Virus record (IMG/VR): IMGVR_UViG_3300033182_000827
Coordinates: 1-42,680 of that record
From: a virus
DNA length: 42,680 nt
Direction: 5' to 3' (one strand)
Shown here: one piece after another, positions 1 to 42,680 of the stretch
How the letters are laid out: each line of letters starts with the position of its first letter
How positions within the stretch are numbered: the stretch's first letter is position 1
The notes under the pieces: generated by a model
Database searches by the model: none
Seen by the model: the letters and a program-made list of their open reading frames with translations, nothing else
What the model was told of the DNA's origin: nothing
Made by a program: the position numbers and the translations under genes

Positions 1-678
1 TCAGGTTCTTCAGGATCAGCGGGATCTTCTGGATCATCAGGTTCTTCAGGTTCAGCAGGTAGTTCAGGATCTGCTGGTTCTTCAGGATCAGCGGGATCTT
101 CTGGATCATCAGGTTCTTCAGGTTCAGCAGGTAGTTCAGGATCTGCTGGTTCTTCAGGTTCAGCAGGTAGTTCAGGTTCATCAGGCTCTTCAGGATCAAG
201 TGGAATATCAGGATCATCTGGAAGTTCTGGATTAAGCGGTTCATCAGGTATATCTGGTTCTTCTGGTGTATCTGGCTCTTCAGGAATATCAGGCAGTTCT
301 GGATTAAGCGGCTCATCTGGAGTTTCAGGATCTACTGGATCTTCAGGCACTTCAGGGTTGCTATCTTTGATTGATGAAGCTCAATACAGATTAATAACCT
401 TAAATGGTGATGGTTCTGCAACCGGTCAATCTAATTTAACATTTAATGGAAATCAGTTTTACATAAACGGATATATATCAATAACAGGAACATCAGGTTC
501 ATCTGGATTTATGTCTTTAGTGACCAGAACAACAGATCCTGATGCTATTTCTGGATCAAGTAATCTTTATAGTAAAGCACCAGGCGCTGGTGGAACTGGA
601 ATTTATTTCAAAAATAGTTTAGATTCTGATGAATTAGTTTCCAGAAAAAAAGCAATAACATATGGATTGATATTCTAA
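1..678 (+). CDS. Collagen-like tail fibre protein, 5' end outside window
   Basis: The frame is open from the first base, so the gene begins upstream of the window. The first ~118 visible codons are an almost pure Gly-X-Y array built from GSS, GSA, GIS and GLS triplets, with no proline. This is the kind of collagen-like triple-helical shaft used by phage fibres. From about codon 119 a globular C-terminal domain follows (LLSLIDEAQYRL, then a beta-rich stretch) ending in SRKKAITYGLIF, a C-terminal pattern I associate with marine T4-like virion proteins. A second short SGTSGSSG patch lies inside it. The shaft DNA contains exact 72-base tandem repeats. The function as a trimeric fibre is inferred from the repeat type and the neighbourhood. 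A TTG near codon 120 is an unlikely start. Confidence 0.8.
   Translation, partial: SGSSGSAGSSGSSGSSGSAGSSGSAGSSGSAGSSGSSGSSGSAGSSGSAGSSGSAGSSGSSGSSGSSGISGSSGSSGLSGSSGISGSSGVSGSSGISGSSGLSGSSGVSGSTGSSGTSGLLSLIDEAQYRLITLNGDGSATGQSNLTFNGNQFYINGYISITGTSGSSGFMSLVTRTTDPDAISGSSNLYSKAPGAGGTGIYFKNSLDSDELVSRKKAITYGLIF
4..147 (+). repeat. Two exact 72-bp tandem repeats in collagen-like shaft
   Basis: The unit at 4-75 is repeated without mismatch at 76-147 and encodes 24 residues (8 Gly-X-Y triplets). A third, diverged partial copy starts at 148. The unit is a multiple of three, so copy-number changes keep the frame and lengthen or shorten the shaft. The array may extend upstream of the window. Confidence 0.9.
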
Positions 679-679
679 A

Positions 680-982
680 ATGGCAATAGATAACTCACTT
701 ATAGGTACTTCTGATACTGATGTTTTTACAGCATCTCAAGATTCTGCGGTAACAGCAATTTTTATTTGTAATTATAGTACGACTGATGATGTAAAAGTTC
801 AAATGTATATCGGAACTTCTTCAGGATCTAGTTCACAAGTATTAAAAGATTTAATAATTTATGCTACAGATACCTATATTTTTGAACAGTCCAGAATATT
901 GCTTGATCAAAATGATAAAATAATTATGAGTGCAAATACAGCATCTGTGGCAAGTGTAACAATAAGCAGTACAGGAATATAA
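680..982 (+). CDS. Small beta-rich virion protein
   Basis: A 100-residue protein with no signal peptide or membrane segment, made of alternating hydrophobic beta strands: AIFICNYS, then DLIIYATDTYIFEQ, then DKIIMSANTASVASVTIS. This layout (a short 'value' domain ending in a VTIS strand) recurs in small virion proteins encoded next to fibres in marine T4-like phages. The product of 2429-2911 looks like a longer relative, sharing the order CN/CA...YxF or YVLKS...D.LIA-like strands. It starts one base after the previous stop and is followed one base after its own stop by the next gene, so it is part of the fibre operon. Its precise role is unknown. Confidence 0.65.
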   Translation: MAIDNSLIGTSDTDVFTASQDSAVTAIFICNYSTTDDVKVQMYIGTSSGSSSQVLKDLIIYATDTYIFEQSRILLDQNDKIIMSANTASVASVTISSTGI

Positions 983-983
983 A

Positions 984-1307
984 ATGCCTTATATAAAATA
1001 TAATGGATTACATAGATCGAGACTAAACGTTTTTACTGCGTCTGGCAGCACTGATATATTTGAAATAGATCATCATGCTGGAAATATTGATGTTAACCTC
1101 AATGGTATCACATTAGTTCCAATGATAACATCATCAACTGATACTGATGGTAGTAACAATTTAACTTCAGGCAATTATGACTATAGATCAGGAAATTATA
1201 GTGGAGGCATATTTACTGAAATAACAACCGCACAAAGTGATGCAAATGCTGTTAAGTTGGAAATTACACCTGATAGTGGAGATAAACTATTAATGAGAGT
1301 GTTCTAA
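984..1307 (+). CDS. Small fibre/virion protein with 'FTA...vNGi' module
   Basis: A 107-residue protein. Residues ~15-45 have the pattern VFTASGSTDIFEIDH..GNIDVNLNGITLVP, close to a common phage tail module in which a named quantity ('vfvNGvkl') is followed by a DY and a final strand of type DKLLMRVF. Related modules are visible in 2913-3464 and, twice each, in 22847-24274 and 24306-25730. That points to one recurring beta building block used across this fibre region. The specific role is not known. It lies directly downstream of 680-982 and upstream of a collagen-like gene. Confidence 0.6.
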   Translation: MPYIKYNGLHRSRLNVFTASGSTDIFEIDHHAGNIDVNLNGITLVPMITSSTDTDGSNNLTSGNYDYRSGNYSGGIFTEITTAQSDANAVKLEITPDSGDKLLMRVF

Positions 1308-1315
1308 GGTAATAA

Positions 1316-2422
1316 ATGCCAGAGTCATTAAAATTTCCTGATTTATATTTAAAAGGCGATGACGGATCATCTGGAAGTTCTGGTTCGTCCGGTAGTTCCG
1401 GATATACTGGGTCATCAGGATCATCAGGCTCTTCTGGCACATCTGGTATTGGATCATCAGGTTCTTCAGGAATATCCGGATATTCGTATCTACATACACA
1501 ATCTATATCTAGTGCCACATGGACAGTAAATCATAATACAGGCACTCGTATATTACATGTTGAAATTTTAGATTCCAATTATGATAGAATTACAACTGGT
1601 GATGTAGAATTTACAGATAATAATACGATTACAATAACTTTCGCTACAGCACAAACTGGTTATGTTTTGGTTGGACAAGGTGTAACAACTTCTGGTAGTT
1701 CCGGATCTTCTGGTTCAGCGGGTAGTTCAGGATCAGCAGGTTCTTCAGGTTCAGCGGGCAGTTCTGGTTCAGCGGGTTCTTCTGGTTCATCAGGTAGAGA
1801 TGCATCTGCTGGATCTTCTGGTTCATCAGGAGTTTCTGGAACATCCGGCACTTCTGGTGCAGATGGCGGCTCATTTATATCAACATTGATGTCGGGATAC
1901 GTTTGGACAATCAATCATAATTTGGGCTCTAGACCTTTGGCGATGACAGTTGTTGATTCAGATTATAATGTCATTGCAACAGAAACTGTTAGGTTTATTG
2001 ATAATAATACAGTTCGCTTAACCTTTAGGGATAGTAAGAGTGGATATGTTTCATTAACATTTGGCGAAGGCACTTCTGGTGAATCAGGAACTAGTGGAAC
2101 GTCAGGATCAACCGGTCACTCCGGATCATCAGGATTGACTGGATCTTCTGGTTCATCAGGTAGAGATGCATCTTCTGGATCATCAGGTTCTGCTGGTCAT
2201 TCCGGATCACATGGATCATCAGGGACTTCTGGAGCAAATGGATCGGGATCACCAGAAGGTGATTCGGGGTCAATACAATATCATGCAACAACAGGGTGGG
2301 ATGGCACTTCAGATTTTAATATAGTAACGCAATCTGGTAACATTCCAACCAAAGTTTATCTAAATAATCAAGAAATATCTACTATTGATGACGTTTTGGC
2401 GTTATCTATCGCATTAGGATAA
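1316..2422 (+). CDS. Collagen-like fibre with two interspersed beta domains
   Basis: 368 residues in a clear mosaic: N-terminal cap MPESLKFPDLYLKG (1-14), collagen-like GSS repeat (~15-57), beta domain A (~58-123), collagen-like (~124-185), beta domain B (~186-252), collagen-like (~253-316) and a C-terminal domain (~317-368). Domains A and B are paralogous: both have W-T-V/I-N-H-N near the start, a DS.Y.....T..V.F.DNNT stretch and a final SGYVxL or TGYVLV strand. RDAS interruptions occur twice in the collagen stretches. The triplets lack proline and lysine. This looks like a fibre with globular beads on a triple-helical shaft; that architecture is inferred. The minus strand over the repeats is open only because of the repeat composition. 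Confidence 0.8.
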   Translation: MPESLKFPDLYLKGDDGSSGSSGSSGSSGYTGSSGSSGSSGTSGIGSSGSSGISGYSYLHTQSISSATWTVNHNTGTRILHVEILDSNYDRITTGDVEFTDNNTITITFATAQTGYVLVGQGVTTSGSSGSSGSAGSSGSAGSSGSAGSSGSAGSSGSSGRDASAGSSGSSGVSGTSGTSGADGGSFISTLMSGYVWTINHNLGSRPLAMTVVDSDYNVIATETVRFIDNNTVRLTFRDSKSGYVSLTFGEGTSGESGTSGTSGSTGHSGSSGLTGSSGSSGRDASSGSSGSAGHSGSHGSSGTSGANGSGSPEGDSGSIQYHATTGWDGTSDFNIVTQSGNIPTKVYLNNQEISTIDDVLALSIALG

Positions 2423-2428
2423 TTGATA

Positions 2429-2911
2429 ATGGCTAATAGCTTTAGAAATAAAACAAGAAAAAATATATCAACAGAATATTTTGTTTATAATAATAATGCG
2501 GATGGTAATGATTTAGGCGATAAAATATTATTAGAAACAGGAATTAACAGCGGCGAAATCACAAGTTCTTTAGCATTAGAATCTTATGCGAACACAGTAA
2601 TTTATACTTGTGCTGATAGTACGACATCTATCTTAATTAGTGTTTCTTTGATTAATAAATCTACGGATACTATTGGAGCGTATTTATTTTTAAATTCTGA
2701 TACCAATCAAACAAAAACTGTTGATGGTTCTTTGGTTACAGAAACAAATGAAGATATTACTATTTTTAATAATGTTCCAATACCAGCATATACTACATTA
2801 GAAATTTCTTCAGGTCAAAAATATGTATTGAAGTCAAAGGATTCATTGATCGCAAGAACTAGTTCTCCTGGGGGATTAGATATATATATTTCAGTATTGG
2901 AGATAACATAA
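2429..2911 (+). CDS. Virion protein, relative of the 680-982 product
   Basis: 160 residues. ATG at 2429 (MANSFRNKTRK) is preferred over the TTG two codons earlier. The N-terminus is basic and mentions 'STEYFVYNN'. Beyond residue ~40 the layout is that of small phage virion proteins: ANTVIYTCADSTTS..., a central insertion, NNVPIPAYTTLEIS, then QKYVLKSKDSLIA and a final DIYISVLEIT strand. The 'pIPa-ttl-...-kyvL...DsL' signature is shared with the shorter product of 680-982. It sits two bases before the next gene. Its role on the virion is unknown. Confidence 0.6.
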   Translation: MANSFRNKTRKNISTEYFVYNNNADGNDLGDKILLETGINSGEITSSLALESYANTVIYTCADSTTSILISVSLINKSTDTIGAYLFLNSDTNQTKTVDGSLVTETNEDITIFNNVPIPAYTTLEISSGQKYVLKSKDSLIARTSSPGGLDIYISVLEIT

Positions 2912-2912
2912 T

Positions 2913-3464
2913 ATGGCATATATTGGTGGTTTAAACTTTGAATCAAAACAAGTAAAATCTTGGAGAAAAACTTTATTAAATTCATCGACTAAAGTTTTTG
3001 GAAAAGATGATACTGGCATGTCTTTATCACTACCAAGTTCATATTCTCAATATCAAGTTTATGTAAATGGTATGCATGTTGTTTCTCAAACAGATTATGT
3101 GCAAAGTGGTAATGTTTTAACATTTTCATCTAGATTGAATACTGGTGATTTAATAGTTATAGATTTTTTAATTAGATCAAGTGAATTAACAGCAAATCCT
3201 ATTTCTGCTTCGGGCGGAAAGATACAAGGAACATTAACTAGTACAAGTTTTATACGAGATAACACTGAGCAGCCTGAATTGAATGAGTTGATTACCAAAA
3301 AAAATGCTCCATATGTGGGTAAAGATTCTATCATAAGAACAAACTCTTCTCTGATTGATGAAGACACTGAAATTCCAGCAGGAGTAAATGGAATATCAAC
3401 CGGAACAATTGAAGTAGGTAAAGATGTGACAGTAACAGTATTGGGAGAATGGACTATTATATGA
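2913..3464 (+). CDS. Tail-fibre-associated protein with conserved C-terminal tip
   Basis: 183 residues. Residues ~45-90 form the 'vYVNGmhv...DYVQSGNVLTFSSRLNTGDLIVI' module that is repeated elsewhere in this region. The C-terminal ~45 residues (IIRTNSSLIDEDTEIP, GVNGISTGTIEVGKDVTVTV, ending GEWTII) match a C-terminal segment that I recognise from many T4-like virion proteins. The 'tip plus neck' arrangement suggests a short fibre or a fibre connector, but the precise role is not established. Its stop overlaps the next start as ATGA, which suggests translational coupling. Confidence 0.65.
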   Translation: MAYIGGLNFESKQVKSWRKTLLNSSTKVFGKDDTGMSLSLPSSYSQYQVYVNGMHVVSQTDYVQSGNVLTFSSRLNTGDLIVIDFLIRSSELTANPISASGGKIQGTLTSTSFIRDNTEQPELNELITKKNAPYVGKDSIIRTNSSLIDEDTEIPAGVNGISTGTIEVGKDVTVTVLGEWTII

Positions 3465-3709
3465 GTACGATTAAAGTAGATCACATAAGACCTTTTGCAA
3501 ATGTTGATACTGTTACATTTTCTGGCGATATATACTGTGAAAATTTAAGTGTTGCTGATTTTATTATGTCTAATGACAGAATTCATCATCAAGGAAATGA
3601 TATTGATGGCACAAAAGGATCTTGGGTTTTTCAAGAAGGCGAAAATAATATATTTTTAATCAATAAGAAAAATGGTAAAAAATATAAATTGGTTTTAGAA
3701 GAGATTTAA
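3461..3709 (+). CDS. Short fibre protein with MSTIKVDHI N-terminus
   Basis: 82 residues if started at the ATG that overlaps the previous stop (ATGA); an in-frame ATG four codons upstream is possible but less likely. The N-terminus MSTIKVDHI belongs to a set of N-termini (S-x-x-K/R-V-D-x-I) found at the start of about nine proteins in this window, probably a shared attachment segment. The middle (TVTFSGDIYCENLSVADF) and the C-terminal 'KNGKKYKLVLEEI' are beta-rich. It ends in TAATG, which starts the next gene, so it is coupled to the glycine-rich trio. Confidence 0.55.
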   Translation: MSTIKVDHIRPFANVDTVTFSGDIYCENLSVADFIMSNDRIHHQGNDIDGTKGSWVFQEGENNIFLINKKNGKKYKLVLEEI

Positions 3710-4371
3710 TGGGCAAAATAACATCCAGAAGTGGCGGAGATGAAGTTTGTGGTGTTTATCCAAAAAACATCACAGTTTTTGATCAACCTGGAAATGATAC
3801 TTGGATAAAACCAGATGGATGTATTTTTATAAGAGTGCAACTTGTTGGCGCAGGCGGAGGATCCTCTGGTTATTGTGAATCTGGTGGTGCTGGTGGATAT
3901 TCAGAAAAATATATCGATGTCACAGGAATTGACAGCGTACAAGTTACTGTTGGATCAGGAGGTTTGACTCGTACATATACTTCTTCCCCTCAAGTTCCAT
4001 CAGATAGTGGGGGCACAACTTCATTTGGTTCTTATCTAACTGCAACAGGTGGTTATGGTGCAAATTCACATGGTTCACACGAAGGTGGTGCGGGGGGTAT
4101 AGGTTTTGGGGGGGATATAAACTTGCCTGGGGGTAGAGGGGGTGGTCACTGTAATAGTATGGGCTATTGGGGTCCTAATACAGGAGCATCATCATTCTTT
4201 GGAGGACCTTCTGGTAGAAGACATAGTGATAGTAACAATAATACTGGGGAACAAAATGCTGCACCTGGTGCAGGAGGTTCTGGTGGAGTGACTGATAAGA
4301 CAGCTACTGGTGATCCTGGGAGACACGGAATTATTTTAATTCATGAATTTCATAGGTATGAGGGAGAATGA
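3709..4371 (+). CDS. Glycine-rich adhesin, paralogue 1 of 3
   Basis: 220 residues. After ~25 variable residues comes a W-I-K-P-D-G-C strand, IRVQLVGAGGGSSGY, then GGAGGYSEKYIDV and long Gly-rich loops (GGTTSFGSYLTATGGYGAN, then GGAGGIGFGGDINLPGG, then GPSGRRHS) ending in PGAGGSGGVTD...GIILIHEF. Glycine-rich domains of this kind (polyglycine-II type sandwiches) form the receptor-binding tip of adhesins such as gp38 of some T-even phages; assignment here is by composition. Two paralogues follow directly. This copy differs most in the centre (YTSSPQVPSDS insertion). Start is TAATG; stop overlaps the next ATG as ATGA. Confidence 0.7.
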   Translation: MGKITSRSGGDEVCGVYPKNITVFDQPGNDTWIKPDGCIFIRVQLVGAGGGSSGYCESGGAGGYSEKYIDVTGIDSVQVTVGSGGLTRTYTSSPQVPSDSGGTTSFGSYLTATGGYGANSHGSHEGGAGGIGFGGDINLPGGRGGGHCNSMGYWGPNTGASSFFGGPSGRRHSDSNNNTGEQNAAPGAGGSGGVTDKTATGDPGRHGIILIHEFHRYEGE

Positions 4372-5012
4372 TAAAAAGTAGAAGCTCAAATACTGCTATA
4401 GGTCGTGCAAAAACTATAAGTTCTTATATTTTGCCAGGATTACATCTATGGGAAAAACCCGAAGGATGTACAAGTATATATGTGCAAATCGTTGGCGGTG
4501 GCGGCGGAGGAGCAGGTTATTGTGAAGGTGGTGGTGCTGGTGGATATTCAGAAAAATATATTGACGTAAAAAACGTTGAAACAGTACAAGTAAATGTAGG
4601 TTCTGGAGGTAGTAATAGATTGTATTATGGTAATGCTGGTGATGGAGGAACAACATCTTTCGGTTCTTATTTAACTGCTACAGGCGGATACGGTGCTAAT
4701 AGAAATTCTCAACATGAAGGTGGCAGAGGGGGTATTGGTCAGGGAGGACACTTAAACATTTATGGTGGAAAAGGTGCGGGACACGGAAATGGTATGGGTG
4801 CCGGAACTCCAAATAGTGGTGGTGCATCGTATTTTGGGGGTGGTTCATCAGCATTAAGGAGTGGATATCCAGACTATCAACAAGTCGGTTATGATGGAAG
4901 TTATAATGTTTCACCAGGCGCCGGTGGTGCTGGAGGTGTTACGGATGGCAGCAATAGAAGAGGTAATAGAGGTGTTGCTGGTGCAGTATTTGTGCATGAA
5001 TATTATGATTAG
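4368..5012 (+). CDS. Glycine-rich adhesin, paralogue 2 of 3
   Basis: 214 residues with the same order of blocks as its upstream neighbour: LWEKPEGCTSIYVQIVGGGGGG, GGAGGYSEKYIDV, GDGGTTSFGSYLTATGGYG, GGRGGIGQGGHL, GGKGAGHGNGMGAG, PGAGGAGGVTDG and a final VFVHEYYD. The loop region GGGSSALRSGYPDYQQVGYDG is unlike the GGPSGRRHS loop of the other two copies, so variation is concentrated in exposed loops while the frame residues are kept. A 69-base segment is identical to the third paralogue. Predicted role is a fibre-tip adhesin, by composition and position only. Confidence 0.7.
   Translation: MIKSRSSNTAIGRAKTISSYILPGLHLWEKPEGCTSIYVQIVGGGGGGAGYCEGGGAGGYSEKYIDVKNVETVQVNVGSGGSNRLYYGNAGDGGTTSFGSYLTATGGYGANRNSQHEGGRGGIGQGGHLNIYGGKGAGHGNGMGAGTPNSGGASYFGGGSSALRSGYPDYQQVGYDGSYNVSPGAGGAGGVTDGSNRRGNRGVAGAVFVHEYYD
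4638..4706 (+). repeat. 69-bp segment identical to 5294-5362
   Basis: The bases encoding GDGGTTSFGSYLTATGGYGANRN are identical in the second and third glycine-rich paralogues, although the flanking loops differ. A separate 31-base block (4267-4297 and 5558-5588) is identical between the first and third. The pattern of different exact blocks shared by different pairs indicates mosaic exchange between the three genes. Confidence 0.85.
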
Positions 5013-5020
5013 GAATAACA

Positions 5021-5647
5021 ATGTCAATCAATATATCAAATAAAAAAATTACTGGTATTACACCTAAAACAGCACAAGTATTCAAAACATCAGGAAGTCA
5101 CACATGGAGACGACCAGAAGGATGTAAATTCATCAGAGTTCAACTTGTAGGCGGCGGCGGAGGAGCGGCAGGATATCTTGAATCTGGTGGTGCTGGTGGA
5201 TATTCAGAAAAATACATAGACGTTAGAAATGTGTCACAAGTTTCTGTGACTGTCGGGAGTGGGGGTAGTACTGTTACTTACTATACTGGGGCCGGTGATG
5301 GAGGAACAACATCTTTCGGTTCTTATTTAACTGCTACAGGCGGATACGGTGCTAATAGAAATGTTCAGCATGAAGGGGGTAGAGGAGGTATTGGATCAGG
5401 AGGTGATGTGAATTTATATGGTGGAAAAGGTGGGGGACACGGAAATAGTTCGGGTTATTGGGGCTCAAATCGTGGAGGCATATCTTATTTTGGTGGTCCA
5501 TCCGGAAGACGCCATAGTAACAATGCTAACAACACCGGAACTGATAAGGCAGCGCCAGGTGCAGGAGGTTCTGGTGGAGTGACTGATACAGCAACTAATG
5601 GTGATCCTGGCATGACAGGAATAGTAATAGTTCACGAATATTATTAG
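5021..5647 (+). CDS. Glycine-rich adhesin, paralogue 3 of 3
   Basis: 208 residues. ATG at 5021 follows GGAA at 5013-5016. Blocks: TWRRPEGCKFIRVQLVGGGGGA, GGAGGYSEKYIDV, GDGGTTSFGSYLTATGGYG, GGRGGIGSGGDVNLYGGKGG, YFGGPSGRRHSN, PGAGGSGGVTD and a final GIVIVHEYY. It combines the loop of paralogue 1 (GGPSGRRHS) with the central segment of paralogue 2, so it looks like a recombinant of the two, or the source of both. Like its partners it has no signal peptide. Inferred to be a fibre-tip adhesin or a fibre with a polyglycine-type tip. Confidence 0.7.
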   Translation: MSINISNKKITGITPKTAQVFKTSGSHTWRRPEGCKFIRVQLVGGGGGAAGYLESGGAGGYSEKYIDVRNVSQVSVTVGSGGSTVTYYTGAGDGGTTSFGSYLTATGGYGANRNVQHEGGRGGIGSGGDVNLYGGKGGGHGNSSGYWGSNRGGISYFGGPSGRRHSNNANNTGTDKAAPGAGGSGGVTDTATNGDPGMTGIVIVHEYY

Positions 5648-5660
5648 GAGATTCTATAAT

Positions 5661-6017
5661 ATGTTATATGCACTAATTTCATTAAATGAAAATGGAAGAA
5701 TATGTGAAATAAGAGAAGAAGGAAAATTATTTGATGTTAATCCTGATGGTTTCAAATGGATTAGTCTTATTGATGATAGTATAGGAACTACTACACATCG
5801 ATTTGATGTTGATAAAAATATGTTTGTTGAATTTCAAAAAGATAGCTCAGTTAAAATGAGATTAAATGTAGCGAGAGCTATAGAATATGGAACAATTGGT
5901 GATCAATTAGATATGATTTGGAAAGAATTGAACGAAACGGGTACACTATCAAAAAATGGTGAATGGTTTAATCATGTAAAACGGGTGAAAGATAATGTCA
6001 CAAGAGATAATGTATAG
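5661..6017 (+). CDS. Small phage protein with GDQLDMIWKEL motif
   Basis: 118 residues. The C-terminal half has A-R-A-I-E-Y-G-T-I-G-D-Q-L-D-M-I-W-K followed by ...W-F-N-H-V-K-R-V-K, a pattern (aligned as YGSIGDQLD-xxW-xxxxx-WxxHIxxVK) widespread in small tail-region proteins of tailed phages, whose function is not settled; some are tail-fibre assembly factors or chaperone-like. The N-terminal half reads like a 'value' domain (MLYALISLNENGRICEIREE). It lies between the glycine-rich trio and the enzyme cassette, and its 3' end overlaps the next gene by 23 bases. A chaperone role for the preceding adhesins is possible but inferred. Confidence 0.6.
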   Translation: MLYALISLNENGRICEIREEGKLFDVNPDGFKWISLIDDSIGTTTHRFDVDKNMFVEFQKDSSVKMRLNVARAIEYGTIGDQLDMIWKELNETGTLSKNGEWFNHVKRVKDNVTRDNV

Positions 6018-7269
6018 AAAAATAAAATTTCCTCATTATGATAATTTGGGTATTTCTCATCCAAATACTTATTATAATTTAATAAAAAACTCATCACAAA
6101 AATTTAAAAACGAAATCAATGATATATATTTTGGCAAATTTTTTAAATATACTTTTAATGGTATAGAAAAAAATTATGGTAATGCTATGGGGTTAGAAGC
6201 AACTCCTGAACAGATTGACAATCTTTTTAGAATTCAGAAAGAATTTGATATTCCAATTTGTTTAACATTGAATAGTTTAGAAACTCCTCATGAATTATTG
6301 TATGATGAGAGAGTTATAAAATTATTTATTGAGTTTATAGGTGAATTTTATGAAAGAGGATTGAGACAATGCATATTAGCATCACCACATCTTCTTGCAA
6401 GTCAATTATTACAACGAAATTTTCCCGAAATGAGATGGGAAAATACTGTAAATCAAAAAGTTATAGATGCTCAATCAGTCATTGATTTATTATTTAATGG
6501 TTACAATACAATAATGATCGATAGGAGATTAAATCGTGATTTGAAAGAACTCAAAAAAATCAGAAAAGCAGTCGATTATTTTAATGAAAAATATAAACCA
6601 GCGAAAAAAGCAAAAATTTGTTTGCTGATTTCTGAATCATGTATATATAATTGTCCATTTAAGAAAGAACATGATTCTATCGGTGAAGTTATAAGTGCTC
6701 AATACTTTGGAACATTGAGCAAGTTGTCATGCGATAATTGGAGGTTTACAGATTTTGGATTGATTCCTAGAAATGGAATTGATCTAGTAGCATCATCAAA
6801 AGAAGTATTTGAAGAATTTAATCAATTAGTTGACATATTTAAATTTTCTGGTAGATTTACAACTTTACCATTTTCCCCAGATGTATCAGATAGTTATAAA
6901 TTAGTTTGGTTTTTCTCGGAAACAGATAATGTTAGCAGATTGACTTCTAATTCAATATTTAAAATGAATAATGATGATACTATATTCTCAAATTGTTTTT
7001 CTGAAATTATAGAAAACGACTTACAGCCAATACATGCTTGGTTACATGGTTATGCTCTAAATGAATATACTGATTATAAAGATAAAATTGATTCTATATA
7101 TTCTGTAAAAAGTATATGGAAAACGAATGAAGGAAAAAGATTAGAACAAATTTTAAAGACATGTAAATCACAGTGCTGGAATTGTCATGAATGTGAAAAA
7201 ACTTTTAAAACAAGATTATTTGATTCGGGATTACAATTAAATGAGAACCTGTATAATGCCATTAGATGA
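5995..7269 (+). CDS. U32-peptidase-like Fe-S TIM-barrel protein
   Basis: 424 residues from ATG 5995; ATG 6010 (MYRKIKFPHYDN) is an alternative. The segment IPICLTLNSLETPHE, followed by YERGLRQCILASPHLL, has the layout of the U32 barrel (beta strand with NTL/NSL, then a strand ending in a catalytic-side loop). C216-x3-C220 in ESCIYNCPFKKEH resembles the Cys pair of U32/UbiU-UbiV/RlhA-type proteins. A second cluster C390-x3-C394-x2-C397-x2-C400 lies near the C-terminus. Six cysteines could hold an Fe-S cluster. Family members act in oxygen-independent hydroxylation of ubiquinone or tRNA/rRNA bases rather than as proteases; no substrate is deduced here. It starts the enzyme cassette and overlaps the following oxygenase. 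Confidence 0.5.
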   Translation: MSQEIMYRKIKFPHYDNLGISHPNTYYNLIKNSSQKFKNEINDIYFGKFFKYTFNGIEKNYGNAMGLEATPEQIDNLFRIQKEFDIPICLTLNSLETPHELLYDERVIKLFIEFIGEFYERGLRQCILASPHLLASQLLQRNFPEMRWENTVNQKVIDAQSVIDLLFNGYNTIMIDRRLNRDLKELKKIRKAVDYFNEKYKPAKKAKICLLISESCIYNCPFKKEHDSIGEVISAQYFGTLSKLSCDNWRFTDFGLIPRNGIDLVASSKEVFEEFNQLVDIFKFSGRFTTLPFSPDVSDSYKLVWFFSETDNVSRLTSNSIFKMNNDDTIFSNCFSEIIENDLQPIHAWLHGYALNEYTDYKDKIDSIYSVKSIWKTNEGKRLEQILKTCKSQCWNCHECEKTFKTRLFDSGLQLNENLYNAIR

Positions 7270-7843
7270 TATTCATATCATTGATGATTTTATTTCTGAA
7301 GAGTATCAAAATTTAATTGAAGATGTTGTATTCGGTGAAGATATTGATTATAAATTTATTGAAGATGTTGGACATATAAACAGTAAAAAAAATAAAAATT
7401 TTGGTTTTTGTCATTTATTTAGAGATGAAACTGTAAATTTTCCACGAAAACCTGTTGATTATTTTTTTGCTCCGTTAATTCATGATGGTATGAAAAAAAT
7501 TGAAAGAAAAGTTAGCTTCTTAAAAAGAGGTAGAATTTTTTTAACAACACCATCTCCTAATCTCAATCAAGATGTATATCACATTGACATACCAACTTAT
7601 CATATTGCATTTATATACTATGTAAACACTTGTGATGGTGGAACAACATTTACTAATAATTTTTTACCCCCTGAGGAAGAATTAAAATATCTAACAAAAT
7701 ATTACGAAGTAAATGAAATGAATGTTTATAAACAAGTAGAATCAAAAAAAGGTAGAGCAGTTATATTTAATGGTCTTAGATATCATTCATCATATCGACC
7801 CACAAATGGAATTAGAGCAGTTGTTAATTTCAATTTAATTTGA
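7256..7843 (+). CDS. 2-oxoglutarate/Fe(II)-dependent oxygenase 1
   Basis: 195 residues from ATG 7256 (MPLDDIHIIDDF); ATG 7241 would add five residues and a longer overlap with the upstream gene. Double-stranded beta-helix oxygenase signature: H109-x-D111 in YHIDIPTYHIAFIYYVN, G-G-T-T-F after it, H177 in GLRYHSSYRP and R187 in NGIRAVVNFN. These supply the two His, one Asp and the 2-oxoglutarate-binding Arg. Strand order and lengths match small phage-encoded prolyl-4-hydroxylase-like oxygenases. The substrate cannot be read from sequence. It lies between the U32-like gene and the halogenase, with its stop 14 bases before the halogenase start. Confidence 0.8.
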   Translation: MPLDDIHIIDDFISEEYQNLIEDVVFGEDIDYKFIEDVGHINSKKNKNFGFCHLFRDETVNFPRKPVDYFFAPLIHDGMKKIERKVSFLKRGRIFLTTPSPNLNQDVYHIDIPTYHIAFIYYVNTCDGGTTFTNNFLPPEEELKYLTKYYEVNEMNVYKQVESKKGRAVIFNGLRYHSSYRPTNGIRAVVNFNLI

Positions 7844-7857
7844 CTAAGGAATATATT

Positions 7858-9375
7858 ATGATAAAAAAAATTTTAATAGCAGGAGGTGGTAGTGCTGGTT
7901 GGATGACAGCATCTTTAATGGCAAAAGAATTTCCTGATTTAGATATAACTCTTGTTGAATCAAATAAAAAACTGACAATTGGTGTTGGTGAATCGACACT
8001 GGGACATATAAATTCTTATTTCAAGGTTTTGGGTTTAAAAGATAAAGATTGGATGTCTTCTTGCGATGCAACATATAAAAACTCAATACAATTTACAGAC
8101 TTTTATAAATTAGGACACAGATTTCAATATCCTTTTGGTGATTTTCATAATAATAATGGTGTAGATTATCACGATTTCTGTAAATTAATAAATTATTATG
8201 ATGATTTGACCACAAAAGATATGGTTGAGTTTTTTAATCTGAATTCTTTATTGGTTAGATATAACAAACAAATCAATAAAAACATATTAGGATTCGATCC
8301 AGAATATCATGTTGCATATCACATGGATGCTGAAAAATTGGGTATTTTTTTGAAAAATTTTTTCTGTAAAAATGTAAAACATGTTATAGGTCATATTCAA
8401 TTTGTGGGTAAATCAGAAACTGGCATTGATCATATTATAGTTGATGGTCAAAAATTTTCTGCTGATTTATATTTTGATTGCACAGGATTTAGTTCAGTAT
8501 TAATGAATGCATATTCAAATGAAAATTTTTATAAACCATTTAAATATCTGATAAATGACAGGGCATTTGTTTCAAGAAGAAATTACAGCGATGAAAATGA
8601 TCAGAGACAAAATATAAAAAATGTAACTGATTGTAAAGGTATGAAATATGGATGGAAATGGACAATTCCTTTATGGAATAAAATCAGTAGAGGGTATGTG
8701 TTTTCATCTAGATTTGATAATGAAGAAAAAATAGCAGAAGAATTTTCAAATGACACGGGAGATGATGATTTTAGAAAAATTGAATTTGTCAGTGGTTATA
8801 GAAAATTTTCTTGGTACAAAAATATTGTCAGTATAGGATTAAGTTCTGGATTTATTGAGCCTTTAGAATCGACAGGATTATTTACAACACATGAAAATTT
8901 ATTGAGAGTTTTAAAGATATTAAAATTAAATGATTTAGAAGTAAATTCTATTGATAAAACAATTTATAATAAATCAGTTGAAAGACATTTGACAGGTCTG
9001 TCAGAATTTGTTTCTATGCATTATGCATTATCTAGAAGAACTGATAGTAAATACTGGAAATACGTAAGAGAAAAATATGATTATAATGAAATGAATAATT
9101 ATATTGATTTTTTTATATCATCAGCGCAAAATTTAGGATCAATTTTTTATAAAAAATTTGATGTAAACTTTTTAGAGGGCATGTTATTTATTTTACCTGG
9201 TATGGGTTTTTTGCCAACTACAAAAACTGATATTTTGTCTGATAATACAAACTATTACATGTTACAGGAACAGCGTCAAAAAGTTTTTAAAGATTTGAAA
9301 AACAGACGACAGTTAGTTACTACATTTGAAGATAATTTTGATTATATCAAAAGACATATTTATGATGAAGACTAG
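7858..9375 (+). CDS. Flavin-dependent halogenase (tryptophan halogenase type)
   Basis: 505 residues, the family's normal length. Start at ATG 7858 is supported by AAGGA at 7846-7850. FAD-binding GGGSAGWMTA at residues 9-18 (GxGxxG type), GVGESTLGHIN at 42-52, and K74 in CDATYK, aligned with the catalytic Lys (K79 in PrnA/RebH). The halogenase hallmark W-x-W-x-I-P is present as W266-K-W268-T-I270-P271. E337-S338 in FIEPLESTGLF matches the Glu/Ser (RebH E357/S358) at the active site. All diagnostic residues are intact, so it is predicted active: it would use reduced FAD, oxygen and halide to make a hypohalous species for a substrate. No flavin reductase is visible here; it would rely on the host. 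Known relatives include VirX1 of a marine cyanophage, which iodinates many substrates. Confidence 0.9.
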   Translation: MIKKILIAGGGSAGWMTASLMAKEFPDLDITLVESNKKLTIGVGESTLGHINSYFKVLGLKDKDWMSSCDATYKNSIQFTDFYKLGHRFQYPFGDFHNNNGVDYHDFCKLINYYDDLTTKDMVEFFNLNSLLVRYNKQINKNILGFDPEYHVAYHMDAEKLGIFLKNFFCKNVKHVIGHIQFVGKSETGIDHIIVDGQKFSADLYFDCTGFSSVLMNAYSNENFYKPFKYLINDRAFVSRRNYSDENDQRQNIKNVTDCKGMKYGWKWTIPLWNKISRGYVFSSRFDNEEKIAEEFSNDTGDDDFRKIEFVSGYRKFSWYKNIVSIGLSSGFIEPLESTGLFTTHENLLRVLKILKLNDLEVNSIDKTIYNKSVERHLTGLSEFVSMHYALSRRTDSKYWKYVREKYDYNEMNNYIDFFISSAQNLGSIFYKKFDVNFLEGMLFILPGMGFLPTTKTDILSDNTNYYMLQEQRQKVFKDLKNRRQLVTTFEDNFDYIKRHIYDED

Positions 9376-9973
9376 AAAAATAAGAAATGTGATATCTAAT
9401 TCTTATCGATTGTATTTAGAAAATCAATTATTGAATTCAAATGTTTGGTCTTATTTAAGATCAGTTGTCAGAACAGATTTAACTACTAATGATGACAGTT
9501 TTGGATTTACTGTCTATAGAACACCTTTTATAGAACCCCCAGAAGTAAAACATGAAATATTTTATAATATGCTAACTGGTTTATATTTTAACTTATTGGA
9601 AGGTTTTAAATTAAAAAATATCGATATTTTAAGAATTCGTTTAGGACTAATTTTAAATTCAGGAAAATTTATTGTAAATACACCTCATGTTGATTTTGAC
9701 TATGACCATCCTGTGGCAAATAATCATGTCAATATTTTATATTATTTTAATTCCACTAATGCGCCTACTTATTTGTATGAAGAAACTAGTGAAAATATTA
9801 AAGATACTGTAACATATGGGGTAGAAAATAAGTTTAAAGTAAAAAAAATAATGAATTGCGAGAAGAATACTGCATATATTTTTGATGGTAGTTATTTTCA
9901 TTCCAGTTCTAAACCAACAGATGAAAAATACAGATTAGTTTTAAATTTAAATGGAAAAATATATGAAAATTGA
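9362..9973 (+). CDS. 2-oxoglutarate/Fe(II)-dependent oxygenase 2
   Basis: 203 residues from ATG 9362 (a second ATG follows directly). Signature: H109-V-D111 in NTPHVDFDYDHP, then HVNILYYFNS, H180 in GSYFHSSSKP and R191 in KYRLVLNLN. The spacing (His109, Asp111, distal His ~180, Arg ~190) is nearly the same as in oxygenase 1 and the strand texts YYVN/YYFN, F-H-S-S and RLVLNLN/RAVVNFN align, so the two are probably paralogues from an old duplication. The gene overlaps the halogenase by 14 bases and the third oxygenase by 11, which argues for one cotranslated unit. Substrate unknown. Confidence 0.8.
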   Translation: MMKTRKIRNVISNSYRLYLENQLLNSNVWSYLRSVVRTDLTTNDDSFGFTVYRTPFIEPPEVKHEIFYNMLTGLYFNLLEGFKLKNIDILRIRLGLILNSGKFIVNTPHVDFDYDHPVANNHVNILYYFNSTNAPTYLYEETSENIKDTVTYGVENKFKVKKIMNCEKNTAYIFDGSYFHSSSKPTDEKYRLVLNLNGKIYEN

Positions 9974-10595
9974 AAATTTATTCCCCGTACCAATTATTAT
10001 AAGTTCTGCCGATGACACAAAAAATGAGATTGATAAGGAAATAAATTCTACTATTAAAGAAATTTATGACAATGAGAAATTTGAATATCTCTCCTATGTG
10101 AATAAAAAATTTAAAAGAACTGAACATGGTTTGAATTATAAAATACAATCGGATATAATTGAAGATTTTAAAATGGATAATTTAAAAACTAAAATTCAAA
10201 CTACTCTAAATGAATATCATAAAAAAATTAGATGGAATACATTTTTGGCAGAAGATAATAATGTCTATAGTCTTGAAAACTCATGGTTAAACATTATTGA
10301 ACCGAATACATTTTCTCATGAATATCATTCGCATCCACAATATGATATATCTGGGGTATATTATCATCAAATCACCAGAGAAACTGGGGGAATTTGTTTT
10401 AAAAATCCAAATATTATGGTTGAAAATATGTCATTCCCTTCAGGTCCGATTTCCCCTCAGAGTATAGAATACTTACCAAAAAATGGAGATTTATATTTGT
10501 TTCCTAGTTGGTTGACCCACTGTACGTTTAATAATAATGATACAAATGATAGAATTAGTATTGCATTTAATATAAAAATGATTCAGGATAGATAA
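9963..10595 (+). CDS. 2OG-Fe(II) oxygenase 3, PF13759/TIGR02466 type
   Basis: 210 residues from ATG 9963 (MKIENLFPVPI). It is a different oxygenase subfamily from the two upstream: N-terminal FPVPI, then S-W-L-N near residue 110, a His-rich stretch H119-E-Y-H122-S-H124-P followed by D-I-S-G-V-Y-Y-H, then G-D-L-Y-L-F-P-S-W-L-T-H186 and R197-I-S-I-A-F-N. This is the profile I know for the TIGR02466 family of putative 2-oxoglutarate oxygenases, common in marine phages, whose substrates are unknown. Which of H119, H122 and H124 bind iron cannot be decided here. Last gene of the enzyme cassette; a promoter-like element overlaps its stop. Confidence 0.85.
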   Translation: MKIENLFPVPIIISSADDTKNEIDKEINSTIKEIYDNEKFEYLSYVNKKFKRTEHGLNYKIQSDIIEDFKMDNLKTKIQTTLNEYHKKIRWNTFLAEDNNVYSLENSWLNIIEPNTFSHEYHSHPQYDISGVYYHQITRETGGICFKNPNIMVENMSFPSGPISPQSIEYLPKNGDLYLFPSWLTHCTFNNNDTNDRISIAFNIKMIQDR

Positions 10596-10598
10596 ATA
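10591..10598 (+). promoter_or_regulatory. Candidate late promoter box (7/8 match to TATAAATA)
   Basis: GATAAATA differs from the T4 late box TATAAATA only in the first base and lies 31 bases before the ATG of the next gene, similar to the spacing of the two perfect boxes in the head module. It overlaps the stop of the third oxygenase. Weak because of A+T-rich background. Confidence 0.35.
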
Positions 10599-10628
10599 AA
10601 TGTATTAATAATCTAGGAAATTAAATAC

Positions 10629-11096
10629 ATGAATGCACAAAAAGTTACTAATAAAATTTTATTGGTTGATAATTTTTCAGATAGATTAGAATACGTTAAA
10701 AATAAAACTATCGATAGGTTATCACACAACAATGGCGATGAACAAAATGACATTTTACAAGATTTTAGTTTAGAATCAAATAAAATATTTGAAATCAAAA
10801 GTAATTTTTATTTTTTCAAATATTTACAGCATTGTGAATTATTGAATATAATTCCAATAAATTATCAAAGAAATGCAATAAAAGAAAAAATTTTTGATAC
10901 AACTTTAATGACGGGAATTTTATTTACTGATTCATCAGATGTTGAATTCATTAATATTGATGCTCTTAAAATTGTTTGTAAGCCTAACAGATTTTTATTG
11001 TTTTCTTCTTTGCTTGGATATAATTTTGAAACTTCAATTCAAGATAAAATTTATTTAAAATTTGTTATAGAAAAAAAGAATACATATGGCGTCTGA
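10629..11096 (+). CDS. Hypothetical protein downstream of oxygenase cassette
   Basis: 155 residues, no signal peptide, no recognised motif. Residues 1-60 are charged and mixed (NAQKVTNKILLVDNFSDR). The C-terminal half has strands FEIKSNFYFFKYLQH, DALKIVCKPNRFLLFSS and KIYLKFVIEKK. The last two loosely resemble the final strands of a double-stranded beta-helix oxygenase, but the distal His and the Arg are missing, so it may be a degenerate or non-catalytic jelly-roll; this is speculation. It follows the third oxygenase by 33 bases behind a promoter-like box and overlaps the next fibre gene by 11 bases. Confidence 0.5.
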   Translation: MNAQKVTNKILLVDNFSDRLEYVKNKTIDRLSHNNGDEQNDILQDFSLESNKIFEIKSNFYFFKYLQHCELLNIIPINYQRNAIKEKIFDTTLMTGILFTDSSDVEFINIDALKIVCKPNRFLLFSSLLGYNFETSIQDKIYLKFVIEKKNTYGV

Positions 11097-11664
11097 ACTA
11101 ACTGTTGATAAAATATCACCCAATATTAGTGATACTGTAGAAATTGAAAAATTGAGTGGTTCAATACCTACAGGATATAGAATTACAGGAACAGATACAG
11201 GCAGTATTTATGCTCCTGGAATGATAGTTGCTGTACACGTAATTGAAAATTCGACCAGAACAACCATTGCAGATAATACGGAGTATCAGTTTGGTGTATT
11301 TACTAAAAAATTTGCCGATACTTATATTCAATATCAAGTTCTTATGCATGGAGATGATCAGGTTGATTGTGATGCAAGTGGATTATATTTAGCATTTGAG
11401 TCTTTAAATGTTCAAAAATTTAAGGAAAGAACATTAGTAAGACAAGATTCAATCGGCAGTGGAAACAATGAGGAATGCGCCATATGGGGATTGGGACATA
11501 CAACAGGGTTGACTTATGCCGAACAAGTTACGGTTTATTGGGGAACTGATACTACAAGTTCTCGTCCCTTTGTAATTTGGAATCCCAACGAATCTGATGA
11601 ATCTAGATTTAATGGTCAAAGAAGAAGTTGTATAGTTATAAACGAAATTGTGGATTTTCCCTAA
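11086..11664 (+). CDS. Fibre protein with MASELTVDKI N-terminus
   Basis: 192 residues. N-terminus MASELTVDKISP matches the S-x-L-x-V-D-x-I attachment-like segment of neighbouring fibre proteins; residues ~20-45 (SIPTGYRITGTDTGSIYAPGMIV) resemble the 'G-x-T-x-x-P' segment that follows this N-terminus in marine phage fibre proteins. The rest is a single beta-rich domain ending RRSCIVINEIVDFP, the usual 'I-x-EI' final strand. It is joined to the next gene by TAATG. Structural role is inferred from the shared N-terminus and position. Confidence 0.65.
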   Translation: MASELTVDKISPNISDTVEIEKLSGSIPTGYRITGTDTGSIYAPGMIVAVHVIENSTRTTIADNTEYQFGVFTKKFADTYIQYQVLMHGDDQVDCDASGLYLAFESLNVQKFKERTLVRQDSIGSGNNEECAIWGLGHTTGLTYAEQVTVYWGTDTTSSRPFVIWNPNESDESRFNGQRRSCIVINEIVDFP

Positions 11665-12290
11665 TGTCTAGCATTTTAAAAGTTGATTCTCTAAAAAATA
11701 GCAGTGGATCAACTTTTTATTATAGAAATAATCAATTTAAAAATATCACAATTGACGAATCGTGCGAAATTTCTAATTCTATCTTAAGAAAAAATGATAT
11801 TATAGTATCACACAAGTTCACAACATCACCATATTTAAATTTCAAAATTAATTATAATGCAAACAGTTTTGTGCCAGGTACACTTATTAATATGGGAGTG
11901 CCTAGTAATTCAAATAATTGGTATAGAGTAAGATTTGAAACAATTGTCGATGATCAAGATGATGTTGCTGGTGGTTTTGGTTTTTCGATTTATCGAAAGG
12001 TTGGTGATAATGATCCCGAAAGGGTTCAAAGCAGTGGAAATGCTGCATATTATATAAACAATATAACCGATTGGTATGTGAATGCTTTTATTCATGGATA
12101 TATTCCTGCTGTAAACAATAAGGATGAACATATATTTTATATAACATGTAGTGGTTTAGGTGAAACAGAATTTAGAATGAATTGCAGTATTGGTGATGAT
12201 CATCGCAGAAACAATTGGCAAAATAACATTATGGAGATTACTGAATATAATGGTGATTTAGTTGATAGTGGGTTATTAACGAGATACTAA
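11664..12290 (+). CDS. Fibre protein, trio B copy 1
   Basis: 208 residues starting at the ATG overlapping the previous stop (TAATG). N-terminus MSSILKVDSLKN. Residues ~45-65 read IVSHKFTTS..., then M-G-V-P-S-N-S-N-N-W-Y-R, GGFGFSIYRKVG, and the C-terminus NNIMEITEYNGDLVDSGLLTRY. The same blocks occur in order in the next two genes (MG[VI]PK.E.NW[YF]R; G[FGI]S.YRKVG; NNxxEITEYxGDFV), so this is a tandem paralogue family. Function of the domain is unknown; probably a trimeric head domain of a fibre. Confidence 0.65.
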   Translation: MSSILKVDSLKNSSGSTFYYRNNQFKNITIDESCEISNSILRKNDIIVSHKFTTSPYLNFKINYNANSFVPGTLINMGVPSNSNNWYRVRFETIVDDQDDVAGGFGFSIYRKVGDNDPERVQSSGNAAYYINNITDWYVNAFIHGYIPAVNNKDEHIFYITCSGLGETEFRMNCSIGDDHRRNNWQNNIMEITEYNGDLVDSGLLTRY

Positions 12291-12916
12291 TGTCTAGCAT
12301 TTTAAAAATAGATAATATTAAAAATTTAAATAACGAAATTATTTTTGATAATGGAACTTTAAAAAATGTTGTAATCGATGAAAGTTGTAGTTTTTCAGAA
12401 GATATAGAAAATTATTATGATGTTGTTGTAAATCATAAATTCACTTCGTCAGATGATACAGAAATAACCATTAATAGTTCAGCAGGTCATTATTATATTG
12501 GTAATACTGAAATTAATATGGGAATACCGAAAAAAGAAAATAATTGGTACAGATTATATTTTTATAGTGCTATTCAGGACGCTTCTAGCAGTAATGGCGG
12601 TTTAGGATTTTCTTTTTATCGTAAAGTTGGAACTGGATCATTTATTAGAGTTTTAGGGCAGGGTATACATGCAAATTATGATAATGCAATGTCCGACTGG
12701 GGAAATAACCATGATATGTTGGCCTATATTCCAGCAGCAAATGCGATAGATGAACATTCTTTTAGGGTTTATGTGCATATGCACGGCAATTATTTTAGGG
12801 TGAATAAAATAACAAATGAAAATGAAATGTTTAAGGGGGGTTTTAATAACAATATTTTTGAGATAACAGAATATGATGGTGATTTTGTTGAAAATGGGCG
12901 TTTCGAAAGGTATTAA
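12290..12916 (+). CDS. Fibre protein, trio B copy 2
   Basis: 208 residues, started at TAATG. N-terminus MSSILKIDNIKN. Same block order as its neighbours: VVVNHKFTSS, NMGIPKKENNWYR, GFSFYRKVGTGS, and NNIFEITEYDGDFVENGRF. Its middle (YGQG/LGQGIHANYD, LAYIPAANAIDEH) is closest to copy 3, where GQGRHAQYENN is found. Sequence identity among the three is concentrated in these frame strands; loops vary. Coupled both sides by TAATG. No function beyond fibre is indicated. Confidence 0.65.
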   Translation: MSSILKIDNIKNLNNEIIFDNGTLKNVVIDESCSFSEDIENYYDVVVNHKFTSSDDTEITINSSAGHYYIGNTEINMGIPKKENNWYRLYFYSAIQDASSSNGGLGFSFYRKVGTGSFIRVLGQGIHANYDNAMSDWGNNHDMLAYIPAANAIDEHSFRVYVHMHGNYFRVNKITNENEMFKGGFNNNIFEITEYDGDFVENGRFERY

Positions 12917-13626
12917 TGTCAAGCATTATTAGGGTTGATAGTATCATAGACAAAGACAATGATAATGAATTTTTTGATGTTAAGAATAAAAAAATAAAAA
13001 ATTGTTCTTTTAAAACCAAGAGTATAAATTTCAATAAAAAATTTAAAAATCCAATAGTTGTTAATCAAAGATTTACGTCTTCGGGTACAGTCAATTTAAG
13101 CTTAACTAGCTCAAATGGTATTTATTATGTCCCTGATACTGAAATTAGTATGGGTGTACCAAAATCAGAAAAAAATTGGTTTAGAGTTCATTTTCAGTCT
13201 ATTTCAGATGATATGGGTGATGGTGGTAACTCGGGTATAGGATATTATTTATATCGTTATGTTGTGAATTATGATACCACTTGGATGTTACTTTATGGTC
13301 AAGGCCGTCATGCGCAATATGAGAATAATTTAGGTGATTTTTACTATAATACGACCGCAACATTTTATACGCAAGCAGTTGATGACATTAATGAACATAA
13401 GTATAGAATATATGCTTATTCATATGATGCTACGAATAGAAGAATTAATTCTAGTATAGGTGGTGATCTGAGACAATACGGGTGGGTTAACAATTGCATG
13501 GAAATTACAGAATATAATGGAGATTTTGTCGATTCTGGATTATTTGGAAAAAATCAATCCAGTAAAGGACATCTATTTGATATCAATACATATACGGGAT
13601 TTCGTGATACTTTAAAGGGTACATAA
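12916..13626 (+). CDS. Fibre protein, trio B copy 3 (extended)
   Basis: 236 residues. N-terminus MSSIIRVDSIID. Blocks: VVNQRFTSSG, SMGVPKSEKNWFR, YYLYRYVVN, YGQGRHAQYENN, NNCMEITEYNGDFVDSG. After the shared end it carries an extra ~30 residues (GLFGKNQSSKGHLFDINTYTGFRDTLKGT), absent from the two upstream copies, which suggests a change of the distal end after duplication. TAATG junctions on both sides. Role inferred as fibre. Confidence 0.65.
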   Translation: MSSIIRVDSIIDKDNDNEFFDVKNKKIKNCSFKTKSINFNKKFKNPIVVNQRFTSSGTVNLSLTSSNGIYYVPDTEISMGVPKSEKNWFRVHFQSISDDMGDGGNSGIGYYLYRYVVNYDTTWMLLYGQGRHAQYENNLGDFYYNTTATFYTQAVDDINEHKYRIYAYSYDATNRRINSSIGGDLRQYGWVNNCMEITEYNGDFVDSGLFGKNQSSKGHLFDINTYTGFRDTLKGT

Positions 13627-14813
13627 TGGGATTCAAAAATAATCTTAATGATTTATATTTTTCAGATATAAAAAATTCAGAAAATATTGAAACCGTTATA
13701 TCTGCTAGTGAAAATGCGGTAGATATTGATGTTGATGTTGATGTTGATAATAAAATTGAAACCGAATCATTAAATACAAATGAAATCACAAATGGAGTTT
13801 TAACGACAACAAAAATTCAAAGTACTAATGTGAAAAGAGAAATACAATATGAAACAGTTACATCACCTATAAATAATTTGGGTATTGAAAAAATGCGCAT
13901 ATGGTATGATTTTAATAATACAAGTTGTTGGGATAGATACGATTTTTATTGTTATGACATAATATCGGGTCTTGAAGCAGTTCTATGTAGACATGATGGT
14001 ACATATTCAAATAGTCATGTGTATCAGAGACCTGGATATCCATATGTATCGTCAAATATATATGTCATGGTTTCAAATAAATTTGGCGGACAACTTAGAA
14101 TAATAGGAACAGATTCTAATTTTTTCAACAGAATTCATACTGGTACTGTTAATAATTTTACGTTTTGCTTTATTCATTATAATAATTTAAATTTCTTTTC
14201 TTCGAATTGGGATGAAAACCCATATTCAAATGATGTTTTATATGGGGTAAAATGGAATTATTTGATATGGTATAATAATACATCAACAGGTGATTATTTT
14301 AAATTAAGAGCCATAACTCCCACTAGTTTAACGGCTGCGCATCATAGCAGTGAATGGTGGATAAACAATAATATAAATTCAACTAACATGAATCCAAGTT
14401 ATTATACTGATGGGTTATATTATCCATATACAAACACAAATCCTTTTAATGTTGGAATATTGGACTCTTGGCAATGTGTTTTTATGGAATTTTCAAATTG
14501 GGCAACACCAGGAAATTATACAAATTTAAAAATTTATCAATTTGACAATTCTAGTTTTGATTATACACCAACAACACCATATGAAGATGACATAAACATT
14601 GCAAATATCGCATTTGTTAAAAATTTTGATAATATAAGTTCAACACATCCTCTCATAATTGGTGGTACGACCAATAATAATGTAGAAGAAGATTCTTGGG
14701 GCTCATCTGCTGATGCAGCAATTGGTCCAATTATGTTTTTTGATGATATTCTGACATCAAGTGAAAGATTAAAAGTAGTGGATTATTACAAATCACAATT
14801 TTTTGGACAATAG
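13626..14813 (+). CDS. LamG/ConA-like lectin-fold fibre, pair member 1
   Basis: 395 residues. N-terminal ~75 residues are low complexity, with a DIDVDVDVD run (codons GAT GTT repeated) and Thr/Asn/Glu-rich text. From ~95: MRIWYDFNNTSCWDRYDF, i.e. the W.D......CWDR opening shared with the next gene. Later NNFTFCFIHYNN, WQCVFMEFS, TNLKIYQFDNSSF and the ending AAIGPIMFFDDILTSSERLKVVDYY, the pattern that closes LamG/Laminin-G (ConA-like lectin) domains ('iG.ilfyd.iLt..E...v..Yy'). This supports carbohydrate or surface binding by a jelly-roll lectin domain; ligand unknown. Coupled to trio B by TAATG. Confidence 0.7.
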   Translation: MGFKNNLNDLYFSDIKNSENIETVISASENAVDIDVDVDVDNKIETESLNTNEITNGVLTTTKIQSTNVKREIQYETVTSPINNLGIEKMRIWYDFNNTSCWDRYDFYCYDIISGLEAVLCRHDGTYSNSHVYQRPGYPYVSSNIYVMVSNKFGGQLRIIGTDSNFFNRIHTGTVNNFTFCFIHYNNLNFFSSNWDENPYSNDVLYGVKWNYLIWYNNTSTGDYFKLRAITPTSLTAAHHSSEWWINNNINSTNMNPSYYTDGLYYPYTNTNPFNVGILDSWQCVFMEFSNWATPGNYTNLKIYQFDNSSFDYTPTTPYEDDINIANIAFVKNFDNISSTHPLIIGGTTNNNVEEDSWGSSADAAIGPIMFFDDILTSSERLKVVDYYKSQFFGQ

Positions 14814-14824
14814 GATAAAATCTG

Positions 14825-15835
14825 ATGGGTATAAGAAATAGAAATTCAATTGTTGCAAATAATATTTACCATTCAGATAGCAATGAATTGATTGCAAATA
14901 TAGATAATCAGAAAATAAATTTCAAAAAAAATGTGCATTCTACAGCTACAATGTCAAGTGATAAATTATATACTAATGAAATTAATTCATATTCAAATGA
15001 TTATATTGTCTGGAATAATCCAAAAATTAGAATAAATGGTGCTTTAAAAACAATATCAACTGAGAGCGTTGGACCATTAGATATTTCTGATTGTAAATTA
15101 TGGATTGATATTGATAGACCTGATTGTTGGGATAGAAGTTCATATTATATTACAGAATTGATAAATGGAAGAAAGTGGTATGGTCTTGATCATGCAACTA
15201 TTCCAAATTCACCGAAACGAAATCATTTTGTAAATACACAACCCGATACTAAAAAATATGTAATTAGAACTGATTCGAATGGCGGTGGTGCATTATATTT
15301 ATTCGAAAATCGTCCAGAACTTAATTTTGGTCAAAATCCACACACTTTTATATTTTTTGTATATAATAGTTTTAAGAGTAGTTTGGATGGATGGTTATTT
15401 TGTCAAAATTCATCAACAACTGAGAGCGGTGATACTATAGGTTACTACGCTGATTATAATAATTGGCGAATATATTCAGAATATAATTCAAGTTATTATA
15501 ATATTTCTAGTTCAGCAACATTTAGTCCAGTAGGCGGTAGTTGGACAATGTTGGCATTTGCCTCTGACAATTTAAACGAAGAAATTAGATTAACAGTTTT
15601 CAATAAATATTTTCCATACGGTAAAACAGGTGCTGTTTCTGGTGTTCAAAGAGCATATTATAATGGTAGAAAAAGTTATGGTGCTATATCAATTGGTAAT
15701 AATTTTAGTACGAATAGCACTTGGGGTACAGGTGCACCAGCATATATAGGACCAATTTTAGCATATAATAAACTTTTGTCAACAAACGAAATATCTTCCA
15801 TTTACGATTATTACAGAACAGATTTTGGATTATAA
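14825..15835 (+). CDS. LamG/ConA-like lectin-fold fibre, pair member 2
   Basis: 336 residues, ATG 14825. N-terminal segment (GIRNRNSIVANNIYHSDS...) is unlike that of its partner, but the lectin part aligns: CKLWIDIDRPDCWDRSSYY, HTFIFFVYNS, WTMLAFASDN, IRLTVFNKYF and the closing YIGPILAYNKLLSTNEISSIYDYY. The two therefore share a LamG-like domain with different N-terminal stalks. Likely one receptor-recognition unit of the tail fibre array. No signal peptide or catalytic motif seen. Confidence 0.7.
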   Translation: MGIRNRNSIVANNIYHSDSNELIANIDNQKINFKKNVHSTATMSSDKLYTNEINSYSNDYIVWNNPKIRINGALKTISTESVGPLDISDCKLWIDIDRPDCWDRSSYYITELINGRKWYGLDHATIPNSPKRNHFVNTQPDTKKYVIRTDSNGGGALYLFENRPELNFGQNPHTFIFFVYNSFKSSLDGWLFCQNSSTTESGDTIGYYADYNNWRIYSEYNSSYYNISSSATFSPVGGSWTMLAFASDNLNEEIRLTVFNKYFPYGKTGAVSGVQRAYYNGRKSYGAISIGNNFSTNSTWGTGAPAYIGPILAYNKLLSTNEISSIYDYYRTDFGL

Positions 15836-15838
15836 CAT

Positions 15839-16564
15839 ATGAGCATATTAAGAGTTGATTCAATTACGGGAATATCAGGCACGGAATCAGCAGCACCAAT
15901 TAAAATAAATGGAGATTATGCTGAATTATCCAGTAATGTAAAATTACCTCCAGGGTGTGTTGTTCAAACAGTATGTCGTATGATTCATCAAGATTATGCA
16001 TACTCAACAGGGGGCGCATATTATGATTATTTTGCACACTTAGAAATAATGAAAACAAGAATTGTATCTAAATTTGATAATAGTGCTTTTTATGTGAGAA
16101 TGGGAATTAATGGTGAATCATATGATCATAACTGGACTTTATTTCCAGCAAGAGCAGTCAATGCCACCGATAATGCTCCATTAGAGTATCAAAATTATGA
16201 TCAATGGGATTTAGATGTTGCAAGACATTGGTTAGGTTCTGAACAAGCTAGTACACAAACACAATATTATGCTTCTGGTTATACAAATCCAGGAAATTAT
16301 GCTGATTCTGACTATAATTCAACTCCTATTCAAACATGTACGATGGAATTTATAGATGTACCAGAAGTTATTGCAGGAACAAATCTTGACTATACCGCTG
16401 TTATGCAATGTAATGCGAATTATACATTTACATTAAATCGATCTCAAAATGCAACTTTAAGTACTAATTATGAAAGAGGTGTGAGTTATGTTATAATACA
16501 AGAGATATCTGGACCAGTTAAAAAAGAATACGTTGAAGGAGGTGTCTATGATTATACATTTTAA
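15839..16564 (+). CDS. Fibre protein, pair D member 1
   Basis: 241 residues, ATG 15839 three bases after the previous stop. N-terminus MSILRVDSITG is of the shared attachment type. Then G-D-Y-A-E-L-S-S-N-V-K-L-P-P-G-C-V-V-Q, RMIH, DYFAHLEIMKTRIVSK..., RMGINGE, W-T-L-F-P-A-R-A, SGYTNPGNYA, STPIQTCTMEFIDVP and the C-terminal ERGVSYVIIQEISGP. The neighbour repeats this order. The 'LP.G.V.Q' strand and 'I.QEI' end are typical for phage fibre head domains. No enzymatic motif. Confidence 0.65.
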   Translation: MSILRVDSITGISGTESAAPIKINGDYAELSSNVKLPPGCVVQTVCRMIHQDYAYSTGGAYYDYFAHLEIMKTRIVSKFDNSAFYVRMGINGESYDHNWTLFPARAVNATDNAPLEYQNYDQWDLDVARHWLGSEQASTQTQYYASGYTNPGNYADSDYNSTPIQTCTMEFIDVPEVIAGTNLDYTAVMQCNANYTFTLNRSQNATLSTNYERGVSYVIIQEISGPVKKEYVEGGVYDYTF

Positions 16565-16570
16565 GGAACT

Positions 16571-17365
16571 ATGTTAAGATTACAGAATATTGATTCTAGT
16601 ACCGGTAAAAATTTATTTAAATTTCATAATAATTATGCAGATTTAAGCGAGAATGTTATTTTACCTAGAGGATCAGTTATTCAAAATAAAATTAGAATGA
16701 TTCATAGTAAACATAACTATGCTATTTATGATGGTTATTATACGTATATGACCAAAATGGATATTTTTGACACAACAATAGTTGCAAAAGAAGATTATAG
16801 TGGGTTTTTGGTATCTTTTGGATTAAATGGAGAAGGAACTGGAACGCATGATTGGGGAGTATTTCCATGCAGAGCTATTGGTTATGCAAAAGAATCAAAT
16901 TTGACTAATCCTGATTTTGTAAATTCTAATTATGAAAAAGGTAGTATTTGGGATATCAATATTGCAAGATATTTTGATTCAGCAAGTAAAACACAGTTGA
17001 GCGGCGAAATTGGTTTAAGCACTATAGAATATCCTTATCATTTACTCAATAATAGATTTAGAGATTCTGTGTATACAAATCCAGGACAATATTCTAGTAG
17101 TAATGATTATGCTTCTACATCAATACAGACATGTGATGTCAAATTTTTTGATTTACCAAATGTCAAAAAAGGTGAAATGGTCACTTACAGTTTAGTTGTA
17201 AATTCAACGGGTTCTAATACATGGAGAGTAAATACAACAGCAGATAATGCTTCGGCCACAACCACAGACCGTGAACGTGGAGTAAGTTTTTGTCATATTC
17301 AAGAAATTAAAGGGCCGATAGAAGCAACAAGTATTGGCGATGGTGTTTACGAATATAGGGCATAA
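16571..17365 (+). CDS. Fibre protein, pair D member 2
   Basis: 264 residues. Its N-terminus MLRLQNIDSSTG is a shortened version of the neighbour's. Aligned blocks: NYADLSENVILPRGSVIQ, RMIHSKHNYA, MTKMDIFDTTIVAK, GLNGEG, WGVFPCRAIG, YTNPGQYSSS, STSIQTCDVKFFDLP and ERGVSFCHIQEIKGP. It carries an extra ~25-residue insertion (around YPYHLLNNRFRD). Clear tandem duplicate of the previous gene with divergence in loops. The next gene starts one base after its stop. Confidence 0.65.
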   Translation: MLRLQNIDSSTGKNLFKFHNNYADLSENVILPRGSVIQNKIRMIHSKHNYAIYDGYYTYMTKMDIFDTTIVAKEDYSGFLVSFGLNGEGTGTHDWGVFPCRAIGYAKESNLTNPDFVNSNYEKGSIWDINIARYFDSASKTQLSGEIGLSTIEYPYHLLNNRFRDSVYTNPGQYSSSNDYASTSIQTCDVKFFDLPNVKKGEMVTYSLVVNSTGSNTWRVNTTADNASATTTDRERGVSFCHIQEIKGPIEATSIGDGVYEYRA

Positions 17366-17366
17366 A

Positions 17367-17900
17367 ATGAGACACAATTACACTACTATTTTAACGATAA
17401 TAAGACCTGATATAAAATTTAAATCAACAGGCTTAAAATATGAAGATATTATATTTGATAGTGGTGACATACCCAGTAAAGAAGAATTAGATGCTGCAAT
17501 TGAAGAGTATAATAAAAAAGAACTTGAAGCACTGTTTAGAGTTGAGAGAAATTATAGACTACAAGAATGTGATTGGATTGTATTAACAAATTATGAAAAA
17601 GGACTTGAAGTTCCGAGTGAATGGGTAGAATATAGACAAAAATTAAGAGATTTATCAGGCGAGTCTGCTAAATATGGATATTTTTCAAATATGATAGATT
17701 TAGATTCAATTGATTGGCCTGAAAGACCGGAATATGCTAAAAGGAATTTAATAAATTTTGAAGATGGTTTAAACACATTTAGTTTAGAAGATGGATATTA
17801 TCTGGTAATGGAAAATTCTACAAAATTTGATAATGAAAATAGTAGACCGACTTATCCAATAAAATCACCAAAAACATTTCCTAAAGGAACAATTAAATGA
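17367..17900 (+). CDS. Tail-fibre assembly chaperone-like protein
   Basis: 177 residues from ATG 17367. The central segment E-R-N-Y-R-L-Q-E-C-D-W-I-V-L, followed by EVPSEWVEYRQKLRDLSG, fits the phage tail assembly chaperone pattern 'R..RL...DW...........W..YRQ.LRD' (PF16778-like). Such proteins help fold or trimerise the fibre encoded just upstream, here the pair D or LamG proteins. The C-terminal ~60 residues are not diagnostic. Its last codon overlaps the next ATG (ATGA). The chaperone assignment is a family-level inference; the protein could also be a virion component. Confidence 0.7.
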   Translation: MRHNYTTILTIIRPDIKFKSTGLKYEDIIFDSGDIPSKEELDAAIEEYNKKELEALFRVERNYRLQECDWIVLTNYEKGLEVPSEWVEYRQKLRDLSGESAKYGYFSNMIDLDSIDWPERPEYAKRNLINFEDGLNTFSLEDGYYLVMENSTKFDNENSRPTYPIKSPKTFPKGTIK

Positions 17901-18106
17901 GTTCAAGAGCGTTAAGAAATGCTATTTCAGAATCATCATCCGTAGATAAATACGCATCAGCATCTGGTTTAATCGTAAGACAAAACTCACAAGATTTATC
18001 GGATACATTAACGATTGAAGAAGGATCAAATGGTATGATAGCAGGGCCCATTAACATTAAAAATAACGGTAAAATGATCATAAAAGGCAATTTGTCAATA
18101 GTATGA
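17897..18106 (+). CDS. Small virion-type protein (69 aa) in fibre operon
   Basis: 69 residues, between two genes with ATGA overlaps on both sides, which supports that it is real. MSSRALRNAISESSSVDKYAS then GLIVRQNSQDLSDTL and EEGSNGMIAGPINIKNNGKMIIKGNLSIV. The final 'GPINI..G..m.I.G..siV' strand is a recurring cap seen in short phage fibre or baseplate proteins. No function assigned. Confidence 0.55.
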   Translation: MSSRALRNAISESSSVDKYASASGLIVRQNSQDLSDTLTIEEGSNGMIAGPINIKNNGKMIIKGNLSIV

Positions 18107-19098
18107 GAACTTTTAGAAGACTCTTAAAAAATTATGTTGAAGTTGTAGATGATGTTGTTTTAACTCAAACAGTGTCAGATGAAGTTTTATTGGATGCTGA
18201 TGGCGGCATAATTTCTTATAGAAAAGATGGTGATAATATTTATAGAAGTCACACTTTTTTGAATTCTGGTTCATTTAAAGTTAATACTCAACTTTCTGCG
18301 TACATATTTATTGTAGGTGGCGGTGGAGGTGGTGGTGGTCGTCATGGGGGTGGCGGTGGAGGTGGCGGCATCATTGCTGGCAATATCATTATTTACAATG
18401 ATGTTTATCCTATTATAATCGGTCAGGGCGGTAAAGGGGCATTTTCAGATACCACAGGATATAGTGGAGAAGATACAACATTTTTGGGTGAAACTGCGAT
18501 AGGCGGCGGAGGTGGCGGAGCATATGGTGGTGGATCATATCCTGGTGGTGCAAATGGGGGCTGTGGAGGCGCAGGCGGTCATGCTCCTAGTGTGAGTGGC
18601 AGTTCTATACAAACTGTGGTGGATTCTAATTTAATTGCATATGGAAATGATGGGGGTTCTGGTGGAAGTAATGAGGGTGGCGGCGGCGGCGGAGCTGGTG
18701 CTGTAGGACAAAATGCATCGGGGGGTTCTTACGGGGGTGCTGGGGGTGATGGTATACAATGTCCAGTAGATGGATATTGGTATGCTGGCGGCGGAGGTGG
18801 CGGAGGTTGGACTGAGCGAGCGGGCGCTGGAGGTCGTGGCGGTGGCGGTTGTGGAGGTCGTGGAAATTCTACAGGTTCAGTAATTGCTGGCGATGATACT
18901 GGAGGTAACGATGGCAGAACATTGCCATTTCCTGGACAAGGAGCCTCGGGGGGTTATGGTAATCCGTTTGGTGGACATGCTGGGGTAAACACAGGGGGTG
19001 GTGGTGGTGGATCAGGACAAAGAGATAATAATAGTTATTGTGGTATTGGAGGAGATGGTGGATCAGGAATTGTAATCATAGAATATCAGATAGCATAA
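18103..19098 (+). CDS. Polyglycine-rich adhesin, pair E member 1
   Basis: 331 residues. Basic N-terminus MRTFRRLLKNYVE, then YRKDGDNIYRSHTFLNSGSFKV, IFIVGGGGGGGGRHGGGGGGGG and long Gly tracts to the end: AIGGGGGGAYGGG, GNDGGSGGSNEGGGGGG, PVDGYWYAGGGGGGGW, GGRGGGGCGGRG, GGGGGSGQRDNN, and GDGGSGIVIIEYQ. Same general 'VGGGGGG...GGxGGxx...GSGIVIIEY' plan as the glycine-rich trio at 3709-5647 but longer and more Gly-rich. Fits a polyglycine-II adhesin or fibre tip; composition-based. ATGA junction upstream; TAATG junction downstream. Confidence 0.7.
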   Translation: MRTFRRLLKNYVEVVDDVVLTQTVSDEVLLDADGGIISYRKDGDNIYRSHTFLNSGSFKVNTQLSAYIFIVGGGGGGGGRHGGGGGGGGIIAGNIIIYNDVYPIIIGQGGKGAFSDTTGYSGEDTTFLGETAIGGGGGGAYGGGSYPGGANGGCGGAGGHAPSVSGSSIQTVVDSNLIAYGNDGGSGGSNEGGGGGGAGAVGQNASGGSYGGAGGDGIQCPVDGYWYAGGGGGGGWTERAGAGGRGGGGCGGRGNSTGSVIAGDDTGGNDGRTLPFPGQGASGGYGNPFGGHAGVNTGGGGGGSGQRDNNSYCGIGGDGGSGIVIIEYQIA

Positions 19099-20102
19099 TG
19101 GCAAGAACATTAAGAAGAATTTTTAGAAAAAGAACTCAACCTTACATTCAAAGAGTGATTGAACAGATACAAGGATATGCTGAAGGTGGCATTACTACTT
19201 ATGAAAAAGTAGAAGATAACTTATATTGTATACATTCTTTTATAGCAAATAGTGCATTATATGTTAGAAAAACAATTTCCGCTGAAATTTTTATGGTAGG
19301 CGGCGGAGGTGGTGGGGGAGGTCGTCATGGAGGGGGTGGAGGAGCAGGTGCTGTAATTTATGGATTTAGATATATGGAACCTGGTATATATGATGCAATG
19401 ATAGGTGAAGGTGGTAAAGGTGCAGTTTGGGACACTTGGGGTAATGATGGAAAATCAACTACATTCGCTGACGCTGTTGCAATAGGAGGCGGTGGAGGAG
19501 GAACATACAACGGAAATGTATCTGATTCAAGAAGAAAAGATGGTAGACCTGGAGGATCAGGTGGCGGGGGTGGCCATACTGGCGGTGGGGGCAGAAAAGG
19601 CAAAAAAATAGTTTATTCAGTACCTTGGGGAACTCTTTATGGAAATGATGGGGGTAATGGTGCTGGTGATGAAGGTGGCGGCGGAGGTGGTGCCTTAAAA
19701 CGAGGATCAAATGCAATTAGTGGCAAATGGGGCGGTAATGGAGGTAGTGGATTTCTCTGTCCCATAGACGGATATTGGTATGCAGGTGGAGGGGGTGGTG
19801 GAGGATGGGATCAAAGACCAGGAATGGGAGGTCGTGGAGGTGGTGGTGCAGGTGGTCGAGGTAGCAGTAGTGGTTGGTTTGCTAGAGAACTTCAGGGGGG
19901 CTCTAGAAATTTAGATTTTCATGGTTTAGGTCAGGATGGTAATTATGGAAATGCAAATGGTGGGATGGCAGCAAAAAATAGTGGTTCTGGCGGAGGGGGA
20001 TCGGGTCAAAGAGAGTGGAACAGTGTATGCAGCATTGGGGGTGACGGCGGATCCGGAATAGTTATTGTTAAATATTTAATAGGAAAAGTTCAGCTATCAT
20101 GA
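19098..20102 (+). CDS. Polyglycine-rich adhesin, pair E member 2
   Basis: 334 residues from the TAATG junction; the in-frame region upstream of it (19038) is inside the neighbouring gene and is not the start. MARTLRRIFRKRTQPY matches the basic N-terminus of its neighbour, followed by IFMVGGGGGGGGRHGGGGGA, GYRYMEPGIYDAMIGEGGKGA-like text, AIGGGGGGTYN, PIDGYWYAGGGGGGGWDQRPG, GGSGQREW and GDGGSGIVIVKYL. Close paralogue of the previous gene with different loops (ARELQGGSRNLDFHG instead of VIAGDDTGGNDG). Confidence 0.7.
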   Translation: MARTLRRIFRKRTQPYIQRVIEQIQGYAEGGITTYEKVEDNLYCIHSFIANSALYVRKTISAEIFMVGGGGGGGGRHGGGGGAGAVIYGFRYMEPGIYDAMIGEGGKGAVWDTWGNDGKSTTFADAVAIGGGGGGTYNGNVSDSRRKDGRPGGSGGGGGHTGGGGRKGKKIVYSVPWGTLYGNDGGNGAGDEGGGGGGALKRGSNAISGKWGGNGGSGFLCPIDGYWYAGGGGGGGWDQRPGMGGRGGGGAGGRGSSSGWFARELQGGSRNLDFHGLGQDGNYGNANGGMAAKNSGSGGGGSGQREWNSVCSIGGDGGSGIVIVKYLIGKVQLS

Positions 20103-20854
20103 GTAGTTCAATAACAGTGGACAAAATTGAGAAATATGATGAATCATATTTAGATATAAAAGGTGATGTTGTAGTTGAAGATTTTTTACCTGTTGAAGGT
20201 ACTGGTTATGCACTTAGGAATGTGCAGCGAATGTATAGATTAGATACTTCTACAATTTCAACAACCCATGGATATTTGTCACCATTTAATAATAGTTCCG
20301 CATCTACAGTACCACCAGCAACGACTAGGGCACCTCAAAATACACAATGGCCAGATTTTGGTGTTTGCCTTCCAAATAGTAAAATTTATGTTGAAGTGTA
20401 TTTCCCAGTATATAATGGTTATACTGGATGGGGCGGAATGTATTTCAGTCTAAATATGAGATTTCTTTATGAAGATGAATATGACTATACAGAAACTTTT
20501 TCTTTAGGTAATAGTGGACACTCTATGTCGATGAATGAAGGTGATGAAGATTACGAGCATTATCGAAAATCTTTTTGGATTGATCCTGGTTTATACGATG
20601 GACGAACAAAAGTAAAAAATTTCTCAGTAAATTTTGTTTGGAGAGGTAGAACGAATAATGACACTGCATGGGTTGCCAGTAGGTATAATGATGTGAATAG
20701 ACTAGATGATTATTTTGAACACAGTCAACATAATACTCATTTTCATCCAGAAATGATAATATATGAATATGCAACTGCAAAATCAATTGATAAAACTGAA
20801 AAAAATATAATTTATGATCCAACAATCGTATTACAACCGCAGGGCATCATATAA
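20099..20854 (+). CDS. Fibre protein, group F copy 1
   Basis: 251 residues, ATGA start. N-terminus MSSSITVDKIEKYDE of the shared attachment type, then D-V-V-V-E-D-F-L-P, G-Y-A-L-R-N-V-Q-R-M, NSKIYVEVYFPVYN, GWGGMYFSL, LGNSGHSMSMNEGDEDYE, RKSFWIDP, and a C-terminal HPEMIIYEYATA. These blocks recur in the next two genes. It is the shortest route to the domain: only the attachment segment and the shared domain. Ends in TAATG. Confidence 0.65.
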   Translation: MSSSITVDKIEKYDESYLDIKGDVVVEDFLPVEGTGYALRNVQRMYRLDTSTISTTHGYLSPFNNSSASTVPPATTRAPQNTQWPDFGVCLPNSKIYVEVYFPVYNGYTGWGGMYFSLNMRFLYEDEYDYTETFSLGNSGHSMSMNEGDEDYEHYRKSFWIDPGLYDGRTKVKNFSVNFVWRGRTNNDTAWVASRYNDVNRLDDYFEHSQHNTHFHPEMIIYEYATAKSIDKTEKNIIYDPTIVLQPQGII

Positions 20855-22224
20855 TGGCAACTTTAGAAAATATTTACTTACCTGAAACTCAAAAAATAGA
20901 AGTCACTGTAAAATCAAATGTGGTTGGCATTAATGAATATGTTTTTAGTTTTGCAGAATTTGATGATAGCGGATCAATTACATATCAACAACTCATTAAT
21001 CCAACTTTAACTCTTGAAAGAGGAAAAATTTATAGATTTAATATCAGAACTGAAGGATATAAATTTTATATAAAAGAGAAAAAAAATTATTTGGGAAACT
21101 ATCACACATACAATACTGGTCTGTTTAATAATGGTGCAGAAGAAGATTTTATAACTTTCATAGTTCCAATTGATGCACCGGATGAATTGTATTATCAATC
21201 CGATATTGATAAAAATTTAAATGGAATATTTAAAATTATAGATGGTTTTAACGAGTTTAATGTCACATCAACAAGCGATAATCAATACTTTTCTTTTACT
21301 GGTGGTGCTGGGGGATATAATGTTCCCATTTATTTGAAAAGAGGTAACACATATAAATTCATTGTAAATTTGGAAGGAGATAAATTTGTAATTAACAGAT
21401 TGAGTACAATAGATGCCGATGAATTATATAACGATGATGAAGTCATAAAAAATAATAACATAGAATCTGGTACAATAACAATAATACCTAATAAAAATAC
21501 TCCTGATTTTTTATATTACAATAGTATTTCTCATGTCTCAATGAAAGGAACAATTTATATAATTGGTTCTGATGAATTGGAAGATGATGAAAACAATTTA
21601 GGCGGCGAACTACAAACAAATATAATTCAAAGTATTGATTCTTCTAGACCAATTCATTTTAATGGAAATGTAAAGTATGATCGTCTATTGACTAAGGAAA
21701 GTAATGGTTATACTTTGAGACAAGTAGAGAGATTTTGGGAACGAGCTTATGTTGATGGTGTAACGACAACTTGGGCACAAATTTATGAATGGCCTTCAAT
21801 CAATGGTTGTTTGAAAAACAGTAAAATCAGAATGGAAACATATTTACCAGCAAGAAATGATTCAACTTCTTGGGGTGGTGTTTATTTTCAATATAGCATA
21901 AGAGTAAGAACTAGTTCTGGTGGTTTTTCAGATTATAGAAATTTAGGAAATACCGGTTATGTAACAGTCATGAATGAAGGCGATCAGGATATACATACAT
22001 TCAAAAAACCTTTTTGGATAGATGTTCAAGAATATTTTCCAGAAACAATTGATAGTGATTTTGATTTTAATTTAAAAATAAGATCGAGATCGTATGATGG
22101 TACTGCATACGTTGGTAGAACTGATCAGAATGATATAAACGCTCAGGATTGGGCCATAGGTTCTCGTTCAAATCATTTTTTTTCCGAGGTAATATATTTT
22201 GAGTATGCGTCAATAAGGGACTAA
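20854..22224 (+). CDS. Fibre protein, group F copy 2, with two cupredoxin-like domains
   Basis: 456 residues. N-terminal part holds two tandem domains (~15-130 and ~130-250), each with Y-x-F-S-F, NPTLTLERG-K-I-Y-R-F-N or LKRGNTYKF-I-V-N, G-Y/D-K-F, then a VP/PN.NTPD-(E/F)-L-Y-Y strand and MKGTIYIIG. This is the plan of a cupredoxin (blue-copper-like) fold, common in marine phage virion proteins. A full set of copper ligands (H, C, H, M) is not evident; only H-V-S-M in the second domain recalls the ligand loop, so copper binding is doubtful. The C-terminal ~170 residues (NGYTLRQVERF, WGGVYFQYS, LGNTGYVTVMNEGDQD, KPFWIDVQEYFP) are the domain shared with its neighbours. TAATG at both ends. Confidence 0.65.
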   Translation: MATLENIYLPETQKIEVTVKSNVVGINEYVFSFAEFDDSGSITYQQLINPTLTLERGKIYRFNIRTEGYKFYIKEKKNYLGNYHTYNTGLFNNGAEEDFITFIVPIDAPDELYYQSDIDKNLNGIFKIIDGFNEFNVTSTSDNQYFSFTGGAGGYNVPIYLKRGNTYKFIVNLEGDKFVINRLSTIDADELYNDDEVIKNNNIESGTITIIPNKNTPDFLYYNSISHVSMKGTIYIIGSDELEDDENNLGGELQTNIIQSIDSSRPIHFNGNVKYDRLLTKESNGYTLRQVERFWERAYVDGVTTTWAQIYEWPSINGCLKNSKIRMETYLPARNDSTSWGGVYFQYSIRVRTSSGGFSDYRNLGNTGYVTVMNEGDQDIHTFKKPFWIDVQEYFPETIDSDFDFNLKIRSRSYDGTAYVGRTDQNDINAQDWAIGSRSNHFFSEVIYFEYASIRD

Positions 22225-22847
22225 TGTCATTAAAAGTAAACAATATAAACAATAACGGTTTATTGGATTTAACCGGTGATGTTGTAGTTGAAAATTTAAT
22301 TCCCAAATTTGGTCATGGATATCATCTTAGACAAGTAAGAAGATATGTTGAATCACATGGTAATAATAGTGTTCCTACATCTTTTGTAAAATATACAGAT
22401 TTTCCTTATTTTGAAAATTGCTATAAAAATAGCAAAATAAAAATGGACTTATACATACCATGTCGTAATGAAGGAGTAGCATGGGGTGGAATAGCATTTA
22501 AAATAAGAATTAGAGTTAAATATACAGAATCAGGATTAATATCTAAATATATATCGTTAGGTAATTCTGGACACAGTACATTAATGAATCATGGTGATCA
22601 GGATATTAATCATTTTCAAAAAGCATTTTGGATAGATGTTCAGGAAATATTTCCAGATACAAAATATAATAATTTTGATTATCAAGTTGAAATATACGCC
22701 AGGGGTTATGATAATGTAGCTACTATAATAACATCAAATAATGTAAATGGCAGCGATTCAACACCAGATGAAACGTATGATAGTTTATCGAATCATTTTT
22801 ATACTGAATTAATACTTTACGAGTATTCTTCTTATAGAGAATTATAA
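22224..22847 (+). CDS. Fibre protein, group F copy 3
   Basis: 207 residues, TAATG start. N-terminus MSLKVNNINNNG, then DLTGDVVVENLIPKFG, which matches copy 1 (DVVVEDFLPVEG). Shared domain: HGYHLRQVRRYVE, NSKIKMDLYIPCRN, AWGGIAFKI, LGNSGHSTLMNHGDQDINH, QKAFWIDVQEIFP, and FYTELILYEYSS. So group F uses one distal domain with three different N-terminal parts. Followed by TAATG for the cysteine-rich gene. Confidence 0.65.
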   Translation: MSLKVNNINNNGLLDLTGDVVVENLIPKFGHGYHLRQVRRYVESHGNNSVPTSFVKYTDFPYFENCYKNSKIKMDLYIPCRNEGVAWGGIAFKIRIRVKYTESGLISKYISLGNSGHSTLMNHGDQDINHFQKAFWIDVQEIFPDTKYNNFDYQVEIYARGYDNVATIITSNNVNGSDSTPDETYDSLSNHFYTELILYEYSSYREL

Positions 22848-24274
22848 TGTACATAGGTCAAGCAGAGTTAGCAGAATCTACTAGCTATATACTTTTAGAT
22901 GATTTATCATCATTATTCAATAATGATAGAGTTGAATTTAAAATTAAACACTTTAATGTAGATATTGAAGTCAATAGCATTGGTTCAACATATATTGTTA
23001 TTGATGGTGTAATGTTGACTCCAACAAAAGACTATTACATTTCTGATGATAAAAAACATATTATTTTCAAAGAACCGCCCACATCAGGATCAACTTTTCA
23101 TGGAAGAATTGTAAAAACCATTGGATTAAGTATACCAGATAATGTTATAACTAAAGAAAAACTATCAATCACTCTAAAACAATCTAGAACAAAACATTTT
23201 TCAGTAGGTTATGACGATCAAAAAGAATTTAATTTAAATTTTGAAAACGATAATTTATTTATTTTTGAAGATGATGATGTAATGGTTTTCATTGAGGGAT
23301 TATATCAACATCCAACTAGAGATTATCAAATAACAAATGATAAATTGATCTTAACAAATTCTCCGACAATAAATTCAGAGATAGACGTTGTAATTACAAA
23401 ATTATCTAAAACAAAAAAAATAGTCGAGATTGCTGATGATTGTATTAAAAATTCAGATACAATAGCAAATATACAGAGCTGTTTAACAGTATTGAATAAT
23501 AATCTTGATCAAACACATACCGTAAATTTGTATAAAAATGGTGGCATTCTTTGGGTTTTCAATGAAAGAATGGAAAAATGCCAACAATGTTCTAATGATG
23601 GTGACTGCATAGAAATTGCCAATGGAAAATGCTGTAAGTGGATTGTTCCATCAGGTGTAAAAAAAGCAACATTTGAAATTTGGTCGGGTGGGGGTAGCGG
23701 TGCAGGAATGACTTGTTGCAATTGCTGTTCAATGGGAATACCAGCAGCAGGAGGAAACTGGGCAGTTAAAACGATTGGGGTGACTGAAGGTCATGTCTAT
23801 ACAATTTGCGCTGGAGGAACTTATCCATGTGAACAAAAACATGGATGTATAGGGGGAATGGGTTGCAATTCATATGTAATTGGATGCAACTTAGAAAATT
23901 TTTGCGTTTTAGGAGGTTGTGGTGGAATCATGTGTAATGGTGATGCACATGGACCGAGAACAAATCAAATATGCGCAAATAAAAATATTTGTCCTCATTT
24001 TGGAGCTGATTTTGGAATGGCAGGAACTACTGGAACTGGAAATTCAGATACATGTCATTGTTGGGTCCATAGACAAATTGGAGGAGTGGCTCCTTTTATG
24101 GGACAATTTGGAACAATGACGACAACTGTATATTGGTGCAATTGTTCTTGTTTTATTCCTGGTTGGGCCGCAGGAGGACTCACCGGTGATAGCACATATT
24201 GTGATAATAATATCAAATGTTGTGCTGGCGGCGGAATGGGCGGACCAGGTTTAGTTAAAGTAACTTATTTTTAA
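22847..24274 (+). CDS. Cysteine- and glycine-rich adhesin 1
   Basis: 475 residues. The N-terminal half contains two copies of the 'vYIVIDGV...DYYIS...I.F..PP..GS' module (~45-80 and ~140-180), then a linker with a Cys-containing helix. From ~225 (ILWVFNERMEKCQQC) to the end is a 27-cysteine glycine-rich domain with clusters C-x2-C, CC-x-CC, C-x-C and IPGWAAGGL, ending GGPGLVKVTYF. No signal peptide. The density of Cys-x-Cys and CC pairs suggests metal binding (zinc or Fe-S) or disulfides formed after cell lysis; I cannot tell which. Its C-terminal domain is nearly identical to the next gene's, with exact 43-66 base blocks, while the N-terminal halves have diverged. Confidence 0.65.
   Translation: MYIGQAELAESTSYILLDDLSSLFNNDRVEFKIKHFNVDIEVNSIGSTYIVIDGVMLTPTKDYYISDDKKHIIFKEPPTSGSTFHGRIVKTIGLSIPDNVITKEKLSITLKQSRTKHFSVGYDDQKEFNLNFENDNLFIFEDDDVMVFIEGLYQHPTRDYQITNDKLILTNSPTINSEIDVVITKLSKTKKIVEIADDCIKNSDTIANIQSCLTVLNNNLDQTHTVNLYKNGGILWVFNERMEKCQQCSNDGDCIEIANGKCCKWIVPSGVKKATFEIWSGGGSGAGMTCCNCCSMGIPAAGGNWAVKTIGVTEGHVYTICAGGTYPCEQKHGCIGGMGCNSYVIGCNLENFCVLGGCGGIMCNGDAHGPRTNQICANKNICPHFGADFGMAGTTGTGNSDTCHCWVHRQIGGVAPFMGQFGTMTTTVYWCNCSCFIPGWAAGGLTGDSTYCDNNIKCCAGGGMGGPGLVKVTYF
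23915..23980 (+). repeat. 66-bp block identical to 25371-25436
   Basis: The two cysteine-rich genes share several exact DNA blocks: 23702-23744 with 25158-25200 (43 bases), 23915-23980 with 25371-25436 (66 bases) and 24141-24203 with 25597-25659 (63 bases), as well as an almost exact 3' end. The N-terminal halves are much more diverged at the DNA level. This indicates recent duplication or gene conversion limited to the C-terminal domain. Confidence 0.85.
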
Positions 24275-24277
24275 ATA
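24270..24277 (+). promoter_or_regulatory. Candidate degenerate late promoter box
   Basis: TTTAAATA (7/8 of TATAAATA) overlaps the end of cysteine-rich gene 1 and lies 29 bases before the ATG of gene 2, in one of the few real gaps of the fibre region. Weak, since T/A runs are common in this genome. Confidence 0.25.
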
Positions 24278-24305
24278 TTAAACAAAATATTAATTACGGA
24301 TTCAT

Positions 24306-25730
24306 ATGCCTTATTTGGGTCAAGGGAATACATCAGTTGCATCAAGTTTTAGACTCCTAGATGATATGTCTAATGATTTTGACGGGATGCGTACAAAATT
24401 TGAAATGAAATCTGAAGGCGATACGATTTTTATATCGTCTATTGGATCTACTTTTATTTTACTCGATAATGTACTTCTTATTCCAGAAAAAGATTATTAT
24501 ATTTCATCTGACAATAATTCAATTGTTTTTATAGATGCACCAAAAAAGGGGTCTGAGTTTTCTGGAAGAGTTGTTGAACAGAGTGGATTAGTAATTCCCG
24601 ATGGTTCGATCAGTAAAGAAAAATTATCAATTGCTCTTCAAAAATCTGAAACTTTTCATTTCACATCCTATTCCGAAAATACAATTAGATTTGAATTGTT
24701 TCCACAAAATTCAAATCTTGCAGACAAATCAAATGAGATATTAGTTTTTGTTGAAGGCTTATATCAAAGACCAGAAAGAGATTATGTGATAGATGGTAAC
24801 GAATTGGTTTTTGATAATCCACCACCCCTAAACTCTGAAATTGATGTTATCATCAATAACATAGTTGGCACTAAAGCAAAGATTCAAATTACAGAAAAAA
24901 GCATTTGTTCAACAGCAACAATAGAAGATATTAATAAATGTATAATTTTATTAGAAAATAAATTAGAGACGCAAACAATTCAAACTGATAATTATTATAA
25001 TATATTATGGGTTTTCAATGAAAGAATGGAAATGTGTCAACAATGTTCAAATAATGGAGATTGTTGCGAAATTGCCAATGGAAAATGCTGTGAGTGGACT
25101 GTTCCATCAGGAGTCTCTAAGGCAACTTTTGAAATATGGTCTGGAGGAGGTGGCGGTGCAGGAATGACTTGTTGCAATTGCTGTTCAATGGGAATACCAG
25201 GAGCAGGAGGAAACTGGGCAGTTAAAACGATTGGTGTTACTCCTGGCGACTCATATACTATATGTGCTGGTGGTACATATAGCTGTGAAAAATTTCATGG
25301 ATGTAATGGGGGCAAAGGGTGCTCTTCTTATGTGATAGGAAATGGATTAACCAATTTCTGTACAATGGGTGGTTGTGGTGGAATCATGTGTAATGGTGAT
25401 GCACATGGACCGAGAACAAATCAAATATGCGCAAATCAAAATATTTGCCCTCACTTTGGAGCTGATTTTGGAATGGCAGGAACTACTGGCACTGGAAATT
25501 CAAATACATGTCATTGCTGGACACACCATCAAATAGGAGGAACTGCGCCTTGGATAGGATTGTTTGGACATATGAGAACAATTGAATATTGGTGCCATTG
25601 TTCTTGTTTTATTCCTGGTTGGGCCGCAGGAGGACTCACCGGTGATAGCACATATTGTGGTTATAATTACAAATGTTGTGCTGGCGGCGGAATGGGCGGA
25701 CCGGGTTTAGTTAAAGTAACTTATTTTTAG
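24306..25730 (+). CDS. Cysteine- and glycine-rich adhesin 2
   Basis: 474 residues. Same plan as its neighbour: N-terminal modules 'FILLDNV...DYYISSDNNSIVFIDAPKKGS' and 'EILVFVEGLYQRPERDYVI', then a helix with KSICSTATIEDINKC, then a domain with 27 cysteines starting NERMEMCQQCSNNGDCC. The Cys spacing is the same as in gene 1, including TCCNCC, GGCGGIMCNG, QICANQNICPH, TCHCW, YWCHCSCF and KCCAGGGMGGPG. Unlike most of the region it is separated from the upstream gene by 31 bases. Probably a distal adhesin; function not proven. Confidence 0.65.
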   Translation: MPYLGQGNTSVASSFRLLDDMSNDFDGMRTKFEMKSEGDTIFISSIGSTFILLDNVLLIPEKDYYISSDNNSIVFIDAPKKGSEFSGRVVEQSGLVIPDGSISKEKLSIALQKSETFHFTSYSENTIRFELFPQNSNLADKSNEILVFVEGLYQRPERDYVIDGNELVFDNPPPLNSEIDVIINNIVGTKAKIQITEKSICSTATIEDINKCIILLENKLETQTIQTDNYYNILWVFNERMEMCQQCSNNGDCCEIANGKCCEWTVPSGVSKATFEIWSGGGGGAGMTCCNCCSMGIPGAGGNWAVKTIGVTPGDSYTICAGGTYSCEKFHGCNGGKGCSSYVIGNGLTNFCTMGGCGGIMCNGDAHGPRTNQICANQNICPHFGADFGMAGTTGTGNSNTCHCWTHHQIGGTAPWIGLFGHMRTIEYWCHCSCFIPGWAAGGLTGDSTYCGYNYKCCAGGGMGGPGLVKVTYF

Positions 25731-25738
25731 GATTTTTT

Positions 25739-26419
25739 ATGGGAATAATAACAGTACCTTTTTATTTTAAAACTCCTGATGAATATTTATCGACAAATTT
25801 TTCAAAAAATAAACGAACATATTGGGAATATGTTGGGGATGATAGATTATGGGTATCGGTAGATATTGATACAAATGAAACTATTATTGGCGCTACACTT
25901 GATGAAAAAATGATAAATGATGGTAGACCTAGACCTAGAAATATAAGATATGTCGAAATAGATGCTACTATCGATACATTGGTTGCATATATAGCTAGAC
26001 CACCAGGAATGTCACAAAGTTCTACCGATTTAAAATTGGGTAATAGACAGACAATTTCAGTTTGCCCGCCAGTACATGGTTATAGGGAATATGTATATTT
26101 TGAGCCTATGGCACCTTTAGATGTTTATAAGGAAACACTAACATATAATGTTGAAACTAAAAGATTAGAGCCGCAAGTCGTAACCATTCAAGATTTGGCA
26201 GGTATAAATGTAGACGAAGAATTTACTTGGGAAATTGTTAAAGAACTGAGAAATGAACAATTAAAAGCATCAGACAATGCTCTTTCACCAGATATGCCTG
26301 AAGAAATGAGAGTGAAAATTATTACGTATAGACAATTATTAAGAGACTTACCAGAAAATTTAAAAAATTATACACCGTGGCAAGCATATAACATGTTTCC
26401 GCCTTATCCAGATATTTAA
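25739..26419 (+). CDS. Tail assembly chaperone-like protein 2
   Basis: 226 residues, ATG 25739 eight bases after the cysteine-rich gene. The N-terminal ~180 residues are beta-rich (YWEYVGDDRLWVSVDID..., FEPMAPLDVYKETL...). The last ~60 residues hold E-L-R-N-E-Q-L-K-A-S-D, MRVKIITYRQLLRDLPENL and WQAYNMFPPYPD, the 'R...L..sD.......YRQ.LRDLP......P..P' pattern of phage tail assembly chaperones. It therefore may assist folding of the cysteine-rich adhesins upstream. It ends just before the glycosyltransferase/carbamoyltransferase pair. Confidence 0.65.
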   Translation: MGIITVPFYFKTPDEYLSTNFSKNKRTYWEYVGDDRLWVSVDIDTNETIIGATLDEKMINDGRPRPRNIRYVEIDATIDTLVAYIARPPGMSQSSTDLKLGNRQTISVCPPVHGYREYVYFEPMAPLDVYKETLTYNVETKRLEPQVVTIQDLAGINVDEEFTWEIVKELRNEQLKASDNALSPDMPEEMRVKIITYRQLLRDLPENLKNYTPWQAYNMFPPYPDI

Positions 26420-26435
26420 ATTATGATGGAGACAA

Positions 26436-27410
26436 ATGAAATCAAAAGCATTTTTTATAAATGGTGGCGCGGGTAGAGTACTATGTTCTTTACCCGCACT
26501 TGAATATTATGCTGAAAATTCCGAAGATGAAGATTTTATCATTATTGCAGAATCTGCGAGTGAATTTTTCCTATCAAGCAAATTGTTATATGACCGCGTA
26601 TATTCACCCAGTCACAAAAATATATTCAAAGAATTAATTAAAAATAGACAAGTTGTTTATCCAGAACCTTATCATTTATGGGAGTATTATAATCAAAAAT
26701 GTTCTATAATTCAAGGTTTTGATAAAATTATTAATGGACTAGATGAAATTAGAGATTCTAAAAAACCAAAATTGAATTTATATAGAGATGAAATTGCAGA
26801 AGCAATAAAATTATTAGATGAAGTTAGATTAAAAACAGGTAAAAATAAAGTAGTTGTTTTTCAACCATTTGGTAGAGGTATACAACAAGTGGGCAGTGAG
26901 TTTGTTGATTATTCTTACCGTTCTTTTGAAATGCAAAATGCTGTAAATATCATACAAAATCTAAGAGAAGATTATACAGTATTACTAATGTCACAAAATT
27001 CACTACCAATAAAAATAGATGATGAAAATCCTATTGCAGTTCCTCAGACTGAAAATTTAAGATTGTGGGCAGCAGTTATAAAAATGTCTGATTATTTTTT
27101 AGGGTGTGATTCACTTGGTCAACATCTCGCTAGATCAGTTGATACAAAATCGACAGTGGTTATTGGTTCGACTTATCCCACTAATGTCTCTTATATTGAT
27201 GATGATATGGTAAAAATATTTGATGTCGGAAAAAATTCTAGAAGTTACATGCCTATACGAATAATAGAAGGTGCTGAATATAATAGAAAAAATGAAACTT
27301 GCATGTTGATCGATAAAAAGACAGAAGAAAAAATTATTTCAAATGTTCGAGAAAATTTAGGGGAGCCAATAAAAGTAAAAAAATTAATTCCAAATAAAAA
27401 AGTTGCTTAA
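26436..27410 (+). CDS. GT9-like glycosyltransferase (heptosyltransferase fold)
   Basis: 324 residues with a GGAG-type ribosome site (GGAG 26428-26431) before ATG 26436. N-terminus F-I-N-G-G-A-G-R-V-L-C-S-L-P-A-L-E-Y-Y matches the N-terminal 'G.GD.l...pal..l' loop of GT-B heptosyltransferase-type enzymes. The C-terminal half has KVVVFQPFGRG, LREDYTVLLMSQ, ENLRLWAAVIKMSDYFLGCDSLGQHLA and STVVIGSTYPTN, the sugar-nucleotide-binding part typical of GT9 (LPS heptosyltransferases). It probably transfers a sugar to an LPS-like glycan or a virion protein. The sugar and acceptor are unknown. The carbamoyltransferase starts one base after its stop. Confidence 0.65.
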   Translation: MKSKAFFINGGAGRVLCSLPALEYYAENSEDEDFIIIAESASEFFLSSKLLYDRVYSPSHKNIFKELIKNRQVVYPEPYHLWEYYNQKCSIIQGFDKIINGLDEIRDSKKPKLNLYRDEIAEAIKLLDEVRLKTGKNKVVVFQPFGRGIQQVGSEFVDYSYRSFEMQNAVNIIQNLREDYTVLLMSQNSLPIKIDDENPIAVPQTENLRLWAAVIKMSDYFLGCDSLGQHLARSVDTKSTVVIGSTYPTNVSYIDDDMVKIFDVGKNSRSYMPIRIIEGAEYNRKNETCMLIDKKTEEKIISNVRENLGEPIKVKKLIPNKKVA

Positions 27411-27411
27411 T

Positions 27412-29157
27412 ATGAATACTGGATATATTGCTGGAATATCAAGAGGTCATAATGCATCAGTGTGTTTATTGAAAAATGGAGAGTTAATTTTTTCAGTCGA
27501 AGAAGAGAGATTGACAAGATATAAGTATGATGGTGGACCTTATGCATCCATAGTCAAGTTAAAGGAATATACTGATCATCTTGACTATTGTGTTATTGCA
27601 CATACACAACCAGATGATAGTCGTACAGATTATGTTGGCGGAACAGTTTATGAAAATTTATTGAGAAAATTTGGACTAATAAAAAATAAAGACAAAATAA
27701 TTGAAACTTATCAAGAACATCATAAAATGCACTCATACTGTGGATTTTATAATTCTGGTTTTGATGAAGCGTTGACATTTGTTATTGATGGTGCTGGAAC
27801 TTTCATACCTTCAAATATAGACGGAGATGAACTAACACTTTGGGAGGTAGAAAGTATTTTTTATTGTAAATATCCAGATTTTCAAAAACCACTATATAAA
27901 CATTTGGGTGGTAGAGGTCCCTTTAGGTCTTTAATTGTTGATGATAATGATTGCGAAATTTATATTGATGATGGTGCTGGTATAGTCAAAGCATACGAAG
28001 CAGTAACACAATATTGTGGTTGGTATCCTATAGAAGCGGGTAAGACTATGGGATTGTTTCCATACGGAAAACCAAATAAAAATATACCTGATTTTTTTAC
28101 GGACGAAAATGGAACCGCTAATTGGGTTTCAACTAATAGGAATTTAGTCATCCCAACTTATCCAAACGGCGCTGTAATCAATGATCAAAAATATATTGAA
28201 TTAAGTTTTGGATGTCAAGATATTGTTGATCATTATAATTTACAAAATAGAAAAGATTTAGCATATAAAATTCAAGTCGAATCTCAAAAACAAGTTCTCA
28301 ATCTAATAGAAAAATATGTTAAAAAAACCGAAATAAAAAATGTAATTTTAACGGGTGGTTATGGTTTAAATTGCGTGGCAAATTATTATTATCTAGATCG
28401 CTTAAAAGAATTGGATGTTAATTTTTATGTTGAACCAATATCAAATGACGCAGGAACATCTATAGGAGCAGCAAAATATTATCATCATAATTTGAGTCAA
28501 AGTTATAAAGTTAATAAAAAATTAGAATCATTATATCTTGGCCCAAAATATGATATTACAAAAGAACAAATAATAGATAAAATTAAAAGTAAAAATTTAG
28601 AAATTAGTTCTGTTGAATATTTCGATGTTGTTAAATTATTGAGAGAAAAAAATGTTATTGCTATGTTTCAAGGTAGATCAGAAAATGGTCCAAGAGCATT
28701 AGGAAATCGTTCTATAATATTTGATCCAACATTTAAAGATGGTAAAGATCATGTTAATAGAATTAAAAAGAGAGAATTTTTTAGACCTTTTGCGGCAACA
28801 ATTTTACATGAATATGTTAATGAATGGTTTGACATGAAAACTCTGGAAGAGTCACCTTTTATGATGTATGCTGTAAATTGTTTAGAAGATAAAAAAGAAA
28901 TTATACCTTCAGTGATTCATATAGATGGGACTTGTAGAGTTCAAACATTAAAATATTCTCAAAATAAATATTTTTATGAGTTAATTAAATCATTTTACGA
29001 TGAAACAGGCGTACCTTTACTTTTTAATACGTCTTTCAATTTGGGGGGTCAGCCTCTAGTTGAAACAATTGACGATGCTATTGATACTTTTTATGATTCA
29101 AAAATAAATTTCTTATATTTACCAGAATTAAAGATAGTTATAAAAAATGGCAAATAA
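27412..29157 (+). CDS. O-carbamoyltransferase, NodU/TobZ/CmcH family
   Basis: 581 residues, the family's full length; ATG 27412 is chosen over TTG 27403. Kae1-like N-terminal domain: RGHNASVCLL (residues 12-21), SVEEERLTRYKYDGG, HH-KM-H (H103, H104, H107; metal-binding His pattern), GFYNSGF, TFVIDGAG, GKTMGLFPYG, and TGGYGLNCVANYYY. YrdC-like-associated C-terminal part: S-E-N-G-P-R-A-L-G-N-R-S (424-434), RIKKREFFRPFA and TSFNLGGQPLVET (540-552). Reaction of the family: transfer of carbamoyl from carbamoyl phosphate (via carbamoyl-AMP, ATP-dependent) to a hydroxyl of a sugar or antibiotic. Adjacent GT9 suggests O-carbamoylation of a glycan on the host surface or on virion proteins. All key motifs look intact. 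Confidence 0.9.
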   Translation: MNTGYIAGISRGHNASVCLLKNGELIFSVEEERLTRYKYDGGPYASIVKLKEYTDHLDYCVIAHTQPDDSRTDYVGGTVYENLLRKFGLIKNKDKIIETYQEHHKMHSYCGFYNSGFDEALTFVIDGAGTFIPSNIDGDELTLWEVESIFYCKYPDFQKPLYKHLGGRGPFRSLIVDDNDCEIYIDDGAGIVKAYEAVTQYCGWYPIEAGKTMGLFPYGKPNKNIPDFFTDENGTANWVSTNRNLVIPTYPNGAVINDQKYIELSFGCQDIVDHYNLQNRKDLAYKIQVESQKQVLNLIEKYVKKTEIKNVILTGGYGLNCVANYYYLDRLKELDVNFYVEPISNDAGTSIGAAKYYHHNLSQSYKVNKKLESLYLGPKYDITKEQIIDKIKSKNLEISSVEYFDVVKLLREKNVIAMFQGRSENGPRALGNRSIIFDPTFKDGKDHVNRIKKREFFRPFAATILHEYVNEWFDMKTLEESPFMMYAVNCLEDKKEIIPSVIHIDGTCRVQTLKYSQNKYFYELIKSFYDETGVPLLFNTSFNLGGQPLVETIDDAIDTFYDSKINFLYLPELKIVIKNGK

Positions 29158-29518
29158 AACATTAATTTTAGCGCAATTGATTTCATCAAATGATTATAAA
29201 ATAGATAAAAACAAATATAATATCTCTTTATCGGATTTTAATGATGTTGATTTGAATAATCTATCAAATGATCAAAGTTTACAATATAATTCCAGTACAG
29301 GTAAATGGGAAGCGCAGGATTTAACAATCACAGGCGGAACTGACTATACAAAAACTACTTTATCCACTGACCGAATAGTGTTTTCAGGAAATGTTCCTGA
29401 TACAATTGAAGCAGGGATGTTATTTGTACATAATAATCAATTTTATTTTGCTGTCGATTCTGATACGAGCGAAGAAGGCGTTCTCAATAATAGCACAATA
29501 AATTTAGAAGTATCTTAA
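29147..29518 (+). CDS. Fibre protein, group H copy 1 (short)
   Basis: 123 residues, overlapping the carbamoyltransferase by 11 bases. N-terminus N-K-T-L-I-L-A-Q-L-I-S-S-N-D-Y-K-I is shared with the next two genes ('LAQLI.S..KI....', 'K.AKILSSN.KI'). Then SDFNDVDLNNLSNDQSLQYNSSTGKWEAQD, a 'LSDl.DVdl......L.Ynsstg.W' segment common in marine phage fibres, and a C-terminal beta domain (IEAGMLFVHNNQFYFAVDSD). It is the minimal N-terminal module of this group; role unknown. Confidence 0.65.
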   Translation: MANKTLILAQLISSNDYKIDKNKYNISLSDFNDVDLNNLSNDQSLQYNSSTGKWEAQDLTITGGTDYTKTTLSTDRIVFSGNVPDTIEAGMLFVHNNQFYFAVDSDTSEEGVLNNSTINLEVS

Positions 29519-29519
29519 T

Positions 29520-31097
29520 ATGCCCAGTAAAAATCTATATGTTGCTCAATTAATTAATAGTACGAGTAAAATTGAAAAAACGAATTTTTCATCATCAATC
29601 GACCATCTATCAGATGTTGATTTGATCAACAAACAAGATGGAGATTTTTTAATTTACGACAGTGTTAATTCTTATTACAGACCTTATGTTGTTGAAATTG
29701 TTTCAGGTGGTGATATAACAACATTAACGTTAGATAGTATAAATTTTACACAAAATTCTCAAATAAGTGCTTTAGATATTATTCAAGAAGGATTATTTTA
29801 TTTCAATGAAGATAATGATTCTGTTATTGGTTTGCCCTTATCTCTGGGTACTTGGTCAGCTGGCGGAAACGTGCCGGCATCATTTATGGATGGAAAAGGC
29901 GCTGGAACATTAACCGCAGGTTTATTAACAGGTGGTAAAATTTATAATTCTGCTAATCCATCATCGATGATGGCAACTGCATCTGGACCCCAAGGTTCGG
30001 GCCATCGTTGGATATATGATGCGGGTGCATATCCTGGTATTCAAGGTATTAATTATAATCAAGACACACTTCAAACTAGAAACTCTACTTATGAGTATAA
30101 TGGAACAAATTGGTCTACTGGGGGAAATTTATCACAATCTCGTTTTGGTCATGTTTCATTTGGAAGTCAAAATGCGGCAGTAATTGCAGCAGGCGTTTAT
30201 TTTACAACTATAGATGATCCAACATATTCGGCTGCAAATCAAGTAAGAAATGTTGAAAAATATAGAACAACTACACAAGAATATAATGGAAGTTCATGGT
30301 CAAATAGTGGAACTTTTCCAACGAATTGTGTAGATATGGGATCAGCAGGATCAATCAATGCTGGAATTACAACGGGGGGTTCTTATCATTATTATGCAGA
30401 TGCAACACCCCCCGAAGAATATGGATATGATAATAATGGTATTACAAATCCAGTTTTTTCATATAGAGGAACATATGAATATAATGGTTCTAGTTGGTCG
30501 ACCGGAGATAGTATGATCACTTCTAGAGAAGCACATGGTCTGTGGGGAACTCAAAATTCACTAATAGCAGGGGGCGGAATAATTTATTGGGGCACTGATG
30601 GATCTTCATATATAAATTCTTACGAATCATACAATGGATCATCTTGGAGTAATGACGGTAACATTCCATCTACTGTGCCTGCTGTTTTTGCAGACGAAGA
30701 TTATTTCGGGTATGATTCCAATGGTGATTTAATTACAAATCCTTTTTATAGTCCAAATATGGTTACTGGTCATTTTCATACTCAAGGAGCTGGAGGATCT
30801 AATTCTGCACTATATCCAGCGGGTAATAGATGGGCACAGAGTTTTTATGCAATGGTATCGGGTAACTCTTACGTTTTGAATAATACAAGCGAATTCAACG
30901 GTTCAACATGGTCTGTAGGAGGTGCTATGTCATCAGCAAGATCAGGCGCAGCATCTGGTGGTAATTCATCAGCAGCATTTTGCTGTGGTGGTCATACTCA
31001 ATGGGGTTGGACATCATCTGATTTAAAAAATTCAACTGAAGAATACACCGATTCTTATGGGGGTGTAGATACATTCAGTCTGATACAGGCTACTTGA
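29520..31097 (+). CDS. Kelch-like beta-propeller fibre
   Basis: 525 residues. The N-terminal ~100 residues carry the group module (NLYVAQLINSTSKIEKTNF, HLSDVDLINKQDGDFLIYDS). From ~105 to ~510 at least five repeats of a kelch-like pattern follow: E-Y-N-G-S-S-W-S-x-G-G and a GG near the start of each blade, e.g. YEYNGTNWSTGGNL, QEYNGSSWSNSGTF, YEYNGSSWSTGDSM, ESYNGSSWSNDGNI and SEFNGSTWSVGGAM, each followed by a G-x-Q-x-x-x-x-x-x-x-GG stretch. This is a beta-propeller of the kind found in phage and bacterial adhesins, likely a carbohydrate- or protein-binding head. Ligand unknown. Confidence 0.8.
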   Translation: MPSKNLYVAQLINSTSKIEKTNFSSSIDHLSDVDLINKQDGDFLIYDSVNSYYRPYVVEIVSGGDITTLTLDSINFTQNSQISALDIIQEGLFYFNEDNDSVIGLPLSLGTWSAGGNVPASFMDGKGAGTLTAGLLTGGKIYNSANPSSMMATASGPQGSGHRWIYDAGAYPGIQGINYNQDTLQTRNSTYEYNGTNWSTGGNLSQSRFGHVSFGSQNAAVIAAGVYFTTIDDPTYSAANQVRNVEKYRTTTQEYNGSSWSNSGTFPTNCVDMGSAGSINAGITTGGSYHYYADATPPEEYGYDNNGITNPVFSYRGTYEYNGSSWSTGDSMITSREAHGLWGTQNSLIAGGGIIYWGTDGSSYINSYESYNGSSWSNDGNIPSTVPAVFADEDYFGYDSNGDLITNPFYSPNMVTGHFHTQGAGGSNSALYPAGNRWAQSFYAMVSGNSYVLNNTSEFNGSTWSVGGAMSSARSGAASGGNSSAAFCCGGHTQWGWTSSDLKNSTEEYTDSYGGVDTFSLIQAT

Positions 31098-31098
31098 T

Positions 31099-33477
31099 AT
31101 GACAACTAAAAATTCTAAGATAGCGAAAATTTTAAGCAGTAATAATAAGATATCAGACGATTTATATTCAGCATCCACATCAGATTTGACAGATGGACCA
31201 AGTACAACACCGATAGAAGGACAACTATTAAAATATAACACTGTTACTTCAAAATGGGATGTTTCAGATTCTTCAACAGGAATTAGCAACTTAACATCTG
31301 GAGTTGTTGAAGTAGATTATATTATTTTTAATGAATTATCAGCACAAAACAGTACGGATGAAAGTCAGCTATATTATTATAATGATAAGTATTATTTAAA
31401 ATTCAATTCGAGTGCGGAAGTAAACGATAAAATAAAAACATTTTCAATAAATGGGGCAGCACCAAAAAAACCTACAATAACTTCAGTTACGACTAGTGAT
31501 AATACTGATTCGGTTGTTGTCTCATTATCCGCAAATACGCATTTAGTTAAAGATCCAATAACACAATGGTCAGTGAGATTATCACCTGGCAATATAACAC
31601 AAATTGGATCGTCTTCACCGATTACATTTACAAATTTAACCAGAGGACAGCAATATACTTTTTACGCAAAAGCAACTAATAGTTTTGGAGAGAGTCTTGA
31701 ATCTCCAGAATCTTCTGCTATTACTCCAAAAGGAAAACCGGTTAGTAAAGTAAATGATTTAACATATGAAATCGATTTGGATCAACTATTGCTGGATGGT
31801 ACATTTAAATTAAATTTTACATTTACACCATTATTAGGAGACACTAATACAGGTGGTTATCCTGTAACTTATGATTTTTATTTGTATTATAATAATCAAC
31901 TTCAACTTAAGACAGAGCAAGTTTCAACTAGTTTTAGTGTGACGGTTCCATATGAAACTAATTTTGTTGCTTTTCTAAGACAAAATAATACAGCTGGATA
32001 CTTGGATACTGATAATATTTCTGTTATTGCAACATTATCAGAATCTGAATTGCGTACACCTACAAATGTTACAGCTTTATATGACTTATCTTATGAGGTT
32101 ACAGGTAATAAATATTCTGCTAGTCAAATTGGCGAATTTACGTTTACACAACCCATCAGTGATAAAACAAATTCAGCGACAGCATATGGAATAATAATTG
32201 AAGTTTTTCCTGAAAATGGAAATCGATATGAAGTTGAATACACTTCAGATGATCCAGTAAATTTTGAACAATATGAAACAGGCAAATATAGAGCTAGAGT
32301 TACTGGATTAACAAACGGAATCAGATATAAATTTAGAGCAAAAACATCACAAGTTCCAGGATATTATTGTGAAAATTGGTCATCGTATACTGATTGGACT
32401 ACGCCTCAGTCTAATATACCCAAAATAGGGGATGAATTTGGAGGAGGTATATACTATGCAAATAGTATTGATTCTGTAAATAGTAAATATTTTAGATTAA
32501 TAGTTGCAAAGAAAACTGAAGGCGATGCCTTTTATTTATCGTATAATAATGTATCTGGGTTTCCGACACCATCAACGTGGAACGGTTATCACACTGATGG
32601 TTATGGATATTATGGTAATTATGATAAGTTTGATGGTAGAAATAATTTATGGTCTACGACAAACTTATACAATACAACTCAGACAGGGAATATTTTAGAA
32701 TTTGTTGATTATATGAATGATAATTCTGTAGGTAATCAAACCGATTGGTATTTGCCTGCTGTGGCAGAATTAAACATGTATTATGTCAATAGATATCATT
32801 TACCATCTGGAGAAAGACCTTATAGTTTAGAAACTATACCCATATTGCAAAATTATTATGATGAAACAGATGATATTTTTGCACATAAAAATCCTTATGT
32901 TACTCGTTCAGATTATAATGCGAATATGTGGGGAACGACTACAGATGTCGGAAGTTATGCATGGTTATTGAATCAATCGCAATATCCATGTAATATAATA
33001 ATGGGAACTGAACAGGAACCTTCAAGTTGGGGTTATGTGAGTGGGGGTTGGTATAATGATAATTTTCCAAATGCTTATCAAAATATTAATGGTGTATACA
33101 CTTCTTTTGGAAGTAAATTCCCAACAATACCTTATATGTCATCGACAGAAGATACTAGAACAAGTTATTATTGGCAATATGATCCAAATAACTTACTGCT
33201 TAAAGTGAATTCCATAGCAGGATTTTTTACACAAACTTGGCCAGGAGCAACACCATCAGGATTAGTATACTATACTGGATGGAATGATGAATCGACAAAT
33301 GGAGGTGTAATTCAAGATTATTTGCTTCGTTATTACGACAGTACAACCACTAATCATTATATAAAATGTTCAAAGAAACTGAGTGGAGGTTTTTATTCTT
33401 ATAATTCTAATAATATAACTGACACAAGCAATATATTCGCTTCTGCTATATGCATTAGACGAGTTGAAATAACTTAG
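31099..33477 (+). CDS. FN3 and C-type-lectin-like (Lcl/DUF1566) adhesin
   Basis: 792 residues, the largest fibre protein here. N-terminal group module (KIAKILSSNNKISDDLY, EGQLLKYNTVTSKWD), then a fibronectin type III domain (~121-212; PKKPTITSV..., QQYTFYAKATNSFGES), one or two further FN3-like domains to ~430, and from ~443 a domain starting G-D-E-F-G-G-G-I-Y-Y with DWYLPAVAEL at ~549, TIPYMSSTEDT and a C-terminal CIRRVEIT. This is the plan of the Lcl/DUF1566 C-type-lectin-like fold, the fold used by phage variable receptor-binding tips. It probably is the distal receptor-binding protein of this module. No reverse transcriptase is present near it. Confidence 0.75.
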   Translation: MTTKNSKIAKILSSNNKISDDLYSASTSDLTDGPSTTPIEGQLLKYNTVTSKWDVSDSSTGISNLTSGVVEVDYIIFNELSAQNSTDESQLYYYNDKYYLKFNSSAEVNDKIKTFSINGAAPKKPTITSVTTSDNTDSVVVSLSANTHLVKDPITQWSVRLSPGNITQIGSSSPITFTNLTRGQQYTFYAKATNSFGESLESPESSAITPKGKPVSKVNDLTYEIDLDQLLLDGTFKLNFTFTPLLGDTNTGGYPVTYDFYLYYNNQLQLKTEQVSTSFSVTVPYETNFVAFLRQNNTAGYLDTDNISVIATLSESELRTPTNVTALYDLSYEVTGNKYSASQIGEFTFTQPISDKTNSATAYGIIIEVFPENGNRYEVEYTSDDPVNFEQYETGKYRARVTGLTNGIRYKFRAKTSQVPGYYCENWSSYTDWTTPQSNIPKIGDEFGGGIYYANSIDSVNSKYFRLIVAKKTEGDAFYLSYNNVSGFPTPSTWNGYHTDGYGYYGNYDKFDGRNNLWSTTNLYNTTQTGNILEFVDYMNDNSVGNQTDWYLPAVAELNMYYVNRYHLPSGERPYSLETIPILQNYYDETDDIFAHKNPYVTRSDYNANMWGTTTDVGSYAWLLNQSQYPCNIIMGTEQEPSSWGYVSGGWYNDNFPNAYQNINGVYTSFGSKFPTIPYMSSTEDTRTSYYWQYDPNNLLLKVNSIAGFFTQTWPGATPSGLVYYTGWNDESTNGGVIQDYLLRYYDSTTTNHYIKCSKKLSGGFYSYNSNNITDTSNIFASAICIRRVEIT

Positions 33478-33485
33478 GGGATAAA

Positions 33486-34103
33486 ATGAATGATTTAGAA
33501 CTACTTTTGAATAAGAATGATTACGCCCTTATAAAAAAAATAAAAAGTGACGCTGAAAGTTCTTATGAAAAACAACAGTTTCTTAGAACTGAAACTGAAA
33601 TGAGATTATCTGTTTTAAACGACGGTAAACATCCAACAAGAGCTAGTAAATATTGGCAGTGTGTGAGAGAACAATCGGTAATGTATGAAAATTTGATGGA
33701 ATTAAATTTTCAATACCGAAAAGCGTTAGTTCATCTAAAAAAAATGAAACAAATAACACAATTCAATAATGAATTTGATCTAGAAATTCATAAAATCAAT
33801 ATTGAAGAGGCCGAATGGAATATTTCTAAAATTAAAAAAGATGCTCACCACAGAGTCAGAGAAATTGAACATTGGTATAGAATAAAACAAGAACTAAATG
33901 ATGGTTCTTTTGATGATCAAGACCCAAATACACATCAATTTGATACACTGAAACTAAAATTTGAGCATGAAACTCGTTCTATAAGTAACAGTACTCCAGC
34001 AAGTGAAATTAAAAATATAATTGGTCATCAAATGACTATCAATAGAATGATAAAAGATAATAAATCTATAGTAAATGAAGAAAAAAAACAAATAAATGAA
34101 TAG
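33486..34103 (+). CDS. Conserved helical hypothetical protein of marine T4-like phages
   Basis: 205 residues, mainly helical and charged, with coiled-coil stretches around 60-130. HPTRASKYWQCVREQSVMYENL (residues ~50-70), DLEIHKINIEEAEWNISK and LNDGSFDDQDPNTHQFDTL look conserved rather than random, and I associate this pattern with hypothetical proteins of marine T4-like phages. It starts eight bases after the last fibre gene and ends just before the late promoter box of the head module. No function assigned. Its position suggests a structural or assembly role. Confidence 0.6.
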   Translation: MNDLELLLNKNDYALIKKIKSDAESSYEKQQFLRTETEMRLSVLNDGKHPTRASKYWQCVREQSVMYENLMELNFQYRKALVHLKKMKQITQFNNEFDLEIHKINIEEAEWNISKIKKDAHHRVREIEHWYRIKQELNDGSFDDQDPNTHQFDTLKLKFEHETRSISNSTPASEIKNIIGHQMTINRMIKDNKSIVNEEKKQINE

Positions 34104-34118
34104 TGAATTTCTTTTTTG

Positions 34119-34126
34119 TATAAATA
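34119..34126 (+). promoter_or_regulatory. Late promoter box TATAAATA
   Basis: Exact match to the T4 late promoter consensus, in a gap between genes, 34 bases before the ATG of the next gene. T4-type phages use this box with the gp55 sigma factor and the gp45 clamp; here it would start transcription of the head module. Confidence 0.75.
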
Positions 34127-34160
34127 AAACAGTATACTAATAATTTTTTCTCAAGAATCT

Positions 34161-34754
34161 ATGAAAAACTTTAAAGACGTTTATAGCAATAAAAAACAAA
34201 AAATTTCAGAAAATGCCTATTACAGACAAAACAGTCCTGTTTTTTCACCATCAGGATTAAAAAAGAATTACAATGACTATGAAGGCAGAATGGCAAAACA
34301 AAATCTTTACAAAATGCACAAATATAGTAGAGATTTGTTTGAAATGCTGGATGACCATGACGAGCTAGAATCATGGGTTCAAGAGAAGATTGCTAAAGCA
34401 GCAGATTATATTTCATCAGTCAAGCATTATCTTGAATATGAAATGGAATTCGGTCCAGAGCAAAATCCTTACATGGATGAATATGATGATGAAGACGATC
34501 ATATGTACGAAGATGTTCATCACATTGATGATTTAATTCCATTACTTAAAAAAATCGTAAAAATGAATGAGCATCACAGAGTTGTTCTCGGAGATAAATT
34601 ACAAGTAATAGTAGAACCAGATGATGCATATAGTTTATTAGAAACATATTTTAAGCTGAACGAAAAAAATAAAAAAGATTTTTCCAAAAAACTTTTTGAG
34701 AGCAAAGACAGTTTTTGGAATATGGTTTCATTTTCAAAAAGTAGAAATTTATGA
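34161..34754 (+). CDS. Conserved hypothetical protein at start of head operon
   Basis: 197 residues. Recognisable block E-G-R-M-A-K-Q-N-L-Y-K-M, followed by YSRDLFEMLDDHDELESWV, QEKIAKAADYISSVKHYLEYE, which is found in hypothetical proteins of many marine myoviruses. Centre is very acidic (YMDEYDDEDDHMYEDV, ~112-128). No catalytic motif. It is the first gene behind a perfect late promoter, overlapping the next gene by 4 bases (ATGA), so it is likely a virion or capsid-assembly component. The exact function is not known. Confidence 0.6.
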   Translation: MKNFKDVYSNKKQKISENAYYRQNSPVFSPSGLKKNYNDYEGRMAKQNLYKMHKYSRDLFEMLDDHDELESWVQEKIAKAADYISSVKHYLEYEMEFGPEQNPYMDEYDDEDDHMYEDVHHIDDLIPLLKKIVKMNEHHRVVLGDKLQVIVEPDDAYSLLETYFKLNEKNKKDFSKKLFESKDSFWNMVSFSKSRNL

Positions 34755-34990
34755 AATTTAAAGTTTTAGCTGCATTAGAAGAAAATCCAAGCGCAAGTAA
34801 TATCACTAATGCCACAGCAGTTGCAGTGTCTATTGATTCTGGACCAATAACAGTTACAGTAGATAATAGTGAAGGTACAGATACAAGAACAATAAATCTA
34901 GCAGCAGGTCTTCATAAAATCGCAAAAAAACCCGCTGAAGTCATTACTTGCACAGGATGTAAAGTAACTAAAATAGCAATAACGGATTGA
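34751..34990 (+). CDS. Small beta protein, pair member 1
   Basis: 79 residues, ATGA start. Alternating beta strands: ATAVAVSIDSGPITVTVDNS, TRTINLAAGLHKIAKKPAEVI and KVTKIAIT. The next gene has the same order (ATAVSAEVSVAGVIEVYES, ISLTTGMHTILKDPAQII, NMTKIAHL), so the two are tandem paralogues. Small beta proteins at this place in marine phages are usually virion components. A head-decoration role is possible but inferred. Confidence 0.6.
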   Translation: MKFKVLAALEENPSASNITNATAVAVSIDSGPITVTVDNSEGTDTRTINLAAGLHKIAKKPAEVITCTGCKVTKIAITD

Positions 34991-34993
34991 AAA

Positions 34994-35245
34994 ATGTATA
35001 AAGTATTAGGAACAACATCTTTACTTGATATAACGGGTTCTGATTTTAACAAAGCAACTGCTGTATCAGCAGAAGTTAGTGTTGCTGGAGTTATTGAAGT
35101 TTATGAATCTGACAATTCAACATTGGTCGGATCAATTAGTTTAACAACAGGTATGCACACTATTTTAAAAGATCCGGCACAAATTATAAAAAAAGCATCG
35201 AGTGGTGGTGCTATCGTCAATATGACAAAAATCGCACATTTATAA
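34994..35245 (+). CDS. Small beta protein, pair member 2
   Basis: 83 residues, ATG four bases after the previous stop. The 'TI.L..G.H.I.K.PA..I.......KIA' signature is shared with the preceding gene; the first ~20 residues (MYKVLGTTSLLDITGSDF) differ. Short, no cysteine except none seen, no transmembrane segment. Function unknown; probable virion component by position. Confidence 0.6.
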   Translation: MYKVLGTTSLLDITGSDFNKATAVSAEVSVAGVIEVYESDNSTLVGSISLTTGMHTILKDPAQIIKKASSGGAIVNMTKIAHL

Positions 35246-35251
35246 AAATTC

Positions 35252-35548
35252 ATGTCTAATAAAATAGAGAAAATTAACAAAGTTAAAACTATTGCAGGCA
35301 AAAGAAAAGCGATTAGAAATTTCTATAGAAAGAGTAGAAGTTTAATTGGCAAAGGATACAAAAAAGTAAGAGGATCTAAACGTATTGTTAGAATGTCACA
35401 AAAGGAGCGCAGAAAATACAATCCTTTAACAAATGTAAAAATTCGAAAAGCGTTGCAGAAAAGAAAAACTAAACAAAGATTGATAAATTTAAAAAGAAAA
35501 AGAACTCTTAAAACTGGTATATTTAAAACATTTTCCAAAAGAAGATAA
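35252..35548 (+). CDS. Very basic small protein, prohead-core position
   Basis: 98 residues, about a third Lys or Arg, with few acidic residues: KIEKINKVKTIAGKRKAIRNF, YRKSRSLIGKGYKKVRG, RMSQKERRKYNPLTNVK, LQKRKTKQRLINLKRKR. It lies where T4 has the small prohead-core genes (67, 68) before gene 21. The composition (extreme positive charge, no hydrophobic core) suits an internal head protein that binds DNA or the acidic gp22 scaffold. That role is inferred from position and charge. No RNA- or DNA-binding domain is recognised. Confidence 0.6.
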   Translation: MSNKIEKINKVKTIAGKRKAIRNFYRKSRSLIGKGYKKVRGSKRIVRMSQKERRKYNPLTNVKIRKALQKRKTKQRLINLKRKRTLKTGIFKTFSKRR

Positions 35549-35550
35549 AG

Positions 35551-35892
35551 ATGACTGAATTAATAGAAAGAAAATTTAGTTTAGCACAAATGTTAAGGGC
35601 ATCTAGAAGGGCAAAAAAATTTAAGATTAGAATGATTAAAGGCAGAAAAAGAACATTAAGAAAGATTGCTACAATTGATGCTTTAAAAAAAAGAGCAATG
35701 AGAAGCGCAATAATGCAAAAAAAACAACAATTAGCTGGTGGTCAAAATTACAAAGACCTAAATCCTTCGCAGAAAATTATGATTTCAAATAGAATTGAAA
35801 AGATTTTACCTAGACTTAGAAAAATCGCAAAAAGATTATTCAAGGTAAAAAAACAACAAGATATACAGCGCATTTTAAATAAAAGGAAATAA
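35551..35892 (+). CDS. Very basic small protein 2, gp68-like position
   Basis: 113 residues, also extremely basic. It has F-S-L-A-Q-M-L-R-A-S-R-R-A-K-K, RMIKGRKRTLRKIATIDALK, KRAMRSAIMQKKQQLAGG, LNPSQKIMISNRIEKILPRLRK and KVKKQQDIQRILN. The pattern 'Q-x-L-R-x-x-R-x-x-K ... A-x-K-R-x-x-R-x-A ... l-x-x-s-x-x-x-x-i-x-x-R-i-x-k' is one I know from marine T4-like phages at this place, sometimes labelled gp68 prohead core. The gp68 label is tentative. It ends four bases before gene 21. Confidence 0.6.
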   Translation: MTELIERKFSLAQMLRASRRAKKFKIRMIKGRKRTLRKIATIDALKKRAMRSAIMQKKQQLAGGQNYKDLNPSQKIMISNRIEKILPRLRKIAKRLFKVKKQQDIQRILNKRK

Positions 35893-35896
35893 TAAA

Positions 35897-36544
35897 ATGA
35901 AACTATTAACCGAAGTCAATGAGGAAATAGAATATATCACTGAATCTAGTTCAGATGGTAAAAAAGATCTATATATCTCGGGACCTTTTATGATGGCTGA
36001 AGTGAAAAATAAAAATGGAAGAATGTATCCAAAAAATATTTTGTTCAATGAGGTAAATAGATATGATAAAGATTATGTGCAAAAAAACAGAGCATTTGGT
36101 GAATTGGGTCATCCAGAAGGACCAGGTATAAATCTTGAGCGCGTATCACACATGATTACTGAACTATATACTGTTGGTAATAATGTTATGGGTAAAGCAA
36201 AAATTATGGATACTCCTTATGGTCAAATTGTTAAGAATTTGATTAATAATGGTGCCCAATTGGGAGTATCATCAAGAGGTTTAGGATCACTAGAAGAAAA
36301 AAATGGTGTCAAAGTTGTAAAAGATGATTTTTATCTTGCAACTGCGGCAGATATTGTTGCCGATCCTTCAGCACCTGATGCATTTGTACAAGGCATTATG
36401 GAAAATAAAGAATGGATTTGGGATTCTGGAATCCTCAAAGAGAAGGCGATTGCTAATATTAAAAAGGAGATATCTAAAACATCTTCTAAAGATTTGTCAG
36501 AAGCTAAAATTAAAGCATTCAGTAGTTTTATTTCAAAACTATAA
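35897..36544 (+). CDS. 21: Prohead core protease
   Basis: 215 residues, typical length for T4 gp21. Motifs: NKNGRMYPKNILFNEVNRY near 38-56, then AFGELGHPEGPGINLERVSH with H72 (and H85), and GAQLGVSSRG with S125/S126. These match the His and Ser region of the herpesvirus-assemblin-like protease fold used by T4 gp21; I have not fixed which serine is the nucleophile. The DPSAPDAFV segment near residue 165 is also characteristic. It cleaves the scaffold and the capsid N-terminus during head maturation, consistent with the LTE cleavage site in gene 23 and a similar LLTE at its own N-terminus. It overlaps nothing and is followed by a late promoter and gene 22. Confidence 0.9.
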   Translation: MKLLTEVNEEIEYITESSSDGKKDLYISGPFMMAEVKNKNGRMYPKNILFNEVNRYDKDYVQKNRAFGELGHPEGPGINLERVSHMITELYTVGNNVMGKAKIMDTPYGQIVKNLINNGAQLGVSSRGLGSLEEKNGVKVVKDDFYLATAADIVADPSAPDAFVQGIMENKEWIWDSGILKEKAIANIKKEISKTSSKDLSEAKIKAFSSFISKL

Positions 36545-36549
36545 AATTT

Positions 36550-36557
36550 TATAAATA
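36550..36557 (+). promoter_or_regulatory. Late promoter box TATAAATA upstream of gene 22
   Basis: Perfect late consensus, immediately after the stop of gene 21 and 39 bases before the ATG of gene 22. It would give separate strong late transcription of genes 22 and 23, the most abundant head proteins. Confidence 0.75.
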
Positions 36558-36583
36558 TAAACAGAGACAATTTCTCAAGACTT

Positions 36584-36590
36584 AAAGGAG
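36584..36590 (+). promoter_or_regulatory. Strong ribosome binding site of gene 22
   Basis: AAAGGAG six bases before ATG. Fibre genes in the window mostly lack such a site and instead use stop/start overlaps, so this marks a gene with high independent expression. Confidence 0.75.
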
Positions 36591-36596
36591 TTTTAA

Positions 36597-37838
36597 ATGT
36601 CAGAAAAACAAATTGAGGCTCTGGAACAGGAAGAATTAGAAGTGAGTGAAGATACTCAATTTGATGAGGCTTCCTATCCTGGGTCCGGTCAAAATAAAGA
36701 ATCAATGAGCAAGTCACCTGAATCAGGTTCTGATACAGGCGTCAATAATGAAAAAGTTGATGGTCCAAAGCCTAATTTCACTAAAGGTGTTCCCAGTGCT
36801 GCAAAAAGACCATTAGATAAATCAGTCAAAGAAAGCAAGATGGCGATGATTAAGTCAATCTATGATAAATTAGATGAAATGACAAAAGAAGAAGTTGCCG
36901 AAGTTCTTGGTGCCTTAGATTCAGTCGAAGAAGATACTTTATCAGAAGAAGAAATTTTAAATTCACTTCTAGATCAAGGTTTCACTGAAGAAGAAATTCA
37001 AAATATGTCAGAAGAAGAATTGGGTTCGCATATTGAAGAAATTTCAACCGATAAACAACTAGTTCTAAATAAAGAAGATTTCGAAATTAATTTAGCAGAT
37101 GATGTTCAGGCACTTATTGAAGGTGAAGAATTATCTGATGAATTCAAAGAAAAAGCAGCAACAATTTTTGAAGCTGCTGTTTTTGCTAGAGTAAATGAAG
37201 AAATCACAGAGAGAGTTGAAAAACTCGAAGAGCAATATAAAATAGAACTTGAAAATGCTGTCGCAGAAAATAAAAATTATATGACAGAAAAAGTTGATGA
37301 CTTCATGAACTATGTAGTCAAAGAGTGGATGATAGAAAATCAACTCGCTCTTGATAAAGGCATCCGTTCTGAAATCGTAGAAGACTTTATGGTTGGTTTG
37401 AAAAATCTCTTTGTCGAACACTATATCGACATTCCAGATGAAAAGGTTGATCTAGTGGATGACCTATTCGCAAAAGTTGAAGATTTAGAAGAGTCTTTAA
37501 ATAAAGAAATTGAAAAAAATATTCAATCATCTAAGCAATTGAAAGAATACAAAAAATTAGAAGCAATCAATGTTGTTTCTGAAGAGTTGACAGATGTTCA
37601 AAAAGATAAAATGAAAAAACTTGCAGAAGGTGTTGAATTTGATGATATTGAGCAATACGTTGAAAAACTCCATATGATTAAAGAAAATTATTTTCCAGTT
37701 CATACGGAAGCAGAAGTTTTAAGCGAAGAAACCACAGAGGATGATTTAGAGTCTGTTCATGAAAATGAAACAGTTTTCGAGAGTAACGATACCATCAGAC
37801 GTTATGCTGATGCAATTTCAAGAACCCTTAAAAAGTAA
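36597..37838 (+). CDS. 22: Prohead core scaffold protein
   Basis: 413 residues, strongly acidic, with coiled-coil helices around 150-330 (e.g. ITERVEKLEEQYKIELENAV, DLEESLNKEIEKNI). The N-terminal ~75 residues are a disordered acidic stretch (LEQEELEVSEDTQFDEAS, KSPESGSDTGVNNEK). That is much longer than T4 gp22 (about 270), the extra length being mostly N-terminal. It lies between the protease gene 21 and the major capsid gene 23, exactly as in T4, which is the main support. It should form the internal core around which gp23 assembles and then be degraded by gp21. Sequence-level similarity is weak, as usual for scaffolds. Confidence 0.85.
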   Translation: MSEKQIEALEQEELEVSEDTQFDEASYPGSGQNKESMSKSPESGSDTGVNNEKVDGPKPNFTKGVPSAAKRPLDKSVKESKMAMIKSIYDKLDEMTKEEVAEVLGALDSVEEDTLSEEEILNSLLDQGFTEEEIQNMSEEELGSHIEEISTDKQLVLNKEDFEINLADDVQALIEGEELSDEFKEKAATIFEAAVFARVNEEITERVEKLEEQYKIELENAVAENKNYMTEKVDDFMNYVVKEWMIENQLALDKGIRSEIVEDFMVGLKNLFVEHYIDIPDEKVDLVDDLFAKVEDLEESLNKEIEKNIQSSKQLKEYKKLEAINVVSEELTDVQKDKMKKLAEGVEFDDIEQYVEKLHMIKENYFPVHTEAEVLSEETTEDDLESVHENETVFESNDTIRRYADAISRTLKK

Positions 37839-37846
37839 TTTTACAC

Positions 37847-37853
37847 AAAGGAG
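37847..37853 (+). promoter_or_regulatory. Strong ribosome binding site of gene 23
   Basis: AAAGGAG nine bases before the ATG, as for gene 22; fits the very high level at which the capsid protein is made. Confidence 0.75.
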
Positions 37854-37862
37854 ATTAAAAAA

Positions 37863-39224
37863 ATGTATCTTTCAGAAAGTTTACAAAAAAAGTGGGCTCC
37901 TATTCTTGATCACCCAGAATTGGGTAATATCAAGGATTCATACAGAAGAGCGGTAACAACTGTTCTTCTTGAGAATCAAGAGAAGTCCATGAGAGAAGAC
38001 GGTCAAGTTTTGGCAAGTCAAAATTTCTTAACAGAAGCAGGTTTAGCATCAGGATCACTTCCTGATTCGGGTGGTGTTGCAAAATATGACCCAATCATGA
38101 TTTCTCTTGTCAGAAGAGCGATGCCAAACTTGATTGCTTATGATGTTTGTGGTGTTCAGCCAATGACAGGTCCTACAGGTCTTATCTTTGCTATGAGAGC
38201 AAGATATGATTCAATGAATGGCAACGAGTCACACTATAATGAAGTTGATACTTCTTATTCAGCAAACGGTAACTATACACAGGGTAATCTAACACCTGGC
38301 CTATTAATCGATGGAACTGCTGGTGGCGCTAATACAGACGTAACACCAACTACAATAGCACAAGGTGCAATGTCAACAGGTTTAGGCGAGACTGTTACAC
38401 CAGCAAATATGGCATTCTCAATTGAGAAAGTCACTGTTACCGCTCATACAAGAGCATTAAGAGCCGACTACACAATGGAAGTAGCACAGGATCTTAAAGC
38501 TGTTCATGGTCTTGATGCTGAAACTGAACTTTCTAACATTCTCTCAGCAGAAATTCTTGCTGAAATCAACAGGGAAGTTGTAAGAAAGATTTACGGTGAG
38601 GCAACAATCGGCGCTCAAAACAACACAACTCTACCAGGTATTTTTGATTTAGATACAGATTCAAATGGTAGATGGTCAGTAGAAAAATTCAAAGGTCTCA
38701 TGTTCCAAATCGAAAGAGAAGCAAATGAGATCGCTAAGAAGACTAGAAGAGGAAAAGGTAACATGATTATCACTTCTTCAGATGTTGCTTCAGCACTTCA
38801 AATGGCAGGTGTTCTTGATTACGCACCAGCATTAGACAGCAACAACATGAATCCAGATGATGCTGGAAACACATTTGTTGGTGTTTTAAATGGTCGTTAC
38901 AGAGTTTACATTGATCCATATACAGTTACTGATGATTCAAACTATTTTGTAGTTGGATACAAAGGTAGTTCTTCTTATGATGCTGGTATGTTCTATTGCC
39001 CATATGTTCCACTACAGATGGTACGTGCGGTTGACACATCAACATTCCAACCAAAAATTGGATTTAAGACCAGATATGGTATTGTAAGAAATCCATATGC
39101 TCAGGGATCAACAGTACCAACAACAACCGGTTATGATTCAGGTGCATTTGACTTAGCAAGTTATGCAACAAGACAGCATAACAATGAATATTACAGAATT
39201 GTAAGAGTAAATAACTTAATGTAA
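37863..39224 (+). CDS. 23: Major capsid protein
   Basis: 453 residues; slightly shorter than T4 gp23 (about 520). N-terminus KKWAPILDHPELGNIKDSYR then NFLTE58-A59, the probable gp21 cleavage site of the (I/L)-x-E type, leaving a mature protein of about 395 residues. Downstream MISLVRRAMPNLIAYDVCGVQ, MTGPTGLIFAMRARY, and the C-terminal FKTRYGIVRNPYAQ are the strongly conserved blocks of the T4-family capsid proteins (HK97 fold). Directly after gene 22, with an SD site and followed by an intrinsic terminator. Assignment is secure. Confidence 0.97.
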   Translation: MYLSESLQKKWAPILDHPELGNIKDSYRRAVTTVLLENQEKSMREDGQVLASQNFLTEAGLASGSLPDSGGVAKYDPIMISLVRRAMPNLIAYDVCGVQPMTGPTGLIFAMRARYDSMNGNESHYNEVDTSYSANGNYTQGNLTPGLLIDGTAGGANTDVTPTTIAQGAMSTGLGETVTPANMAFSIEKVTVTAHTRALRADYTMEVAQDLKAVHGLDAETELSNILSAEILAEINREVVRKIYGEATIGAQNNTTLPGIFDLDTDSNGRWSVEKFKGLMFQIEREANEIAKKTRRGKGNMIITSSDVASALQMAGVLDYAPALDSNNMNPDDAGNTFVGVLNGRYRVYIDPYTVTDDSNYFVVGYKGSSSYDAGMFYCPYVPLQMVRAVDTSTFQPKIGFKTRYGIVRNPYAQGSTVPTTTGYDSGAFDLASYATRQHNNEYYRIVRVNNLM

Positions 39225-39252
39225 TTTCACTCTGAAAATTTTGTGACTATAT

Positions 39253-39284
39253 AAAGGAGAGACCTAAAAATCTCTCCTTTTTTT
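39253..39284 (+). terminator. Intrinsic terminator after gene 23
   Basis: Perfect 10-bp stem, AAAGGAGAGA with TCTCTCCTTT, around an 8-base loop, followed by a T tract. Located 28 bases after the capsid stop. It should stop transcription of the gene 22-23 unit and partly isolate the recombination genes. Confidence 0.9.
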
Positions 39285-39304
39285 ATGTCTTGTGGAGATT
39301 GATA

Positions 39305-40012
39305 ATGATTGTAGTGATTGGTAATGGAAAATCTAGACAGCATTTAGATTTAAATTTTATAAAGAAAAATTCAATAACTTTTGGCTGTAATGCTTTATAT
39401 CGTGATTTTACCCCACACTATCTTTTATCCACTGATGCAAAAATGATTCATGAGGTTATAACTTCTGGATATCCGATTGAAAACGAATTTTATGTTCCTA
39501 ATTTAAGTCCTATACCTGGACAAATGAGAGATTTTCTATATCAATTAGATGATTCATCGCCAGATGACACTATCGAAAATGAGAGAACAGATGAATGCAT
39601 TGTTCATGGAAATATACATGGAAATTTTATAACATGGCTACCGAATGATCATAAAATAAAATTTTTAAATTGGAATCAAAATAAAGAAATAGACAGTATT
39701 GATAACATGTTATCAGGGCATTCTTGTATTCGTCTTGCGATTGAAAAGTTTCCTGAAGAAAAAGAAATATATATAATTGGTTTTGATATTTTTGGCGATA
39801 GAAATAATATATATGATGGTACGAATGCTTATGAAAAACATATCGTCAAACCAATTGAAGAAAGATCTATAAATTGTTTTAAAAGTTTGACTACTAAATA
39901 TAGTCATATAATCTTAAAAAGATTATCTTATGATGATAAAAAAATTGATAATGTAATTAATATATCCGAAGAAGAATTATGGTACGAGCTTCAGCACAAC
40001 CAAAAAATATAA
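39305..40012 (+). CDS. MptE/GT29-like protein with GNGKS loop
   Basis: 235 residues from ATG 39305 (GGAG eight bases upstream); 39290 would be a weaker start. M-I-V-V-I-G-N-G-K-S-R, then ITFGCNALYRDF, HYLLSTDAKMIHE, and later LSGHSCIRLAIEKF, EIYIIGFDIFGDRNNIYDG. The Rossmann-like G-x-G-x-S loop plus 'sG..a..lA......iyiiG.D......iY.g' order resembles DUF115/MptE and sialyltransferase-like (GT29-type) proteins found as hypotheticals in T4-like phages. A glycan role would fit the GT4 enzyme nearby, but neither substrate nor fold is established. It overlaps the next gene by 34 bases. Confidence 0.55.
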   Translation: MIVVIGNGKSRQHLDLNFIKKNSITFGCNALYRDFTPHYLLSTDAKMIHEVITSGYPIENEFYVPNLSPIPGQMRDFLYQLDDSSPDDTIENERTDECIVHGNIHGNFITWLPNDHKIKFLNWNQNKEIDSIDNMLSGHSCIRLAIEKFPEEKEIYIIGFDIFGDRNNIYDGTNAYEKHIVKPIEERSINCFKSLTTKYSHIILKRLSYDDKKIDNVINISEEELWYELQHNQKI

Positions 40013-40497
40013 ATTATTTTATACCAACCGGTTTTAGGTTTCAAATAAATCAAATTCCAAACGTTAATTATTTTTGTCAAAGTGCCAATTTACCTGGATT
40101 ATCTGTTGGATCTGCATATCAATCAACCCCGTTTAAAGATATTCCGAGACAGGGTGATAAAGCACAATTTAATGAATTAAGAATATCTTTTATCGTTGAC
40201 GAAGAATTAAAAAATTGGTTGGAGATATATGATTGGTTGGTCGGATATTCTTTTCCTAAAAACTTCACACAATATAAAAAATTAAAATCTCAAGGATATC
40301 TAACATCAGATGCGGTTTTAATGATTTTATCGAGTCATAAAAATATACAGTATAAAGTAACTTTTACAGATTGTTTTCCAACAGATTTATCCGATATAGA
40401 TATGACAGTAGCTACTATAGATACTGATATTGTATTGGCAGATACTACTTTTCTTTATACGTCTTATAATATTGAAAGATTGATTGGAGATACTTGA
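39979..40497 (+). CDS. Tail tube-fold protein (gp19/gp54-like)
   Basis: 172 residues. Q-P-K-N-I-N-Y-F, G-F-R-F-Q-I-N-Q-I-P-N-V-N-Y-F-C-Q-S-A-N-L-P-G, a pattern matching the T4 gp19 tail tube opening (FxVExxxxxxFxCxxxxLP). Later ISFIVDEELKNWLEIYDWLVG, TFTDCFPTDLSDIDM and DTDIVLADTTFLYT correspond to the gp19 tube beta-sandwich pattern 'f..V.d.......w..W......' and 'f.gvFPt.iG.i.l...'. Length fits gp19 (163). It could be the tube itself, a tube-initiator of gp54 type or one of the virion paralogues of this fold. It overlaps the gene upstream by 34 bases, which is unusual; start ATG 39979 is the only good candidate. Confidence 0.7.
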   Translation: MVRASAQPKNINYFIPTGFRFQINQIPNVNYFCQSANLPGLSVGSAYQSTPFKDIPRQGDKAQFNELRISFIVDEELKNWLEIYDWLVGYSFPKNFTQYKKLKSQGYLTSDAVLMILSSHKNIQYKVTFTDCFPTDLSDIDMTVATIDTDIVLADTTFLYTSYNIERLIGDT

Positions 40498-40509
40498 TCA
40501 TGAGGAATA

Positions 40510-40950
40510 ATGAAATTAGAAGAAATACAAGAATTATGGACCAGTGATTGTGCGATTGATGATACACAATTAGACATTGAATCCACAAAAATACCAGAAT
40601 TACACAACAAATATTTCAAAATTTTTTCTGAAGAAAGACTTAGATTAACTAGAATGAAATCTAAGAAAAAAGAATTATCTAAACTAAAATGGTTATATTA
40701 TACAGGTAAACTTGACAAAGACACATTAGATGATTTGAATTGGTCACAGTTTGACATAGACTTAAAAAGAAATAAAGTTGATTTAGATCGTTTTATGGAT
40801 TCTGATAAAGATATTATTGAAATAGATGATAAGATAGAATATCAAAACGAAAAAATAGTTTATCTAGAAGCAATAATAAAAACTTTAACCAATAGAGGAT
40901 ATTTAATTAAAAATGCTATTGATTGGAAAAAATTTACAATGGGAGCATAA
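40510..40950 (+). CDS. uvsY: Recombination mediator UvsY
   Basis: 146 residues, close to T4 UvsY (137). Helical, mixed-charge: MKLEEIQELWTSDCAID, then EIPELHNKYF-type helix, RLRMKSKKKELSKLKWLYYTGKLDKDTL, DKDIIEIDDKIEYQ and LEAIIKTLTNRGYLIKNAIDWKKF. The block 'L.x.Y.G..D.....' and 'R-G-Y-x-I-K-x-x-I' near the end match UvsY. It loads the UvsX recombinase onto single-stranded DNA coated by gp32. Its stop overlaps the next start (TAATG). Confidence 0.85.
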   Translation: MKLEEIQELWTSDCAIDDTQLDIESTKIPELHNKYFKIFSEERLRLTRMKSKKKELSKLKWLYYTGKLDKDTLDDLNWSQFDIDLKRNKVDLDRFMDSDKDIIEIDDKIEYQNEKIVYLEAIIKTLTNRGYLIKNAIDWKKFTMGA

Positions 40951-41975
40951 TGTTCGATTTGATGATTCAAACAAACTTACCACTATTCGAGGAAGATGGT
41001 GGGGCAATGGGTGGAACAGAAAGACAAGTTCTAACAGTTGCTGAAAAATTAGTTCAAAAAGGAGTTGATGTAGCGATTTTACATTCTCAAACTAATGGTA
41101 AAGATAGAATAATAAATGGAGTTAAACATTTAAATGTTTATCGACATTATTATGATAATAGTAAAGTTAGATTATTTTGCAATCATTTTGCATATACCTT
41201 GAATATGCATAAAGGTTATTATATGAGTAATCCGCACATAAAACCTTTATCACCTATTGAAATAAATTCAGCAGAAAAAAGCTATGTCTGGTTTCATAAT
41301 TGGTATACATGTCACGAACTCATTCCTAGAGTTTTTAATTCAAAAGCAGTACAGACTTATGTTTTAAAAAAAGGAAAAAAAGTAAACGGTGATCAAGTTA
41401 TTCCGTATATGGTTCCAAATGGAATTCCAAATATTGAAAAAAAAGAAAAAAGAGGAGATTATCTTTATTGGATGAGCGCATTTGGAAAAGGACTTAAAGA
41501 AGCTGTATTAATGTATATTGCTTTATATGAAAGAGGTGTGAGGAAACCTTTATATATAAGTATACCACCCCAAAGAATGAAAAAGGATGTCGATATTGTA
41601 ACTAGATTTTTGCAAGATGCTAATAAATTAAATTATCCTATAAGATTTTTGGGAGAATTGAGATATGATAATGCCATGAAAACATTGAGTAATGCGGCAT
41701 GTTTATTTAGACCTACACTTCCTCAAGAAACTTTTGGTCTAGTTTATTTGGAAGCAAATCAATTGGGAGTTCCTGTAATAACAAATGAGGGAGATGCTGC
41801 TGAAGAAATATTAACTGATAAAAATAATATGATTATACGCAAAAATAATAATTTACATGATATAATTAATTGGATGTCCAATATAGATAAAAAGCAAGTT
41901 ATGATAAATATGGATAATTTTGATCCGGATAAAGTATCAAAACAATGGATAGGTTTATTAGATGAAAAAAAATAA
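40950..41975 (+). CDS. GT4-type glycosyltransferase
   Basis: 341 residues, ATG 40950 in the TAATG junction. GT-B features: N-terminal E-E-D-G-G-A-M-G-G-T-E-R-Q-V-L-T-V-A-E-K-L, an IPYMVPNGIPNIE linker, RFLQDANKLNYPIRFLGELRY and the C-terminal FRPTLPQETFGLVYLEANQLGVPVIT with an E-x7-E motif (the PQE-FG-L-V-LEA type), the nucleotide-sugar site of GT4 retaining transferases. Acceptor and sugar unknown. It sits between the recombination genes, a place where T4 has no such gene. Together with the two other transferases it suggests modification of virion glycans or host receptors. Confidence 0.8.
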   Translation: MFDLMIQTNLPLFEEDGGAMGGTERQVLTVAEKLVQKGVDVAILHSQTNGKDRIINGVKHLNVYRHYYDNSKVRLFCNHFAYTLNMHKGYYMSNPHIKPLSPIEINSAEKSYVWFHNWYTCHELIPRVFNSKAVQTYVLKKGKKVNGDQVIPYMVPNGIPNIEKKEKRGDYLYWMSAFGKGLKEAVLMYIALYERGVRKPLYISIPPQRMKKDVDIVTRFLQDANKLNYPIRFLGELRYDNAMKTLSNAACLFRPTLPQETFGLVYLEANQLGVPVITNEGDAAEEILTDKNNMIIRKNNNLHDIINWMSNIDKKQVMINMDNFDPDKVSKQWIGLLDEKK

Positions 41976-42060
41976 AAACTATATGACACCCAGAGAATAT
42001 AAAGAAGTTTGGTTATGTTCTGACAATACTTGGATCGCATCAAAACATTGGTTAAGATAA
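41962..42060 (+). CDS. Tiny conserved-looking ORF (32 aa)
   Basis: Starts at ATG 41962, overlapping the GT4 stop by 14 bases and ending three bases before the ATG of uvsW. The product (32 residues) ends W-I-A-S-K-H-W-L-R and contains M-T-P-R-E-Y-K-E-V-W-L, with four-residue W pattern 'VWLCSDNTW...SKHW'. Its length and position between uvsY and uvsW recall the very short T4 genes of the uvsY-uvsW area, but I could not assign it to one. Codon use is plain. Confidence is limited by the size. Confidence 0.45.
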   Translation: MKKNKNYMTPREYKEVWLCSDNTWIASKHWLR

Positions 42061-42063
42061 TAA

Positions 42064-42680
42064 ATGCTATATCAACCTAACACTTTACTCATAGATAAAA
42101 AGAATGAAGTGTTCATGACAGTTCATTCTGAACCAGCACTTGCACAAGAATTGAACGACTATTTTACATTTCTTGTTCCTGGTTATCGTTTTATGCCATC
42201 ATACAAAAATAAAATGTGGGATGGAAAAATTCGTCTTTTCAATTTACGAAATAAAGCACTGTATATAGGTTTGATTGATCATGTGATTAAATTTGCTAAA
42301 GATCGTAGTTATAAAATAGAGTACAAAAGTTATCCGAAAGTTGTTAATAAATACAATAAAGATGATTTTGAAAGATTTGCCAAATCATTGAACTTGACAC
42401 ATACGCCAAGAGATTATCAGATTGATGCGTTTTTACATGCTATTAATCATGAACGATGCCTATTACTTTCTCCCACAGCATCTGGCAAATCTTTCATTAT
42501 CTATTTAATTTTAAGATATTATCAGCAAAAACTTTCCAAGTTCAAAGCACTCATTATAGTACCAACAACTTCACTTGTAGCACAAATGGCAAGTGATTTT
42601 AATGAATATGCTAAAAATGATTCTTGGAATAGTGCTGAAAATTTACATGCCATTTTTGCAGGTCGTGATAAAATTTCAGA
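42064..42680 (+). CDS. uvsW: DNA helicase UvsW, 3' end outside window
   Basis: 205 residues visible, cut by the window end. N-terminal domain: F-L-V-P-G-Y-R-F-M-P-S-Y-K-N-K-M-W-D-G-K-I-R-L, matching the UvsW N-terminal domain (xxPGYRFxPxxxxxxWDGxIRL). Then TPRDYQIDAFLHAI (Q motif) and S136-P-T-A-S-G-K-S143, Walker A with the ATP-binding K142, followed by motif Ia VPTTSLVAQ. UvsW is an SF2 RNA-DNA helicase that unwinds R-loops and branches and regulates origin use and recombination. Start ATG 42064 follows the small ORF. A complete gene would be about 500 residues. Confidence 0.93.
   Translation, partial: MLYQPNTLLIDKKNEVFMTVHSEPALAQELNDYFTFLVPGYRFMPSYKNKMWDGKIRLFNLRNKALYIGLIDHVIKFAKDRSYKIEYKSYPKVVNKYNKDDFERFAKSLNLTHTPRDYQIDAFLHAINHERCLLLSPTASGKSFIIYLILRYYQQKLSKFKALIIVPTTSLVAQMASDFNEYAKNDSWNSAENLHAIFAGRDKIS

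Follow-up and report, generated by a model that had tools for sequence, protein, structure and literature searches.

Gene content and layout of the locus

The window analysed here (a stretch of 42,680 nucleotides, IMG/VR virus record IMGVR_UViG_3300033182_000827) belongs to a marine T4-like phage and encodes a halogenase (FDH), three 2-oxoglutarate (2OG) oxygenases (OX1, OX2 and OX3) and a putative U32-type iron-sulphur protein beside glycine-rich tail-fibre tip genes. A first-pass annotation had placed five enzyme ORFs of these families within positions 5995–10595, and all five were found there on the + strand. The locus comprises the following features.

3709–4371, + strand: Gly-rich adhesin 1 (PF21722 / phrog_863), with the E-Y-N-H-H residue set; proposed substrate
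4368–5012, + strand: Gly-rich adhesin 2 (PF21722 / phrog_863), with E-Y-N-H-H
5021–5647, + strand: Gly-rich adhesin 3, with E54, Y87, N112, H117 and H140; Pam3-fibre-like model
5661–6017, + strand: phrog_1787 small protein (phrog match), probable fibre-assembly partner
5995–7269, + strand: U32-like TIM-barrel protein (predicted fold and seven invariant Cys), probable Fe-S hydroxylase
7241–7843, + strand: 2OG oxygenase OX1 (phrog_274, HxD...H...R); start at ATG 7256 possible
7840–9375, + strand: FDH, VirX1-like (PF04820, phrog_2928); likely start ATG 7858
9326–9973, + strand: 2OG oxygenase OX2 (phrog_274, HxD...H...R); likely start ATG 9362
9951–10595, + strand: 2OG oxygenase OX3 (PF13759 / phrog_81; HxH...H...R)
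10629–11096, + strand: 155-aa orphan protein 3' of the cassette, of uncertain membership

The enzyme genes are laid out as an operon. Overlaps of 7–23 bases had been described between them, and this holds for most junctions: phrog_1787 and the U32-like gene share 23 bases, the U32-like gene and OX1 share 14 (from ATG 7256) or 29, and the halogenase-oxygenase and oxygenase-oxygenase overlaps of 14 and 11 bases were recovered at FDH/OX2 (ATG 9362) and OX2/OX3 (ATG 9963; otherwise 23). The description does not hold for OX1/FDH, which overlap by only 4 bases if the FDH starts at TTG 7840 and lie 14 bases apart if it starts at ATG 7858, the latter being the better fit to the starts of its relatives. 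The GC content of the cassette is 26.3%, against 32.9% in the rest of the window. The 155-aa orphan matched no family, and none of the loci fetched encodes a relative.

Predicted identity of the enzymes

The FDH was assigned to the flavin-dependent tryptophan halogenase family on its match to PF04820 (6.5e-90; 302.6 bits, cutoff 21) and its motifs, GGGSAG and WKWTIP, both of which are intact; it also matched phrog_2928 (1.9e-131). OX1 and OX2 are likewise predicted 2OG-Fe(II) oxygenases, both carrying H111, D113, H179 and R189, that is, the HxD...H triad and the 2OG-binding Arg, and both matching the phage family phrog_274 (2.2e-31 and 1.1e-23, respectively). The match of OX1 to PF13640 (0.0012) was below the Pfam cutoff, OX2 had no 2OG Pfam match, and a sequence profile of OX1 found no solved homologue. 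The catalytic residues of the halogenase and of these two oxygenases had been reported as intact, and K74, Glu337 and HxD...H...R are indeed all present. The labels "DNA endonuclease V" and denV on phrog_274 genes are misannotations, as the proteins carry the 2OG triad.

OX3, which was not among the enzymes described as intact, has the normal motif of its own family. It is placed in PF13759 (2OG-FeII_Oxy_5) by a match of 7.9e-19 (68.4 bits, cutoff 27) and by its HxH...H...R motif (H126, H128, H190, R201), whose residues have the same state in 98–100% of about 240 relatives. The idea that OX3 is a dead enzyme was dropped, HxH...H being the family norm. A DNA-modification role for the oxygenases was also set aside given the fibre context and the lack of a DNA-modification neighbour.

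The closest solved structure to the window FDH is VirX1 of cyanophage Syn10 (PDB 6qgm). The two proteins share about 37% identity, belong to the same family over their full length (phmmer 9e-97) and have the same catalytic Lys and Glu, K74 aligning with K79 of VirX1/PrnA. The syn9 counterpart of VirX1 (gp42) lies 3' of Gly-rich fibre genes and 5' of a gene run that includes 2OG oxygenases; the window differs in its extra U32-like gene and in having OX1 before the FDH. VirX1 has been characterised on free small aromatics and in vitro accepted many free heteroaromatics (PMC8407142). Querying IMG/VR with the single FDH sequence of the window gave no match, and relatives there were retrieved with an alignment query; the closest relative of the window FDH (L018) has fibre and baseplate genes around it. 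The cassette contains no flavin reductase, which the host would presumably supply.

The U32-like protein had no match to PF01136 up to an E-value of 10, although positive controls matched; it is therefore named U32-like and not filed as a U32 member. Its AlphaFold model (pLDDT 88) nevertheless has a predicted U32 TIM-barrel fold, the best PDB match being the U32 protein Mk0906 (5d88; E 6.6e-7), with a Z-score of 15.6 versus 11.1 for the next. It shares this fold and clustered invariant Cys with the U32 oxidases UbiU/UbiV, RlhA and TrhP. However, the four-Cys pattern CX6CX15CX3/4C, which holds the 4Fe-4S cluster in UbiU/UbiV-type proteins (PMC6747719), is not present in the window protein, whose seven invariant Cys are spaced differently (CX3C...C...CX3CX2CX2C). 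The protein is probably an Fe-S hydroxylase.

Glycine-rich adhesins and the phrog_1787 protein

Because sequence profiles of the adhesins found no solved homologue, the structure was predicted. The model of adhesin 3 (pLDDT 90.7) matched the fibre of Cyanophage Pam3 (7ypx) best in the PDB (E 9.6e-9, TM 0.69); together with the PF21722 match, this points to Gly-rich fibre-tip adhesins, with a predicted virion location and receptor-binding function. Gly-rich motifs between variable stretches, as in the window adhesins, are found in gp38, the T2-type PGII adhesin of S16 and PP01 (PMC12892980), although gp38 of these phages was absent among the Foldseek matches listed for the model. The window adhesins differ from the Pam3 fibre and gp38 in their three tandem copies, their E-Y-N-H-H set and the adjoining oxidative enzymes. 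A collagen prolyl-hydroxylase reading of the locus was dropped, since the adjacent adhesins are tips of the Pam3-fibre type and not collagen. In nearly all loci, the phrog_1787 gene lies between the adhesins and the enzymes, and its product is a probable fibre-assembly partner.

Linkage of the enzymes to adhesins across phages

A similar gene order is kept in hundreds of ocean phages, and FDH and 2OG genes lie downstream of Gly-rich adhesins in many cyanophages. Co-occurrence of the five genes in related phages had been put forward as the test of the cassette, and its core was found again in 11 further distinct viral loci in the order Gly-rich adhesins, phrog_1787, U32-like, 2OG, FDH (12 distinct U32-like loci, window included). 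The constant core consists of the adhesins, phrog_1787, the U32-like gene, OX1 and the FDH; OX2 and OX3, 3' of the FDH, form a variable extension of it. A shorter order (adhesins, phrog_1787, FDH, 2OG array) occurs in cyanomyoviruses, including the relatives of VirX1.

The association was seen from several anchor genes and was strict from the adhesin and phrog_1787 sides. Adhesin-anchored scanning found an FDH in 56/56 loci with room. Anchoring on phrog_1787 gave adhesins upstream in 49 of 51 loci, with an FDH beside 49/49 of these, a linkage that holds even where the order differs (L237) or the strand is flipped (L261, L278). With the FDH as anchor, Gly-rich adhesins were located no more than 4 kb upstream in 53 of 77 loci, and 2OG genes were present in 39 of 40 adhesin-linked FDH loci (mean 3.2). 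The U32-like gene had adhesins upstream in 38 of 48 distinct loci and an FDH within two genes in 29. These counts confirm that the five-enzyme cassette is real and not a chance arrangement, and they support its interpretation as a tailoring cassette. The enzyme families are already known; no description of their link to adhesins was found in the literature searched.

Adhesin residues also followed the FDH. In a non-redundant set of 107 FDH-linked adhesins, with a mean pairwise identity of 0.49, Glu54 and Tyr87 were each conserved in 106 and His117 and His140 in all 107. The residue set was present in 734/744 adhesins with an FDH versus 0/11 with room but without one, these 11 representing only one or two lineages; when E-Y-H-H was tested against FDH with independent pairs, the FDH-less adhesins formed one or two clades, too few for significance. 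As only one or two independent lineages underlie the contrast, the E-Y-H-H set could instead mark a metal site or a subfamily of adhesins. E54 and Y87 have been lost from four copies of one third-in-row adhesin (L096, L137, L350, L366) that do have an FDH.

A proposed adhesin-maturation operon and its alternatives

We consider it fairly probable that the cassette serves adhesin maturation, as an operon whose FDH and hydroxylases modify side chains of the fibre tip. The genes would be expressed late and together: three Gly-rich adhesins and the small phrog_1787 protein would be made late in infection, and the same message would yield the enzymes that modify them. The FDH would halogenate an aromatic residue, for which Tyr87, invariant in each adhesin, is the leading candidate; other conserved positions would be hydroxylated by the 2OG oxygenases and U32-like protein, with Asn112, His117 and His140 as candidates. 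Modified tips might bind the receptor or withstand seawater better, or the modification might be needed for folding. FDHs that act on Trp in peptides and proteins have been reported (PMC10286304, PMC12518702). RiPP and peptide FDHs (the leader-guided RiPP brominase, ChlH) are reported to halogenate residues in a ribosomal peptide or protein encoded adjacently (PMC10286304, PMC10858898, PMC12518702); they target peptide Trp, whereas a folded Gly-rich adhesin with an invariant Tyr and no known leader is proposed here.

The enzymes could alternatively make a small halogenated, hydroxylated metabolite (an antibiotic, signal or ligand) in or around the infected cell, with the fibre neighbourhood serving as a convenient late operon. 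Antibiotic protection has been proposed for cyanophage prnA (PMC2984593, PMC9964418), VirX1 accepts small aromatics (PMC8407142), and some phage FDHs lie away from fibres, in metabolic regions (S-MbCM6, Syn1, P-SSM2) or among replication genes (S-B64, L073). The S-SSM6a/S-SSM7 cluster (halogenase, carbamoyltransferase, 2OG) joins FDH and 2OG genes in a cyanophage as the window does, and in the accessible part of that report its authors propose a halogenated metabolite or capsule decoration and draw no adhesin link (PMC7824862). That cluster contains sugar and carbamoyl genes. Even the divergent FDH cluster of S-SSM7 follows a tail fibre gene and a tandem set of Gly-rich genes, which speaks for the adhesin reading. 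A metabolite is unlikely given the 56/56 and 49/49 adhesin-side linkage despite order and strand changes, the lack of scaffold-making genes in the window cassette, and the E-Y-H-H set that follows the FDH.

The target might instead be a molecule of the host surface or envelope, or phage structural proteins other than the Gly-rich adhesins. The fibre region of the window also encodes a Nol-like carbamoyltransferase (27403–29157), carbamoyltransferases and sugar genes adjoin the FDH of S-SSM7, and the linkage of phrog_1787 is as strict as that of the adhesins. We regard such targets as quite unlikely, as no residue pattern outside the adhesins was found to follow the FDH, and the few invariant residues of phrog_1787 (W33, R72, Y76, Q82, K110) are kept in FDH-less loci too. 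Least likely is inherited synteny or modular exchange, in which adhesins and enzymes form a host-range module, the enzymes do not act on the adhesin, and E-Y-H-H has a structural or metal-site role in that adhesin subfamily. Block-wise exchange of T4-like fibre regions is known, and the few FDH-less clades would fit this explanation. Nevertheless, the linkage persists where gene order, strand, U32-like presence or the number of FDH genes (F, FF, FFF) differs, and the FDH tree requires at least 10 changes of adhesin-linked state; the linkage has thus been re-made or re-lost many times. Hitchhiking should also leave intact-motif adhesins without an FDH, and none was found among loci with room. 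The first-pass annotation had left the choice between virion proteins and a host molecule open; the strict adhesin-gene linkage, together with the residues whose conservation is confined to FDH-linked adhesins, now favours the fibre-tip adhesins. Enzyme action on the adhesins, the residues affected and the effect of the change are what this adhesin-maturation proposal would predict.

Implications for marine phages

The chances are about even that marine T4-like phages widely use a dedicated operon of a halogenase and 2OG oxygenases, joined in some lineages by a U32-like Fe-S enzyme, through which halogen and hydroxyl groups are added to the conserved residues Tyr87, His117, His140 and Asn112 of their receptor-binding fibre tips, and that this is the native role of VirX1-type enzymes. 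Annotations of cyanophage "tryptophan halogenases", and of the numerous 2OG oxygenases of these phages, have long cast them as metabolic or antibiotic genes without a known target, and VirX1 has been studied as a biocatalyst without a native substrate; the strict tie to fibre-tip adhesins offers a concrete, testable target with named residues. If the proposal is true, it would provide a viral system that matures an adhesin by oxidation and halogenation, and would give VirX1 and other viral halogenases a native job. Abundant ocean phages would then depend, for host recognition, on halogenated or hydroxylated protein tips that are invisible to sequence-based host-range models.

Phage affiliation and enzyme cassette

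The window, a genome fragment from IMG/VR, derives from a marine T4-like phage. It carries gp22 and gp23 homologues, and its major capsid protein was nearest (61-62%) to those of phages of Pelagibacter and Methylophilales. The flavin-dependent halogenase (FDH) and its surroundings comprise the following features:

3709-5647, + strand: three Gly-rich proteins (PF21722, phrog_863), directly upstream of the phrog_1787 gene and the enzymes
5661-6017, + strand: phrog_1787 protein, between the Gly-rich triplet and the cassette
5995-10595, + strand: cassette of U32-like protein, 2OG oxygenase OX1, FDH, and 2OG oxygenases OX2 and OX3
10629-11096, + strand: 155-aa orphan protein, directly 3' of the cassette
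11628-13626: three tandem phrog_8195 proteins (function unassigned), a second tandem triplet
27403-29157: Nol-like carbamoyltransferase (phrog_1601), within the fibre-rich region that also contains the cassette

The five cassette genes were present with the families proposed in the first-pass annotation, and the catalytic Lys and Glu of the halogenase were intact. The halogenase was a full-length PF04820 protein, with VirX1 of cyanophage Syn10 as the nearest PDB entry. OX1 and OX2 were phrog_274 oxygenases carrying HxD...H...R, and OX3 belonged to PF13759 with HxH...H...R, the norm of that family. The label 'DNA endonuclease V' (cyanophage 'denV') is widespread on phrog_274 proteins; this reading was rejected, as the proteins are 2OG-Fe(II) oxygenases. 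The earlier U32 assignment held at the fold level, where the model (pLDDT 88) had the U32 protein Mk0906 as its best PDB match. However, the protein did not match PF01136 and showed its own Cys spacing, unlike that of the U32 family; therefore, 'U32-like' is the right name. The cassette was markedly AT-richer than the remaining window (GC 26.3% vs 32.9%).

The model of the third Gly-rich protein (pLDDT 90.7) matched the fibre of cyanophage Pam3, which ruled out a collagen reading of the Gly-rich proteins; judged from this model, they are predicted fibre-tip proteins (hereafter adhesins). The phrog_8195 triplet after the cassette mirrors the Gly-rich triplet before it. The 155-aa orphan had no family match and no relative among the fetched loci; by eye it appears beta-rich, possibly a degenerate double-stranded beta-helix. 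In cyanophage S-SSM7, carbamoyltransferases also adjoin FDH and Gly-rich genes, and upstream of FDH there are fibre-region proteins in tandem, rich in Gly and Cys and bearing CSCNRC motifs (positions 551-2141 of locus L014); its tip family differs from that of the window, and its enzyme neighbourhood is alike.

Recurrence of the gene order

The gene order, for which the first-pass annotation had proposed a search, recurs in other phages. In named cyanophages (neighbour genes labelled by profile search), the FDHs nearest that of the window lie directly 3' of adhesins and phrog_1787 and are followed by a string of 2OG genes (Sf-FP1, syn9, S-CREM1, S-WAM1, P-TIM40, P-RSM6, S-SZBM1 and S-RIM44). 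In Sf-CH11, FDH and 2OG genes lie between a pair of Gly-rich proteins that belong to a more distant type. Each IMG/VR scan covered the best 80 matches, and the counts hold for the nearer relatives of the query; one contig may turn up in several scans, and counts are per scan or for distinct sequences. Among the best 80 matches anchored on FDH, adhesins occurred at 44 of 61 loci with room for them. The scans not anchored on FDH give the stronger linkage result: among the best 80 matches to phrog_1787, adhesins lay upstream in 49 of 51 loci and FDH was adjacent in all 49 (with altered order or opposite strand in three), and among the best 80 to the adhesin, FDH was present in 56/56 loci with room. 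Among the best 80 matches to the U32-like protein (48 distinct loci), an adhesin lay upstream at 38, phrog_1787 directly upstream at 36 and FDH within two genes at 29, and the full order of adhesin, phrog_1787, U32-like, 2OG and FDH was found at 12 (the window and 11 others). OX2 and OX3, 3' of FDH, lie outside this constant core. FDH also occurs away from adhesins in some phages, which we count as another context, and the FDH tree indicated that context changed repeatedly.

At loci L140-L162, the U32-like protein accompanies adhesins even without FDH, which hints at an action on the adhesin that does not require FDH. L140, L141, L149, L150 and L161 carry adhesin, phrog_1787 and U32-like genes without FDH, and the L140 adhesin bears an N-terminal CBM_5_12 carbohydrate-binding domain.

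Adhesin residues and alternative explanations

A non-redundant set of 107 FDH-linked adhesins, with a mean pairwise identity of 0.49, had Glu54, Glu63, Tyr87, Phe99, Asn112, His117 and His140 as its near-invariant charged, aromatic or amide positions (numbering of the third adhesin, 5021-5647). Glu54, Tyr87, His117 and His140 occurred together in 734 of the 744 adhesins linked to FDH, whereas all 11 adhesins from loci with room for FDH but without it lacked the full set. Because the FDH-less adhesins form only one or two lineages, this apparent tracking of FDH is a pointer rather than statistical proof. The loci of these 11 retain phrog_1787 and U32-like genes, and Glu63 and Phe99 are mostly or wholly retained in this group too. 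The four-residue set was kept at single-adhesin loci with FDH (L131, L173), and most of it was lost in the S-B64 adhesin, where FDH is distant. In adhesin loci L071 and L080, which have three consecutive FDH genes, Arg replaces Asn112.

That the FDH and 2OG enzymes make a small-molecule product is a guess that the literature proposes, but it leaves the adhesin linkage unexplained. If a host-range block were exchanged as a module, part of the synteny would follow, yet this gives no account of why adhesins with the intact motif are missing where FDH is absent.

Proposed maturation of the fibre tip

Every enzyme family, and the occurrence of FDH and 2OG genes in cyanophages, was already known. 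Neither a link between viral halogenases and fibre adhesins nor a proposal of adhesin halogenation was found in the portion of the open-access literature that was covered (subscription journals lie outside it), and our novelty claim is bounded by this coverage.

The operon layout, families, linkage and residue pattern are established here. 2OG oxygenases hydroxylate protein side chains. FDHs require reduced FAD and halide and target electron-rich aromatic rings (PMC8407142), and U32 oxidases carry out O2-free hydroxylation using an Fe-S cluster (PMC11574389). We propose that FDH would halogenate adhesin Tyr87, that OX1 and the U32-like protein would hydroxylate further adhesin residues, and that OX2 and OX3 may contribute modifications particular to the phage of the window. 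In vancomycin biosynthesis, tyrosine beta-hydroxylation precedes halogenation (PMC12615548); purely by analogy, an oxygenase followed by FDH is one way in which the enzymes could cooperate. The end product would be a matured fibre tip.
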